Source: a virus
IMG/VR virus record: IMGVR_UViG_3300021197_001389
Location: 1-38,906 of that record
Direction: 5' to 3' (one strand)
Length of the DNA stretch: 38,906 bases
Part shown: positions 1-38,906 of the stretch, in pieces
Layout: every line of letters begins with the position of its first letter
How positions within the stretch are numbered: position 1 is the stretch's first letter
Notes under the pieces: generated by a model
The model's database searches: none
Told to the model about the DNA's origin: nothing
The model's input: the letters and a program-made list of their open reading frames with translations, nothing else
Program-made: the position numbers and the translations under genes

Positions 1-3000
1 ATATACTTTAAAGTAGTAAGTACCACTAAGTATTGCAATATCCCCTACAGTACCATCAGTTATCTCAAAGTCAGTACTTTGATTTGTTCCTGCTTTATGC
101 CACTTTTCTCCATCTTGTGAGAACTCAACTTCATAGTGCCTGACAGAATTGTATAGTGTACCATCACTATTTGTAGCTGGATCCCAGTCTACTACTAATG
201 AATTTACGGTGCCTCCAGTACCGGCTCTTCTAATTTTAGGGTCGACATCTAAATTCGTTACAGCAGGAACCTCTTTAAAACTATCGGGTAAATATATTTC
301 CCTGTACTGCGTAAGTGCTTCATTTTTATCAACTGCATCAAATTTAGATGCGTTATATTCGAGTGCTGTGATTTCGTAAAGATTTTTATCCTTCTCAACC
401 ATACCCACCATTCTAAAGAGCTTGGCTTCTTTTTTCGTTTTACCTGTAGCTAGAGCTGCTCTTGATAATATCCAGACCTGTTCTTGAGTAGGTGCAGTAT
501 TAAAAGCAGAAGAAACTGTAAGTGTTTTTCCATTATTTGATACTCCTGATACTGTTTTTGTTTCTGTGAAAGTAAAAGGTGTCCATTGTACAAACACTAA
601 GTTTCCGCTATCATCTTGTAATCTGGCTGCAGCTTCCTCAGTAGTTATACTAGTAAGGTGTGCTCCTCTTACGTATGCTGTGCTACTAATAGTAGCAGTA
701 TCTTGTGCAAGAATTGCTTTATACCCTACATAACTTAATGTAAGTCTATAGTCTCCTACAGCATAACCAGATTCTGCGCTTGTATTACCAAAGCCACTTG
801 GTTTTCTATCTATATTGATTGCTGTAGTACTAGAGCTAGAAGAGATTCTTCCACCCCATGATTTACCTTCTTTGTGTTGGTCAATGACTTGTACTATATC
901 GCCAGGTCGCAAAAAGGCTGCGTTCAAAGAAGTTTCGAACGTTACAGTATTGGTGTTCCAATTATTAGTGAGTAACTTCCATTTACCCAACCTTCTTGCT
1001 TGACCTCTTGAAGTACAACCAAATGCTGTGGTTGCCTCTGGTTTTACAAACTCAGTATCTTTTTGTAAACTTTCTTCTAGTTCTACAATTTCTGTTCTAC
1101 TTCTATAATAGTCTTGGGGATTGTTCCAATTAACCATAATAGAATTTGTTCTTGTTTTATTACCTGTTCCTTCGTACTTAAACTCTCCGTTTATTACGTT
1201 AGCGTTTGTAAATTGGTACACAGGATCTTTTTCTGAATCTTGTACTACGAAGGCTTCTCCATTTAACCAGTAAGCCATACCTCTAAATATACTAGAAACA
1301 TCATTAAGTACTTTATAGGCTTCTTGCTTTCCACTAATTACTAAGTTAGCACTAAATCTTGGTTCGTGCTCTCCACTCGATCCACTCGGAATATAGTTGG
1401 TATCTGCTGTGCAATGTATGCTTAGTAAGTCTGCTGCTGCAACACCTGCAGGTACTAACTCATCACAGTATCTTCCAATTTGGAATAGTTCCCACTTGTT
1501 TACTTGGGACTGTTCCACATAATTTCCTAGCCCGTATATTTTATTTACTATAAGGTCGTGATATACCCATGCTGGATTATTACACCAGCTTAAATAGTAT
1601 GTACCGTCCCAATCTTGTTCGGCTGTGCCAGGTTTTTCTGAAGATTTAATCCTTCTATAGTTAGCAGGTATAAATACTTGTGATTGTAAAGTAACAGTTC
1701 CAGTAGTAGTGCCATTTGAAATAGTACCATTAACTGCACTTGTTGACCCTGCTACATTTCTAAGATAAAGTGTATTGCCTACTATCTTATCAACTAAACC
1801 TCCACTAAACATAACTGCGGTTTTTGTACCGCCACAGGTAGTTCCCCCAGCAAGAGTTTTATACGCATCTGCAAGGTCATCAAAAGGCTTATTTAGTGTG
1901 TAAGTAAATGTGGTTGCGGAAGCTGCTACACAAACAAACTCTCCTTCCCAATGTTCTTCATCTGTAGCTGAAGTAGTTGCTATTGTTGCTTTGAAAGTCT
2001 CTCCAGTTGCCACTCCGTGTGCTGGTACTGTTGCTGTTGCAGTATACCCTTCCTCGTCGTTACCCGCTGCTGTAAGACTACTTATACTTAATGTCTGACT
2101 AATTACGTCACCAACAGAAAATCCTGAAGCTGAAGATAGAGTAAGTTTGCGACCATTGTAGTCACAAGGGTACATATTAGTTGGAATGTTTATTAACTTA
2201 CCATCAATTTCATAACCTCTAGCAGGGACGCTGTTAAATGCTTCTGCATCTATAACTCCACCTACATAAGCAGTATAAGGGTACTCTAGTTTATCAGCGA
2301 TTGCAGCTTCAATGCTATCTACATAAATAGCGTTTTGAACTTCTTTACTATCCGAACTTTCTGGACTAGCAGTTAGTTTAGTTACTCTTACAGACCAATC
2401 GTTAATAGTAGAAGTTTCTTTAATTGTTTCAATATTAAAACCAAATGTATGTGCGTACTTACCACTAACTTTTCCACTAAAGCCTGTATCAAACATTTGT
2501 CTTGTATGATGAACACCAGAATTATCTACCCAGTTGAAATCAATATGAAAATAAACAGTAGTAGTATTTATATCTCCCTTGTTGTCTCCTGTTTTTGTAA
2601 TAGCAGACATACCAGTAGTAGATACAGTAATTTTTATATAGTCTGTTTCTCTTTTTTCAAAAGTACCACTAGATATAGTAAAGTATTGAGGTTCGTTTTC
2701 TAGTAGTTCTGCACTACCTATATCTTTGGTTGTAGCTGCACTGGGGTACTCAGCAAAAAAATCTGCATCAACTACCTGTGTTGCATCTCCATTTTTTGTG
2801 ATTACAGTAAAGTTATTAAAGTTAGCTTTTTGACTAATACGTCCAGTACTCTGGTTTACATTTCTAAGACGTACTTCATCAATTAAAATTGACGCGTCTC
2901 CATAGACTAGTCCTTTAATTGGACCTTCGCACAGAGCATCAATAAACGCAGCAGACTGCCTTGCAAACATGTTATCATCTGCTTCAAATGTGCTTCCGCC

Positions 3001-3054
3001 GCCGCCCTTTCCTTTGGCTCCTCGTATTGATATTAAGTGTTGATTCTTTTTCAT
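1..3054 (-). CDS. J: Tail tip attachment / host specificity protein (lambda gpJ-like), 3' end cut off
   Basis: A continuous minus-strand frame starts at the ATG at 3054-3052 and runs off the left edge, giving at least 1018 residues. The N-terminus has the low-complexity KGKGGGGS stretch and the segment SAAFIDALCEGPIKGL, typical of gpJ-type central tail fibres. Further on are LRPGDIVQVIDQHKEG and GGRISSSS, matching the middle region of the family. From about residue 930 a fibronectin-III-like segment begins (VVDWDPATNSDG, then YEVEFSQDGEKWHKAG). In lambda this protein sits at the tail tip, binds the receptor and sets host range. It lies one base downstream of the I-like gene, last in the K-I-J order. 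The C-terminal receptor-binding part lies outside the window. Identification is by motif and gene order. Confidence 0.9.
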   Translation of the reverse strand, partial: MKKNQHLISIRGAKGKGGGGSTFEADDNMFARQSAAFIDALCEGPIKGLVYGDASILIDEVRLRNVNQSTGRISQKANFNNFTVITKNGDATQVVDADFFAEYPSAATTKDIGSAELLENEPQYFTISSGTFEKRETDYIKITVSTTGMSAITKTGDNKGDINTTTVYFHIDFNWVDNSGVHHTRQMFDTGFSGKVSGKYAHTFGFNIETIKETSTINDWSVRVTKLTASPESSDSKEVQNAIYVDSIEAAIADKLEYPYTAYVGGVIDAEAFNSVPARGYEIDGKLINIPTNMYPCDYNGRKLTLSSASGFSVGDVISQTLSISSLTAAGNDEEGYTATATVPAHGVATGETFKATIATTSATDEEHWEGEFVCVAASATTFTYTLNKPFDDLADAYKTLAGGTTCGGTKTAVMFSGGLVDKIVGNTLYLRNVAGSTSAVNGTISNGTTTGTVTLQSQVFIPANYRRIKSSEKPGTAEQDWDGTYYLSWCNNPAWVYHDLIVNKIYGLGNYVEQSQVNKWELFQIGRYCDELVPAGVAAADLLSIHCTADTNYIPSGSSGEHEPRFSANLVISGKQEAYKVLNDVSSIFRGMAYWLNGEAFVVQDSEKDPVYQFTNANVINGEFKYEGTGNKTRTNSIMVNWNNPQDYYRSRTEIVELEESLQKDTEFVKPEATTAFGCTSRGQARRLGKWKLLTNNWNTNTVTFETSLNAAFLRPGDIVQVIDQHKEGKSWGGRISSSSSTTAINIDRKPSGFGNTSAESGYAVGDYRLTLSYVGYKAILAQDTATISSTAYVRGAHLTSITTEEAAARLQDDSGNLVFVQWTPFTFTETKTVSGVSNNGKTLTVSSAFNTAPTQEQVWILSRAALATGKTKKEAKLFRMVGMVEKDKNLYEITALEYNASKFDAVDKNEALTQYREIYLPDSFKEVPAVTNLDVDPKIRRAGTGGTVNSLVVDWDPATNSDGTLYNSVRHYEVEFSQDGEKWHKAGTNQSTDFEITDGTVGDIAILSGTYYFKVY

Positions 3055-3055
3055 A

Positions 3056-3925
3056 TTAAAACCTTATGTTAATCCCCCAAGAATTTACGTAACTAGTAGT
3101 ATTTGCTCCTTGTCCTGATTTACTTCCATCTGTTCTAAAGTTTGGTATACCTACCATTTTTCTTCCTGCTGTTAGTTTTTGTCTTGATGTATTTGTAAAG
3201 ACTGATGCTGATATAGTTTTTGAGCCAACAATTGCTCTTCCATATACAAGAGGAATTGCTTGGCCTTGTTTGACTGTGTTGACTGGTCCACTGAATAAGT
3301 AGTTTTCTGCTTTCTCTGCTGAAGTTCCGTCTGGTACATCTGGGGCTAGCATCATTGCGGCTCCTCCTAGCAGAAGTGCTGAACCTAAAAACCCTAGTCC
3401 TTGAGTAGCTAATGCGGCACTTGTACCCATACCCGCGAGTGTTCCTGCTACTGCTCCTGCATTTGTAACTACACCTGCAGCTGTTATATGTCCTGCTCCT
3501 AGTGCGGCTGTATGTGCGGCTGAACCAGCAACTAAACTAGTAGTACTACCTGCTGCTCCTATTGCTCCACCGCTTCCCATAAATCCTGTAATACCAAAAC
3601 TTGCGAAACCACCTGTTGCAGCTATTAAAGCTACCCCTAGTACCATCATAAGCCCTGAGCTTTTTGAACCACCAATTACTGGTACAAAAGTATAGGACTG
3701 CTCCATACTTGGGTATTGTATTACTAGCTCTTCCAGCATATCAATACTTTCATTATCTACTAGTACTTCGTAGCCTTGTATTCCTTCAGATGAAGTAAGA
3801 AATTGACGCATACCAGGGCGTTGTGCCATAATAGCTGTAAGTGCTTCTGCGGGCGAGTTAACTGCTAGGTTCCACTCTGACCCAAACTTTTCTCCTAGTT
3901 GTCCTTCTAAATAAATTTTTCTCAT
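3056..3925 (-). CDS. I: Tail assembly protein I-like
   Basis: The 289-residue protein begins MRKIYLEGQLGEKFGSEW. It carries the NSPAEALTAIMAQRPG segment typical of lambda tail assembly protein I, and ends with a segment around GSKTISASVFTN. The middle (about residues 95-205) is a long hydrophobic Gly/Ala-rich stretch, as in this family. I chose the ATG at 3925 because it forms a 4-base ATGA overlap with the stop of the K-like gene; an earlier in-frame ATG at 3970 would add 15 residues with no family match. In lambda, gpI is needed to assemble the tail tip and is not kept in the virion. Placement between K and J supports the call. Confidence 0.85.
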   Translation of the reverse strand: MRKIYLEGQLGEKFGSEWNLAVNSPAEALTAIMAQRPGMRQFLTSSEGIQGYEVLVDNESIDMLEELVIQYPSMEQSYTFVPVIGGSKSSGLMMVLGVALIAATGGFASFGITGFMGSGGAIGAAGSTTSLVAGSAAHTAALGAGHITAAGVVTNAGAVAGTLAGMGTSAALATQGLGFLGSALLLGGAAMMLAPDVPDGTSAEKAENYLFSGPVNTVKQGQAIPLVYGRAIVGSKTISASVFTNTSRQKLTAGRKMVGIPNFRTDGSKSGQGANTTSYVNSWGINIRF

Positions 3926-4626
3926 ATCATACTTTGATGTCTTACTACCATTCTGGTAATTTGTTTCCACATTCCTGCGTAGTTGTCTCTACACGATAAT
4001 CTGTTAGGTGCGTGATGGAGCATTTTTCCTCGTCCTACATATACTCCGGCATGGTTAGTGATATCACTATTCAGAGCCATTAAAATGAGGTCATTTGCCT
4101 GTAGGCTACCATCTGTTACTTCTATAAATCCTTCACTTTTGAAGTTGTCTAAGTATAGATTTTTTCCCTTTTCCCAAAATTCCCACTCATACTCATATGG
4201 GTATATATTTATATCTTTTGTCTCGAAATGATCTTTTATGATAGTGAAACAATCATAGATACCATAGACGAAAGGTCTTCCCAGTAAATCATAGGTATTT
4301 TCGCTTGGCTCCAATTTTATCCATTCGTCATTTTCTCCAAAAATATACCACGGAATTCCTAATTTATTGCATGCAGCTCGGTCTAACTCACTAGGAGTTG
4401 GAGAGCAGCCTGGGTGACTATGTATCACACCTATTACATCTCCTCTATCCGCTACTGCTTTATAATCTAGCGGATCTATAATAAAATCGTTTTTTGGGTT
4501 TTCTGCTTTATTAAAGCAAGGGTTCCATTTGACTCTGCCCCTTTCTACACTAAGTAGGCCACAAGCTTCTATATTTGAGTGTTCATAAACGTATTGTTTA
4601 ACATCTTCTAGTACTGGTTCAATCAT
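3922..4626 (-). CDS. K: Tail assembly protein K-like: JAB/MPN metalloprotease plus NlpC/P60 peptidase
   Basis: Two domains are visible in 234 residues. The N-terminal half has a complete JAMM metal site: Glu20, then HSHPGCSPTPSELD with His69, His71, Ser79 and Asp82. The C-terminal half is NlpC/P60-like, with a likely catalytic Cys126 in YDCFTI and a His192 in NHAGVYVGRG. This two-domain layout is that of lambda gpK, which acts in tail-tip assembly and probably cuts peptidoglycan during DNA entry. The start overlaps the stop of the L-like gene by one base (TAATG), and the end overlaps the I-like start (ATGA), so translation is probably coupled. It is the only peptidoglycan-hydrolase-like gene in the window. 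Confidence 0.92.
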   Translation of the reverse strand: MIEPVLEDVKQYVYEHSNIEACGLLSVERGRVKWNPCFNKAENPKNDFIIDPLDYKAVADRGDVIGVIHSHPGCSPTPSELDRAACNKLGIPWYIFGENDEWIKLEPSENTYDLLGRPFVYGIYDCFTIIKDHFETKDINIYPYEYEWEFWEKGKNLYLDNFKSEGFIEVTDGSLQANDLILMALNSDITNHAGVYVGRGKMLHHAPNRLSCRDNYAGMWKQITRMVVRHQSMI

Positions 4627-6191
4627 TATGCTATTGCGGCTCCTGGGAACCCTCCAAATGGTAGAGATACATTTCGTGTACCTCTAGTGTTAATATTGGC
4701 TTCTGCGGCGGCTCCTGAGCCTCCGCCTCCGCTAAATGCTACTGTAGGAGCAGTGGTGTACCCTGACCCATTATTCCCCATCTGTACGCTAATTACTTTG
4801 CCTCCAGATACTGTTGCTGTTGCTGTTGCGCCTGAGCCTCCGCCTCCACTAAATGATACGGAAGGCGCTGAAGTATATCCACTTCCGCCTCCAACTGCAC
4901 CATTTGTTTTAGTTACAATCACACTTACTACACCCGACCCTGCTGGACTATGCCCGTAACGAATTGCACATGAGTTTAGTCTTTTTCCACATACATCTCC
5001 AAATTCCCAATAACTTATATTAGTAGGTTTTATAATATCATCTGCGGAGTCTCCAGTTGCAATACTATGAGCTGTTATACATTTATATAAAGTCACTCTA
5101 GTTGCTTGAATATACCCCAATGTTGTTGAGCCTGGTAATATCGTTGATGCTGTGTCTCCATCTGCACTATCGTCATCTTGTATTGTTATAGTTGCGGTGC
5201 TTCCTGAACCTATACTCTTTACATATACTGGTAGACTTTTATAATTGTTATCTTCGTGATTAAACGCTTTTAATATTAAAAAATCCCCTGCTGCAAATTC
5301 ATCTCTTATTGATGTAGTTGCTACTGTTAGAGTTGTTTCATTAGAACCCTTAGATATTGAACTAACTGCATAGAGGCCTCCTATAGGCCTAGAGTACTCT
5401 ACATAGTCTCCTACAGAGTAACTTGTAGCAGCATACAGATTGTTAGTTCTGTTACTAGAAACATCTTGTCTACCCCAAGTAAGGTGAGTAGTAACTCTAT
5501 TATCGTCTTTATCAAAGTATAAAGGAACAGTAGCAATATGCCCCGGTATGTCACTAGGTCTACTATCTACTGGCCAATCACACCCACCTTGCTCTGGGTC
5601 TTTGTACTTCCAGGGGCAACGAGCAGCCACAACTGCTCTTCGCGGTAGTTGAATTCCTTGTACATCAAATGCACTTGCAAGTTCAAATTCTACCATAGTG
5701 GCAGTTTCTGTAGTTTTTCTTTCTATATAGTAAACATCTCGGTTAAATTCTACAGGAGGATTTGTAGCTAGATGTTTTTGTAAAGTTCTTCTTCGTATTA
5801 CTTTTGCTCCTACTAAATCATCATAATTACTTAGATGAGCACTCCAATACTGGTTTATATTTGCAAATCTTACTGAAGGTCTTGGTAAACTACCTGTTCC
5901 TCTAACTTCCCACCCTTCTGACTCTACAGGAAATGGAGTATAAAGTTGCTCTCCGTAGTTTCCAGCAGTAGTTGAACCAAAATTCTCATCATCTAATAGA
6001 GTATACCATTTGATATAACCACCATCGACTGTAAGATCTGAGGTTGTTCCATCGTGAAAATAAAGCTTGTCTTGGCCCGCCCCTCCTATATCACTATTAG
6101 GTAAATCAATTTCAAACACAGTAACTAAAGCACTAGACTGTGCTTGTACTTGTAATTCTGCGGGCAGTGTGCCTACTATAGGTTGGCTCAT
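4626..6191 (-). CDS. L: Minor tail protein L-like, with Fe-S-type cysteines and a Gly-rich insertion
   Basis: The 521-residue protein follows the lambda gpL plan. Four cysteines are placed as in that family: Cys192 and Cys204 ([17 protein letters not shown]) and Cys401 and Cys408 ([13 protein letters not shown]), ending with LPFGGFPGA. Lambda gpL is known to bind a [4Fe-4S] cluster in its C-terminal domain. Here, unlike lambda, about 90 residues (415-505) are inserted between the last cysteine motif and the LPFGGFPG end. The insertion has two copies of a unit of the form SGYT(S/T)[14 protein letters not shown], near residues 437-458 and 476-495, and looks like a surface-exposed glycine-rich module. 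The start overlaps the stop of the M-like gene (ATGA). Confidence 0.9.
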
Positions 6192-6571
6192 GCTTCAAAA
6201 ACCTCTCTTGCAGCACAAGTTAATGTGTAATAATCATCGTACGCTAAAGTTCTTGCCCACTGCTCAACTACTACTACTACTGTAACCTCGTTACCATCAA
6301 AAGGGATAGTTAGCTTACAAGTGTCTACTCCTGCTAACCCGTCTAAGAAATCGTATATATTATCAATATCTGCTTTAGTCCTATTATTAAATGTAAGGGC
6401 AAAAGTTCTTGGAGTGCTATTTATTCCATCTCGCACTCTCATCTCATACCCATCTCCAAACTGTGCTTTAAGTACCCGAGGGTTAGGAGTATCTGAGATA
6501 CCTCTATCGTAAATTACAGGAGCACTAAACCCTGGTATGTTTCCTGTTTTGGGGTGTAATCCTATTGCCAT
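6188..6571 (-). CDS. M: Minor tail protein M-like
   Basis: This 127-residue protein carries [19 protein letters not shown] and then [20 protein letters not shown], the two best-marked segments of the phage minor tail protein M family. In lambda, gpM helps build the tail tip cone between the tape measure and gpL. Its ATG overlaps the tape-measure stop by one base (TAATG) and its stop overlaps the L-like start (ATGA), so it sits inside a tightly coupled H-M-L-K-I-J series. Length matches the family (lambda M is about 109 residues). Confidence 0.88.
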
Positions 6572-9500
6572 TATGCCCTACCTTTTGTACCTTGTTGATT
6601 TAATAATCCACCAGGTCTCATTTCTTGTTGTAAATGTTGTTGTACCATATTTCCGATACTTCTTCCTAATCCTTGCATGCCATCGCCTGTTACTTGTGAA
6701 GATCCTTGTCCTTGACCATTCATACTAATAGAGACATTGACCGTGTTTCCACCACCGCCACCACCACGCATTTCAACAGGAATACTTCTATCGTTTCCTA
6801 AAGGTACTACGGCTTCTCTACCGTGTAGCTCTGCGAGATAACCTGAACCAGGACCATCTGCAATACCACCAGTTCTAAACTTAGTTGATTCTCCCCCATA
6901 CCTATTCATGCCTGGTATTGCTGAGATAGCTTCCATTGTGCCTCCCATTCCTGGGAACATCGCCATTAGTATCTTTAATGCAGCTGCTTTTGCAAACATA
7001 GCTGCTAAATCTGCAAGTACTGATTGTGCTAAATCTTTCATTCCATCTTTAAATGATTTTGTACCGTCTACCATTGTTTGGAACATAGATACGAAGCCAT
7101 TTGAAAGAGTACTTTGAATACCTTCCATTAGTTCGGTTTCTATCTTTAAACTTTCCATTGCGATAGCTTCGTTCTTCAGTTCTTTAATCTGCTCCACGGT
7201 AACCCCAAGTCCTTTTTGTCTAGCTTCTAATATGACTTTATTGAATGATGCAATTGCAGGATTTAATGAAAATACTTGTTCTCTTTTAAACTCTGTATTT
7301 TCTAACTGAGTATCAGATTTATCCATAAAGTTCAAACCTTTTTCAGTATCTTTTATGGTTTGAATTTTTTCCTCTAATAGCGCATTTTGATGTAAAAGAT
7401 TTATTCGTTTTGTTAAGATTTGATTATATTCTACGTCAGCATCAGATGTTGGATTAGTAAATAACTCCATATCTTTCATACCAGTTCTATCACTTACACC
7501 AGTAATACCTTCCATTTGAGTTTTAAGAGCAGTATTAAGATTTGTATTAGCAGTCTTAGTCTGTCCCATTTGGCTTATGCTACTAGCACGTTTATTTGCA
7601 GCTCCTTGTGCTCCGCCTGTAGTTTTTGCGAGTCGTGCTGTTTGTGCAGCTGCTAGAGCTACACTTCGTTGTGCCGCTGCTTGTGCTTGCGTCTGTTTTG
7701 TAACTTCTACTTGGTTTTTTAAAAGATCTATCTGTAATTGTAATTGTGCTTCTTTTCTGTCATTTAAGTATTCTTGTTTTGTAATTTCCAAGTCAGCATT
7801 AGCTAAAACGCCTTGCATATTGGTTAATTCTTGGTCTTGATAACCGAGTCTTATAATATACTTATCTAAACTTTCGTCGTCTCCTTGTGCCAACTTCTTT
7901 TCCATCGCAACTTTTTCTTCATCTGTTTTTAGTTTAGCAACTTCACCGGCATTTAACTTTTCAATTATAGAGTATGCACTTAGTTCTGCTGCTGATCTTT
8001 TAACAGCTAGTTTTGCTTCTTTATCTCCTAACGCGTCAATTTGCTTCTTAAGTTTCTCTGTTTGATTTAGAGTATCAAGACCAGCTGCATCAAACTTAGC
8101 AATATCTCTAGCATTTTCTAACTCTTTCTTCTGTTGTGCTATCCCAGCGTCCTGAATCTTTAGAGCTCTTGTTTTCATTCGGTTTTGGATTTTCTGCTTA
8201 GCTAGTAGCGTATCTTGAACTTCTTTATCTTGTCCTGGCTGTGCATCAATAGCAGCAATCTCTAGTTCTAAGCCTAGTTGTTCTCTAAGTATTTTTGTAA
8301 GGTTGCTTCTAACTGTTGCATCTTCTTCGAATCTGCTTGCTGTTCTACTATCGTCTGATTTTGCTAGTTCATTCATAGCACCTGTAAAAGATTCTAAAGA
8401 TTTAAGAGAGCCGTCTTCCTTATAGAAGCTAACCATCTGTGCTTTTAATTCTTTGAAGCCTGTCTTACCTGCACTACTATTATTCAGTAACTTTTTCTGG
8501 GAAGCAGTTTTCCCAAGTTTTTTTGTATCGTCTAAATCAAACTGTGAACTCTGCGCTACAGCTTTATTTTTTGCACCCTGTAAAGCTCTTGACTCAGCAT
8601 CAGCTGCCATTCCGGCTAACATAAGGTCAATATCATTTATACTAGCTGAGTATGCATCTACTATGTCTTTAAATGGAACATCTTTGAATTTTCTTATTTG
8701 TTTATCTAAAGCTTTATTTACTGTTCCTTGATTCTGGGCAAATCTTTTAGAAGCTTCTGAAGCATTTATAATATCGTTGGCTAAGCTTTTAAAACCTGCA
8801 GCTTGTTTCTCACCAATTTCAACGCCTCCCTCCATAGCTTCTGCCATTTCTTTGAAAGCAGGACTAAATTTAGAAGCGTTAGTTGCAAGGTTTGAAAACT
8901 GCTTCATTACATCGTCGCCAGGCTTAGCTCCTTTTTGTATTTCTTTGTTGTATGCTCTAATTTGTTTAGCTAAGTCCATGCTTTGGAATGCTTGGCCTGA
9001 TTGCTCTACTGACATTTTTAAATCAAGTAACTGTTCGTTAAGCCTAATATCGAGCATCTTATCCATTTCACCATTTAAATCGGAAAGGCTAGAAGTAAGA
9101 TCTTCTGTTTCTTTTCTCATCTTTTTGGCAGTTTCGTCTAAATCTTTAAACCAACTTACTAAACTAGTAACACCCTGTATTATCATAAAGACAATACCAA
9201 TTATACCAGCTGCCATCATAGCTTTATTCATAGCCCATGCTGCTGCTGTTGTTGCGGCGTTCATCGCTGCGAGAGTTCCTTGATACACTGCTTGTGTTGT
9301 TTTATATGCAACTCGTTTTGCATTCTCTCCTGCTTGTGTTGTTGCAACCTGTTTTATATTGTGGCCTTTCAACATAGCTTCTTGAGCATTAAGATGGAAT
9401 CTAAAGGCTCTTTTTTCTTGAGCGTTCATCTTCATATAGATGCCTTTCTTTTCGTTCATCATTCGTCTATAGGCTGCTATTTGTCTTTTATTTAGTCTGC

Positions 9501-10632
9501 CTGTCTCTTTTCCATCTGCTCCTTTATGTTTAAAAGATTTTACACCCATTTTACTAAGTGCGCCTTTACTGTCCTCTGCACTAGGCATGTCAGCTCCAAA
9601 AGCTTGACCCAATCCTGAAAAAGCTTCTCTAGCTCCTGAACCTGCTGTTTTCATTGCTTCAAACGAAGTCTTCATTTTCATTGTAGATGTTTCTAAAGCT
9701 GCGTTTAAATTTGGTAGTAAAGATTTGATAATAGGAGTAATAAATAAACCTACTGCAGCTACGAGTGCTCCTGTATTATCTTTAAAGAAGTTAAGCATTG
9801 GAATAATGCCTTTCATTATAAAGTTCTGAAAGCTAAGTAATAAATCGTCCATTTCTTTTGAAAATTGTCCCATAGCAAATGCATCTGGATCCATTTTTTC
9901 TTGAATTCTTCCATACTTAGTTTCTGCTTGTTCTAGAACGTCATTTAAAACCGCTTGAGTTCTTTCATACGCGTTTAGTTGTTCTCTAGTTTTCCCGACT
10001 GTCACAGCATACTTATCAGTTGCGTTTTCTAGTCGTAGAATAATACCGAGTTCGTCTAATAGTTCTGGTTCCGCTTTAGTAACACCTCGAATAAGTCTGT
10101 TAAATGAATCTTCCAAATCCCTACCAAGAGCAAGAGATGCATTAGTTGCTGCTACGCCTAACCCTTCTAGTTGACCTGCGCTTAATCCAGCAGCCACACC
10201 AATAGCCGCAGAACTAGCTGCCGCTTTAAAACTAAGCATACCATTAGTAGCTTCTTGAATATTAGTGGTTACAGACTTGTAAGCAGTACCCGTGACTGAC
10301 CCAAAGGCTTGTTGCCCTGCAATAAGGTTTCGAGTTTCCATAGAGGATTTTAAGAATTGAAAAGCTGCTGATACAGCAAATATCTGTGCAGCAATGGTGG
10401 CATAGACAGCCACAAGACCACCTTGCATGGTCTGTGCTTGCTTACTAAAGTTTTTTGTAGCGTTGGAGGATTGTTGAGTTACCCCTTTTATTCGTCTATC
10501 AGTAGTTTGAGAAGCGCCACCAAGAGCATTCATTTTCTTGGTTAGTTTTTCCGCTTCTTTTCCTGTGACTTTAAAAGAACCACCATCGGTGGTTTTGATA
10601 ATAATCTCTGCTGCTGTTATTTTCTTTGCCAT
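6571..10632 (-). CDS. H: Tape measure protein (lambda gpH-like)
   Basis: This is the longest gene in the window, at 1353 residues. It has an N-terminal AAQIFAVSAAFQFL region, hydrophobic segments near residues 280-300 and 465-490 (AAGIIGIVFMIIQGV), a long helical and coiled-coil middle rich in Lys, Glu and Gln, and a Gly-rich C-terminus with the common tape-measure ending HGREAVVPLGNDRSIPV. Tape-measure proteins set tail length at about 1.5 angstrom per residue, so I infer a tail near 200 nm. The neighbours are as expected: the G/GT chaperone genes upstream and M, L, K, I, J downstream. The hydrophobic segments may form the channel used for DNA entry. Confidence 0.93.
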   Translation of the reverse strand: MAKKITAAEIIIKTTDGGSFKVTGKEAEKLTKKMNALGGASQTTDRRIKGVTQQSSNATKNFSKQAQTMQGGLVAVYATIAAQIFAVSAAFQFLKSSMETRNLIAGQQAFGSVTGTAYKSVTTNIQEATNGMLSFKAAASSAAIGVAAGLSAGQLEGLGVAATNASLALGRDLEDSFNRLIRGVTKAEPELLDELGIILRLENATDKYAVTVGKTREQLNAYERTQAVLNDVLEQAETKYGRIQEKMDPDAFAMGQFSKEMDDLLLSFQNFIMKGIIPMLNFFKDNTGALVAAVGLFITPIIKSLLPNLNAALETSTMKMKTSFEAMKTAGSGAREAFSGLGQAFGADMPSAEDSKGALSKMGVKSFKHKGADGKETGRLNKRQIAAYRRMMNEKKGIYMKMNAQEKRAFRFHLNAQEAMLKGHNIKQVATTQAGENAKRVAYKTTQAVYQGTLAAMNAATTAAAWAMNKAMMAAGIIGIVFMIIQGVTSLVSWFKDLDETAKKMRKETEDLTSSLSDLNGEMDKMLDIRLNEQLLDLKMSVEQSGQAFQSMDLAKQIRAYNKEIQKGAKPGDDVMKQFSNLATNASKFSPAFKEMAEAMEGGVEIGEKQAAGFKSLANDIINASEASKRFAQNQGTVNKALDKQIRKFKDVPFKDIVDAYSASINDIDLMLAGMAADAESRALQGAKNKAVAQSSQFDLDDTKKLGKTASQKKLLNNSSAGKTGFKELKAQMVSFYKEDGSLKSLESFTGAMNELAKSDDSRTASRFEEDATVRSNLTKILREQLGLELEIAAIDAQPGQDKEVQDTLLAKQKIQNRMKTRALKIQDAGIAQQKKELENARDIAKFDAAGLDTLNQTEKLKKQIDALGDKEAKLAVKRSAAELSAYSIIEKLNAGEVAKLKTDEEKVAMEKKLAQGDDESLDKYIIRLGYQDQELTNMQGVLANADLEITKQEYLNDRKEAQLQLQIDLLKNQVEVTKQTQAQAAAQRSVALAAAQTARLAKTTGGAQGAANKRASSISQMGQTKTANTNLNTALKTQMEGITGVSDRTGMKDMELFTNPTSDADVEYNQILTKRINLLHQNALLEEKIQTIKDTEKGLNFMDKSDTQLENTEFKREQVFSLNPAIASFNKVILEARQKGLGVTVEQIKELKNEAIAMESLKIETELMEGIQSTLSNGFVSMFQTMVDGTKSFKDGMKDLAQSVLADLAAMFAKAAALKILMAMFPGMGGTMEAISAIPGMNRYGGESTKFRTGGIADGPGSGYLAELHGREAVVPLGNDRSIPVEMRGGGGGGNTVNVSISMNGQGQGSSQVTGDGMQGLGRSIGNMVQQHLQQEMRPGGLLNQQGTKGRA

Positions 10633-11058
10633 CTATTGTGTCTTTGCTCGCCTCGTGTGGGCGTCTTGCTTACGTTTAAGCTCAGTATTGATATTTATCG
10701 TACTCGAACTTTCTATATGTTTCAAGAAATAGCAAACAGTTTTTTGGTCTTCCACATTATTTATGTCTAGTAAGTCTTTTAGTGGTGACCAGTCCTTACC
10801 CATGTAAGAACCACTAGCTCCGTCCCATTTATCGGGGAGCATAGCGTGTATAACGAAAGCCTCCTGAATTTCTAAAGGAAAATCCTCTAGTTCAGGTGGC
10901 ATCTCATTTAGATCAGGTTCTTGACCTAATTGGTCGCACATTTGTAAATATGCGTCTACACTAATATTGTTAGTATAATACCTAGTTATTAAAGCAAGAG
11001 CCCAGGCTACTTGCTCTGCGTAAAATTTTCTAGATCGCCTACTTGTTCTGTTACCCAA
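10633..11058 (-). CDS. T: T domain of the tail assembly chaperone, probably made only as a G-T frameshift fusion
   Basis: The frame overlaps the end of the G-like gene by 52 bases. Its only early start is a TTG at 11058, and no good ribosome-binding site precedes it. A -1 slippage at 11028-11022 in the G gene leads into this frame at Tyr (codon 11022-11020), adding 129 residues. The product would be a 273-residue G-T fusion, against 279 in lambda. The added part is acidic in its middle and ends in a Lys/Arg-rich tail (KRKQDAHTRRAKTQ). In lambda, G and GT coat the tape measure while the tube polymerises. The position just before the tape measure supports the call. Confidence 0.82.
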   Translation of the reverse strand: MGNRTSRRSRKFYAEQVAWALALITRYYTNNISVDAYLQMCDQLGQEPDLNEMPPELEDFPLEIQEAFVIHAMLPDKWDGASGSYMGKDWSPLKDLLDINNVEDQKTVCYFLKHIESSSTININTELKRKQDAHTRRAKTQ

Positions 11059-11453
11059 GTATCAAAGTCACTAGCATTTTTCATAAGTACTTCTACGTTT
11101 TCTTGTGAAAATTCTAATTCTGATTCTTCTTGTGCAGGAGTTAAATCTCCTAGTAATAACATATTTTTGGCATATCCGAGTTTAAAACCTGCCCAGCCTT
11201 TAATAACTGCTTTGGTGTACTCTTCAAGAAACTTATCGTCGTCCATCTGCTCTTCGTAACCCCTAGTCTTCTTATTGAATACTTGAGATACACAGCGATT
11301 TCTAAGTTTCATTAGTTCTTCACGTGCTAGGTAGCAAAGTTTTACTTTGAACCCTTCACAACCGGGGTAGTCAAATTCTACCGTTTTTGTTGGAGTCATT
11401 AGACTCTTTAGTGAGACTGCTTTCGGAGTCTCTTTTTTTACTGTATCGTTCAT
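11007..11453 (-). CDS. G: Tail assembly chaperone G-like
   Basis: This 148-residue soluble, acidic protein lies between the tail-tube gene and the tape measure, where lambda places G (140 residues). It contains MTPTKTVEFDYPGCEGFKV, then a helical region with LAREELMKLRNR and a Trp/Gly segment KGWAGFKL. The final codons carry the A AAT TTT slippery site, so a fraction of ribosomes should pass into the T frame. A terminator hairpin lies just upstream, between this gene and the tail-tube gene, which would keep its transcription below that of the tube protein. Confidence 0.8.
   Translation of the reverse strand: MNDTVKKETPKAVSLKSLMTPTKTVEFDYPGCEGFKVKLCYLAREELMKLRNRCVSQVFNKKTRGYEEQMDDDKFLEEYTKAVIKGWAGFKLGYAKNMLLLGDLTPAQEESELEFSQENVEVLMKNASDFDTWVTEQVGDLENFTQSK
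11022..11028 (-). promoter_or_regulatory. -1 programmed frameshift heptamer (A AAT TTT)
   Basis: Read on the minus strand, the G frame is GAA AAT TTT ACG, so the heptamer is A AAT TTT, fitting X XXY YYZ. A -1 shift re-pairs both tRNAs on AAA TTT and continues TAC GCA GAG in the T frame. G would stop four codons later, at the TAG at 11009-11007. Confidence 0.85.
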
Positions 11454-11463
11454 TTATTTTTCC

Positions 11464-11495
11464 AAAAAAAGGTGGACAGGGTTCTCCTGCCCACC
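11464..11495 (-). terminator. Intrinsic terminator after the tail-tube gene
   Basis: On the minus strand there are 10-base arms at 11495-11486 and 11480-11471 (one G-T pair) around a 5-base loop, followed by seven T at 11470-11464. It sits between the tail-tube stop (11507) and the G-like start (11453). It probably allows partial read-through so that tube protein is made in excess. Confidence 0.88.
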
Positions 11496-11506
11496 GTTAA
11501 GTTTTA

Positions 11507-12904
11507 TTATGAAGTGTAAGTTACACTCATTTCATTTGCACTATCTGAAGCAGTTGCAGACGAAAGATCTGTTGGTAAAGCATGGAAATTAACATCTACA
11601 CCAATCACATCTTCAATAGAGTGAGTTGGTAGTTCTAGATGGCAATTTGGCAATGCCACAGCTACTTTCGGTGCGTTTGCGCCACCAATGCTGAATGTCA
11701 TGTTAAAGCTATTTGTAATAGTATCTTGCGATTCGTGTAAATCTTCTAAAAGATCTTGCGAGCCGTTTGCTGCACTATTTAAGTAACAGGTAAAGTTACC
11801 TGAAACTGATCTAGTTCCCATGACGTGTCCTAAAGGCTGATTGACAGACCCTAGGGTTTCTGGTGTTAAGTAAGTTAGATTGTTTTCAATCGTAATATTA
11901 CCACCTGTCAACACGACATTATAAGTTGTGTCTGTTGCACCATATACTTCTTCAAAAACAGTACCAGTACCTGTAGCAGCAGCTGATCCTCTTGTGAAGA
12001 TAACTCCTACAGTATTAGCCGATCCACCAACGTCAGTTGCTGTAAAGTCAGTATTTCCTACTGAAGCAATTTTATATTTGCTACCCTGTACCATTGCTGT
12101 TGCAGCGATTGCGATGTTATTAAACCCGTCTCCGCCTGCTCCGACTGAAACGTCAGATGCGATAGCTAATGAAGTAAGCTTTTGTCTAATATAATTTGAA
12201 GTACTTGATACTCCTTCGTTAATTAAACCTTTTGTTGTAGTACCTGCCGCAGCTGTGTTTAACTGTGCGACTTCACTAATTTTTTTACCTTGTCCTGACC
12301 AAGCAACTTGTGCTAATCCTTCGATATCAAAATCGATAGATGCAGAACCGACTGAACAGTCACTAATTTTGTAAACTGTAACTCCGTCTGTTCCAGTATC
12401 GTATGTTGCTACGCTACTGTCTTTTGCTGCTCCGAGTACAAAGAATAAGTCAAAAACACCTAGTGTCACCTTATTTGAGTTTTGAAAGTTAAATACATTC
12501 GGCTCAAATGTTGATGCTGTTGGTGCTCCTGTTCCGCCTACACCTAGGTTATAGGTTGTTGCGGACATTGCTCCCCATAGAGGCCCTTCTACTGCAAATT
12601 TCTTTGCGTTTCCTGCGTGTTCGTTAGACGCCCACACATTTGCAGCTCCTGAAGTAGTTGGTCTCATATAAGTACTAAAACTCCATTCCGCTGGTGCAAA
12701 AGAGTCGTTGAACATTGCTCTTCCTCTTTTACTGTTACCCGATGAATCGGCTGCTTCGCTCAAAGTAATCTCTGAACTATTAGTAGCCTGACTAAAGGAG
12801 TAACCGTCTAGTACTGGTAATTCATAAAGTGCGTCGTCTGTGCTATCAGCACTCGCGTGAAACTTCATAAATACTTTGGTATCTCTACTAAAATGAAATG
12901 CCAT
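11507..12904 (-). CDS. Major tail tube protein with an inserted repeat-type domain
   Basis: This 465-residue protein lies just before the G/GT chaperone genes, the position of the major tail tube gene. It begins with a short acidic/aromatic N-terminus and is rich in Ser, Thr, Ala and Gly with predicted beta strands, as tube proteins are. Residues about 271-318 (MVQGSKYKIASVGNTDFTA, then NTVGVIFTRG and ATGTGTVFEE) match a short beta module often found inserted in unrelated phage structural proteins. The C-terminal region after residue 330 resumes the tube-like sequence. The start is preceded by AGGAGAAAATA. The gene stands alone between a 61-base gap upstream and a strong terminator downstream, as suits a highly expressed structural protein. 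Confidence 0.85.
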   Translation of the reverse strand: MAFHFSRDTKVFMKFHASADSTDDALYELPVLDGYSFSQATNSSEITLSEAADSSGNSKRGRAMFNDSFAPAEWSFSTYMRPTTSGAANVWASNEHAGNAKKFAVEGPLWGAMSATTYNLGVGGTGAPTASTFEPNVFNFQNSNKVTLGVFDLFFVLGAAKDSSVATYDTGTDGVTVYKISDCSVGSASIDFDIEGLAQVAWSGQGKKISEVAQLNTAAAGTTTKGLINEGVSSTSNYIRQKLTSLAIASDVSVGAGGDGFNNIAIAATAMVQGSKYKIASVGNTDFTATDVGGSANTVGVIFTRGSAAATGTGTVFEEVYGATDTTYNVVLTGGNITIENNLTYLTPETLGSVNQPLGHVMGTRSVSGNFTCYLNSAANGSQDLLEDLHESQDTITNSFNMTFSIGGANAPKVAVALPNCHLELPTHSIEDVIGVDVNFHALPTDLSSATASDSANEMSVTYTS

Positions 12905-12965
12905 TATTTTCTCCTATTATTCTCTGAAAGAGCCGTACTAAATATTTATTTAGCTTAGGCTTTTT

Positions 12966-13430
12966 CTAGTATTGAATCTCTACGATGACTTCTCCGACAC
13001 CGAGAGGCTCCAAAACACCTTCGTCTGTATCAACCGATAAGATTGTAGTCTTAGCTGTTGTTTGAGACGCTCCTGTTGAATCTGTATACGTCAACGGATC
13101 ATTATCCTCGAGTACAGTTTCAACGTCTTCTAGTAATTCTTCAAGTGCTAATATGACGTCATCATTGTCGTTCACATAACACCTAATTGTTACTCTTAAA
13201 AATCTAAATCGGAACCCGCCACCTTCGTATTCACGAGTTTCTTGTCCTGCTCCTACTTGAATTGCTGGGAAGTCTTGTACTTCGTCCCAGAATCTAAGTC
13301 TTGGCTCTACACTTTGAACAGAGCTTCTAAAAGGTGCGCTCCCATTCAAACTTTCGTACAACTTACTCGCAATCGCTCCAACTATGGCTCGTCTACGCGT
13401 TGAGTGTGCTCTAGCTTTAGTCGCGTCCAT
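12966..13430 (-). CDS. Tail terminator / tail completion protein (gpU-like), probable
   Basis: The 154-residue protein has a basic, helical N-terminus (ARAHSTRRRAIVGAIASKL), then LRFWDEVQDFPAIQVGAGQE and a beta-rich middle (FRFRFLRVTIRCYVND), then an acidic helix (LALEELLEDVETVLED). The pattern fits phage tail terminator proteins of the lambda gpU fold, which cap the tube and join it to the head. Its place between the connector gene and the tail-tube gene agrees. Its start overlaps the upstream stop by one base (TAATG). The family was assigned from layout and general sequence look, so function is less sure than for portal or terminase. Confidence 0.65.
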   Translation of the reverse strand: MDATKARAHSTRRRAIVGAIASKLYESLNGSAPFRSSVQSVEPRLRFWDEVQDFPAIQVGAGQETREYEGGGFRFRFLRVTIRCYVNDNDDVILALEELLEDVETVLEDNDPLTYTDSTGASQTTAKTTILSVDTDEGVLEPLGVGEVIVEIQY

Positions 13431-15031
13431 TAGTTTCTCCTAATTGTTGTAGGTTGTCTTCCTAGTATTCCCATAGCAAGTTGTCTAATACTTGCTCCTA
13501 TTATCTTTCGAGGGTCTCTTTGAGTACTCCCCTGTTTTCCGCCCGGTTCAAAAGTTTCATAAGGCTCTCTCATATAAGTATAGTCTATGTCTACTCCACC
13601 TCTTGGACCTAAATTTACATTCTCAACTCGGGCTGAGTTTGCAAATCTACCAGTTCTAAATTGTAGTGCTGGTGGTGTCATTTTACTTGCTACCATTTGG
13701 GGTAACATTTCATTTAACAAGTTTCTTAAAGCTATTGGACTTTGTGTTGTTTTTGCTTCCTCTATACTTTTACCTACTTTAGGTCTTGCTCTAACCCCTT
13801 TACTTGCTGCTATGTAAGCTTTTGAGGTCTTACTACTTGCCCCTCGTATAGATTTGTCTTTACTTTTCTTTCCTCTTACCTTGGCATCTTTTGCTTGTTT
13901 TAAAAGTTTTTTATTAACCTTTAATCTAAAATCTGGTCTAGTACCTTTTACCTTTAGTAGTTTTTCTATTAGCATTATTTGTTGCTGTCTTACTATTAAA
14001 TCTTTTTTAGAAGTAGAACCTTTCATTTCTACCCAGTTTTTTCCAGCCAGCTTCTTCATCGCAGGCTTTACAGCATTCCTTACATAAGAATCAATATGCT
14101 TTTTTATTCCCTTCATGTCATACTTACCTTTTGCAAATTCAGCGTTTCCTTTCGCATCAGTAGCATGTAAGTCAACTACTAAGTCTTCATCAAACGTAAA
14201 ATTATCAACCTTTCTATACTGTGTTAAATCAAACTTCATATCTAGATTATTAGTAATCATAGTTCTAACTACACTAACTTGATCTGCTATTTCTTTCTCG
14301 TACTTCCCAGTAACAGAAACTCTTTTCATTCTGTTAAAATTCTTAGCCATAGCTAAAACTGCTACGGTAGTTTGTTTTCCGCCTTTTGGTCTTATCTCTT
14401 TTGAGCCAAAAGCTTCCATGGCTTCTCCATGTCCTTTAATAGGTTTAACCTCTTGCGATGTTTTCCCTCTCATGGTCTTACCGGCAGGGCTCTTTTTCCC
14501 TTTACCTGCTTCTTCACAGTAGTAAGCAAGTTGTCTAAAAGCTCCACCTCTTGCTTGTTTGTACAATTTCTTAGTAGCATTGTTAACTAAGTTATAAGGA
14601 ATTCCTCCTTTAGTCATCTTACTTGCTTTCGTTACACCCTTTGCTAGGTTTATATCTATTCTGTTTCCACCTTGTTTAGACAGTATGTCTGAGGGGCTTA
14701 TAGTTACAACACCTCTAAAAGTAGTTGTCCAGACTGAAGTTACATTAGTCTTACTTAACATATAGTCTTTAACGCCTTTTTCTGCAGCTTCTGTAAAAGC
14801 TTTATCAAAGCCTCCAGGGTGGTTAACTTGGAGATCTCTGTCCATATCTTTTATGTCTCTTTTACTGAAACTTTTTTGATACTCTCTATAAGCGTCTAAT
14901 AAGTTTCTTTTTAGAGTATTTCTGCAAACTTGCAAAGTATAAGAATACTTATGCTTATGTAAGTTATCAAAACTACCTCTTAGAGAAGTTTTTATTTCTG
15001 CTTTTATTAACTCTGCAACTTCGTCTATCAC
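13430..15031 (-). CDS. Putative neck / tail completion protein with a large Lys-rich N-terminal part
   Basis: This 533-residue protein is very basic. Its C-terminal 120 residues carry PPALQFRTGRFANSARV and IDYTYMREPYETFEP, which look like the neck or tail-completion proteins of the lambda gpZ and HK97 gp10 groups. The first 400 residues are Lys/Thr/Ala-rich with no motif I know. The gene lies between the head-tail connector and the tail terminator, exactly where a neck protein is expected. It overlaps both neighbours (ATGA before, TAATG after). The unusual length compared with typical neck proteins (about 120-200 residues) suggests a fusion of a neck domain to an extra, perhaps DNA- or capsid-interacting, N-terminal region. 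Confidence 0.55.
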   Translation of the reverse strand: MIDEVAELIKAEIKTSLRGSFDNLHKHKYSYTLQVCRNTLKRNLLDAYREYQKSFSKRDIKDMDRDLQVNHPGGFDKAFTEAAEKGVKDYMLSKTNVTSVWTTTFRGVVTISPSDILSKQGGNRIDINLAKGVTKASKMTKGGIPYNLVNNATKKLYKQARGGAFRQLAYYCEEAGKGKKSPAGKTMRGKTSQEVKPIKGHGEAMEAFGSKEIRPKGGKQTTVAVLAMAKNFNRMKRVSVTGKYEKEIADQVSVVRTMITNNLDMKFDLTQYRKVDNFTFDEDLVVDLHATDAKGNAEFAKGKYDMKGIKKHIDSYVRNAVKPAMKKLAGKNWVEMKGSTSKKDLIVRQQQIMLIEKLLKVKGTRPDFRLKVNKKLLKQAKDAKVRGKKSKDKSIRGASSKTSKAYIAASKGVRARPKVGKSIEEAKTTQSPIALRNLLNEMLPQMVASKMTPPALQFRTGRFANSARVENVNLGPRGGVDIDYTYMREPYETFEPGGKQGSTQRDPRKIIGASIRQLAMGILGRQPTTIRRN

Positions 15032-15624
15032 ACCACAACTCTATATAAGTCTAGTACTCTTTTGATGTGGTCTGGAAAGTCAGTACTCGTCCTCATTCCT
15101 GAAGTGCCTTGGTTTTGCAATGTTGCTCCACCTAGAGTCTGTCTTTGCTTATGCTCATCTTTTACATAGTAAGTAATTAGATCGAATATAGCGAGTTTTA
15201 AATCTCTCGGACAGTCTGCGTATCCCGCATTGTAAGTTACCTTTACGGAACCCACACCTTTTGCCCACATTTTGTGATTACCATTATCATCAGTTCTGAC
15301 TATAGCGTCAGCATCATAATCCACAAAATATTCATAATTTGTTGTTGTCAAAGTTTTGTAGTCACCACTATATGTAGTTCTTTCTTGTACTATATCAACC
15401 GCTGTTAACGGACACTCGCTGACAATAATCGTTGAGGTGTAGTTATCGTTGATTGAAAAAGTTTCAACTTTGTTGGTAGAAAAGAAATCAACAAAAGAAG
15501 TACCGCAGTACTTTTTAACAAGGTCTGAAACTTGAGGAACAATTAGATTGAGACGGTCGTCTTCTTTCTCGCCTCTAATTCCTTCAGCGTCCTTGTATTC
15601 ATTTGTCGTTACTAAATCTGCCAT
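15028..15624 (-). CDS. Head-tail connector (HK97 gp6-like adaptor)
   Basis: The 198-residue protein has an N-terminal helix pair (EDDRLNLIVPQVSDLVKKYC), a beta region, and NAGYADCPRDLKLAIFDLITY, the typical helix motif of gp6-type adaptors that bind the portal ring. The placement directly after the capsid gene and before the neck and tail genes fits. It begins after an intrinsic terminator that follows the capsid gene, so it is probably transcribed at a lower level than the capsid. The stop overlaps the next start by 4 bases (ATGA). Confidence 0.8.
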   Translation of the reverse strand: MADLVTTNEYKDAEGIRGEKEDDRLNLIVPQVSDLVKKYCGTSFVDFFSTNKVETFSINDNYTSTIIVSECPLTAVDIVQERTTYSGDYKTLTTTNYEYFVDYDADAIVRTDDNGNHKMWAKGVGSVKVTYNAGYADCPRDLKLAIFDLITYYVKDEHKQRQTLGGATLQNQGTSGMRTSTDFPDHIKRVLDLYRVVV

Positions 15625-15639
15625 AATTATCTCTTAAAA

Positions 15640-15666
15640 ATATTGCGGTGGGGTTTAACCCCCACC
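15640..15666 (-). terminator. Intrinsic terminator after the major capsid gene
   Basis: On the minus strand, arms GGTGGGG (15666-15660) and CCCCACC (15653-15647) pair perfectly around a 6-base loop, followed by GCAATATTTTT. It lies between the capsid stop (15683) and the connector start (15624), mirroring the terminator found after the tail-tube gene. Confidence 0.8.
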
Positions 15667-15682
15667 ACAAAAAGGTTAGCTA

Positions 15683-17128
15683 TTAACTAGCTTTGAACTT
15701 ATAAGCCCACTTAGAAGTAGCACCATCGATTAGATCGGTGAAACCAATTCTTTGTGAAGCAACCAGAACTCTTCTTTGGTTAGCAACTTCATAGTCTGAC
15801 TCAATTGTCACACCACGTAGTCTAGGCATTACGTAGTTTCTTGCATATACTGCAATCGCTCCGTACCCATTAGCTGCTTGAGCAGGGAATTCGTCACAGA
15901 GTAGAACTCTTGAGCCAAATACCTGACCAATCTCACCAGTGAGTTTAGTAGCCATATCACCAACTAGATTAGCATCTTGGAATTCTGCGTCTTCTAGTAA
16001 CTGGAAGTAAGCACTTTGTGAAACAATATAAGTTACGTCGTTAGGGTTAACACCGTATTTGCCCATATTCTTTCTTAAAGCAAGCAATTCTGCAGCAGTA
16101 ACAGTATCTGAAGCTACAGCTGTTGCTGATTGAGTTTCATCACTATCTGCTGATGCCATTTTGATAAGACCATCAAAAGTTCCTGATGTATAAACACCAG
16201 TAGAGTGGTTACCTAATAGTAACGCATTCTCAATACCTTTTGCATGTGATCTAACAATTGATTCCCTAATTAAAGGAAGAATCGGCATGATTGCATCTTC
16301 TTCAGTCTCATTACCTAAGTATGATTGTGAAATAAGTTTGTGAGTTGATAGAGTTTTCTCTGTCAAATCAACACCACCGAAAGGTGAACCATAGGTGTCG
16401 CCTGTCTGAGCCAAGTTACCATGTGGTGAAGAACCACTAGCTACTTGGTTAGTAGTGAATTCAGCGTATCCGCTGTCGGGTAAGATAGGGATAATCATAT
16501 TAGCGGAATTCATTTGAATTTCTCTAAATAGCGGTGCTAATACTAGCTCGCTTTGAATATCTCTTTCTACGTTTGTAGAAACGATTTGCTCGAAATCAGC
16601 AGATGAAACCTGAACACCTGAGTGTTGGTTTACCTTTTCCATTACGCCTTTAGCGTATGGAGTATCAAAGCCTCTACCTGTTGCTAGACCTAAGATCTTC
16701 GCATCTACGATATCGCCTTCGAAAGCTTCTTTCCAGTTTTTGTTGCCTCTATCTTGGAAAATCCTTTTTGATTCGCGCATGGCTTGAATCTCTTCTGATT
16801 TTTCGGATAGTTCGGATTGTAGTTCCTTAACAACAGACTCTAGGTCTCCCTGTCTTTCTTCTACTTTCTTAGCAACATCATTGATTAACTTCTCAGCTCC
16901 AGAAATACTTGACTTAACAACTACTTTCTGTTTTTCCTGCTCGGCTTCCAATTCAGCTTTTTCAGTAGCTTCTACTTCAGCTTTCGCTGTAGTTTCTGCT
17001 TCATCTTTAGCTTTTTGCTCGGCTTGCTTCATTGCAATGCTAGTCGCAGTTTGATCTGCTACTTGCTTTGCGAATGCTTCAAGGTCGAACTCAGGGCTTA
17101 CTTCAGGATTTTTCTTTTCTTCTGACAT
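15683..17128 (-). CDS. Possible nested product: scaffold plus major capsid protein from an internal start
   Basis: Met197 of the fused gene (ATG 17128-17126) follows ACGGAGACTAAA, which gives a GGAG six bases from the start codon. The product, beginning MSEEKKNPEVSPEF, would hold 481 residues: the coiled-coil scaffold and the capsid domain without the protease. Such an internal start would make capsid protein in excess of protease, as virions need hundreds of capsid copies and few proteases. The site lies at the protease-scaffold junction, where a separate gene would begin in HK97. It is inferred from sequence only. Confidence 0.5.
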   Translation of the reverse strand: MSEEKKNPEVSPEFDLEAFAKQVADQTATSIAMKQAEQKAKDEAETTAKAEVEATEKAELEAEQEKQKVVVKSSISGAEKLINDVAKKVEERQGDLESVVKELQSELSEKSEEIQAMRESKRIFQDRGNKNWKEAFEGDIVDAKILGLATGRGFDTPYAKGVMEKVNQHSGVQVSSADFEQIVSTNVERDIQSELVLAPLFREIQMNSANMIIPILPDSGYAEFTTNQVASGSSPHGNLAQTGDTYGSPFGGVDLTEKTLSTHKLISQSYLGNETEEDAIMPILPLIRESIVRSHAKGIENALLLGNHSTGVYTSGTFDGLIKMASADSDETQSATAVASDTVTAAELLALRKNMGKYGVNPNDVTYIVSQSAYFQLLEDAEFQDANLVGDMATKLTGEIGQVFGSRVLLCDEFPAQAANGYGAIAVYARNYVMPRLRGVTIESDYEVANQRRVLVASQRIGFTDLIDGATSKWAYKFKAS

Positions 17129-17716
17129 TTTAGTCTCCGTTTTGTCGGCTATTGCCTCGCTTGACTGCTCAATCTTTGCACTAGCGTCGATTGAGTGAGT
17201 CTCTTTTATAAAAGTCTTTTTGAACTGATCGTACTCTTCCATACTATCAAATGATTTCGCTAGTGAGAAGACTGCGTTTTGGTTACAAGGAACCGAAACA
17301 ACAGACACTTCAAATAGTTCAGCGTCTTTTATTCTATATCCATCGGTTTCGGATATATAATCCGCGTCCTTGACTTTGAAACCGACAGAAAAAGCTCCAA
17401 GAACGCCATCTTTAATAAGATCTTTTATTTCGCCAGCAGATTTGGAAATACGAGCTGTAAGCTCTAATCCATTATCTGTGACCCCTATTTCTTTTGCACG
17501 ACCGATTGGACGGTCGTAGTTGTGATTAAACAAGATAACTGGATTATTTTTAAAATTATCCAGACCACCTTTAGTCCAAGCACCACCATCAATTGTATCA
17601 CCAGCTCTATCGATATGGTTCGTACTAGCTGATCCTTTGATATCTAGTCCGCCATCATCGTCTTCTGATAACATCTTGAAAGTGTTTGTCCAATGAAAGA
17701 TTTTTTCTTTAGCCAT
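15683..17716 (-). CDS. Fused HK97-type prohead protease, scaffold and major capsid protein
   Basis: Three parts are seen in 677 residues. Residues 1-155 are an S78-type prohead protease, with His65 in LFNHNYDRPIGRAKE and Ser110 in LGAFSVGFKVKDA; HK97 protease also uses His65. Residues about 200-315 are a charged Ala/Glu/Lys coiled coil like the HK97 delta (scaffold) domain. From about residue 325 comes an HK97-fold capsid protein (PILPDSGYAEFTTNQ; YIVSQSAYFQLLEDAEFQD; GSRVLLCDEFP). A good Shine-Dalgarno (AAGGAGG) precedes the 17716 start. An internal ATG at 17128 with its own GGAG could also yield scaffold-capsid alone. The protease would cut the scaffold away during maturation. Confidence 0.93.
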   Translation of the reverse strand: MAKEKIFHWTNTFKMLSEDDDGGLDIKGSASTNHIDRAGDTIDGGAWTKGGLDNFKNNPVILFNHNYDRPIGRAKEIGVTDNGLELTARISKSAGEIKDLIKDGVLGAFSVGFKVKDADYISETDGYRIKDAELFEVSVVSVPCNQNAVFSLAKSFDSMEEYDQFKKTFIKETHSIDASAKIEQSSEAIADKTETKMSEEKKNPEVSPEFDLEAFAKQVADQTATSIAMKQAEQKAKDEAETTAKAEVEATEKAELEAEQEKQKVVVKSSISGAEKLINDVAKKVEERQGDLESVVKELQSELSEKSEEIQAMRESKRIFQDRGNKNWKEAFEGDIVDAKILGLATGRGFDTPYAKGVMEKVNQHSGVQVSSADFEQIVSTNVERDIQSELVLAPLFREIQMNSANMIIPILPDSGYAEFTTNQVASGSSPHGNLAQTGDTYGSPFGGVDLTEKTLSTHKLISQSYLGNETEEDAIMPILPLIRESIVRSHAKGIENALLLGNHSTGVYTSGTFDGLIKMASADSDETQSATAVASDTVTAAELLALRKNMGKYGVNPNDVTYIVSQSAYFQLLEDAEFQDANLVGDMATKLTGEIGQVFGSRVLLCDEFPAQAANGYGAIAVYARNYVMPRLRGVTIESDYEVANQRRVLVASQRIGFTDLIDGATSKWAYKFKAS

Positions 17717-17718
17717 GG

Positions 17719-17964
17719 TTAAGCCTCCTTTTTAACCTTTGCCTTTTTAGGCGCAGGTGCTGGAGTTTCCACTACGGCAACTTCAATTGGAAATCTATAT
17801 TTAGCAGCAGATAATACTCTATTCCATGATCCATACTTTCTTCTTAAAAGATAGTCTCTCACAGGAGCTTTCTCGTCCGCTTTATAATCAGTTAGGCTGA
17901 TAGTATCTACATTTTTTGCCTGCATATACTCGCTTAAAGCCTTTAGCATCATATTTTTTGTCAT
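17719..17964 (-). CDS. Small basic protein with an HNH-associated-repeat-like motif
   Basis: This 81-residue protein lies between portal and the protease-capsid gene. Its segment RRKYGSWNRVLSAAKYR resembles the short repeat often attached to HNH and homing endonucleases (a pattern like FGSWNEALRAAG), which is thought to touch DNA. The C-terminus is a Pro/Ala/Lys tail (APAPKKAKVKKEA). It has no nuclease residues of its own. A role in packaging or as a minor DNA-binding structural protein is possible, but I do not know its function. It starts 2 bases after the portal stop. Confidence 0.7.
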   Translation of the reverse strand: MTKNMMLKALSEYMQAKNVDTISLTDYKADEKAPVRDYLLRRKYGSWNRVLSAAKYRFPIEVAVVETPAPAPKKAKVKKEA

Positions 17965-17966
17965 AA

Positions 17967-19187
17967 TTATTCTTCCTCTGCGGGTGGGGTTTCTTCCGGT
18001 CTACCACCTTGCTCTGGATTCGCGGCTGACCCTGCAATATTTGCAGGAACTCGCGGTTGATCGAATCCGTCAATCGTCTCAAGTCTCAACGCCTCCCTTG
18101 CTTCATTCGGTGTTAATATTCCCGTATTTACAAGCGTAGCGTAGTAATTCGCCTGGTCTCTCAATTCAGGCTGAAGTGCTGGTACATCACTAGCATCTTC
18201 ATTAAGTTTAAAACCGAAGAACCTCTCGAAAGCATACCCTATTTTTCTAATAATAGGAAGTATGGTTTCTAAGTAATAAAGACGGTGATTAGGTCTAATG
18301 TTTGCATTATTCCCGCCGTCCAATAAGATTGGTGGTACTCCTAAGGCTTCAAGGATTATCTTTTCATTGTTGGCTATGCCTTCTTGAAAGTCTAAATTCT
18401 TAAAGTTTATTTCCGTTAGGTTTTCCACCTCTAACCCGCCATCTAGGAATAGTGGTCTTCGACCTCCTGATGTAGGATTATATCTAGCAACCCAAGCCTG
18501 TAACATTCTTTCTTTAATCTTCTCAGAAAGTGTGTTAGGGGACTTAAGTACTAAACCTGGTACTGCTCCGTTTTTGAAGAAGTTATCTTGGAATCTTCTC
18601 ATACTTCCAAGTAACTGCATGGTTCTCCATGCTGGCTTCAATCTAGGAACTCCTCTATAAATAGAGTTAAAACTGTTTTCTTTAATATGTATAATCTCTT
18701 TTGGAGTATACTCTGTTCCGTTATCGTATGTGTACTTAGAAACAAAAGTATTTTCATCTGTTTCAATAGTAACATGCTCTGCTGGTAGATGATAGAGGTG
18801 TGCTCCATCAAAATAAATAAATATGTTACCGTCTATTAGTAGATCGGTAATTAAATTTCTTTTAAATGAACTTACATCTTGAAAAGGGTTAGGCTCTTTA
18901 TTAAGTAATAAATCGAGCTTACTTCTTCTCATGTTCTTAACTATATTGTTAACGCCTTTAATTTGTTCGCCAACATCATAAGGTATATCCGCTGCGTCGT
19001 CCACTATCATGTTAACTGCGCGGTTTACTACCTCTAACTGTTCATAAGCGTTTCTATAGTTGCTAGTAACTTCTCGAGAACTAAGAGAACCACCTTCTTC
19101 TCCAGCGATATGAGGTTGTGAAGGGTTTAGCTTCTCCCATTCCTCGCTAGGTGAGGTTCTTCCTAATATTCTGTCATACCATGCCAT
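17967..19187 (-). CDS. Portal protein (HK97 family)
   Basis: The 406-residue protein has the family's features: ELLEVVNRAVNMI-like N-terminal helix (EQLEVVNRAVNMIVDDAAD), the LNKEPNPFQDVSSFKR segment, DGNIFIYFDGAHLYHLP, a clip and stem region with NGAVPGLVLKSPNTLS, and EALGVPPILLDGG followed by a terminal helix and a Pro/Glu tail. It forms the ring at the capsid vertex through which DNA is packaged and leaves. It overlaps the end of the upstream HNH gene by 14 bases and is followed at 2 bases by the small basic gene, consistent with one operon. Confidence 0.93.
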   Translation of the reverse strand: MAWYDRILGRTSPSEEWEKLNPSQPHIAGEEGGSLSSREVTSNYRNAYEQLEVVNRAVNMIVDDAADIPYDVGEQIKGVNNIVKNMRRSKLDLLLNKEPNPFQDVSSFKRNLITDLLIDGNIFIYFDGAHLYHLPAEHVTIETDENTFVSKYTYDNGTEYTPKEIIHIKENSFNSIYRGVPRLKPAWRTMQLLGSMRRFQDNFFKNGAVPGLVLKSPNTLSEKIKERMLQAWVARYNPTSGGRRPLFLDGGLEVENLTEINFKNLDFQEGIANNEKIILEALGVPPILLDGGNNANIRPNHRLYYLETILPIIRKIGYAFERFFGFKLNEDASDVPALQPELRDQANYYATLVNTGILTPNEAREALRLETIDGFDQPRVPANIAGSAANPEQGGRPEETPPAEEE

Positions 19188-19545
19188 ATTTATCTCTCTG
19201 TATACCCACCCATCGTTCTTGTTTTTTCGCTGTTACTACTCGTGGGCGTTTGCCGTAGATGGAGTGAAGTTTCATATGATGTTCGTGACATAATGTAACA
19301 GCAGCTTCGTAAATCTCTTTGTTGTGTTCGTTAATAAACTGTTCTCTGACACCCATTATATCTGCCGCATCAGTTATTTTAATCTTGTTCTTTCTAAGCC
19401 AGATCTCTAGTAGTTCTGTTAGACCGTGAAAATGATGGAAGTCTAGATTCTCTGTTGCGCCACAGATAAAGCATTCCGTTCCTTTGTCGTATTTCGACTT
19501 AGCCTTGTCCCTGACATATTTAACTAGATCTCGTTTTAGTTCCAT
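19174..19545 (-). CDS. HNH endonuclease, packaging-associated
   Basis: The 123-residue protein has two zinc-type cysteine motifs (CFICGATENLDFHH and LCHEHHMKLHS) and the HNH core His residues in DFHHFHG, with Asn115-like placement replaced by the INEHNKE region and the closing CHEHH. HNH proteins next to terminase are known to help cut concatemeric DNA in HK97-like phages (HK97 gp74). It lies between large terminase and portal. A strong promoter sits just upstream (19565-19593), so it heads a head-gene operon. Its stop overlaps the portal start by 14 bases. Confidence 0.82.
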   Translation of the reverse strand: MELKRDLVKYVRDKAKSKYDKGTECFICGATENLDFHHFHGLTELLEIWLRKNKIKITDAADIMGVREQFINEHNKEIYEAAVTLCHEHHMKLHSIYGKRPRVVTAKKQERWVGIQRDKYGMV

Positions 19546-19564
19546 AACTTATTCCATTCATTAA

Positions 19565-19593
19565 ATTATACTATCTTTTGGGTATGTTGTCAA
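19565..19593 (-). promoter_or_regulatory. Consensus sigma70 promoter upstream of the HNH-portal operon
   Basis: On the minus strand, TTGACA (19593-19588), a 17-base spacer and TATAAT (19570-19565). The HNH start codon lies 20 bases beyond the -10 box, so the leader is short. Confidence 0.85.
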
Positions 19594-19616
19594 GAAGTAT
19601 TTTTGTGCGGTGGTAG

Positions 19617-20918
19617 TTAGAAGCTAGTAACACTTGTCTCAAACGAGTACAACGCATACCGCAATGCATCAGCCATATGTGATGCCATGTTGTGTTTAGG
19701 CTTTTCTCGTAGTAAATTAGGATTGGGGTCCCACTGATATTGGTCAAGTGAGATCAGAGTCTCGTGACATTTATGATCGACTATAAGTTTATCATTATCA
19801 CAGATCGCTGCTACATGTCCAATTCCATCTAGTACAGATTTTTTCGCGTTAATAGTAGTAATGTCATAGTTTTGTGCAAAGTCAAACCTTGTTTGTTGTG
19901 CCGCCGAGTCTATGTAAATATAGTCTATATTCCACTTTTGAATTAACTTCTGTATTTCAATTGCGTGTTGTTCTGTAGTTCTTTCAGAGTCCATATACTC
20001 ATCTAGTAAATAATATTTGTCTGCGTCCCAGTCATATGCAATTACACAGAAAGCTGTAGGATCTTTATACCCTACGTCCATTCCTGCAAATATGTCCATG
20101 TTACTAACATCAAGTTCTGCCAAGTCTTGTTGACATTTATCTCTTTTAAAGCCCCAGACCTGTCCTTCGAAGACATTAAAGTCTGCCATATACTCTTGAT
20201 TGAATTCGCTTTCCGACATGGTTTTCCGTGCTTCAGCAATATCTTCATCAGATATACGTGGGTTTTCATGATAGGTAGCCTTAACGCTAGCCCACTCTGG
20301 AAATTCAGTAGAAAATCCTCTATGCCAAAACTCTGCAAACCAATTGTTCCTACCACGTGGGGTAGAGATGAATATGGCTTTTGAGTTTTCTTTATCTAGT
20401 GTAGGTCGTAGTGCGACGTTGAAAGCGTCCCTTCCATCCACAAGGGCGGCTTCGTCGAAGATGATGAGGTCATAGGACCTACCAACGACTGAATCCACTT
20501 GATTAACCGACCCCATACGTATCGTAGAATTGTTTGAAAGTTCGATAACTTTATCTTTTGCATTATCTTTAATTACCTCTAACTCAAAATGTTTAATGAG
20601 TGTTCTTTGAAGATCGAATGATATCTGCGAGAGTGAGTAGTTAGGCGACATTAACAGAACGTTAGCGCCCGGTACTAAAGTAACTAATTGACCAATTACA
20701 TTAGCAATGTATGTTTTACCTTGCCTACGTGAAACTGCGGCAGTAACAAAACGATACTTCGGATTGTTGATTGAATTGATAATGGCCATTTGAGTAGAAT
20801 TAGGTGTAATACCTAACAGCTCCATATAGCCATTTATCGGTAACTTAATAAAGCGGTTTTCACTTTGAAACTCCATTAAGTTTGTTGAAAGTATGTCTTT
20901 TCTAGAAATCTCTAACAT
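19617..20918 (-). CDS. terL: Terminase large subunit
   Basis: The 433-residue protein has a Walker A motif VSRRQGKT (residues 62-69), a Walker B LIIFDEAAL (151-159), a coupling-type segment IFISTPRGRNNW, and RNase-H-like nuclease acidic residues at Asp280 (GMDVGYKDPTAF), Asp336 (YIDSAAQQTRFD) and the C-terminal HMADALRYALYS. It drives ATP-powered DNA packaging and cuts concatemers. Its start overlaps the upstream small gene by one base (TAATG). The likely small subunit lies more than 12 kb upstream in the same direction, separated from it by the accessory block. Confidence 0.96.
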   Translation of the reverse strand: MLEISRKDILSTNLMEFQSENRFIKLPINGYMELLGITPNSTQMAIINSINNPKYRFVTAAVSRRQGKTYIANVIGQLVTLVPGANVLLMSPNYSLSQISFDLQRTLIKHFELEVIKDNAKDKVIELSNNSTIRMGSVNQVDSVVGRSYDLIIFDEAALVDGRDAFNVALRPTLDKENSKAIFISTPRGRNNWFAEFWHRGFSTEFPEWASVKATYHENPRISDEDIAEARKTMSESEFNQEYMADFNVFEGQVWGFKRDKCQQDLAELDVSNMDIFAGMDVGYKDPTAFCVIAYDWDADKYYLLDEYMDSERTTEQHAIEIQKLIQKWNIDYIYIDSAAQQTRFDFAQNYDITTINAKKSVLDGIGHVAAICDNDKLIVDHKCHETLISLDQYQWDPNPNLLREKPKHNMASHMADALRYALYSFETSVTSF

Positions 20919-21145
20919 TAGTGTATAACCTCGTTTCCAAAGTAGGAGTCATCTGTATTAGCAATAAGCCCTTCTTCGTCAACAACGTTATAGAGGTACA
21001 TAAAAGCAAGAGTAATATTTTTCATATCAATCTCTTTTGGCGTTAGTTCCCTTTTTTGTGCTACTAGTTCAAAAGTACTTGCAATTGTTGCTGCATGTAC
21101 CAAGGATTCTTGTAACCAGAGAACCCTTCCGTTTACCTCTTTCAT
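20918..21145 (-). CDS. Small acidic protein of unknown function
   Basis: A 75-residue protein predicted to be mostly helical (LWLQESLVHAATIASTFELVAQ; KNITLAFMYLYNVVDEEG), acidic at its C-terminus. No family recognised. Its stop overlaps the large terminase start (TAATG), so it is translated together with it. It could be a packaging cofactor, but the position alone does not show this. The likely small terminase is elsewhere (33036). Confidence 0.75.
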   Translation of the reverse strand: MKEVNGRVLWLQESLVHAATIASTFELVAQKRELTPKEIDMKNITLAFMYLYNVVDEEGLIANTDDSYFGNEVIH

Positions 21146-21147
21146 GT

Positions 21148-21417
21148 TTACCTTCTAGTGTTAATTGGTACACCCTTCACCGTTGCGGCTGAGGCGTAAA
21201 TTCTATCTTCCATATCTTTCGAGATATACTCTGAAGCTCCTGCTTCGAGAGTAAATGCACCTTGTACATCAGTACCTGATGCTCCATTAAGTATCGTAAT
21301 TGTAGCTTCAGCAGCGCCTAGGTTAACAACTCTTACTTCTGGTGCTAGTTCAAAGTTACTTGATGCTCCAGCAGTTGTTCCCATTGCGGCTTCTGCCCCT
21401 ATAAATTTTGTCGACAT
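21148..21417 (-). CDS. Decoration-like small structural protein (copy 1)
   Basis: This 89-residue, beta-rich, Ala/Gly/Thr-rich protein has VRVVNLGAAEATITILN, LEAGASEYISKDMEDRIYAS and AATVKGVPI. It shares its layout with the 99-residue protein at 22602-22901 (VRLVNESVNVQTVHNV; LQPGESMILWKRR; LYASSAEVYGTG). Small beta proteins of this kind are usually head decoration or spike components; that is an inference. Its start follows GGAGAAAATAA. It sits in the small-gene zone upstream of terminase. Confidence 0.72.
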   Translation of the reverse strand: MSTKFIGAEAAMGTTAGASSNFELAPEVRVVNLGAAEATITILNGASGTDVQGAFTLEAGASEYISKDMEDRIYASAATVKGVPINTRR

Positions 21418-21555
21418 TTATTTTCTCCTAACGCTTTTCGCGTCCTTTCCCTTGTTGTACTCCAAAGCGCGAAGCCTTTGCTTCGCGGCTTTTTTAGTCT
21501 TGGATAAACCGGGAGTATTTGTTATTGTCCAGCCTTTTTTCGTTTTACGAAGCAT
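21418..21555 (-). CDS. Very small basic protein (45 residues)
   Basis: An ATG at 21555-21553 overlaps the stop of the outer-membrane protein gene by one base, and the frame ends with TAA at 21420-21418 directly before the next start. The product begins MLRKTKKGWTITNTPGLSKT and continues with KKAAKQRLRALEYNKG; about a third of its residues are Lys or Arg. It fills the gap exactly, with overlaps of the kind seen throughout this strand, so it is probably real. Function unknown; nucleic-acid binding is plausible. Confidence 0.68.
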   Translation of the reverse strand: MLRKTKKGWTITNTPGLSKTKKAAKQRLRALEYNKGKDAKSVRRK

Positions 21556-22157
21556 TAGAATGCTTTGCTAATAAAAAATGCAGCTGAGTCTAAAAACTTA
21601 CCATGTCTGGCTCCGTCTAGAACTTCCATTCCGACTGTCCAGTTCTTCATCTCTCTAGAGACTGTAAGTTGCTGGTAGGTATCATCATTGTCAAACATAG
21701 CATGTCTAACTGAAATATCTACGACTTTAATGAAAGGAGCTTTAAGAGTTACCTCTTTATAGTTCTTATCTTTGTCGTCCATATCAGTCCACATAGCTAA
21801 TTCAAGCCAATTGTTCCCGCCTTTTACGAACCATTCTTCTACGTGGTCAATAGCTTTGTCGTCATATCTATATTGAATGACTCCGCCGTCCATATACCAT
21901 GTATCATTTAGGTTCCATCTGTAACCGCCATAAAGATCGTATTCCCAGTCCGCTTCTGCCATATCAACTTGTGATACCCATACGCCACCGTACATCCCTT
22001 TATAGTCTAGGTCTAAACTTCCTTGGAATGCTTTTCCACCCATAGTCTGGCTTTCGCCTCTAAAGTAGTAGTCACTCCATACTCCGACATTTCCATTAAC
22101 ACCAGCGAATGATGGTAATGCAAGTGTGCAAAGTAAAATTGCAAGTAGTTTATTCAT
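21555..22157 (-). CDS. Secreted outer-membrane beta-barrel protein, Gcw_chp (TIGR02001)-like
   Basis: A clear signal peptide (MNKLLAILLCTLALPSFA) is followed by GNVGVWSDYYFRGESQTMGG, FQGSLDLDYKGMYGGVWVSQ and alternating aromatic/polar strands to a terminal Phe (AFFISKAF), the usual last residue of outer-membrane barrels. The SDYxFRGxSQT and GxYxGxWxSQ segments mark the Gcw_chp family, bacterial outer-membrane proteins of unknown function. The gene is in a phage structural operon, coupled by ATGA to the preceding gene. It might alter the host surface during infection, for example to block superinfection, or change permeability; neither is shown here. Confidence 0.82.
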   Translation of the reverse strand: MNKLLAILLCTLALPSFAGVNGNVGVWSDYYFRGESQTMGGKAFQGSLDLDYKGMYGGVWVSQVDMAEADWEYDLYGGYRWNLNDTWYMDGGVIQYRYDDKAIDHVEEWFVKGGNNWLELAMWTDMDDKDKNYKEVTLKAPFIKVVDISVRHAMFDNDDTYQQLTVSREMKNWTVGMEVLDGARHGKFLDSAAFFISKAF

Positions 22158-22357
22158 AGTTTTCTCCCTATAATTGTCAAGAGCAAAGCCTCACGATCTG
22201 GACCGCGAGGTAGTGCTGTCAACTCTTTAGTTTTAAGAAGGCGATACAACTTTTCACGTTGCTTAAATATGAGTATCGCTGTAGCCTTCTCAATAGCGAA
22301 TATCATAGGTGGTAAAGATAATTTCTCTTCTAATCTCTTTTGTTCAGCTGTTTGCAT
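22154..22357 (-). CDS. Small helical protein of unknown function
   Basis: A 67-residue, mostly helical, basic protein (EKLSLPPMIFAIEKATAIL; KQREKLYRLLKTKELTALP). No signal peptide or clear membrane segment. It overlaps the outer-membrane protein start by 4 bases (ATGA) and lies after a holin-like gene. It could belong to a lysis cassette, but I cannot support a function. Confidence 0.65.
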   Translation of the reverse strand: MQTAEQKRLEEKLSLPPMIFAIEKATAILIFKQREKLYRLLKTKELTALPRGPDREALLLTIIGRKL

Positions 22358-22372
22358 AACAGCCTCCTTAAG

Positions 22373-22564
22373 TTAATCAAGTAGAGGATTTCTATCTTTT
22401 GCCTTACCAATGTTGAGTGCAAATCTGTCGATCCACTTATAAGCTTTCGCCCATAACTTATCGTCCATCGGTGTGTCAGTCATAGCTACTATGGCTGAGC
22501 AAACCGTGATAAGTATAGGGAGAACTTGTATAAGTCCCCATACGATTTTTATCAATTCAAACAT
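22373..22564 (-). CDS. Small one-helix membrane protein, holin-like
   Basis: The 63-residue product has one strong hydrophobic segment (residues about 6-28, IVWGLIQVLPILITVCSAIVA) followed by a polar, charged tail (KLWAKAYKWIDRFALNIG). Size and layout fit a small holin or pinholin-like peptide. It is preceded by GGGAGATAGAGA. A second candidate of similar type is at 23821-24048. No endolysin gene is seen in the window, so the lysis role stays open. Confidence 0.7.
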   Translation of the reverse strand: MFELIKIVWGLIQVLPILITVCSAIVAMTDTPMDDKLWAKAYKWIDRFALNIGKAKDRNPLLD

Positions 22565-22601
22565 TCTCTATCTCCCAGAAGGTTACCCCTTCTCTTTGCC
22601 T

Positions 22602-22901
22602 CTAATTATTAGGGCCTAATCCTGCAGGTCTGACCATTCCGCCAGTTCCATAGACTTCAGCACTAGAAGCGTACAGTTTATGGAATTGTCTCCTTTTCCA
22701 TAAAATCATACTTTCACCTGGTTGAAGACGGACTGAGCCCATCTCTATAGGTGCATCACCGCTTGTTACATTGTGTACAGTTTGGACATTAACTGATTCG
22801 TTTACTAATCGTACATATGTCAATCTGTCGCCACAAGTAATGGCGGTATCAATCGTTGTGGGCATTGCCGTTGCGGGCTGCCCTGGTGCAAATGCTAACA
22901 T
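22602..22901 (-). CDS. Decoration-like small structural protein (copy 2)
   Basis: This 99-residue beta-rich protein is related to the one at 21148-21417: both have VR(V/L)VN, an alternating beta core, a (A/P)G(A/E)S motif followed by a basic pair, and (I/L)YAS then a Gly-containing end. The N-terminus here is Pro/Ala/Thr-rich and the C-terminus ends in GGMVRPAGLGPNN. It may be a capsid decoration or spike protein; neither is proven. It has a Shine-Dalgarno-like AAGGAGAATAGC before the ATG at 22901. Confidence 0.7.
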   Translation of the reverse strand: MLAFAPGQPATAMPTTIDTAITCGDRLTYVRLVNESVNVQTVHNVTSGDAPIEMGSVRLQPGESMILWKRRQFHKLYASSAEVYGTGGMVRPAGLGPNN

Positions 22902-22914
22902 AAGCTATTCTCCT

Positions 22915-23232
22915 TTACCATTTAACTTTGTTCGCCCAATAAGCGGCGGACATTTTACCTTTCGCAATATTTCTGCGATGCCTTGCTTTAAAACTCTTGC
23001 GTTTCATTTTCATTCTACGAGATTCGCCAGCTTTAGGTTTACCTGCTGTCTTAGCTCCTTTCTGTCCGAAACGAATTGTTTTGATTCGACTTCCAACTTT
23101 AGCCACAACAATGTGTGACTTAGTTTTATGTCCAGGTGTTCTTTTAGGCTTATTGAATCCTTTAACACCTGCTCTTTTAATTCTGGGATCTTTCTTACGA
23201 CCCTTGGGTTTACTTCTTCTTCTTACTGCCAC
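22915..23232 (-). CDS. Very basic protein, probably nucleic-acid binding
   Basis: Of 105 residues, about 40 percent are Lys or Arg (AVRRRSKPKGRKKDPRIKR; GHKTKSHIVVAKVGSRIKT; MKMKRKSFKARHRRNIAKG), ending in KMSAAYWANKVKW. The aromatic end following a basic body looks like a conserved motif of small phage proteins I have seen in marine phages, but I cannot name the family. Strong DNA or RNA binding is likely; roles in DNA condensation in the capsid or as a minor virion protein are inferences. It overlaps the preceding small gene by 23 bases. Confidence 0.72.
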   Translation of the reverse strand: MAVRRRSKPKGRKKDPRIKRAGVKGFNKPKRTPGHKTKSHIVVAKVGSRIKTIRFGQKGAKTAGKPKAGESRRMKMKRKSFKARHRRNIAKGKMSAAYWANKVKW

Positions 23233-23362
23233 GCTTCTTCTTCCTCTTTTTCTTGAACCCTGCCTTCATGAAAGCGTATGCTTTAGGAGAAATAGTAGAT
23301 TTTTTCTTTGACCTACTTTTACCCTTCTTTTTTCTTTTATTGATATTAGCGTATAAGCTCAT
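23210..23362 (-). CDS. Tiny Lys-rich protein (50 residues)
   Basis: The frame runs from an ATG at 23362-23360 to TAA at 23212-23210. The product begins MSLYANINKRKKKGKSRSKK and then STISPKAYAFMKAG before a run of Lys and Arg. The opening MxLYANIxxKR is a pattern I associate with small phage proteins of unknown role. Its ATG overlaps the stop of the next upstream peptide by one base, and it overlaps the following gene by 23 bases, as expected for real coding in this strand. Confidence 0.65.
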   Translation of the reverse strand: MSLYANINKRKKKGKSRSKKKSTISPKAYAFMKAGFKKKRKKKRGSKKKK

Positions 23363-23445
23363 TACTTCTTACCTCGCTTCTTCTTTCCTTTCTTCTTCTT
23401 AGGACGACCTCTGGTCTTCCCATACGTTCCTTTACCTGATGGCAT
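23362..23445 (-). CDS. Tiny Lys/Gly-rich peptide (27 residues)
   Basis: From ATG 23445-23443 to TAA 23364-23362. It begins MPSGKGTYGKTRGRPKKKKG. A GGGGG lies six bases upstream of the start. The GRPKKKKG part resembles an AT-hook core (GRP flanked by basic residues), which binds the minor groove of AT-rich DNA. It joins the next gene by TAATG. Small size limits confidence, but the phase-perfect packing with neighbours supports it. Confidence 0.55.
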   Translation of the reverse strand: MPSGKGTYGKTRGRPKKKKGKKKRGKK

Positions 23446-23475
23446 ATATTACCCCCGTTCCCCGAAGGGCTTAGC

Positions 23476-23628
23476 TTATCGTCTTAAAGAGCCAGGTAAT
23501 TTACCGTATCCTCTTTTCTTACGTTGAAGCTGTTTCTTTCTAGCAAGTAACAAGTTTTTCCTGATGTCTCTTTTTTCGACAACAGGCTCTTCTGCAGTTA
23601 CTTCTTTTGTAATTTCTTCTTTATCCAT
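23476..23628 (-). CDS. Small charged protein (50 residues)
   Basis: The frame starts best at ATG 23628 (MDKEEITKEVTAEEP), overlapping the previous gene by 8 bases; an earlier in-frame start at 23661 would extend deeper into that gene. The first half is acidic, the second half strongly basic (RKNLLLARKKQLQRKKRGYG). No family recognised. It is one of a run of small charged genes between the XhlA-like gene and the decoration-like genes. Confidence 0.6.
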   Translation of the reverse strand: MDKEEITKEVTAEEPVVEKRDIRKNLLLARKKQLQRKKRGYGKLPGSLRR

Positions 23629-23812
23629 TTGCGAACTCCATCGCTGCTTCCTTTGAAGCAAATTTTGTTTGTACCCCTTCAGGGCTTCTTAAGCAGTGAG
23701 ACCCACGTTTTAGTGAGTACTCCCAGCCTTCTGGAAAGTCACGTTTCTTGTTAGAAACTGCTTTTGTTTTTGGTGACATCTTAATGTCTTTTTTGTCATA
23801 CTCGACTTTCAT
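23621..23812 (-). CDS. Small basic protein, possibly DNA binding
   Basis: 63 residues, basic N-terminus (MKVEYDKKDIKMSPKTKAVS) and a compact end WEYSLKRGSHCLRSPEG then TKFASKEAAMEFANG, which looks like a small beta-hairpin-helix fold of the AP2 or integrase-N type. I am not sure of the family. An alternative start at Met12 is possible. It begins 8 bases after the XhlA-like gene. Confidence 0.62.
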   Translation of the reverse strand: MKVEYDKKDIKMSPKTKAVSNKKRDFPEGWEYSLKRGSHCLRSPEGVQTKFASKEAAMEFANG

Positions 23813-23820
23813 AATTTCTC

Positions 23821-24048
23821 CTAGTGCATTTGAAGCATAGTATAAATTACACCAGCTCCTCCGACAATTATAGTGCCAGCGGCTCCTATTAGTATTGTTT
23901 CAATTCGTGTTATTGTTGATTCAACACTATCAAACCGCCCTGCGCTCCGTTGTTCTATTCCTTGAAGCTGATTGAATACCGTTTTCCACCGTTCGGCACA
24001 TATCGCTTCATGTTTTTCTAGCTCTGCCGCCAGTTCATCAGTATTCAT
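23821..24048 (-). CDS. XhlA-like membrane protein (coiled coil plus C-terminal membrane helix)
   Basis: The 75-residue product has an N-terminal amphipathic helix (ELAAELEKHEAICAERWKTV), a coiled-coil-like middle (FDSVESTITRIETI) and one C-terminal membrane segment (residues about 52-72, LIGAAGTIIVGGAGVIYTML). This is the layout of the haemolysin XhlA/holin-accessory family, which acts with phage holins at the inner membrane. It has its own consensus promoter just upstream (24094-24122), so it starts a new transcription unit for the small genes and perhaps the head genes. AGGAG lies upstream of the start. Confidence 0.75.
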   Translation of the reverse strand: MNTDELAAELEKHEAICAERWKTVFNQLQGIEQRSAGRFDSVESTITRIETILIGAAGTIIVGGAGVIYTMLQMH

Positions 24049-24093
24049 TTACCATCTCCTAGATAGCTCTGTGTATATTCCTACACAATTTAA

Positions 24094-24122
24094 ATTATAG
24101 CAAAATTTTAGGTCGTTGTCAA
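24094..24122 (-). promoter_or_regulatory. Consensus sigma70 promoter before the XhlA-like gene
   Basis: On the minus strand: TTGACA (24122-24117), 17-base spacer, TATAAT (24099-24094). It lies in the 77-base gap between the adenylate cyclase stop (24126) and the XhlA-like start (24048), separating the curli/cyclase block from the small-gene and head block. Confidence 0.88.
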
Positions 24123-24125
24123 GCA

Positions 24126-25895
24126 TTATTTTTGTATGGTATAAATTTTGACAGGTTCAGTCTTTCCTTTAACAGTTACCTCGTCGATAAAGTCATAGTT
24201 GTAACCCTCTACCATGCTATGCGCACTTATTATTAAATCTGTGTTGTACTGTTTACAACTGCTCTCTAAACGAGCAGCGAGGTTAACAGCATCACCGAGA
24301 ACGCTATAGTCGAAACGACTACTACTACCCATGTTACCGACAACACAAAGTCCTGTATTGATTCCGACTCCTGTATGGATTTCAGGGCTTCCTTCATTCC
24401 TGAGAACATTATTTAACTCCTCCAAAGCCTCTCTCATTTCAAGAGCTGCTGCTGTTGCCTTTCTTGCGTGGTCTTCCACATCTAGAGGGGCATTCCAAAA
24501 GGCCATGATGCAGTCCCCCATGTACTTATCAATAGTTCCCTCATGCTTCATAATGATGTCACTCTGATTAGTTAAAAAACGATTTACCAGCTCCACTAAT
24601 TTATGAGGCTCTGACTGGTAAAATTCCGAAATCGGGGTAAATCCTCGAATATCCGAAAAAAGAAAAGTTAGTTGTTTCGTCGACCCACCCAATCTCAGTA
24701 ATGATGGGTCTTTTTGAAGTGCTTCTACCTGAGCCGGGCTAACATAGGTCCCAAATTGTTGTTTAATCTGTAATCTCAGCAAGTACTGTGTAATAAAACT
24801 ACGGAATTGTACAATACTCCAGAATAAAAACAGTATAACTAGCGTGCCCGAAACGTCAAACAAGTAGGAAGACTCTACAAGCTTCCAAGAAGCGTAACCA
24901 AGTCCCCCTAATAGTGCTAAAATGATGGGTAGGCTTAGCCAAATGCTGCCTGCTACAGCCATAATTAGTACCATTCCGATTATTAGTGTTCCAAGTTCTG
25001 CTAAAAAGCTCCAAGAGGGCTGAGAAAGTGGTGTTCCACTAATTAAAGTATTAAGTACGGTTGCCTGAACTTCATGAGGGTACTTTGGACCGCCTGGAGT
25101 TGCGACAAGAGGAGCCACTCCCTCTGCAGTCACACCAAAAATTACAAATGGTGCTGGGATTGGCTCCTTCATGTACTCTGCTGCTGTCTGTCGATAGAAC
25201 TTTGTGTTCCAATTTGCAAAAACTAGTCCGTTTTCGTTAGTAGAAAGCTTACCATACGCTGGTACTCTTATCCACTCGACTCCAGTCTCTTCTGTTTTGA
25301 TCTGATAGCTTGGGTCGCCGACTGCTAGCCTCAACATCTCTAGTGAAAAGCTAGGATATATCTTATTTTCGCTTGCGATTGCGAGAGGCAGTCTTCTTAC
25401 GACTCCGTCTAGTTCGGGACTTGTGCTTATTAGCCCCACTCCGTAGCTTTCTAATGCTGATCTTAAAATTCCTGGGTAATTGTATAGCCATTCTGATGGT
25501 GTTCCATTGCCCAACTGCGCCGTACCGACATGTGGGCCTTGCTCAAAAGTTTGCGTGCTACCTATAAAGGATAAGACAGTAGGAAACTGATTGAGTGTTT
25601 GTTGAAATTCTTTATCTTTGCCGTGAATATCCTTATCTGGAAACGCTACTGTAATTCCTGGCACTCCTTGTGTCTTTCTTACAGCATCTGCATAAAAGTT
25701 TCTAGGTAGTGGGTAGCCTCCGTAAGCTTGTACTATTTCTTCATCAATGTCTACGAGTAAAATTGCTTCGTCTTGTACCACGTCTCTGCTCATAATTAGA
25801 GCATCAAGAGACTTGAGTTCTAGTATCTGAAAAGGATAGGGATTCCAAATAAAAAGACCTATAAAACAAAAGGCTATTAGTGCATTAGTTTTCAT
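24126..25895 (-). CDS. CHASE2-domain class III adenylate cyclase
   Basis: In 589 residues: an N-terminal membrane segment (residues 5-17), an extracytoplasmic CHASE2 sensor (about 25-290, with VDIDEEIVQAYGGYPLPRN), three closely spaced membrane helices (about 300-365) and a class III cyclase domain (about 405-589). Catalytic residues look intact: metal Asp415 (FSDIRGFT) and Asp461 (KYMGDCIMAFW), Lys457, and Ser531/Asn538/Arg542 in FDYSVLGDAVNLAARLE. Lys457 with a Ser/Thr at 531 favours ATP over GTP, so the product is probably cAMP. It would act in the inner membrane, sensing periplasmic signals. It lies after a FecR and curlin-repeat cluster. Such an enzyme is unusual in a phage and might reset host cAMP signalling. 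Confidence 0.92.
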   Translation of the reverse strand: MKTNALIAFCFIGLFIWNPYPFQILELKSLDALIMSRDVVQDEAILLVDIDEEIVQAYGGYPLPRNFYADAVRKTQGVPGITVAFPDKDIHGKDKEFQQTLNQFPTVLSFIGSTQTFEQGPHVGTAQLGNGTPSEWLYNYPGILRSALESYGVGLISTSPELDGVVRRLPLAIASENKIYPSFSLEMLRLAVGDPSYQIKTEETGVEWIRVPAYGKLSTNENGLVFANWNTKFYRQTAAEYMKEPIPAPFVIFGVTAEGVAPLVATPGGPKYPHEVQATVLNTLISGTPLSQPSWSFLAELGTLIIGMVLIMAVAGSIWLSLPIILALLGGLGYASWKLVESSYLFDVSGTLVILFLFWSIVQFRSFITQYLLRLQIKQQFGTYVSPAQVEALQKDPSLLRLGGSTKQLTFLFSDIRGFTPISEFYQSEPHKLVELVNRFLTNQSDIIMKHEGTIDKYMGDCIMAFWNAPLDVEDHARKATAAALEMREALEELNNVLRNEGSPEIHTGVGINTGLCVVGNMGSSSRFDYSVLGDAVNLAARLESSCKQYNTDLIISAHSMVEGYNYDFIDEVTVKGKTEPVKIYTIQK

Positions 25896-25946
25896 ACGTA
25901 AATATCTACAAAGTTCCCTTTTAGTGCTTCAAGAAATCTATACCTT

Positions 25947-25968
25947 CGATAGTAGTCGAATTTTTTAA
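25947..25968 (+). terminator. Weak plus-strand hairpin with T-run
   Basis: On the plus strand, TTCGA (25947-25951) pairs with TCGAA (25958-25962) around six bases and is followed by a run of T. No plus-strand gene lies upstream. It may stop antisense transcription into the curlin-repeat gene, or mean little. The rest of the 85-base gap between the cyclase and the curlin-repeat gene has no strong promoter. Confidence 0.35.
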
Positions 25969-25980
25969 TATTACAGTATG

Positions 25981-26763
25981 TCATTGCTGAGTAACTGAAA
26001 CAGTGCAACCACCTACTGTTACACAGTTTTGTGTTATAGAATAAGTTTTATTACTAGTGCTATCTTGAATAAGTGTTATATTTGTAGGCTGGCTGCCTTG
26101 TAGAGTAATAGTAGCATTGTGACTGCCACCACCTTTTTGTTGTACGTTTGCTATAGAACCGTCTGCAGTTCCATAGTAGTAAATATGTGAGTAACTAGAT
26201 CCTCCGTCTTCTTGGAGTACGTCATGGTCGACACCGTCCATGTGAATATCTAAATAATGAGTATGAGTACCTTTTTGTATAATATCTATATCATTAGTAT
26301 TTCCCCAAACATGCCCACCATAGGTAGCTCCACCTTCTTGGTATATGTTTAAGTTGTTGTTAGTACCGTCTATATCTCCACCCCAAGATTTGCCTGAGCC
26401 CCAGTAGGGAACCCAAGATATTTTATTATTAGCACCTACTTGTTTTAATATAATAGTATTCTCGCTATGTGCCATAGAAAAGTCTATTTCGTTATTATAC
26501 CCTATTTGATCAATAGTCAAAGTTACTTCGTCTCCATCAGTACCAACTTGATCTATGTGTACATGGTTATCTCCAGCTTGTAGCTCTGACATGAAAAAGA
26601 ATAGTAGTATAATGACGAGTATTAAACTGACCTGAACGTACCATGGCTTTTTCTCTTCGCCTTTTTTCATAGCCCAGCCATATAGTCCTGACTTTTCTCC
26701 AATACGGTGTGCCCAGTAACTAGGACTTGTCCAATCTTTTAGTGCTTTTAAAAATCTAATCAT
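25981..26763 (-). CDS. Membrane-anchored curlin-repeat protein
   Basis: The 260-residue protein has about 40 residues of cytoplasmic N-terminus, one membrane segment (about 43-62, VQVSLILVIILLFFFMSEL) and an exported part made of degenerate curlin-type repeats. These read as alternating hydrophobic strands with I-x-Q-x-G then Asn: VHIDQVGTDGDEVTLTIDQI, IILKQVGANNKISW, NLNIYQEGGATYGG, IDIIQKGTHTHYLDI, VQQKGGGSHNATITL. Curlin repeats (as in CsgA/CsgB) stack into amyloid beta-helices. A membrane anchor in place of a cleavable signal is unusual and might make this a nucleator or surface tether. It overlaps the FecR gene by one base. Confidence 0.8.
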   Translation of the reverse strand: MIRFLKALKDWTSPSYWAHRIGEKSGLYGWAMKKGEEKKPWYVQVSLILVIILLFFFMSELQAGDNHVHIDQVGTDGDEVTLTIDQIGYNNEIDFSMAHSENTIILKQVGANNKISWVPYWGSGKSWGGDIDGTNNNLNIYQEGGATYGGHVWGNTNDIDIIQKGTHTHYLDIHMDGVDHDVLQEDGGSSYSHIYYYGTADGSIANVQQKGGGSHNATITLQGSQPTNITLIQDSTSNKTYSITQNCVTVGGCTVSVTQQ

Positions 26764-27878
26764 TAGTTTGTCTGCCTTATAAGTATATTGATGGATTCTC
26801 CATCTCCTACAGTAATTAAACTCTCTTTTTCATCAGTAATAGTATTGATACGAGCATTTGCTCCTTCAGCTAGTCTAATACTAATAATTCCTGTAACTTG
26901 TCTGTAGAACCAAATTTGTCCAGTATCCTCAACTATAGTTTGATATTGAGTATCTTTATCGAATCCTGGTAGTGTGCCGACTATGTCTACGCTACCAAAG
27001 TCTCCTCCGCTTTTCTTTCTAGAGAGCAAATCTGCTTCTTCTATTATTTCTAGTAAGTCTTGCAAGAAGTCTACATCTAAGAGGTCTCTATCTAATTCTG
27101 TGTACTCTAGTTGATTCTCATCTAAGTAGTCTGTCTCTAAGTCGTTAAACTCTAAAAAGTCAGCCGTTAGAATATTGTTTGAGTTATTTTCTGTCTGTTG
27201 TTCATCTATCTGTTGCTGAACTTCTGCGGGAGGATTGACAATAAACATGTTGTCTATCATTCCAACAGTAACGTTTGTAATTGTAACTGGCGGTGCAGGA
27301 GAGGTAGAAATAGTGCTCACCATCGTTGCTTGATAGGCTTGATCGAGAGTTACTACACCTCCTTCGTTAGCTACAGTAATAATTCCTGAAGAACTACCGT
27401 CAGCATTTGGTAATAAAATGATTAAGCTTCTACCTAATTCATCTATTGTTGTTGTAAAATCTGTTCCCCTAATACCAATACTAGCAGTAGGAGTTTGAAT
27501 ATCTATATTTGCTTTGTTCATTAGACCTAGCTTACCTGATGTAAACCTGGCTGTTCCCATTGCAAATTTCATAACCATCTTAGATTTAGAAGGATCAGGG
27601 TCATAAATAACCTCATCAATCAAAACCTTTGAGTGTTCTGTAAGTCGTAAGTTAGAGTCATCATTGAACGAGACTGCAATACGGCCATTGTCAGTAAGTA
27701 GTGTATCGTATAGTAATATTGTACTACCCACTACAGCTGACATAGCCGCATTGTCGTCACGTTTAATGTTGCCCTCTCCAGTTTGTTCAAATATATTTCC
27801 AATATCTGCCCAAAGAAGTGAGGGGAGAAATATACTAGTCGCTAGTATCTTTTTGGTTAATTGTAATAACTGCATCAT
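26763..27878 (-). CDS. Secreted FecR-domain protein
   Basis: After a signal peptide (TKKILATSIFLPSLLWA) comes a FecR domain (about residues 45-165): VVGSTILLYDTLLTDNGRIA, LRLTEHSKVLIDEVIY, GTARFTSGKLG and IDIQTPTASIGIRGTDF. The last segment is the most typical. The middle (about 235-285) is a run of acidic Leu/Asp repeats (FLEFNDLETDYLDE; LEYTELDRDLLDVDFLQ), and the C-terminus is beta-rich. FecR domains sit in the periplasm as sensors or structural modules. Genes with FecR and CHASE2 cyclase domains are often neighbours in bacteria, as here. The start overlaps the preceding curlin-repeat gene by 44 bases. Confidence 0.85.
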   Translation of the reverse strand: MMQLLQLTKKILATSIFLPSLLWADIGNIFEQTGEGNIKRDDNAAMSAVVGSTILLYDTLLTDNGRIAVSFNDDSNLRLTEHSKVLIDEVIYDPDPSKSKMVMKFAMGTARFTSGKLGLMNKANIDIQTPTASIGIRGTDFTTTIDELGRSLIILLPNADGSSSGIITVANEGGVVTLDQAYQATMVSTISTSPAPPVTITNVTVGMIDNMFIVNPPAEVQQQIDEQQTENNSNNILTADFLEFNDLETDYLDENQLEYTELDRDLLDVDFLQDLLEIIEEADLLSRKKSGGDFGSVDIVGTLPGFDKDTQYQTIVEDTGQIWFYRQVTGIISIRLAEGANARINTITDEKESLITVGDGESINILIRQTN

Positions 27879-28560
27879 CTGAATTTACCTGTAAATCAAT
27901 TTTTCCAGAACAACTTGAAACACCAGTTGGACACGTACCTGAAGACTGCATAATGTCAATGTTTCCATCGTCACCTGTATAGTCAACAATCAATATTTGA
28001 TCTGCGTCTTTTTGTGTAGTATTATAGTCGTTGCTGCTTCCTGTTAAGTCTAGCTCCCACTTAGTATTGCCAGAGTCTATAACGGTTGTGAAAACGTTTG
28101 ATCCTCCAAGTAATATTAAATCGTAGTCTACAGATTCTGCGGCAGCATTATATGCTAAGTCTAAATTCCAAGTATTGGAATCTCCTGTTACCGCTAAGTC
28201 CATGTCTAAACTGTCAGCAGACCCACCGTAACCAATATTCCAATCAAAGATATTACTATCTCCAGTAAAGGTCATATCGATTTGGGACTGATCGAGTACA
28301 ATTGGTCCAAACAATTGGTTTAAATTACCAATTTGATCCAAATTTAAAGTTATGTTACTTCCAGTAATCATCATGTCAGTAGCAACTGAGCCACTACTAA
28401 TTGTACCACCGAATTTGTTTGCATAACCTTTTTGATCAATTGTCAATGTCAGATTATCTCCAGTTTGTTGCAGAAAAATCTCATTATCTGTTGAATCTGC
28501 CATGACATTTACAGAAAGTATCATTGCGAATAATATGCTATTTAGCTTCTTCACTTTCAT
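27835..28560 (-). CDS. Secreted curlin-repeat protein
   Basis: A signal peptide (MKVKKLNSILFAMILSVNVMA) is followed by about 220 residues of curlin-like repeats: LTLTIDQKGYANKFGG, ITLNLDQIGNLNQLFG, then a set of more divergent units carrying GDSN and LDL patterns, ending with AVITINQKDTSD. The Gln/Asn/Gly spacing (I-x-Q-x-G-x-x-N) is that of CsgA/CsgB units that form surface amyloid through CsgG. Two Cys residues (CPTGVSSC) lie near the end. AAGGAGAAG precedes the start. It overlaps the end of the CsgG gene by 23 bases, showing one coupled operon. Confidence 0.84.
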   Translation of the reverse strand: MKVKKLNSILFAMILSVNVMADSTDNEIFLQQTGDNLTLTIDQKGYANKFGGTISSGSVATDMMITGSNITLNLDQIGNLNQLFGPIVLDQSQIDMTFTGDSNIFDWNIGYGGSADSLDMDLAVTGDSNTWNLDLAYNAAAESVDYDLILLGGSNVFTTVIDSGNTKWELDLTGSSNDYNTTQKDADQILIVDYTGDDGNIDIMQSSGTCPTGVSSCSGKIDLQVNSDDAVITINQKDTSD

Positions 28561-29386
28561 CTTCTCCTTGTTGTTCCTGGACTTTCCAGAAACCCCTCTC
28601 GTCGCCTTGAATAATAATGGCGACTACAGCAGCTTCAATAGCTGCTCGCACTGCAACAGTGACACTTTCGTTCTCTGCTACACCGTCTTCTATCTCTATC
28701 AGTTGAGTATCCATATCGACAAATTTAAATACGTCGAAACCTCCACCTACTGACAAAATAGTCTTTTTGGTTTGGACATTCAACAAAATTTCTCCTGTAA
28801 GAGTACTAATTCCACGTAAACTTACAGTAACTACATCTCTTCTGTAGCTTTGTTGTGAGCCAATCCCTAATGTTCTTGCTCCTCTACCACCGCTTTCTAC
28901 ATTTGAGTCGTAGCCAATAATGCCACCCTCAAATATTATTCCTGCAAATAGTAAAGATTGAATTCCTTGATTCTTTTCTTCTGGTCTTTCTTCTCTAGTA
29001 CTTCTGACAATTTGTCTTTCTCTTACTAGATTATCAATACCGTGTCTTTCTACAACTCTAAACCATTTTCCATTAGCGGCTGTTTTAAGGGCATCAATAA
29101 GTAATTCCGTACTTCCCTGAGTGACAGCAGTACTAAAGTCAGCTAGATTATCTCTACGCTTTCTTTGTCCTGTTAGGTCTTCAAAGTTATAAACGGCTAC
29201 TACAGGCATTACTTCTGCCGGTGGGAAGTTAAGTAGTCGTTCGTAGGTAGGAAGCTGCACAATTTCTGGCAGCTCTAAACACTCACCAAACTGCTTTGCG
29301 AAGCCTTTGGTACATGTGTCGTTTATCATGGGTACAGACGCGCAGCCTGTAATCAGTAGTAGAGTGATGACTCCAAGAAGCCTCAT
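28538..29386 (-). CDS. csgG: CsgG-like curli secretion lipoprotein (outer-membrane pore)
   Basis: I chose ATG 29386 (TAATG with the upstream stop), giving 282 residues against 277 in E. coli CsgG. The start reads MRLLGVITLLLITGCASVP, a lipoprotein signal with Cys15. The body matches the CsgG fold: VVAVYNFEDLTGQRK, FSTAVTQGSTELLIDAL, WFRVVERHGIDNLVRERQIV, FAGIIFEGGIIGYDSNVESGG, VTVSLRGISTLTGEILLNV and a C-terminal helix. CsgG forms a nonameric outer-membrane channel that exports curlin subunits. Its partner CsgF lies directly upstream, and curlin-repeat genes lie directly downstream. CsgE-like and CsgC-like genes were not found. A phage copy is highly unusual. Confidence 0.92.
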   Translation of the reverse strand: MRLLGVITLLLITGCASVPMINDTCTKGFAKQFGECLELPEIVQLPTYERLLNFPPAEVMPVVAVYNFEDLTGQRKRRDNLADFSTAVTQGSTELLIDALKTAANGKWFRVVERHGIDNLVRERQIVRSTREERPEEKNQGIQSLLFAGIIFEGGIIGYDSNVESGGRGARTLGIGSQQSYRRDVVTVSLRGISTLTGEILLNVQTKKTILSVGGGFDVFKFVDMDTQLIEIEDGVAENESVTVAVRAAIEAAVVAIIIQGDERGFWKVQEQQGEDESEEAK

Positions 29387-29856
29387 TAGAAGCCTCCAGT
29401 GCCAATCGGAATATCTATCGTAGTAGTACTTCCGTCCTCTGCTGTTATGGTAAGACGAATAATATCCGTACAGACTCCATCTTCTGTACAAGTATTCGTT
29501 CTTTCGTAAGTAATGTTGTTGCCTTCTAGACTGAAGGAACCGAATTGAGAAGCCTCTTCGTTACCGAACATGTTATCTACTAATTGCTTCGATAACTGTG
29601 CGAATATTCGGGATTCGAGGTTTCTTATAAATTTTGCCAGAGTAGTGTTATCTGCTTCTCTTTCTGCAGCTTTAAGTGCTGACTCGATGTCATCTTTTAT
29701 CTGGTCTTTACGTGATTTTTCTTGATTTTCTATCGTTAAATAGTGTGCACTAGTACCTATCCCACTGAAGGAAGGATTCTTAAAACCTTGTACAATTTCA
29801 TCTGCTACCGCTAGGTTTACTAGTAGTAGACTTATCACTCCTATTAAGTATTTCAT
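29386..29856 (-). CDS. csgF: CsgF-like curli assembly protein
   Basis: The 156-residue protein starts with a signal peptide (MKYLIGVISLLLVNLAVA) and then VQGFKNPSFSGIGTSAHYLT, which aligns with the conserved FxNPxFxG...LLN start of mature CsgF. This N-terminal segment in E. coli CsgF binds inside the CsgG pore. The rest has a Lys/Asp-rich helix and a beta-rich end (DIIRLTITAEDGSTTTIDI) resembling CsgF's last domain. It overlaps the CsgG start (TAATG) and the preceding membrane-protein gene by 59 bases, so it is produced with CsgG. Confidence 0.88.
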   Translation of the reverse strand: MKYLIGVISLLLVNLAVADEIVQGFKNPSFSGIGTSAHYLTIENQEKSRKDQIKDDIESALKAAEREADNTTLAKFIRNLESRIFAQLSKQLVDNMFGNEEASQFGSFSLEGNNITYERTNTCTEDGVCTDIIRLTITAEDGSTTTIDIPIGTGGF

Positions 29857-30082
29857 TTTCTCTTATTTGTAGCACCGTGTCTATCTTCTCTTGTAGACGA
29901 ATAATATCATTATCAAGCATTCTTACTTGATCGATAAGTTTTATCAGAGCCATATGCTGGCTACCGATCGCTGGGTTTATTACTGTTTGAATTGCATTCC
30001 AAATGTAATAAACAAAGTACCCAAGTGACACCATCATCACTACTGGGAAACCAAACTCAGAGATTAGTCCTGCTACATCCAC
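29798..30082 (-). CDS. Small membrane protein with coiled coil (second of a pair)
   Basis: The 94-residue product begins with a GTG codon that overlaps the stop of the previous gene (TAGTG). Residues about 10-33 (FPVVMMVSLGYFVYYIWNAI) form a membrane helix, followed by a coiled-coil segment (LIDQVRMLDNDIIRLQEKI) and a short charged tail. The layout parallels the neighbour at 30082-30375, with which it probably shares origin. They head the CsgF/CsgG cluster and could be holin-like or accessory membrane proteins. Function unknown. Confidence 0.75.
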   Translation of the reverse strand: MDVAGLISEFGFPVVMMVSLGYFVYYIWNAIQTVINPAIGSQHMALIKLIDQVRMLDNDIIRLQEKIDTVLQIRENEILNRSDKSTTSKPSGSR

Positions 30083-30375
30083 TAGTCTCTCCTCACATCA
30101 ATAGTACCGTCTTCCACAAAGTTTTCTGCTCGGGCGATTCTATCTAAGTCTGGTTTTAATCCTAGAGCTGCGCTTACGGCAGTATCTAGTTTTATAACAT
30201 CGTTGTTAATTGTCTTTACTCTTGTTGTTAATGATTTAGCAAACATTTCTAATAGTTTTACCTTAGCAACAGTATCATTTATCTTCTGTTGCATGATGAT
30301 AAACAAAAACCATAACATCACTAGTGCTCCTGCTATCGGAGCTCCTACTTCTGCTATGAGCTTAAATACTTCCAC
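30082..30375 (-). CDS. Small membrane protein with coiled coil (first of a pair)
   Basis: 97 residues with a GTG start overlapping the A-type carrier stop (TAGTG). A membrane helix lies at residues about 10-28 (GAPIAGALVMLWFLFIIM), followed by a helical segment (INDTVAKVKLLEMFAKSL; TRVKTINNDVIKLDTAVS). The DVIKLD and DIIRLQ coiled-coil segments and the Val-Gly-Ala or Phe-Gly-Phe starts suggest a duplicated pair with the next gene. Function unknown. Confidence 0.75.
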   Translation of the reverse strand: MEVFKLIAEVGAPIAGALVMLWFLFIIMQQKINDTVAKVKLLEMFAKSLTTRVKTINNDVIKLDTAVSAALGLKPDLDRIARAENFVEDGTIDVRRD

Positions 30376-30689
30376 TAGAAATAGGCGCTAACACCACAAC
30401 CACATTTTGATTGTTCGTTAGGGTTAAGGAAAGTAAATTCTTCGTTGATTCCAGTTACTTTCCAATCGAGCGTTGCTCCATCTATCAGGGGCAGACTCAT
30501 TTTATCTATTGCTATTTTAAATTTGACAAAGTCAAGTATGTAATCATCTGGCTCAAGCAGATTATCCAAATAATCAAACTTATACTCGTAACCAGCACAA
30601 CCGCCAGGCTTAAGTGCGATACGTACTCCACCATGGGATTCTGAGCGTTCCAAAAGTTTTTCGTATGCTTCATCAGTTACTTCTATCAT
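30375..30689 (-). CDS. A-type Fe-S cluster carrier (IscA/ErpA/HesB-like)
   Basis: Taking the ATG at 30689 gives 104 residues starting MIEVTDEAYEKLLERS, the usual family start; an upstream ATG at 30716 adds nine. The three cluster-binding cysteines are present: Cys31 in LKPGGCAGYEYKF, and Cys96 and Cys98 in SKCGCGVSAYF. A-type carriers pass Fe-S clusters from the IscU scaffold to target apoproteins. An IscU gene is two genes upstream in the same operon, which supports a linked function. It overlaps the sulfotransferase-like gene by 17 bases. Confidence 0.9.
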   Translation of the reverse strand: MIEVTDEAYEKLLERSESHGGVRIALKPGGCAGYEYKFDYLDNLLEPDDYILDFVKFKIAIDKMSLPLIDGATLDWKVTGINEEFTFLNPNEQSKCGCGVSAYF

Positions 30690-31284
30690 AATTAAATTCT
30701 TTAAAATCACGAGCATAGAATTTATTTACAAATTCTTTATACTCGCCAGAGCAATCTACATCTGCTCCTTTGTTTATATGTCGTTCCTCAGTGTTCAGTC
30801 TCTTCCAAATTGTTCGTTCTTCTAATTTATGTACTTCTACTTCTGGTCTTACAAATGTCCATTGAGGCATAAATAAATGTTCAAGTCTTCTATCATTTGC
30901 CTGAGCAGTATCCCAGACTGTCTCCCATTCCTCAATCAATTTTATATATCTACCACTAGGTAAATACTGTTCTGCCCTTGTAGTAAACTCTTCAAAAGTC
31001 CAAGTACTAATTAAACCCATTGTTCTTAGATGTCTGTAGATTGACTTCCATCTGTCATATGGGTTTCTTACTTGTGTAATATACTCCGCATCTGGATAAA
31101 GCACTGCTGTTCTATCGTATGTTGCATGTTGGTTTATAGTATGAAAACCATGAATATCCGTTTCCGTCTTCATGCCTTCCTTCCAATTCCAAAATGTCTG
31201 TTTCTCTTTAAATCTCAAACTTGCAATACTTGTACCACCAGTCTTAGGAATCCAAATAAATATTAGATTATCACTTAGGACCAT
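30673..31284 (-). CDS. Sulfotransferase-family protein
   Basis: From ATG 31284 the product has 203 residues (MVLSDNLIFIWIPKTGGTSI). The 5'-phosphosulfate loop IPKTGGTS and the 3'-phosphate motif VRNPYDRWKSIYRH are those of PAPS-dependent sulfotransferases. The rest is helical and shorter than many cellular enzymes (250-300 residues). It would transfer sulfate from PAPS to a sugar or lipid; the acceptor cannot be told. It lies between IscU and the A-type carrier, overlapping both. Modified surface glycans are a plausible effect, but this is inference. An earlier TTG at 31296 is less likely as start. Confidence 0.84.
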   Translation of the reverse strand: MVLSDNLIFIWIPKTGGTSIASLRFKEKQTFWNWKEGMKTETDIHGFHTINQHATYDRTAVLYPDAEYITQVRNPYDRWKSIYRHLRTMGLISTWTFEEFTTRAEQYLPSGRYIKLIEEWETVWDTAQANDRRLEHLFMPQWTFVRPEVEVHKLEERTIWKRLNTEERHINKGADVDCSGEYKEFVNKFYARDFKEFNYDRSN

Positions 31285-31729
31285 TATTATGCCCAATCAT
31301 TGACTGGTCTAGGATAGGGTGAGTGTAATCATCTTGATTCTTTGTCTCATAGTCTATCATTGCTTGTCTAATTGCATCTTCTGCGAGTACACTACAATGT
31401 AGTTTAATCGGCGGTAAATCTAGTACCTCAGCGATGTCTTTATCTTTAATTAACTTAGCTTCTTCAATTGTCTTTCCCATCATCATATCCACAAACAAAC
31501 TTGAAGACGCTATTGCACTTCCACAGCCGTATGTTTTAAATTTAACATCTACAATCTTTTCATCGTCGTCAAGTAATAGTTGCAACTGCATTACGTCACC
31601 GCACGCAGGTGCTCCCGCTAGTCCTGTTGCGACTCTCGGGTCTTTCCTATCTAACCTTCCAACTGAATGTTTTTGAGGATTTGCTAATACTGCCTCAAAT
31701 CTTTGTACTACTTCTTTTGAGTATGCCAC
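31271..31729 (-). CDS. iscU: Fe-S cluster scaffold protein IscU
   Basis: The 152-residue protein matches IscU closely. The active residues are Cys43 and Asp45 (AGAPACGDVMQLQL), Cys69 (YGCGSAIASSS), and His111 and Cys112 (PPIKLHCSVLAEDAI), the same spacing as E. coli Cys37, Asp39, Cys63, His105 and Cys106. The chaperone-binding motif LPPIK is kept (LPPVK in E. coli). A C-terminal extension of about 25 residues (NQDDYTHPILDQSM) is not usual. IscU builds [2Fe-2S] and [4Fe-4S] clusters from the cysteine desulfurase, so host IscS would be needed. Start overlaps the upstream oxygenase gene by 35 bases. Confidence 0.95.
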   Translation of the reverse strand: MAYSKEVVQRFEAVLANPQKHSVGRLDRKDPRVATGLAGAPACGDVMQLQLLLDDDEKIVDVKFKTYGCGSAIASSSLFVDMMMGKTIEEAKLIKDKDIAEVLDLPPIKLHCSVLAEDAIRQAMIDYETKNQDDYTHPILDQSMIGHNNGPK

Positions 31730-32261
31730 ATTTTCTCCTTACTTCATCATAGCTTTCTTGAAAAGAAAAGCTAACTATAAATCTATCTGTATCGCAGGCG
31801 GGTACGCCATGCATCTTTGTATTGTCAAGTAGAAAGCTTCCATATGGGTAAGCCACTTTATCCACCACAATACTTGAAAACCTTTTTTGATAAACAAAAT
31901 TCATACAACTCTTGGTTGCAAAGTCAACATGAGCTTTCAACTCTTGACCCGCTTTTAACAAGTAGAACCGTATGAATGGTTTTAACGGTTTCGCGATATT
32001 TTTTGCGGTATTTTCCAAGTAGCCTCTTGGGTCAAACTCACCAAGGTCTTCAGTTCGGTGAATGTGTTGTTCTTTCAGAACATACCAATTATCAAAGAGC
32101 TTCGCTTGCTCTGTTGGGTCACTTCCGTATTTTAAATATAAAGAAGCAAATTGCCCAAACGGTCCGTTCAAAGTATCCGTCATGGGCGTCATATTTTTCA
32201 GTATGTGGTCAACGGGAATCTGTGTCCAATCAATACCATTTAGCGGACTACAACCAGCCAT
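31695..32261 (-). CDS. Fe(II)/2-oxoglutarate oxygenase-like protein (second of a pair)
   Basis: 188 residues. An oxygenase facial triad can be read as His-x-Asp in LKAHVDFATKSCMNFVY and a distal His in NTKMHGVPACDTDRF, where the Arg could bind 2-oxoglutarate. The surrounding beta-barrel pattern (KAGQEL before the HxD; IVVDKVAYPYGSFLLDN between) is like the aspartyl/proline hydroxylase group. It aligns over its second half with its neighbour at 32248-32766. Substrate unknown; protein or nucleic-acid hydroxylation is possible. Its placement next to Fe-S genes may reflect a shared iron theme. Confidence 0.7.
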   Translation of the reverse strand: MAGCSPLNGIDWTQIPVDHILKNMTPMTDTLNGPFGQFASLYLKYGSDPTEQAKLFDNWYVLKEQHIHRTEDLGEFDPRGYLENTAKNIAKPLKPFIRFYLLKAGQELKAHVDFATKSCMNFVYQKRFSSIVVDKVAYPYGSFLLDNTKMHGVPACDTDRFIVSFSFQESYDEVRRKCGILKRSSTKI

Positions 32262-32766
32262 CTGCCATTAACCTTTCGCGTATATCCTCAAATTCATACT
32301 CATGGAACGCAAGTTGCATACTCATTCTCTCTGCCCCAACGGGTACAGAGTGGGCTACTCCACAGTCGAAGAAGAACCTATCATAATTGTAAGTAATTCC
32401 GTCGTGTATTATAGGGTTCGACTTATCTCGTACAAAATTTATCGCACACTTTCGCGATTCATCGTGATGTGTGAATATCTCCTTACCCGCTGGGAGTTTC
32501 ATGAAATTAACCCACTTCACTCTACCATACCCTAGGGTTTTAATACACTCTTGGACTTCCTTACAAGGTATCATTTGGGGAGGAACCTTTACCATCATAT
32601 AAGAGCCGTCCCAACTGGTCTCAGTATTTCGAGACGCTTCGTCAATCTGAACTTTCATATGGTCGGCAATCTTCTCGTAGACTACGGGAACCATTGACTT
32701 TTCATAAAGTTCGACGTTAATCTTGCTCCAATCTAATTTGTACTTTACTGGTAATAATGTGTTCAT
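32248..32766 (-). CDS. Fe(II)/2-oxoglutarate oxygenase-like protein (first of a pair)
   Basis: 172 residues. The core LPAGKEIFTHHDESRKCAIN carries the His-x-Asp motif and AHSVPVGAERMSMQLAF the distal His and candidate Arg. The order AG-E, H-x-D, Cys-x-NFV, Y-x-Y and HSVP is shared with the next gene, so the two probably arose by duplication. Phages often carry such oxygenases, usually with unknown substrates. Starts directly before the small gene at 32766 (TGATG-type overlap, one base). Confidence 0.72.
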   Translation of the reverse strand: MNTLLPVKYKLDWSKINVELYEKSMVPVVYEKIADHMKVQIDEASRNTETSWDGSYMMVKVPPQMIPCKEVQECIKTLGYGRVKWVNFMKLPAGKEIFTHHDESRKCAINFVRDKSNPIIHDGITYNYDRFFFDCGVAHSVPVGAERMSMQLAFHEYEFEDIRERLMADGWL

Positions 32767-32951
32767 CAGATAATTGCATCTACCCAGTTCTCTGCAACAT
32801 CTTCAGCATACCTTTCTGATTTAGTGTAGACCTTTCTGATTTCTACGATATCTCCGTTAGCTAGTAATTCTACGAAGAATCCTTTTTTGTCTCTCTTGAC
32901 TACTGCTGTCCTCTCATCTCTAGAGTAGGTATGCCATGTTGATGTTTTCAT
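32766..32951 (-). CDS. Small protein of unknown function
   Basis: 61 residues with three beta-like strands (TAVVKRDKKGFFVELLANGD; IVEIRKVY) and a C-terminal helix (SERYAEDVAENWVDAII). It looks like a small folded domain often seen in phage early or accessory genes, but I cannot name a family. AGGAAG lies upstream of its ATG. The 84 bases between it and the small terminase stop hold no strong promoter. Confidence 0.7.
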   Translation of the reverse strand: MKTSTWHTYSRDERTAVVKRDKKGFFVELLANGDIVEIRKVYTKSERYAEDVAENWVDAII

Positions 32952-33035
32952 TCTGCTTCCTATAGTACTAGTGCGATTACTTTGTGTATTCTACTAGATT
33001 TCATTAAATTATGGAATGCTTTCCACATATATCCT

Positions 33036-33497
33036 CTAATCCTTTTGACCGATTAGTTTCTCCATTAGTTTGCCGTAGTTCCCTTGACCAAAAGGTAACT
33101 CATTTATTTGAATGTTGGCTTGTTGCTTTATGGGGGCTGTTTTAGCCTTTTCCATTTCGGCCATAGCTTTTATTTCGTCCATTCGCATCTTATGTGCCAT
33201 CTGCAGCAGGTCAGCAACGTCTTTATTAGTGTACATCTGACTTTCTTCAGCTTCGTGAAGTTTTTCTTCGATAATGTTATCTAAGGCGCTAGCAAGTTTA
33301 AATCGGTTTCTGTAACCTGTATCTAAATACACTTGGTCGATGTATTGTTTGATTTCTCGCTTATTAAGATATTCACTTACGGTATTCTCGTCTAGTTTCA
33401 GTCGAGTACATACCTCACTTACACTACCAAGTTGTAGATAAGTATTTGCGACTTCTAATCCCTCTGGACTCATTTTTACTGCAATTTCATTTTTCAT
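33036..33497 (-). CDS. terS: Terminase small subunit, probable
   Basis: The chosen ATG at 33497 gives 153 residues; an upstream start (33554) would lie inside the promoter. The N-terminal half has a helix-turn-helix (SVSEVCTRLKLDENTVSEYL) suited to DNA recognition, then a helical oligomerisation region (KLASALDNIIEEKLHEAEES; KDVADLLQMAHKMRMDEI) and a C-terminal tail (ELPFGQGNYGKLMEKLIGQ). This layout matches small terminases, which bind pac or cos and load the large subunit. The -10 box ends only seven bases before the start codon, so the mRNA is nearly leaderless. It is separated from the large terminase by about 12 kb of accessory genes. Confidence 0.7.
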   Translation of the reverse strand: MKNEIAVKMSPEGLEVANTYLQLGSVSEVCTRLKLDENTVSEYLNKREIKQYIDQVYLDTGYRNRFKLASALDNIIEEKLHEAEESQMYTNKDVADLLQMAHKMRMDEIKAMAEMEKAKTAPIKQQANIQINELPFGQGNYGKLMEKLIGQKD

Positions 33498-33503
33498 ACT
33501 GTT

Positions 33504-33532
33504 AGTATACTCTACTTTTACTTCTTTGTCAA
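33504..33532 (-). promoter_or_regulatory. Consensus sigma70 promoter of the small terminase / leftward operon
   Basis: On the minus strand: TTGACA (33532-33527), 17-base spacer, TATACT (33509-33504). Transcription should start at or next to the ATG at 33497, so the mRNA is probably leaderless. A perfect palindrome (33548-33562) lies 15 bases upstream of the -35 box. Confidence 0.9.
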
Positions 33533-33547
33533 GAAATATTTTTAAGA

Positions 33548-33562
33548 GCATCATTATGATGC
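33548..33562. repeat. Palindrome GCATCAT-T-ATGATGC, operator-like
   Basis: A perfect 7-1-7 inverted repeat upstream of the small terminase promoter. A near copy (GCGTCAT, three bases, ATGATGC) lies at 37218-37234, 17 bases upstream of the PPK2 -35 box. Confidence 0.5.
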
Positions 33563-33660
33563 GCAGTTAGCGTCTTTTTATAAATTGAAATTTTTTTAAA
33601 AGTTGTACGTGCGGAGGGGTCCAGAGCGCTGGTCTATGCAAGGTCTAATAACCGCCCTAT

Positions 33661-33692
33661 CCCTAGCATAGGTATATAATAAATGTCAACAT
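33661..33692 (+). repeat. 32-bp direct repeat, copy 1
   Basis: Begins CCCTAGCATAGG and ends TATAATAAATGTCAACAT. It is identical to copy 2 (33707-33738) at 30 of 32 positions, with a 46-base period. Each contains a TATAAT that could serve as a rightward -10 box. Confidence 0.8.
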
Positions 33693-33706
33693 TTATTTTC
33701 ACGATT

Positions 33707-33738
33707 CCCTAGCATGGTTATATAATAAATGTCAACAT
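33707..33738 (+). repeat. 32-bp direct repeat, copy 2
   Basis: Begins CCCTAGCATGGT and ends TATAATAAATGTCAACAT. See copy 1 at 33661-33692. A third, shorter related stretch (TATAATAAATTATGTC) is at 33791-33806. Confidence 0.8.
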
Positions 33739-33894
33739 ATTTAATTTTTAATTTAGGCGAGATTTTTCACCTATTTAGGCGAAATAGCCTTATAATAAAT
33801 TATGTCGTAACGAGGGCGACTTTAAAAAACGGGCGTAGAGAGGGAAAAGCCGAGAGCCTTAGCAAATCGGATTAAACTCAAAGGCAAATAAAAC

Positions 33895-33954
33895 ATGGTT
33901 GCCAAACAGTCGAAACAATTAGGACTGAATTTTTTATGGGAGAAAATATTATGA
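33895..33954 (+). CDS. Possible 19-codon leader peptide
   Basis: ATG at 33895 opens a short frame (MVAKQSKQLGLNFLWEKIL) ending in TGA at 33952-33954, which overlaps the ATG of the first plus-strand gene (33951) as ATGA. It spans the conserved TGGGAGAAAAT cassette. No clear ribosome-binding site is seen upstream, so it may be chance; coupling to the next gene would be its likely role. Confidence 0.3.
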   Translation: MVAKQSKQLGLNFLWEKIL

Positions 33955-34265
33955 TAATAGGAAAAGATTATTTGCCGATTGAAAGGCAGAGAAAAGAACG
34001 CGAGAGAAAACGCGAACTCGTTAATCGCTTTTTGGTTTTGTGTGGTTTGGTTGTTGTGAATGTCGCAACTTTTCCGAGCCTTTACGAAGTCATAGCGAAC
34101 AACGGAACGCCACCGCCCGCCAGTTTTACTGGGTTGATTATGTGCGGTCTTTGTTTTTATCTCGCTTACTCGCTTAGACTAAGATTATATTTTTATGCTC
34201 TAGGCGAATTTATCGGGATTTGTTGCAATGGGTTTTTATGCCTTACTGCATTAAATCTTATTTAA
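33951..34265 (+). CDS. Small membrane protein
   Basis: Starting at ATG 33951 (MIIGKDYLPIERQRKERERK), the 104-residue product has a strongly basic N-terminus and two or three membrane segments: about 25-45 (FLVLCGLVVVNVATFPSLY), about 60-75 (FTGLIMCGLCFYLAYS) and about 80-100 (FYALGEFIGICCNGFLCLTA). GGGAG lies eight bases upstream; the ATG at 33936 that overlaps this site is in frame 15 bases earlier and less likely to be used. It opens the plus operon. Function unknown; several Cys residues in the membrane region are notable. Confidence 0.72.
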   Translation: MIIGKDYLPIERQRKERERKRELVNRFLVLCGLVVVNVATFPSLYEVIANNGTPPPASFTGLIMCGLCFYLAYSLRLRLYFYALGEFIGICCNGFLCLTALNLI

Positions 34266-34272
34266 ATGGTTA

Positions 34273-34296
34273 GGCGGTTGCCATTACTCAACCGCC
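34273..34296 (+). other. Perfect intercistronic hairpin 1
   Basis: GGCGGTTG (34273-34280) and CAACCGCC (34289-34296) pair perfectly around an 8-base loop. No T-run follows, so it is not a simple terminator. It lies between the first membrane-protein gene and the next TGGGAGAAAA cassette. Confidence 0.75.
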
Positions 34297-34318
34297 ATAT
34301 TTCATGGGAGAAAAAAAC

Positions 34319-34471
34319 ATGGAAAAAGAAACGAAGAAAAAGCAACCTAGCAAAAAAGAGCTAATGAGAGAGATTGAAAACTTAGATACTAAAAAGGTTT
34401 TCGATTATGTCTCACTAGGTCGAACCAACATAGCCAACATTAAGGCTATCGCGGAAATGCTAAAGGCTTAA
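34319..34471 (+). CDS. Small basic helical protein with SLGRxNI motif (copy 1)
   Basis: The 50-residue product begins MEKETKKKQPSKKELMREIE and continues with VSLGRTNIANIKAIAEML. It is clearly related to the 49-residue protein at 36635-36784: both open with MEK and a Lys-rich stretch, then SKK-(E/A)L-x-x-EIE, then SLGR(T/A)NI and a C-terminal helix. The helix-turn-helix-like shape hints at nucleic-acid binding; nothing more is known. GGGAG lies upstream (34306-34310), and the conserved in-frame ATG is 15 bases before the start. Confidence 0.68.
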   Translation: MEKETKKKQPSKKELMREIENLDTKKVFDYVSLGRTNIANIKAIAEMLKA

Positions 34472-34482
34472 TATTAACCAAC

Positions 34483-34504
34483 GCGGGAGCAATTACGCTC
34501 CCGC
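34483..34504 (+). other. Perfect intercistronic hairpin 2
   Basis: GCGGGAGC (34483-34490) and GCTCCCGC (34497-34504) pair perfectly around AATTAC. No T-run follows; a TGGGAGAAAAT cassette begins five bases later. Confidence 0.78.
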
Positions 34505-34523
34505 ACTTATGGGAGAAAATAAA

Positions 34524-34715
34524 ATGGAATGTATTCAATTAGAATTTGATTTCGGCGGACACCATACGCCAACATTTGAAACATGGTACGCGGAGAATAG
34601 CACCGAAAAGCGTAAATTTGGGGAGCAACAATATACACCCGAAGAAGCGAAAAAGGTTTATTCTAAACTTAAAGAAAATGGCTTTTTTGCTAGAGGGGGA
34701 TATCATGCGGGTTAA
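34524..34715 (+). CDS. Small acidic protein of unknown function
   Basis: The 63-residue product begins MECIQLEFDFGGHHTPTFET and has a Lys/Glu-rich helix (YTPEEAKKVYSKLKENG) and an Arg-Gly-Gly end. GGGAG lies eight bases upstream of the ATG at 34524; an in-frame ATG is 15 bases earlier (34509), as in the neighbouring genes. Its last 11 bases overlap the exonuclease start. No family recognised. Confidence 0.65.
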   Translation: MECIQLEFDFGGHHTPTFETWYAENSTEKRKFGEQQYTPEEAKKVYSKLKENGFFARGGYHAG

Positions 34716-35517
34716 ACATAACGCTCTGATCCTTGACACGGAAACGACATTTAAAAACGAGAAACCATTCCTCGCCTATAACATAGGCGGGGCATTTGGC
34801 GACATCTACTCGGCAAAATCAAAGCCGATAGCTTTCGATTTTTATGTCGAGGAAATAATCACGGATTCCCAAAACTTTCAGCACACCTATCTTGACAAAG
34901 AGACAGGCGAGCGGAAATTTTGGAAATACGATTCGCGGTTTAATTTTGTTTTGAATGAATGGCGACTCGATAAAGACCGCCCCGATTCTAAAAAGAAGGT
35001 TAAACCACTAGCGGAAATTTTTGATAAAATCGCCGAATTTATAGACGCTTCCGATTCGGTCGCTTCTTATAATTGGGCATTTGATAAAAAGGCTTTTATA
35101 ACTACTTGCCTTGAATATCAAAATCGAAAATGGACAGAGTTTGATAGAATCCCGAACTGGTGCATTTTGGACGCTTACGGAAATCGCATGATTAACGCGA
35201 ATTATTTCACTATGGTTGACAAAGAAAAGCCGATTTATAAAAAGGCATTTCTAAGCCATAGCGGGAAAAACTACGGGTATTCAGCACAGGCAATGGCTCG
35301 CTGGATTTTCGATTCTGAGCAATATGTAGAACAACATACCGCACAAGATGACGCGACTATGGAATTTGAACTGGCTCGGCATTTTGTCCGAAAACATAAA
35401 AAGGATTTCGAGAAAACATTTCTCGGACACCCTAAAACATTTTCATGGATTAAAATGAAAAAGAAAATGTCCGCTACCGCTAAAATGGAAGCGAGACAGG
35501 GACAACTTCTCCCATAG
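34705..35517 (+). CDS. DEDD-type 3'-5' exonuclease
   Basis: From ATG 34705 (GAGGGGGATATC precedes it) the product has 270 residues. Exo I is ALILDTETTF (Asp11, Glu13). Exo II is ASYNWAFDKKAF with an Asn and Asp. Exo III is EQHTAQDDATMEFELAR with the His and Asp typical of DnaQ-like DEDDh enzymes. These residues bind two metal ions and remove nucleotides from DNA or RNA 3' ends. There is no polymerase domain. A role in replication, degradation of host nucleic acid or RNA processing is possible. The gene overlaps the upstream small gene by 11 bases. Confidence 0.85.
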   Translation: MRVKHNALILDTETTFKNEKPFLAYNIGGAFGDIYSAKSKPIAFDFYVEEIITDSQNFQHTYLDKETGERKFWKYDSRFNFVLNEWRLDKDRPDSKKKVKPLAEIFDKIAEFIDASDSVASYNWAFDKKAFITTCLEYQNRKWTEFDRIPNWCILDAYGNRMINANYFTMVDKEKPIYKKAFLSHSGKNYGYSAQAMARWIFDSEQYVEQHTAQDDATMEFELARHFVRKHKKDFEKTFLGHPKTFSWIKMKKKMSATAKMEARQGQLLP

Positions 35518-35522
35518 GAGTT

Positions 35523-35545
35523 AGGCGGGATTTGTCGCCCCGCCT
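35523..35545 (+). other. Intercistronic hairpin 3
   Basis: AGGCGGG (35523-35529) and CCCGCCT (35539-35545) pair perfectly around nine bases. It lies just after the exonuclease stop, and a TTTGGGAGAAAT cassette follows 30 bases on. Confidence 0.7.
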
Positions 35546-35592
35546 TGAACAAAAAGCGACTTTTTATTAACTTTATTTTGGGAGAAATAATT

Positions 35593-35703
35593 ATGAGAAA
35601 TAGAAATAAAATACAACTCGAACGCGAACTAATCGGCTATAAATATTTATGTCTTTTTGTTCTTGGTTTTTGTTTGGGTTATTGGTGCGGTGGTTTGATA
35701 TGA
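35593..35703 (+). CDS. Tiny one-helix membrane protein
   Basis: 36 residues: a basic N-terminus (MRNRNKIQLERELIGYKY) then a hydrophobic Gly/Cys/Trp-rich segment (LFVLGFCLGYWCGGLI). GGGAG lies upstream (35579-35583). Its TGA overlaps the HAD phosphatase start (ATGA), suggesting coupled translation. Small membrane peptide of unknown role. Confidence 0.6.
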   Translation: MRNRNKIQLERELIGYKYLCLFVLGFCLGYWCGGLI

Positions 35704-36155
35704 TAGCGGTTTTTGATTTAGACGGAACTGTTATTGATTCAAGCCATAGAGCATTGACGGATTCGGGCGGGGCTATAAATCTTGAAAACTGGCGAAGCCA
35801 TACGGCGGAGCAGATTCTTCAAGATTCAGAATTGCCCCTAGCCCGATATATGCGGGAATGTATAACCAATCCTAAAATTAGGGTTTGGATTTGCACTTCT
35901 CGAAGTCTAAGCGAAGCAGACCGCGAATTGCTCGCCCGACTGGGACTCATTCCCGATTTGATTTTATCGAGAGATAAAAACGATAATCGAGAAGATGTTC
36001 CCTACAAATTAGCGAAAATCAGAAAACGCTTAAACTTGCCTAGCGTAAGAAAAAGCGAAAAACTGTTTTTTGATGATAGGGCGGACATTCGGGAAGCAAT
36101 GCGGGGCGAGGGTTTTATTTGCCCCGCTCCGCATTTGTGGAACTTGTATTCATAG
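35700..36155 (+). CDS. HAD-family phosphatase (polynucleotide-kinase-phosphatase-like)
   Basis: The 151-residue protein has the HAD catalytic loop at its N-terminus, Asp6 and Asp8 in AVFDLDGTVIDSSHRA, a motif-II Thr/Ser in WICTSRSL, and motif-IV acidic residues in LFFDDRADIREAM. The layout resembles the 3'-phosphatase domain of T4 polynucleotide kinase and similar phage phosphatases. Together with the exonuclease gene it could act on nucleic-acid ends, but a nucleotide phosphatase is also possible. I chose ATG 35700 because of the 4-base overlap; an earlier ATG at 35649 lies in the previous gene's frame region. A strong terminator follows the stop. Confidence 0.8.
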   Translation: MIAVFDLDGTVIDSSHRALTDSGGAINLENWRSHTAEQILQDSELPLARYMRECITNPKIRVWICTSRSLSEADRELLARLGLIPDLILSRDKNDNREDVPYKLAKIRKRLNLPSVRKSEKLFFDDRADIREAMRGEGFICPAPHLWNLYS

Positions 36156-36163
36156 GCGAACTG

Positions 36164-36197
36164 GCGAGGGCGGAGAAATCCGCTCTCGCTTTTTTTT
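36164..36197 (+). terminator. Strong intrinsic terminator of the plus operon
   Basis: GCGAGGGCGGA (36164-36174) pairs with TCCGCTCTCGC (36179-36189; one G-T pair) around GAAA, followed by eight T (36190-36197). It ends the plus operon after the HAD phosphatase. Confidence 0.92.
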
Positions 36198-36209
36198 GGC
36201 ATTTTTTCT

Positions 36210-36281
36210 AAATGCGAATGATTCTCATTCTCATCTACCTCCAAATGAGAATGATTCTCATTCGCATTTGGATTTTTTTTT
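36210..36281 (+). repeat. 25-bp inverted repeat with Fur-box-like palindromes and a T-run
   Basis: Arms at 36210-36234 and 36245-36269 match at 22 of 25 positions, and nine T follow (36273-36281), so it could be a second terminator. The same bases contain a perfect 9-1-9 palindrome at 36244-36262 (AATGAGAAT-G-ATTCTCATT), close to the Fur 7-1-7 consensus TGATAATNATTATCA, and a 15-base direct repeat GAATGATTCTCATTC at 36216-36230 and 36249-36263. Confidence 0.6.
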
Positions 36282-36300
36282 GGCTGCGCCGAAGGCGCCG

Positions 36301-36327
36301 AGTAGTAGTGTGACGATGATTATTTTT
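36301..36327 (+). repeat. 27-bp repeat, copy 1
   Basis: Reads AGTAGTAGTGTGACGATG then ATTATTTTT and is preceded by GGCGCCG. It is identical to copy 2 at 36356-36382; a degenerate copy 3 is at 36979-37002. Confidence 0.8.
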
Positions 36328-36355
36328 CGCGTACGCGTGAGGTGCAGGCGGCGCC

Positions 36356-36382
36356 AGTAGTAGTGTGACGATGATTATTTTT
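36356..36382 (+). repeat. 27-bp repeat, copy 2
   Basis: Identical to copy 1 (36301-36327), 55 bases further on, preceded by GGCGCC. Both lie downstream (leftward) of the minus-strand promoter at 36415-36443. Confidence 0.8.
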
Positions 36383-36414
36383 TGTTTTACAAACGCGAAA
36401 AGCCGACGGCGCCC

Positions 36415-36443
36415 ATTATACCACAGCGGGTGACGCATGTCAA
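36415..36443 (-). promoter_or_regulatory. Leftward sigma70 promoter A
   Basis: On the minus strand: TTGACA (36443-36438), 17 bases, TATAAT (36420-36415). No minus-strand gene follows; the transcript would cross the 27-bp repeats and run antisense to the plus operon. Confidence 0.8.
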
Positions 36444-36517
36444 GGACTTTCTTGAAATTTCATCAAATTTCTTATGCAGCATGTCTGTGGCGAACCTGGA
36501 CCCCTCCCCACCCTGGT

Positions 36518-36546
36518 AGTATATCACAGAACCCGGCGCGGGTCAA
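36518..36546 (-). promoter_or_regulatory. Leftward sigma70 promoter B
   Basis: Minus strand: TTGACC (36546-36541), 17 bases, TATACT (36523-36518). The bases after the -10 (ACCAGGGTGGGG) are shared with promoter C. Confidence 0.78.
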
Positions 36547-36581
36547 GACTTATTTTAATTATTTTTAATTTAAGAAATCCC

Positions 36582-36609
36582 TTGACAATTTGGATTGGCG
36601 CTGTATAAT
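36582..36609 (+). promoter_or_regulatory. Rightward sigma70 promoter of the small SLGRxNI gene
   Basis: TTGACA (36582-36587), 16-base spacer, TATAAT (36604-36609). The start codon is 25 bases beyond, with AAGGAGAAAGAA as ribosome-binding site. Confidence 0.85.
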
Positions 36610-36634
36610 AGTATACATAAACAAGGAGAAAGAA

Positions 36635-36784
36635 ATGGAAAAAGCAAAAAAAGTAAAAATCAGCAAAAAAGCGCTAATCGCTGAAATCGAAAAAATGGGC
36701 GTTGAACAAAAAATCACCAACTCTTTAGGTAGAGCTAACATCGAGACAATCGTATGGGTCAAAAGTTTACTAAAAAATAGCTAA
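36635..36784 (+). CDS. Small basic helical protein with SLGRxNI motif (copy 2)
   Basis: 49 residues starting MEKAKKVKISKKALIAEIEK, then TNSLGRANIETIVWVKSLL. It is related to the product at 34319-34471 through the Lys-rich start, the EIE helix and the SLGR(T/A)NI motif. Unlike copy 1 it stands alone with its own consensus promoter and terminator, in a GC-rich non-coding region. An earlier in-frame ATG (36590) overlaps the promoter. Function unknown; a small regulatory DNA-binding protein is a plausible guess. Confidence 0.75.
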   Translation: MEKAKKVKISKKALIAEIEKMGVEQKITNSLGRANIETIVWVKSLLKNS

Positions 36785-36792
36785 GCTGTCAA
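36764..36792 (-). promoter_or_regulatory. Possible leftward antisense promoter inside the SLGRxNI gene
   Basis: Minus strand: TTGACA (36792-36787), 17 bases, TAAACT (36769-36764). It would produce antisense RNA to the small gene at 36635-36784. The -10 box is weaker than in A to D. Confidence 0.4.
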
Positions 36793-36800
36793 GACCACCA

Positions 36801-36827
36801 AAACCCGACTTCGGTCGGGTTTTTTTA
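36801..36827 (+). terminator. Intrinsic terminator (TTCG tetraloop)
   Basis: AAACCCGAC (36801-36809), loop TTCG, GTCGGGTTT (36814-36822), with the T-run to 36826. It ends the small gene at 36635-36784. The reverse strand also has TTTT after the stem, so it could act in both directions. Confidence 0.93.
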
Positions 36828-36843
36828 TGCCCAAATCGCGCCG

Positions 36844-36872
36844 ATTTTATCACACTTTCCCTCGCTTGTCAA
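36844..36872 (-). promoter_or_regulatory. Leftward sigma70 promoter D
   Basis: Minus strand: TTGACA (36872-36867), 17 bases, TAAAAT (36849-36844). It points at the terminator hairpin at 36801-36827, so the transcript may be very short. Confidence 0.65.
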
Positions 36873-36978
36873 GGGGTTTATTGAAATTTGCCAATATATC
36901 TTAAAGTTAGGCAGTCTCTGAAACCCTGATTCCCTCGTTGATACTGCACCCGTTATAAAGCCCAGGGCAACCTGCGCC

Positions 36979-37002
36979 AGTAGTAGTATGACGATGTTTT
37001 TT
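36979..37002 (+). repeat. 27-bp repeat, degenerate copy 3
   Basis: AGTAGTAGTATGACGATG then TTTTTT: one substitution and a missing ATTA compared with copies 1 and 2. It is also preceded by GCGCC and also lies downstream of a leftward promoter (C). The surrounding stretch 36873-37251 has no gene that I can see. Confidence 0.6.
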
Positions 37003-37058
37003 AAAGTGTGCCGTGCGCCAAAGTGCGAAAACGAGGATATCCCCTACCCCACCCTGGT

Positions 37059-37087
37059 ATTATATCATAGCGGGTGATGAATGTCAA
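37059..37087 (-). promoter_or_regulatory. Leftward sigma70 promoter C
   Basis: Minus strand: TTGACA (37087-37082), 17 bases, TATAAT (37064-37059). The spacer (CACCCGCT) is shared with promoter A, and the ACCAGGGTGGGG after the -10 is shared with promoter B. Confidence 0.8.
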
Positions 37088-37217
37088 TAAATAGCTTTCG
37101 CGGGGTTGTGCGAAGTTTAGGAAAGTTTAGGGGCACCCGCGCAAGATTTGTGGCGTTTTTGGGGGAAATTTGGAGAAAACCCGCCAAAGGTCGCGTCCCG
37201 CCCCCGAGAATTAGCCA

Positions 37218-37234
37218 GCGTCATTTTATGATGC
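37218..37234. repeat. Near-palindrome upstream of the PPK2 promoter
   Basis: GCGTCAT, three bases, ATGATGC: close to the perfect palindrome at 33548-33562. It lies 17 bases upstream of the -35 box at 37252, a spacing like that at the small terminase promoter. Confidence 0.4.
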
Positions 37235-37251
37235 CCCGCGTAAAAAAGTGA

Positions 37252-37280
37252 TTGACCCGCTCATATATGCTCTGTATAAT
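37252..37280 (+). promoter_or_regulatory. Sigma70 promoter of PPK2
   Basis: TTGACC (37252-37257), 17-base spacer, TATAAT (37275-37280). AAAGGAG lies close upstream of the ATG at 37303. Confidence 0.88.
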
Positions 37281-37302
37281 ATAGGGTATAGAAAGGAGAA
37301 AA

Positions 37303-37923
37303 ATGACAAAACTAGAACTACAACAAATAGCATTAAACCAAATAGTTGAGGGAGACTTCGGCAAAGTGGCGGTAATCTTAGAAGGTAGAGATACTGCTGG
37401 TAAGACAGGTACAATTCGTGAGATAACTCACTACCTGCCAACAAGTAAGTATTCGATTTCTTTGTCAACAATGCCTAGTGCATGGGACATGGATAATTGG
37501 CTAGAGTCATGGGAAAATAAGCTACCTGGCGATAATCAAATAGTATTTTTCGACAGGAGTTGGTATAGCCGAGCCATGGTTCAGAAGATGAATGGCTGGT
37601 GTACAGATGAGCAGTATGAAGATTTCATGGCAAGAGTACTTGACTGGGAAGCTAAGCAAGACACGACTTTTATCAAGTGTTGGCTAAGCATAAGTGAGGA
37701 AGAACAAACAGCGAGAATTAACAATCGCCAAGTATCTCCTCTAACCAAGTGGAAGTTCTCACCCAATGATGCGCTGGCCCTCAGCAAGTACGACCAGATG
37801 ACACTACTGAAAGAGCGTGTGCATACAACTCTTGGAGAATGGCATAGCATTGATTACAACAACAAAGCGTCAGGTAGACTCGCCTTACTAGAAAATGTAG
37901 TAAATATTTTGAGCCAAGCGTAA
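37303..37923 (+). CDS. ppk2: Polyphosphate kinase 2 (PPK2)-family enzyme
   Basis: The 206-residue protein has a Walker A VILEGRDTAGKTGTIREI (residues about 24-41), Walker B IVFFDRSWYSRAMVQ (about 80-94), a lid region with EEEQTARINNRQVSP and LTKWKFSPNDALALSKYD. These are PPK2 motifs (typically EGRDAAGKGG, FDRSWY, EQxxR and WK-S--D). PPK2 enzymes move phosphate between polyphosphate and nucleotides, most often making NTP from NDP or NDP from NMP. It is shorter than many cellular PPK2s and lacks the N-terminal extension. The usual Gly after the P-loop Lys is Thr here. It is a single gene with its own promoter, probably expressed early. Confidence 0.9.
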   Translation: MTKLELQQIALNQIVEGDFGKVAVILEGRDTAGKTGTIREITHYLPTSKYSISLSTMPSAWDMDNWLESWENKLPGDNQIVFFDRSWYSRAMVQKMNGWCTDEQYEDFMARVLDWEAKQDTTFIKCWLSISEEEQTARINNRQVSPLTKWKFSPNDALALSKYDQMTLLKERVHTTLGEWHSIDYNNKASGRLALLENVVNILSQA

Positions 37924-37931
37924 GAAAATGA

Positions 37932-37960
37932 TTGACTTGGCTTCAAAATTAAACTATAAT
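37932..37960 (+). promoter_or_regulatory. Sigma70 promoter, near-leaderless start
   Basis: TTGACT (37932-37937), 17-base spacer, TATAAT (37955-37960). The ATG at 37967 is only six bases after the -10 box, so the transcript should start at or next to the start codon. Confidence 0.85.
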
Positions 37961-37966
37961 ATATGT

Positions 37967-38143
37967 ATGAATTGGAAAAAGATACGCAGTAAAATAGAAG
38001 TCGCACGATGGAGATGGTGTTGCACTACAAAGCTGGGTAGAAAGTGGAGTAGGCTGAGCAAACAAGATAAGTTTGTAGCCAAATTATTTACTCTCAATGC
38101 TACTTTAATGACTAGCTTACTTATATTAGGCTCAGCTTCATAA
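37967..38143 (+). CDS. Small basic membrane protein
   Basis: 58 residues: a very basic Trp-rich N-terminus (MNWKKIRSKIEVARWRWCCT) and one C-terminal hydrophobic segment (about 40-57, KLFTLNATLMTSLLILGSAS). Start placed at 37967 because the promoter's -10 box ends just before it; the longer frame from 37928 would include the promoter. No Shine-Dalgarno is seen, consistent with a leaderless mRNA. Function unknown. Confidence 0.65.
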   Translation: MNWKKIRSKIEVARWRWCCTTKLGRKWSRLSKQDKFVAKLFTLNATLMTSLLILGSAS

Positions 38144-38148
38144 AGTTC

Positions 38149-38178
38149 TTGACTTACCAATCAAATCCATTGTATAAT
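38149..38178 (+). promoter_or_regulatory. Sigma70 promoter of the HTH-protein gene
   Basis: TTGACT (38149-38154), 18-base spacer, TATAAT (38173-38178). Confidence 0.85.
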
Positions 38179-38248
38179 ATATATTATGAAATGGACAATA
38201 AAAGAAATTATAACAAATGCGAAAGCAATATTTTTGGGAGAAAATACA

Positions 38249-38575
38249 ATGGCAACAGCTAAAAATTACACAGAGGAAATGGTAGCCTCTATGACAGAAG
38301 CCTACCAAGCAAATCCTTCAAGAGACACAGTTGACTCACTAGCTCAACAGTTCGGAAAAACAACAAGAAGCATCATTGCTAAGTTGTCAAGAGAAGGTGT
38401 TTATGTAGCTCAACCTAGAACTACAAAGACTGGCGAGCCAGTAGTAAGCAAATCACAATTCGTGGTTGCTATCGAGGCTCACTTTGACACAGTTATGCCT
38501 ACACTAGTCAAAGCAGGTAAGCAAGACCTTCAAAAACTTGCAGAGGCATTAGGTCTAGAAGTTCACGCTTCCTAG
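38249..38575 (+). CDS. Small helix-turn-helix protein
   Basis: From ATG 38249, 108 residues (MATAKNYTEEMVASMTEAYQ). The segment RDTVDSLAQQFGKTTRSIIA followed by KLSREGVYV is a helix-turn-helix of the kind found in small phage regulators; the C-terminal half is helical (FDTVMPTLVKAGKQDLQKLA). GGGAG lies eight bases upstream, in the same TGGGAGAAAATA cassette used by the plus operon. A leaderless start at 38186 directly after the promoter would add 21 residues and is an alternative. Its likely role is DNA binding, possibly as a regulator or transcription factor; the target is unknown. Confidence 0.7.
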   Translation: MATAKNYTEEMVASMTEAYQANPSRDTVDSLAQQFGKTTRSIIAKLSREGVYVAQPRTTKTGEPVVSKSQFVVAIEAHFDTVMPTLVKAGKQDLQKLAEALGLEVHAS

Positions 38576-38582
38576 TTCCGAG

Positions 38583-38618
38583 TCTACCGAGAGGGGTATA
38601 AGCTACCCCTCAGAGTAG
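38583..38618 (+). other. Hairpin after the HTH-protein gene
   Basis: GAGGGGTA (38591-38598) and TACCCCTC (38604-38611) pair perfectly around TAAGC, with an outer CTAC/GTAG pair (38583-38586, 38615-38618). No T-run follows directly, so it is an intercistronic hairpin or weak terminator. Confidence 0.6.
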
Positions 38619-38659
38619 CAAATAGGTCAAACTTTTAGTAGTAAAACATAAAAAAGTTC

Positions 38660-38688
38660 TTGACAAATGGTTAAAAACCCAGTATAAT
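38660..38688 (+). promoter_or_regulatory. Sigma70 promoter near the right edge
   Basis: TTGACA (38660-38665), 17-base spacer, TATAAT (38683-38688). Confidence 0.88.
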
Positions 38689-38702
38689 ATTCATATACAA
38701 AA

Positions 38703-38906
38703 TTGAAAAAGAATAAGATTTTCAATAACGGCGACAAAGGTAAACCGAGACCACCATATATTGTGGATAAGTTCCTAAGTGATGGCGAACAGAAATATTC
38801 TCTACTATCAGCCTGTTGTCCCACAACTGACAGCTATGCTTTATGCAGCGTTTTGGATAGATACAGTATAACATCGAGCGAAAACAGCACATTTATAGTG
38901 GTAATA
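38703..38906 (+). CDS. Possible partial gene with a TTG start, cut off at the right edge
   Basis: After the promoter at 38660-38688 one forward frame stays open from a TTG at 38703 to the end of the window (68 codons). It reads LKKNKIFNNGDKGKPRPPYI, then VDKFLSDGEQKYSLLSACCP. The TTG is 15 bases past the -10 box, so the mRNA would be nearly leaderless, as with neighbouring genes. No ATG or Shine-Dalgarno is seen. I do not recognise the protein. An untranslated leader for a gene further right is the alternative. Confidence 0.4.
   Translation, partial: MKKNKIFNNGDKGKPRPPYIVDKFLSDGEQKYSLLSACCPTTDSYALCSVLDRYSITSSENSTFIVVI

Follow-up and report, generated by a model that had tools for sequence, protein, structure and literature searches.

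The window, by which we mean the whole stretch of DNA that we analysed, is the 38,906-base IMG/VR virus record IMGVR_UViG_3300021197_001389, and its minus strand carries at 24126..25895 a gene with an ATG start for a CHASE2-class III adenylate cyclase of 589 aa. The protein was mapped as a predicted N-terminal TM helix (residues 2-17), a CHASE2 domain (about 23-290), three TM helices (296-381) and a catalytic domain (402-589). Pfam matches to CHASE2 (residues 10-309, E 6e-29) and Guanylate_cyc (residues 406-588, E 3e-23) were both over the cut-off, and a confident AlphaFold2 model (mean pLDDT 88.6) gave the same order, with a single helix at the N-terminus, then the sensor domain, three membrane helices (296-314, 318-341, 349-381) and the catalytic domain. 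By both Pfam and the model, CHASE2 precedes three TM helices as in CHASE2 sensor proteins, and the sensor-type membrane cyclase of the original prediction was thus borne out by the Pfam match and the helices of the model.

The complete active site that had been claimed for the enzyme was likewise recovered on alignment: D415, K457, D461, S531, N538 and R542 line up with D/K/D/T/N/R of Pseudomonas aeruginosa CyaB, both metal-binding aspartates are retained, and position 457 holds the adenine-specifying Lys rather than the Glu of guanylyl cyclases, as it does in 80/80 T5-like and 80/80 T4-like relatives. Position 531 is a Ser where the second adenine Asp would stand; among 13 bacterial relatives, nine have Ser and four Thr. 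A Lys at the equivalent of 457 selects ATP over GTP, and Ser or Thr at the equivalent of 531 marks class IIIb. The Lys at 457 therefore points to ATP as the substrate, and the Ser at 531 places the enzyme in class IIIb. The best structural match to the catalytic half was the class IIIb adenylyl cyclase CyaC of Spirulina platensis (Z 26.3, rmsd 1.6 over 184 residues), followed closely by CyaB (Z 26.0); the catalytic fold and residue set are alike in all three, with Ser for Thr at the adenine position in the window cyclase. Judged from these residues, the protein very probably makes cAMP, and we infer both ATP as its substrate and a homodimeric state. The list of structural matches was filled by catalytic domains, so that it barely covered the CHASE2 fold, and a sequence match for the CHASE2 part was not found among solved structures.

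A curli cassette ending in the cyclase

The original prediction treated the cyclase as a lone and costly gene for a phage. This did not hold: the cyclase closes a conserved curli (type VIII secretion) cassette, whose CsgG, CsgF and two curlin-like genes the prediction had not noticed. The other members lie upstream on the same strand, overlapping or nearly so, and run as a pair of small membrane proteins, CsgF, CsgG, the first curlin-like protein, the FecR-domain protein and the second curlin-like one. The arrangement indicates that the cyclase ends a phage curli operon. The two small proteins (30082..30375 and 29798..30082, both on the minus strand) are tandem paralogues of 94-97 aa that each have one predicted TM helix and belong to phrog_18771; neither Pfam nor NCBIfam identified a kinase domain in them, and one of the small membrane proteins beside CsgF had a weak holin-like match. 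CsgF (29386..29856, minus strand; Pfam E 4e-13) and the CsgG outer-membrane pore (28538..29386, minus strand; Pfam E 7e-48) were both matched over the cut-off, and CsgG likely starts at an internal ATG before a lipoprotein-type signal, not at the listed TTG. The curlin-repeat subunits are less plainly marked. The first repeat protein (27835..28560, minus strand, 241 aa) had a weak Curlin_rpt match and the second (25981..26763, minus strand, 260 aa, with a predicted N-terminal TM helix) had a Curlin_rpt match and a partial match to the CsgA NCBIfam; both Pfam matches were below the cut-off, and the two curlin-like families matched each other in a profile comparison with a probability of 100. 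A few bases past the cyclase stop, at 24094..24122 on the minus strand, stands a consensus sigma-70 promoter (TTGACA-N17-TATAAT) that is kept at 12/12 bases in 54/79 relatives and at 11/12 in another 21/79. Because this perfect, conserved promoter directly follows the cyclase, the next transcription unit likely starts there.

The FecR-domain protein (26763..27878, minus strand, 371 aa) has a signal-peptide-like N-terminus, an acidic linker modelled at low confidence and a beta-rich tail that ends in a curlin-like strand. A link between it and the cyclase had been suggested together with direct adjacency; the link stands, but the two are not immediate neighbours, as the second curlin-like gene lies between them. 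In our model, the FecR domain resembled the cell-surface signalling domain of PupR (Z 15.3) and a Parabacteroides anti-sigma factor (Z 13.6). We rejected a regulator of the ferric-citrate type, in which a TM helix separates a cytoplasmic anti-sigma part from the FecR domain: hydropathy gave no TM helix in the phage protein, its N-terminus is signal-peptide-like, and the FecR domain is all that the two have in common. The last residues of the tail follow [IV]x[IV]xQ or a close variant, as they do in many curlin-like proteins from the operon that encodes it. This ending was present in 54/54 viral copies and in a bacterial copy described below, L085, compared with 1/16 FecR proteins from loci without curli (Fisher p 2e-14, for related sequences and a motif chosen after looking). 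The motif is short and profile comparison of the tail with curlin-like proteins was weak; we dropped homology between them and kept the strand as a motif only.

Three lines of evidence, namely a terminase large subunit about 50% identical to that of T5-like phages, a tape measure whose N-terminal part resembles the pore-forming tail tip protein pb2 of T5, and siphovirus tail genes (L, M, NlpC/P60 and a tail terminator), led us to assign the window virus to the T5-like siphoviruses on gene content. Elsewhere the window encodes an A-type Fe-S carrier (30375-30716), an IscU/NifU-like scaffold (31271-31729), a PPK2 polyphosphate kinase (37303-37923) and, at 21555-22157, a Gcw_chp outer-membrane-type protein with a signal peptide, a gene that only some relatives carry.

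Such a cassette is not new, contrary to what had been implied. The csgF and csgG genes were reported in pelagimyophages in 2020 (PMC7029224) and csgGF in phage Melnitz, within a cassette that is the same as that of the window, in 2022 (PMC9004378). Wittmers et al. (2022; PMC9599517) described the full T8SS module, FecR and adenylate cyclase included, from myo- and podoviruses among the pelagiphages. The paper thereby placed phage cyclases of this type next to curli genes, and it found the viral cassette to be widespread in the ocean. The genes and their order are identical in the window, and the HTVC008M cyclase is 37% identical to the window cyclase over 99% of its length. Two differences stand out: the window virus is T5-like, with siphovirus-type tail genes, a lineage that the paper does not name, and the paper puts one or two histidine kinases where the window has its small membrane proteins without a kinase domain. 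We did not find a T5-like case among the open-licence papers searched. The phage curli module with cyclase and FecR was thus already known; what we add is the T5-like lineage, the grouping with L085, the tail strand of FecR and the search for a cAMP reader.

Conservation in phages and a bacterial counterpart

Relatives of the cyclase occur on viral contigs at least 600 times. The 80 best viral relatives keep the terminase of the window or other neighbours of its lineage as far as the contig ends reach. Where enough upstream sequence was available, T5-like loci had FecR in 36/36 cases, CsgG in 26/26, CsgF in 26/26 and a curlin-like gene in 27/27; for T4-like loci, the figures were 36/37 for FecR, 23/24 for CsgG and 21/22 for CsgF. 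The six catalytic residues were invariant in 80/80 T5-like relatives and also in the T4-like ones (80 sequences, one with missing columns). The one departure noted was the Melnitz cyclase (8977-11028 of its locus), in which Asp stands at 531 and Ser replaces the transition-state Asn at 538, and the activity of this enzyme may be reduced. Pairwise dN/dS against seven relatives was 0.08-0.17, with the sensor and the catalytic part both constrained, and the cyclase gene is under purifying selection. Together, the number of relatives, the invariant residues and the dN/dS values go well past what chance would give. The corresponding CsgG values were left out as they were faulty at several loci through the wrong TTG start. 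In one relative (L011:278-2071), the sensor half is like that of the window and the catalytic half is closer to the HTVC008M type, and recombination inside this gene is possible.

A Caulobacteraceae MAG, L085, carries the complete row CsgF-CsgG-CsgA-CsgA-FecR-cyclase. A tree of 89 cyclases set the curli-linked group, made up of the T5-like, T4-like and L085 sequences, apart from the 34 other bacterial CHASE2 cyclases by a branch with an SH-aLRT support of 100%; the tree was built by a quick method and L085 sits on a long branch. The operon has 53% G+C versus 65% in its left flank, and may for this reason itself have been acquired from elsewhere. Among 299 genomes of the same order, 33 had the cyclase and L085 alone had curli genes beside it (flanks of about 1.5 kb), and among seven owners of bacterial CHASE2 cyclases, the CsgG family was found solely in the genome of L085. 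According to PMC9599517, cyclase and FecR do not occur within bacterial T8SS operons; L085 is a counter-example to this statement, albeit one from a MAG.

FecR proteins adjoin CHASE2 cyclases outside this group as well, in 13 loci of our genome scan and in several genomes of the order of L085. In three bacterial CHASE2-cyclase loci (L099, L121 and L134), the FecR HMM matched ORFs of about 1,900-2,200 aa, possibly giant surface proteins. At 34 of about 76 bacterial loci, we also found nearby a member of a gene cluster whose representative joins cNMP-binding and HlyD secretion domains. The portion of PMC5498481 drawn on here describes the CHASE2 cyclase CyaD1 of Sinorhizobium meliloti, the neighbouring FecR-domain protein SMc02177 and the regulator Clr. 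As in the phage, CHASE2 and a cyclase domain occur there near a FecR-domain protein; unlike in the phage, where no such receptor was found, the CRP-type receptor Clr is encoded beside CyaD1, and that portion does not mention curli genes. It also states that the FecR-domain protein was not needed to perceive the one plant signal tested. A Campylobacterota cluster (PMC9239204) likewise has a CHASE2 cyclase and a FecR-domain protein but adds a phosphodiesterase and a TPR protein, with curli genes unmentioned. Two Acinetobacter phage matches were set aside as unrelated in context, being free-standing cyaA genes beside housekeeping genes.

The host and the reading of cAMP

A pointer to a host was L278, a T5-like phage contig of 14,620 bases with the gene order of the window and a 57% identical cyclase. 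The genome that holds it is placed in the family of two genomes with a 16S probe sequence that we take to be a SAR11 probe; the genome holding L278 itself gave no match to this probe. The location of the contig hints at SAR11 as the host, a binning error being possible. The IscU of the window was most similar to sequences from a gammaproteobacterial MAG (63%), a Rhodospirillaceae MAG (62%) and SAR86 (57%). In the likely host family, Pelagibacteraceae, a protein of the cNMP-binding family PF00027 was present in only 4/79 genomes, which may be incomplete, and a class III cyclase over the cut-off in 2/79, one of which was the phage contig L278. No PF00027 protein turned up in the window, in HTVC008M or Melnitz, or in ten T5-like records; of these 13 phage records two are complete genomes, but most of the T5-like ones are fragments. 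No phosphodiesterase was identified in the window.

Our preferred reading, to which we give a probability of roughly 60%, is that the gene product works as a homodimeric, membrane-bound adenylate cyclase of class IIIb type, belongs to a phage-borne curli cassette and senses by way of FecR. What can be read from sequence, and what this reading explains best, is a set of domains with a complete active site, a cluster of genes that T5-like and T4-like marine phages have kept, and purifying selection. In its favour we also count the confident model with its match to CyaC and CyaB, the separate grouping of curli-linked cyclases, the L085 operon, the FecR proteins beside CHASE2 cyclases elsewhere, the likeness of the FecR domain to that of PupR and the curlin-like tail strand. 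Against it stand the PF00027 searches, in which no effector appeared in the phage records or in 75 of the 79 Pelagibacteraceae genomes, the S. meliloti FecR-domain protein that was not needed for the plant signal, and the short, weakly matching tail motif. We infer that FecR is the partner of CHASE2 and that the state of the curli is the signal. The CsgG/CsgF pore would export both curlin-like proteins out of the infected cell; the FecR-domain protein, periplasmic and with its curlin-like end strand, would signal to the CHASE2 domain, which also lies in the periplasm, how export or fibre assembly stands; and CHASE2 would then switch the cytoplasmic cyclase, so that cAMP changes. A bolder and rather doubtful form of this proposal is a closed cAMP circuit foreign to the host, in which FecR-relayed curli sensing is combined with a receptor outside the known cNMP-binding family, in a host normally without cyclase or receptor.

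The original prediction had cAMP shifting host metabolism, or a periplasmic signal linked to phage timing. In a fuller form of this, an active cyclase would flood the host with cAMP and alter its metabolism or the timing of the phage by way of a CRP-type regulator, and the curli genes would just happen to lie nearby. Conservation of the active site agrees with this, and a CRP-bearing host would be expected to respond, given that all 14 cellular cyclase owners tested had cNMP-binding proteins. The route through CRP nevertheless found no support where it was looked for: CRP-type sites numbered 6 in the window against 18.4 expected, which is below chance rather than enriched, the Clr box was not enriched either, a PF00027 protein was not found in the 13 phage records, and most of the 79 genomes from the likely host family were without a cNMP-binding protein. 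The curli linkage is, moreover, near absolute and the cyclase tree follows it, and we regard the flooding of the host as quite improbable.

A different use of the cassette, such as lysis timing or uptake through the CsgG pore with the cyclase as its gate, strikes us as unlikely, though the small membrane proteins beside CsgF and the holin-like match of one of them would fit it. The Melnitz authors proposed a pinholin- or secretin-like role, and Melnitz-infected cells were not seen clumping, which counts against a curli reading (PMC9004378); set against this, two conserved curlin-like fibre proteins are encoded that would be superfluous for a bare pore. A role of the cyclase in opposing or imitating a defence based on cyclic nucleotides, such as Pycsar, is very improbable. 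PycC profiles do match its catalytic domain (E 1e-27), which could happen with any class III cyclase, but the match covers this domain only, and the CHASE2 sensor, the adenine-type residues and the curli context speak otherwise. We also rejected a Pycsar cyclase proper, as no Pycsar effector gene lies beside the cyclase and its neighbours are curli genes.

Returning to FecR-relayed sensing by a curli-linked cyclase, the enzyme remains intact in no fewer than two unrelated lineages of virus, the T5-like and the T4-like, which points to genuine signalling in infected cells. Should the host be SAR11, the cell in which cAMP is made would have hardly any known way of reading it, and the question that results is which receptor does so and whether cAMP controls fibre export. 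Besides the phages, the complete operon of L085 gives a cellular system in which this can be looked for.
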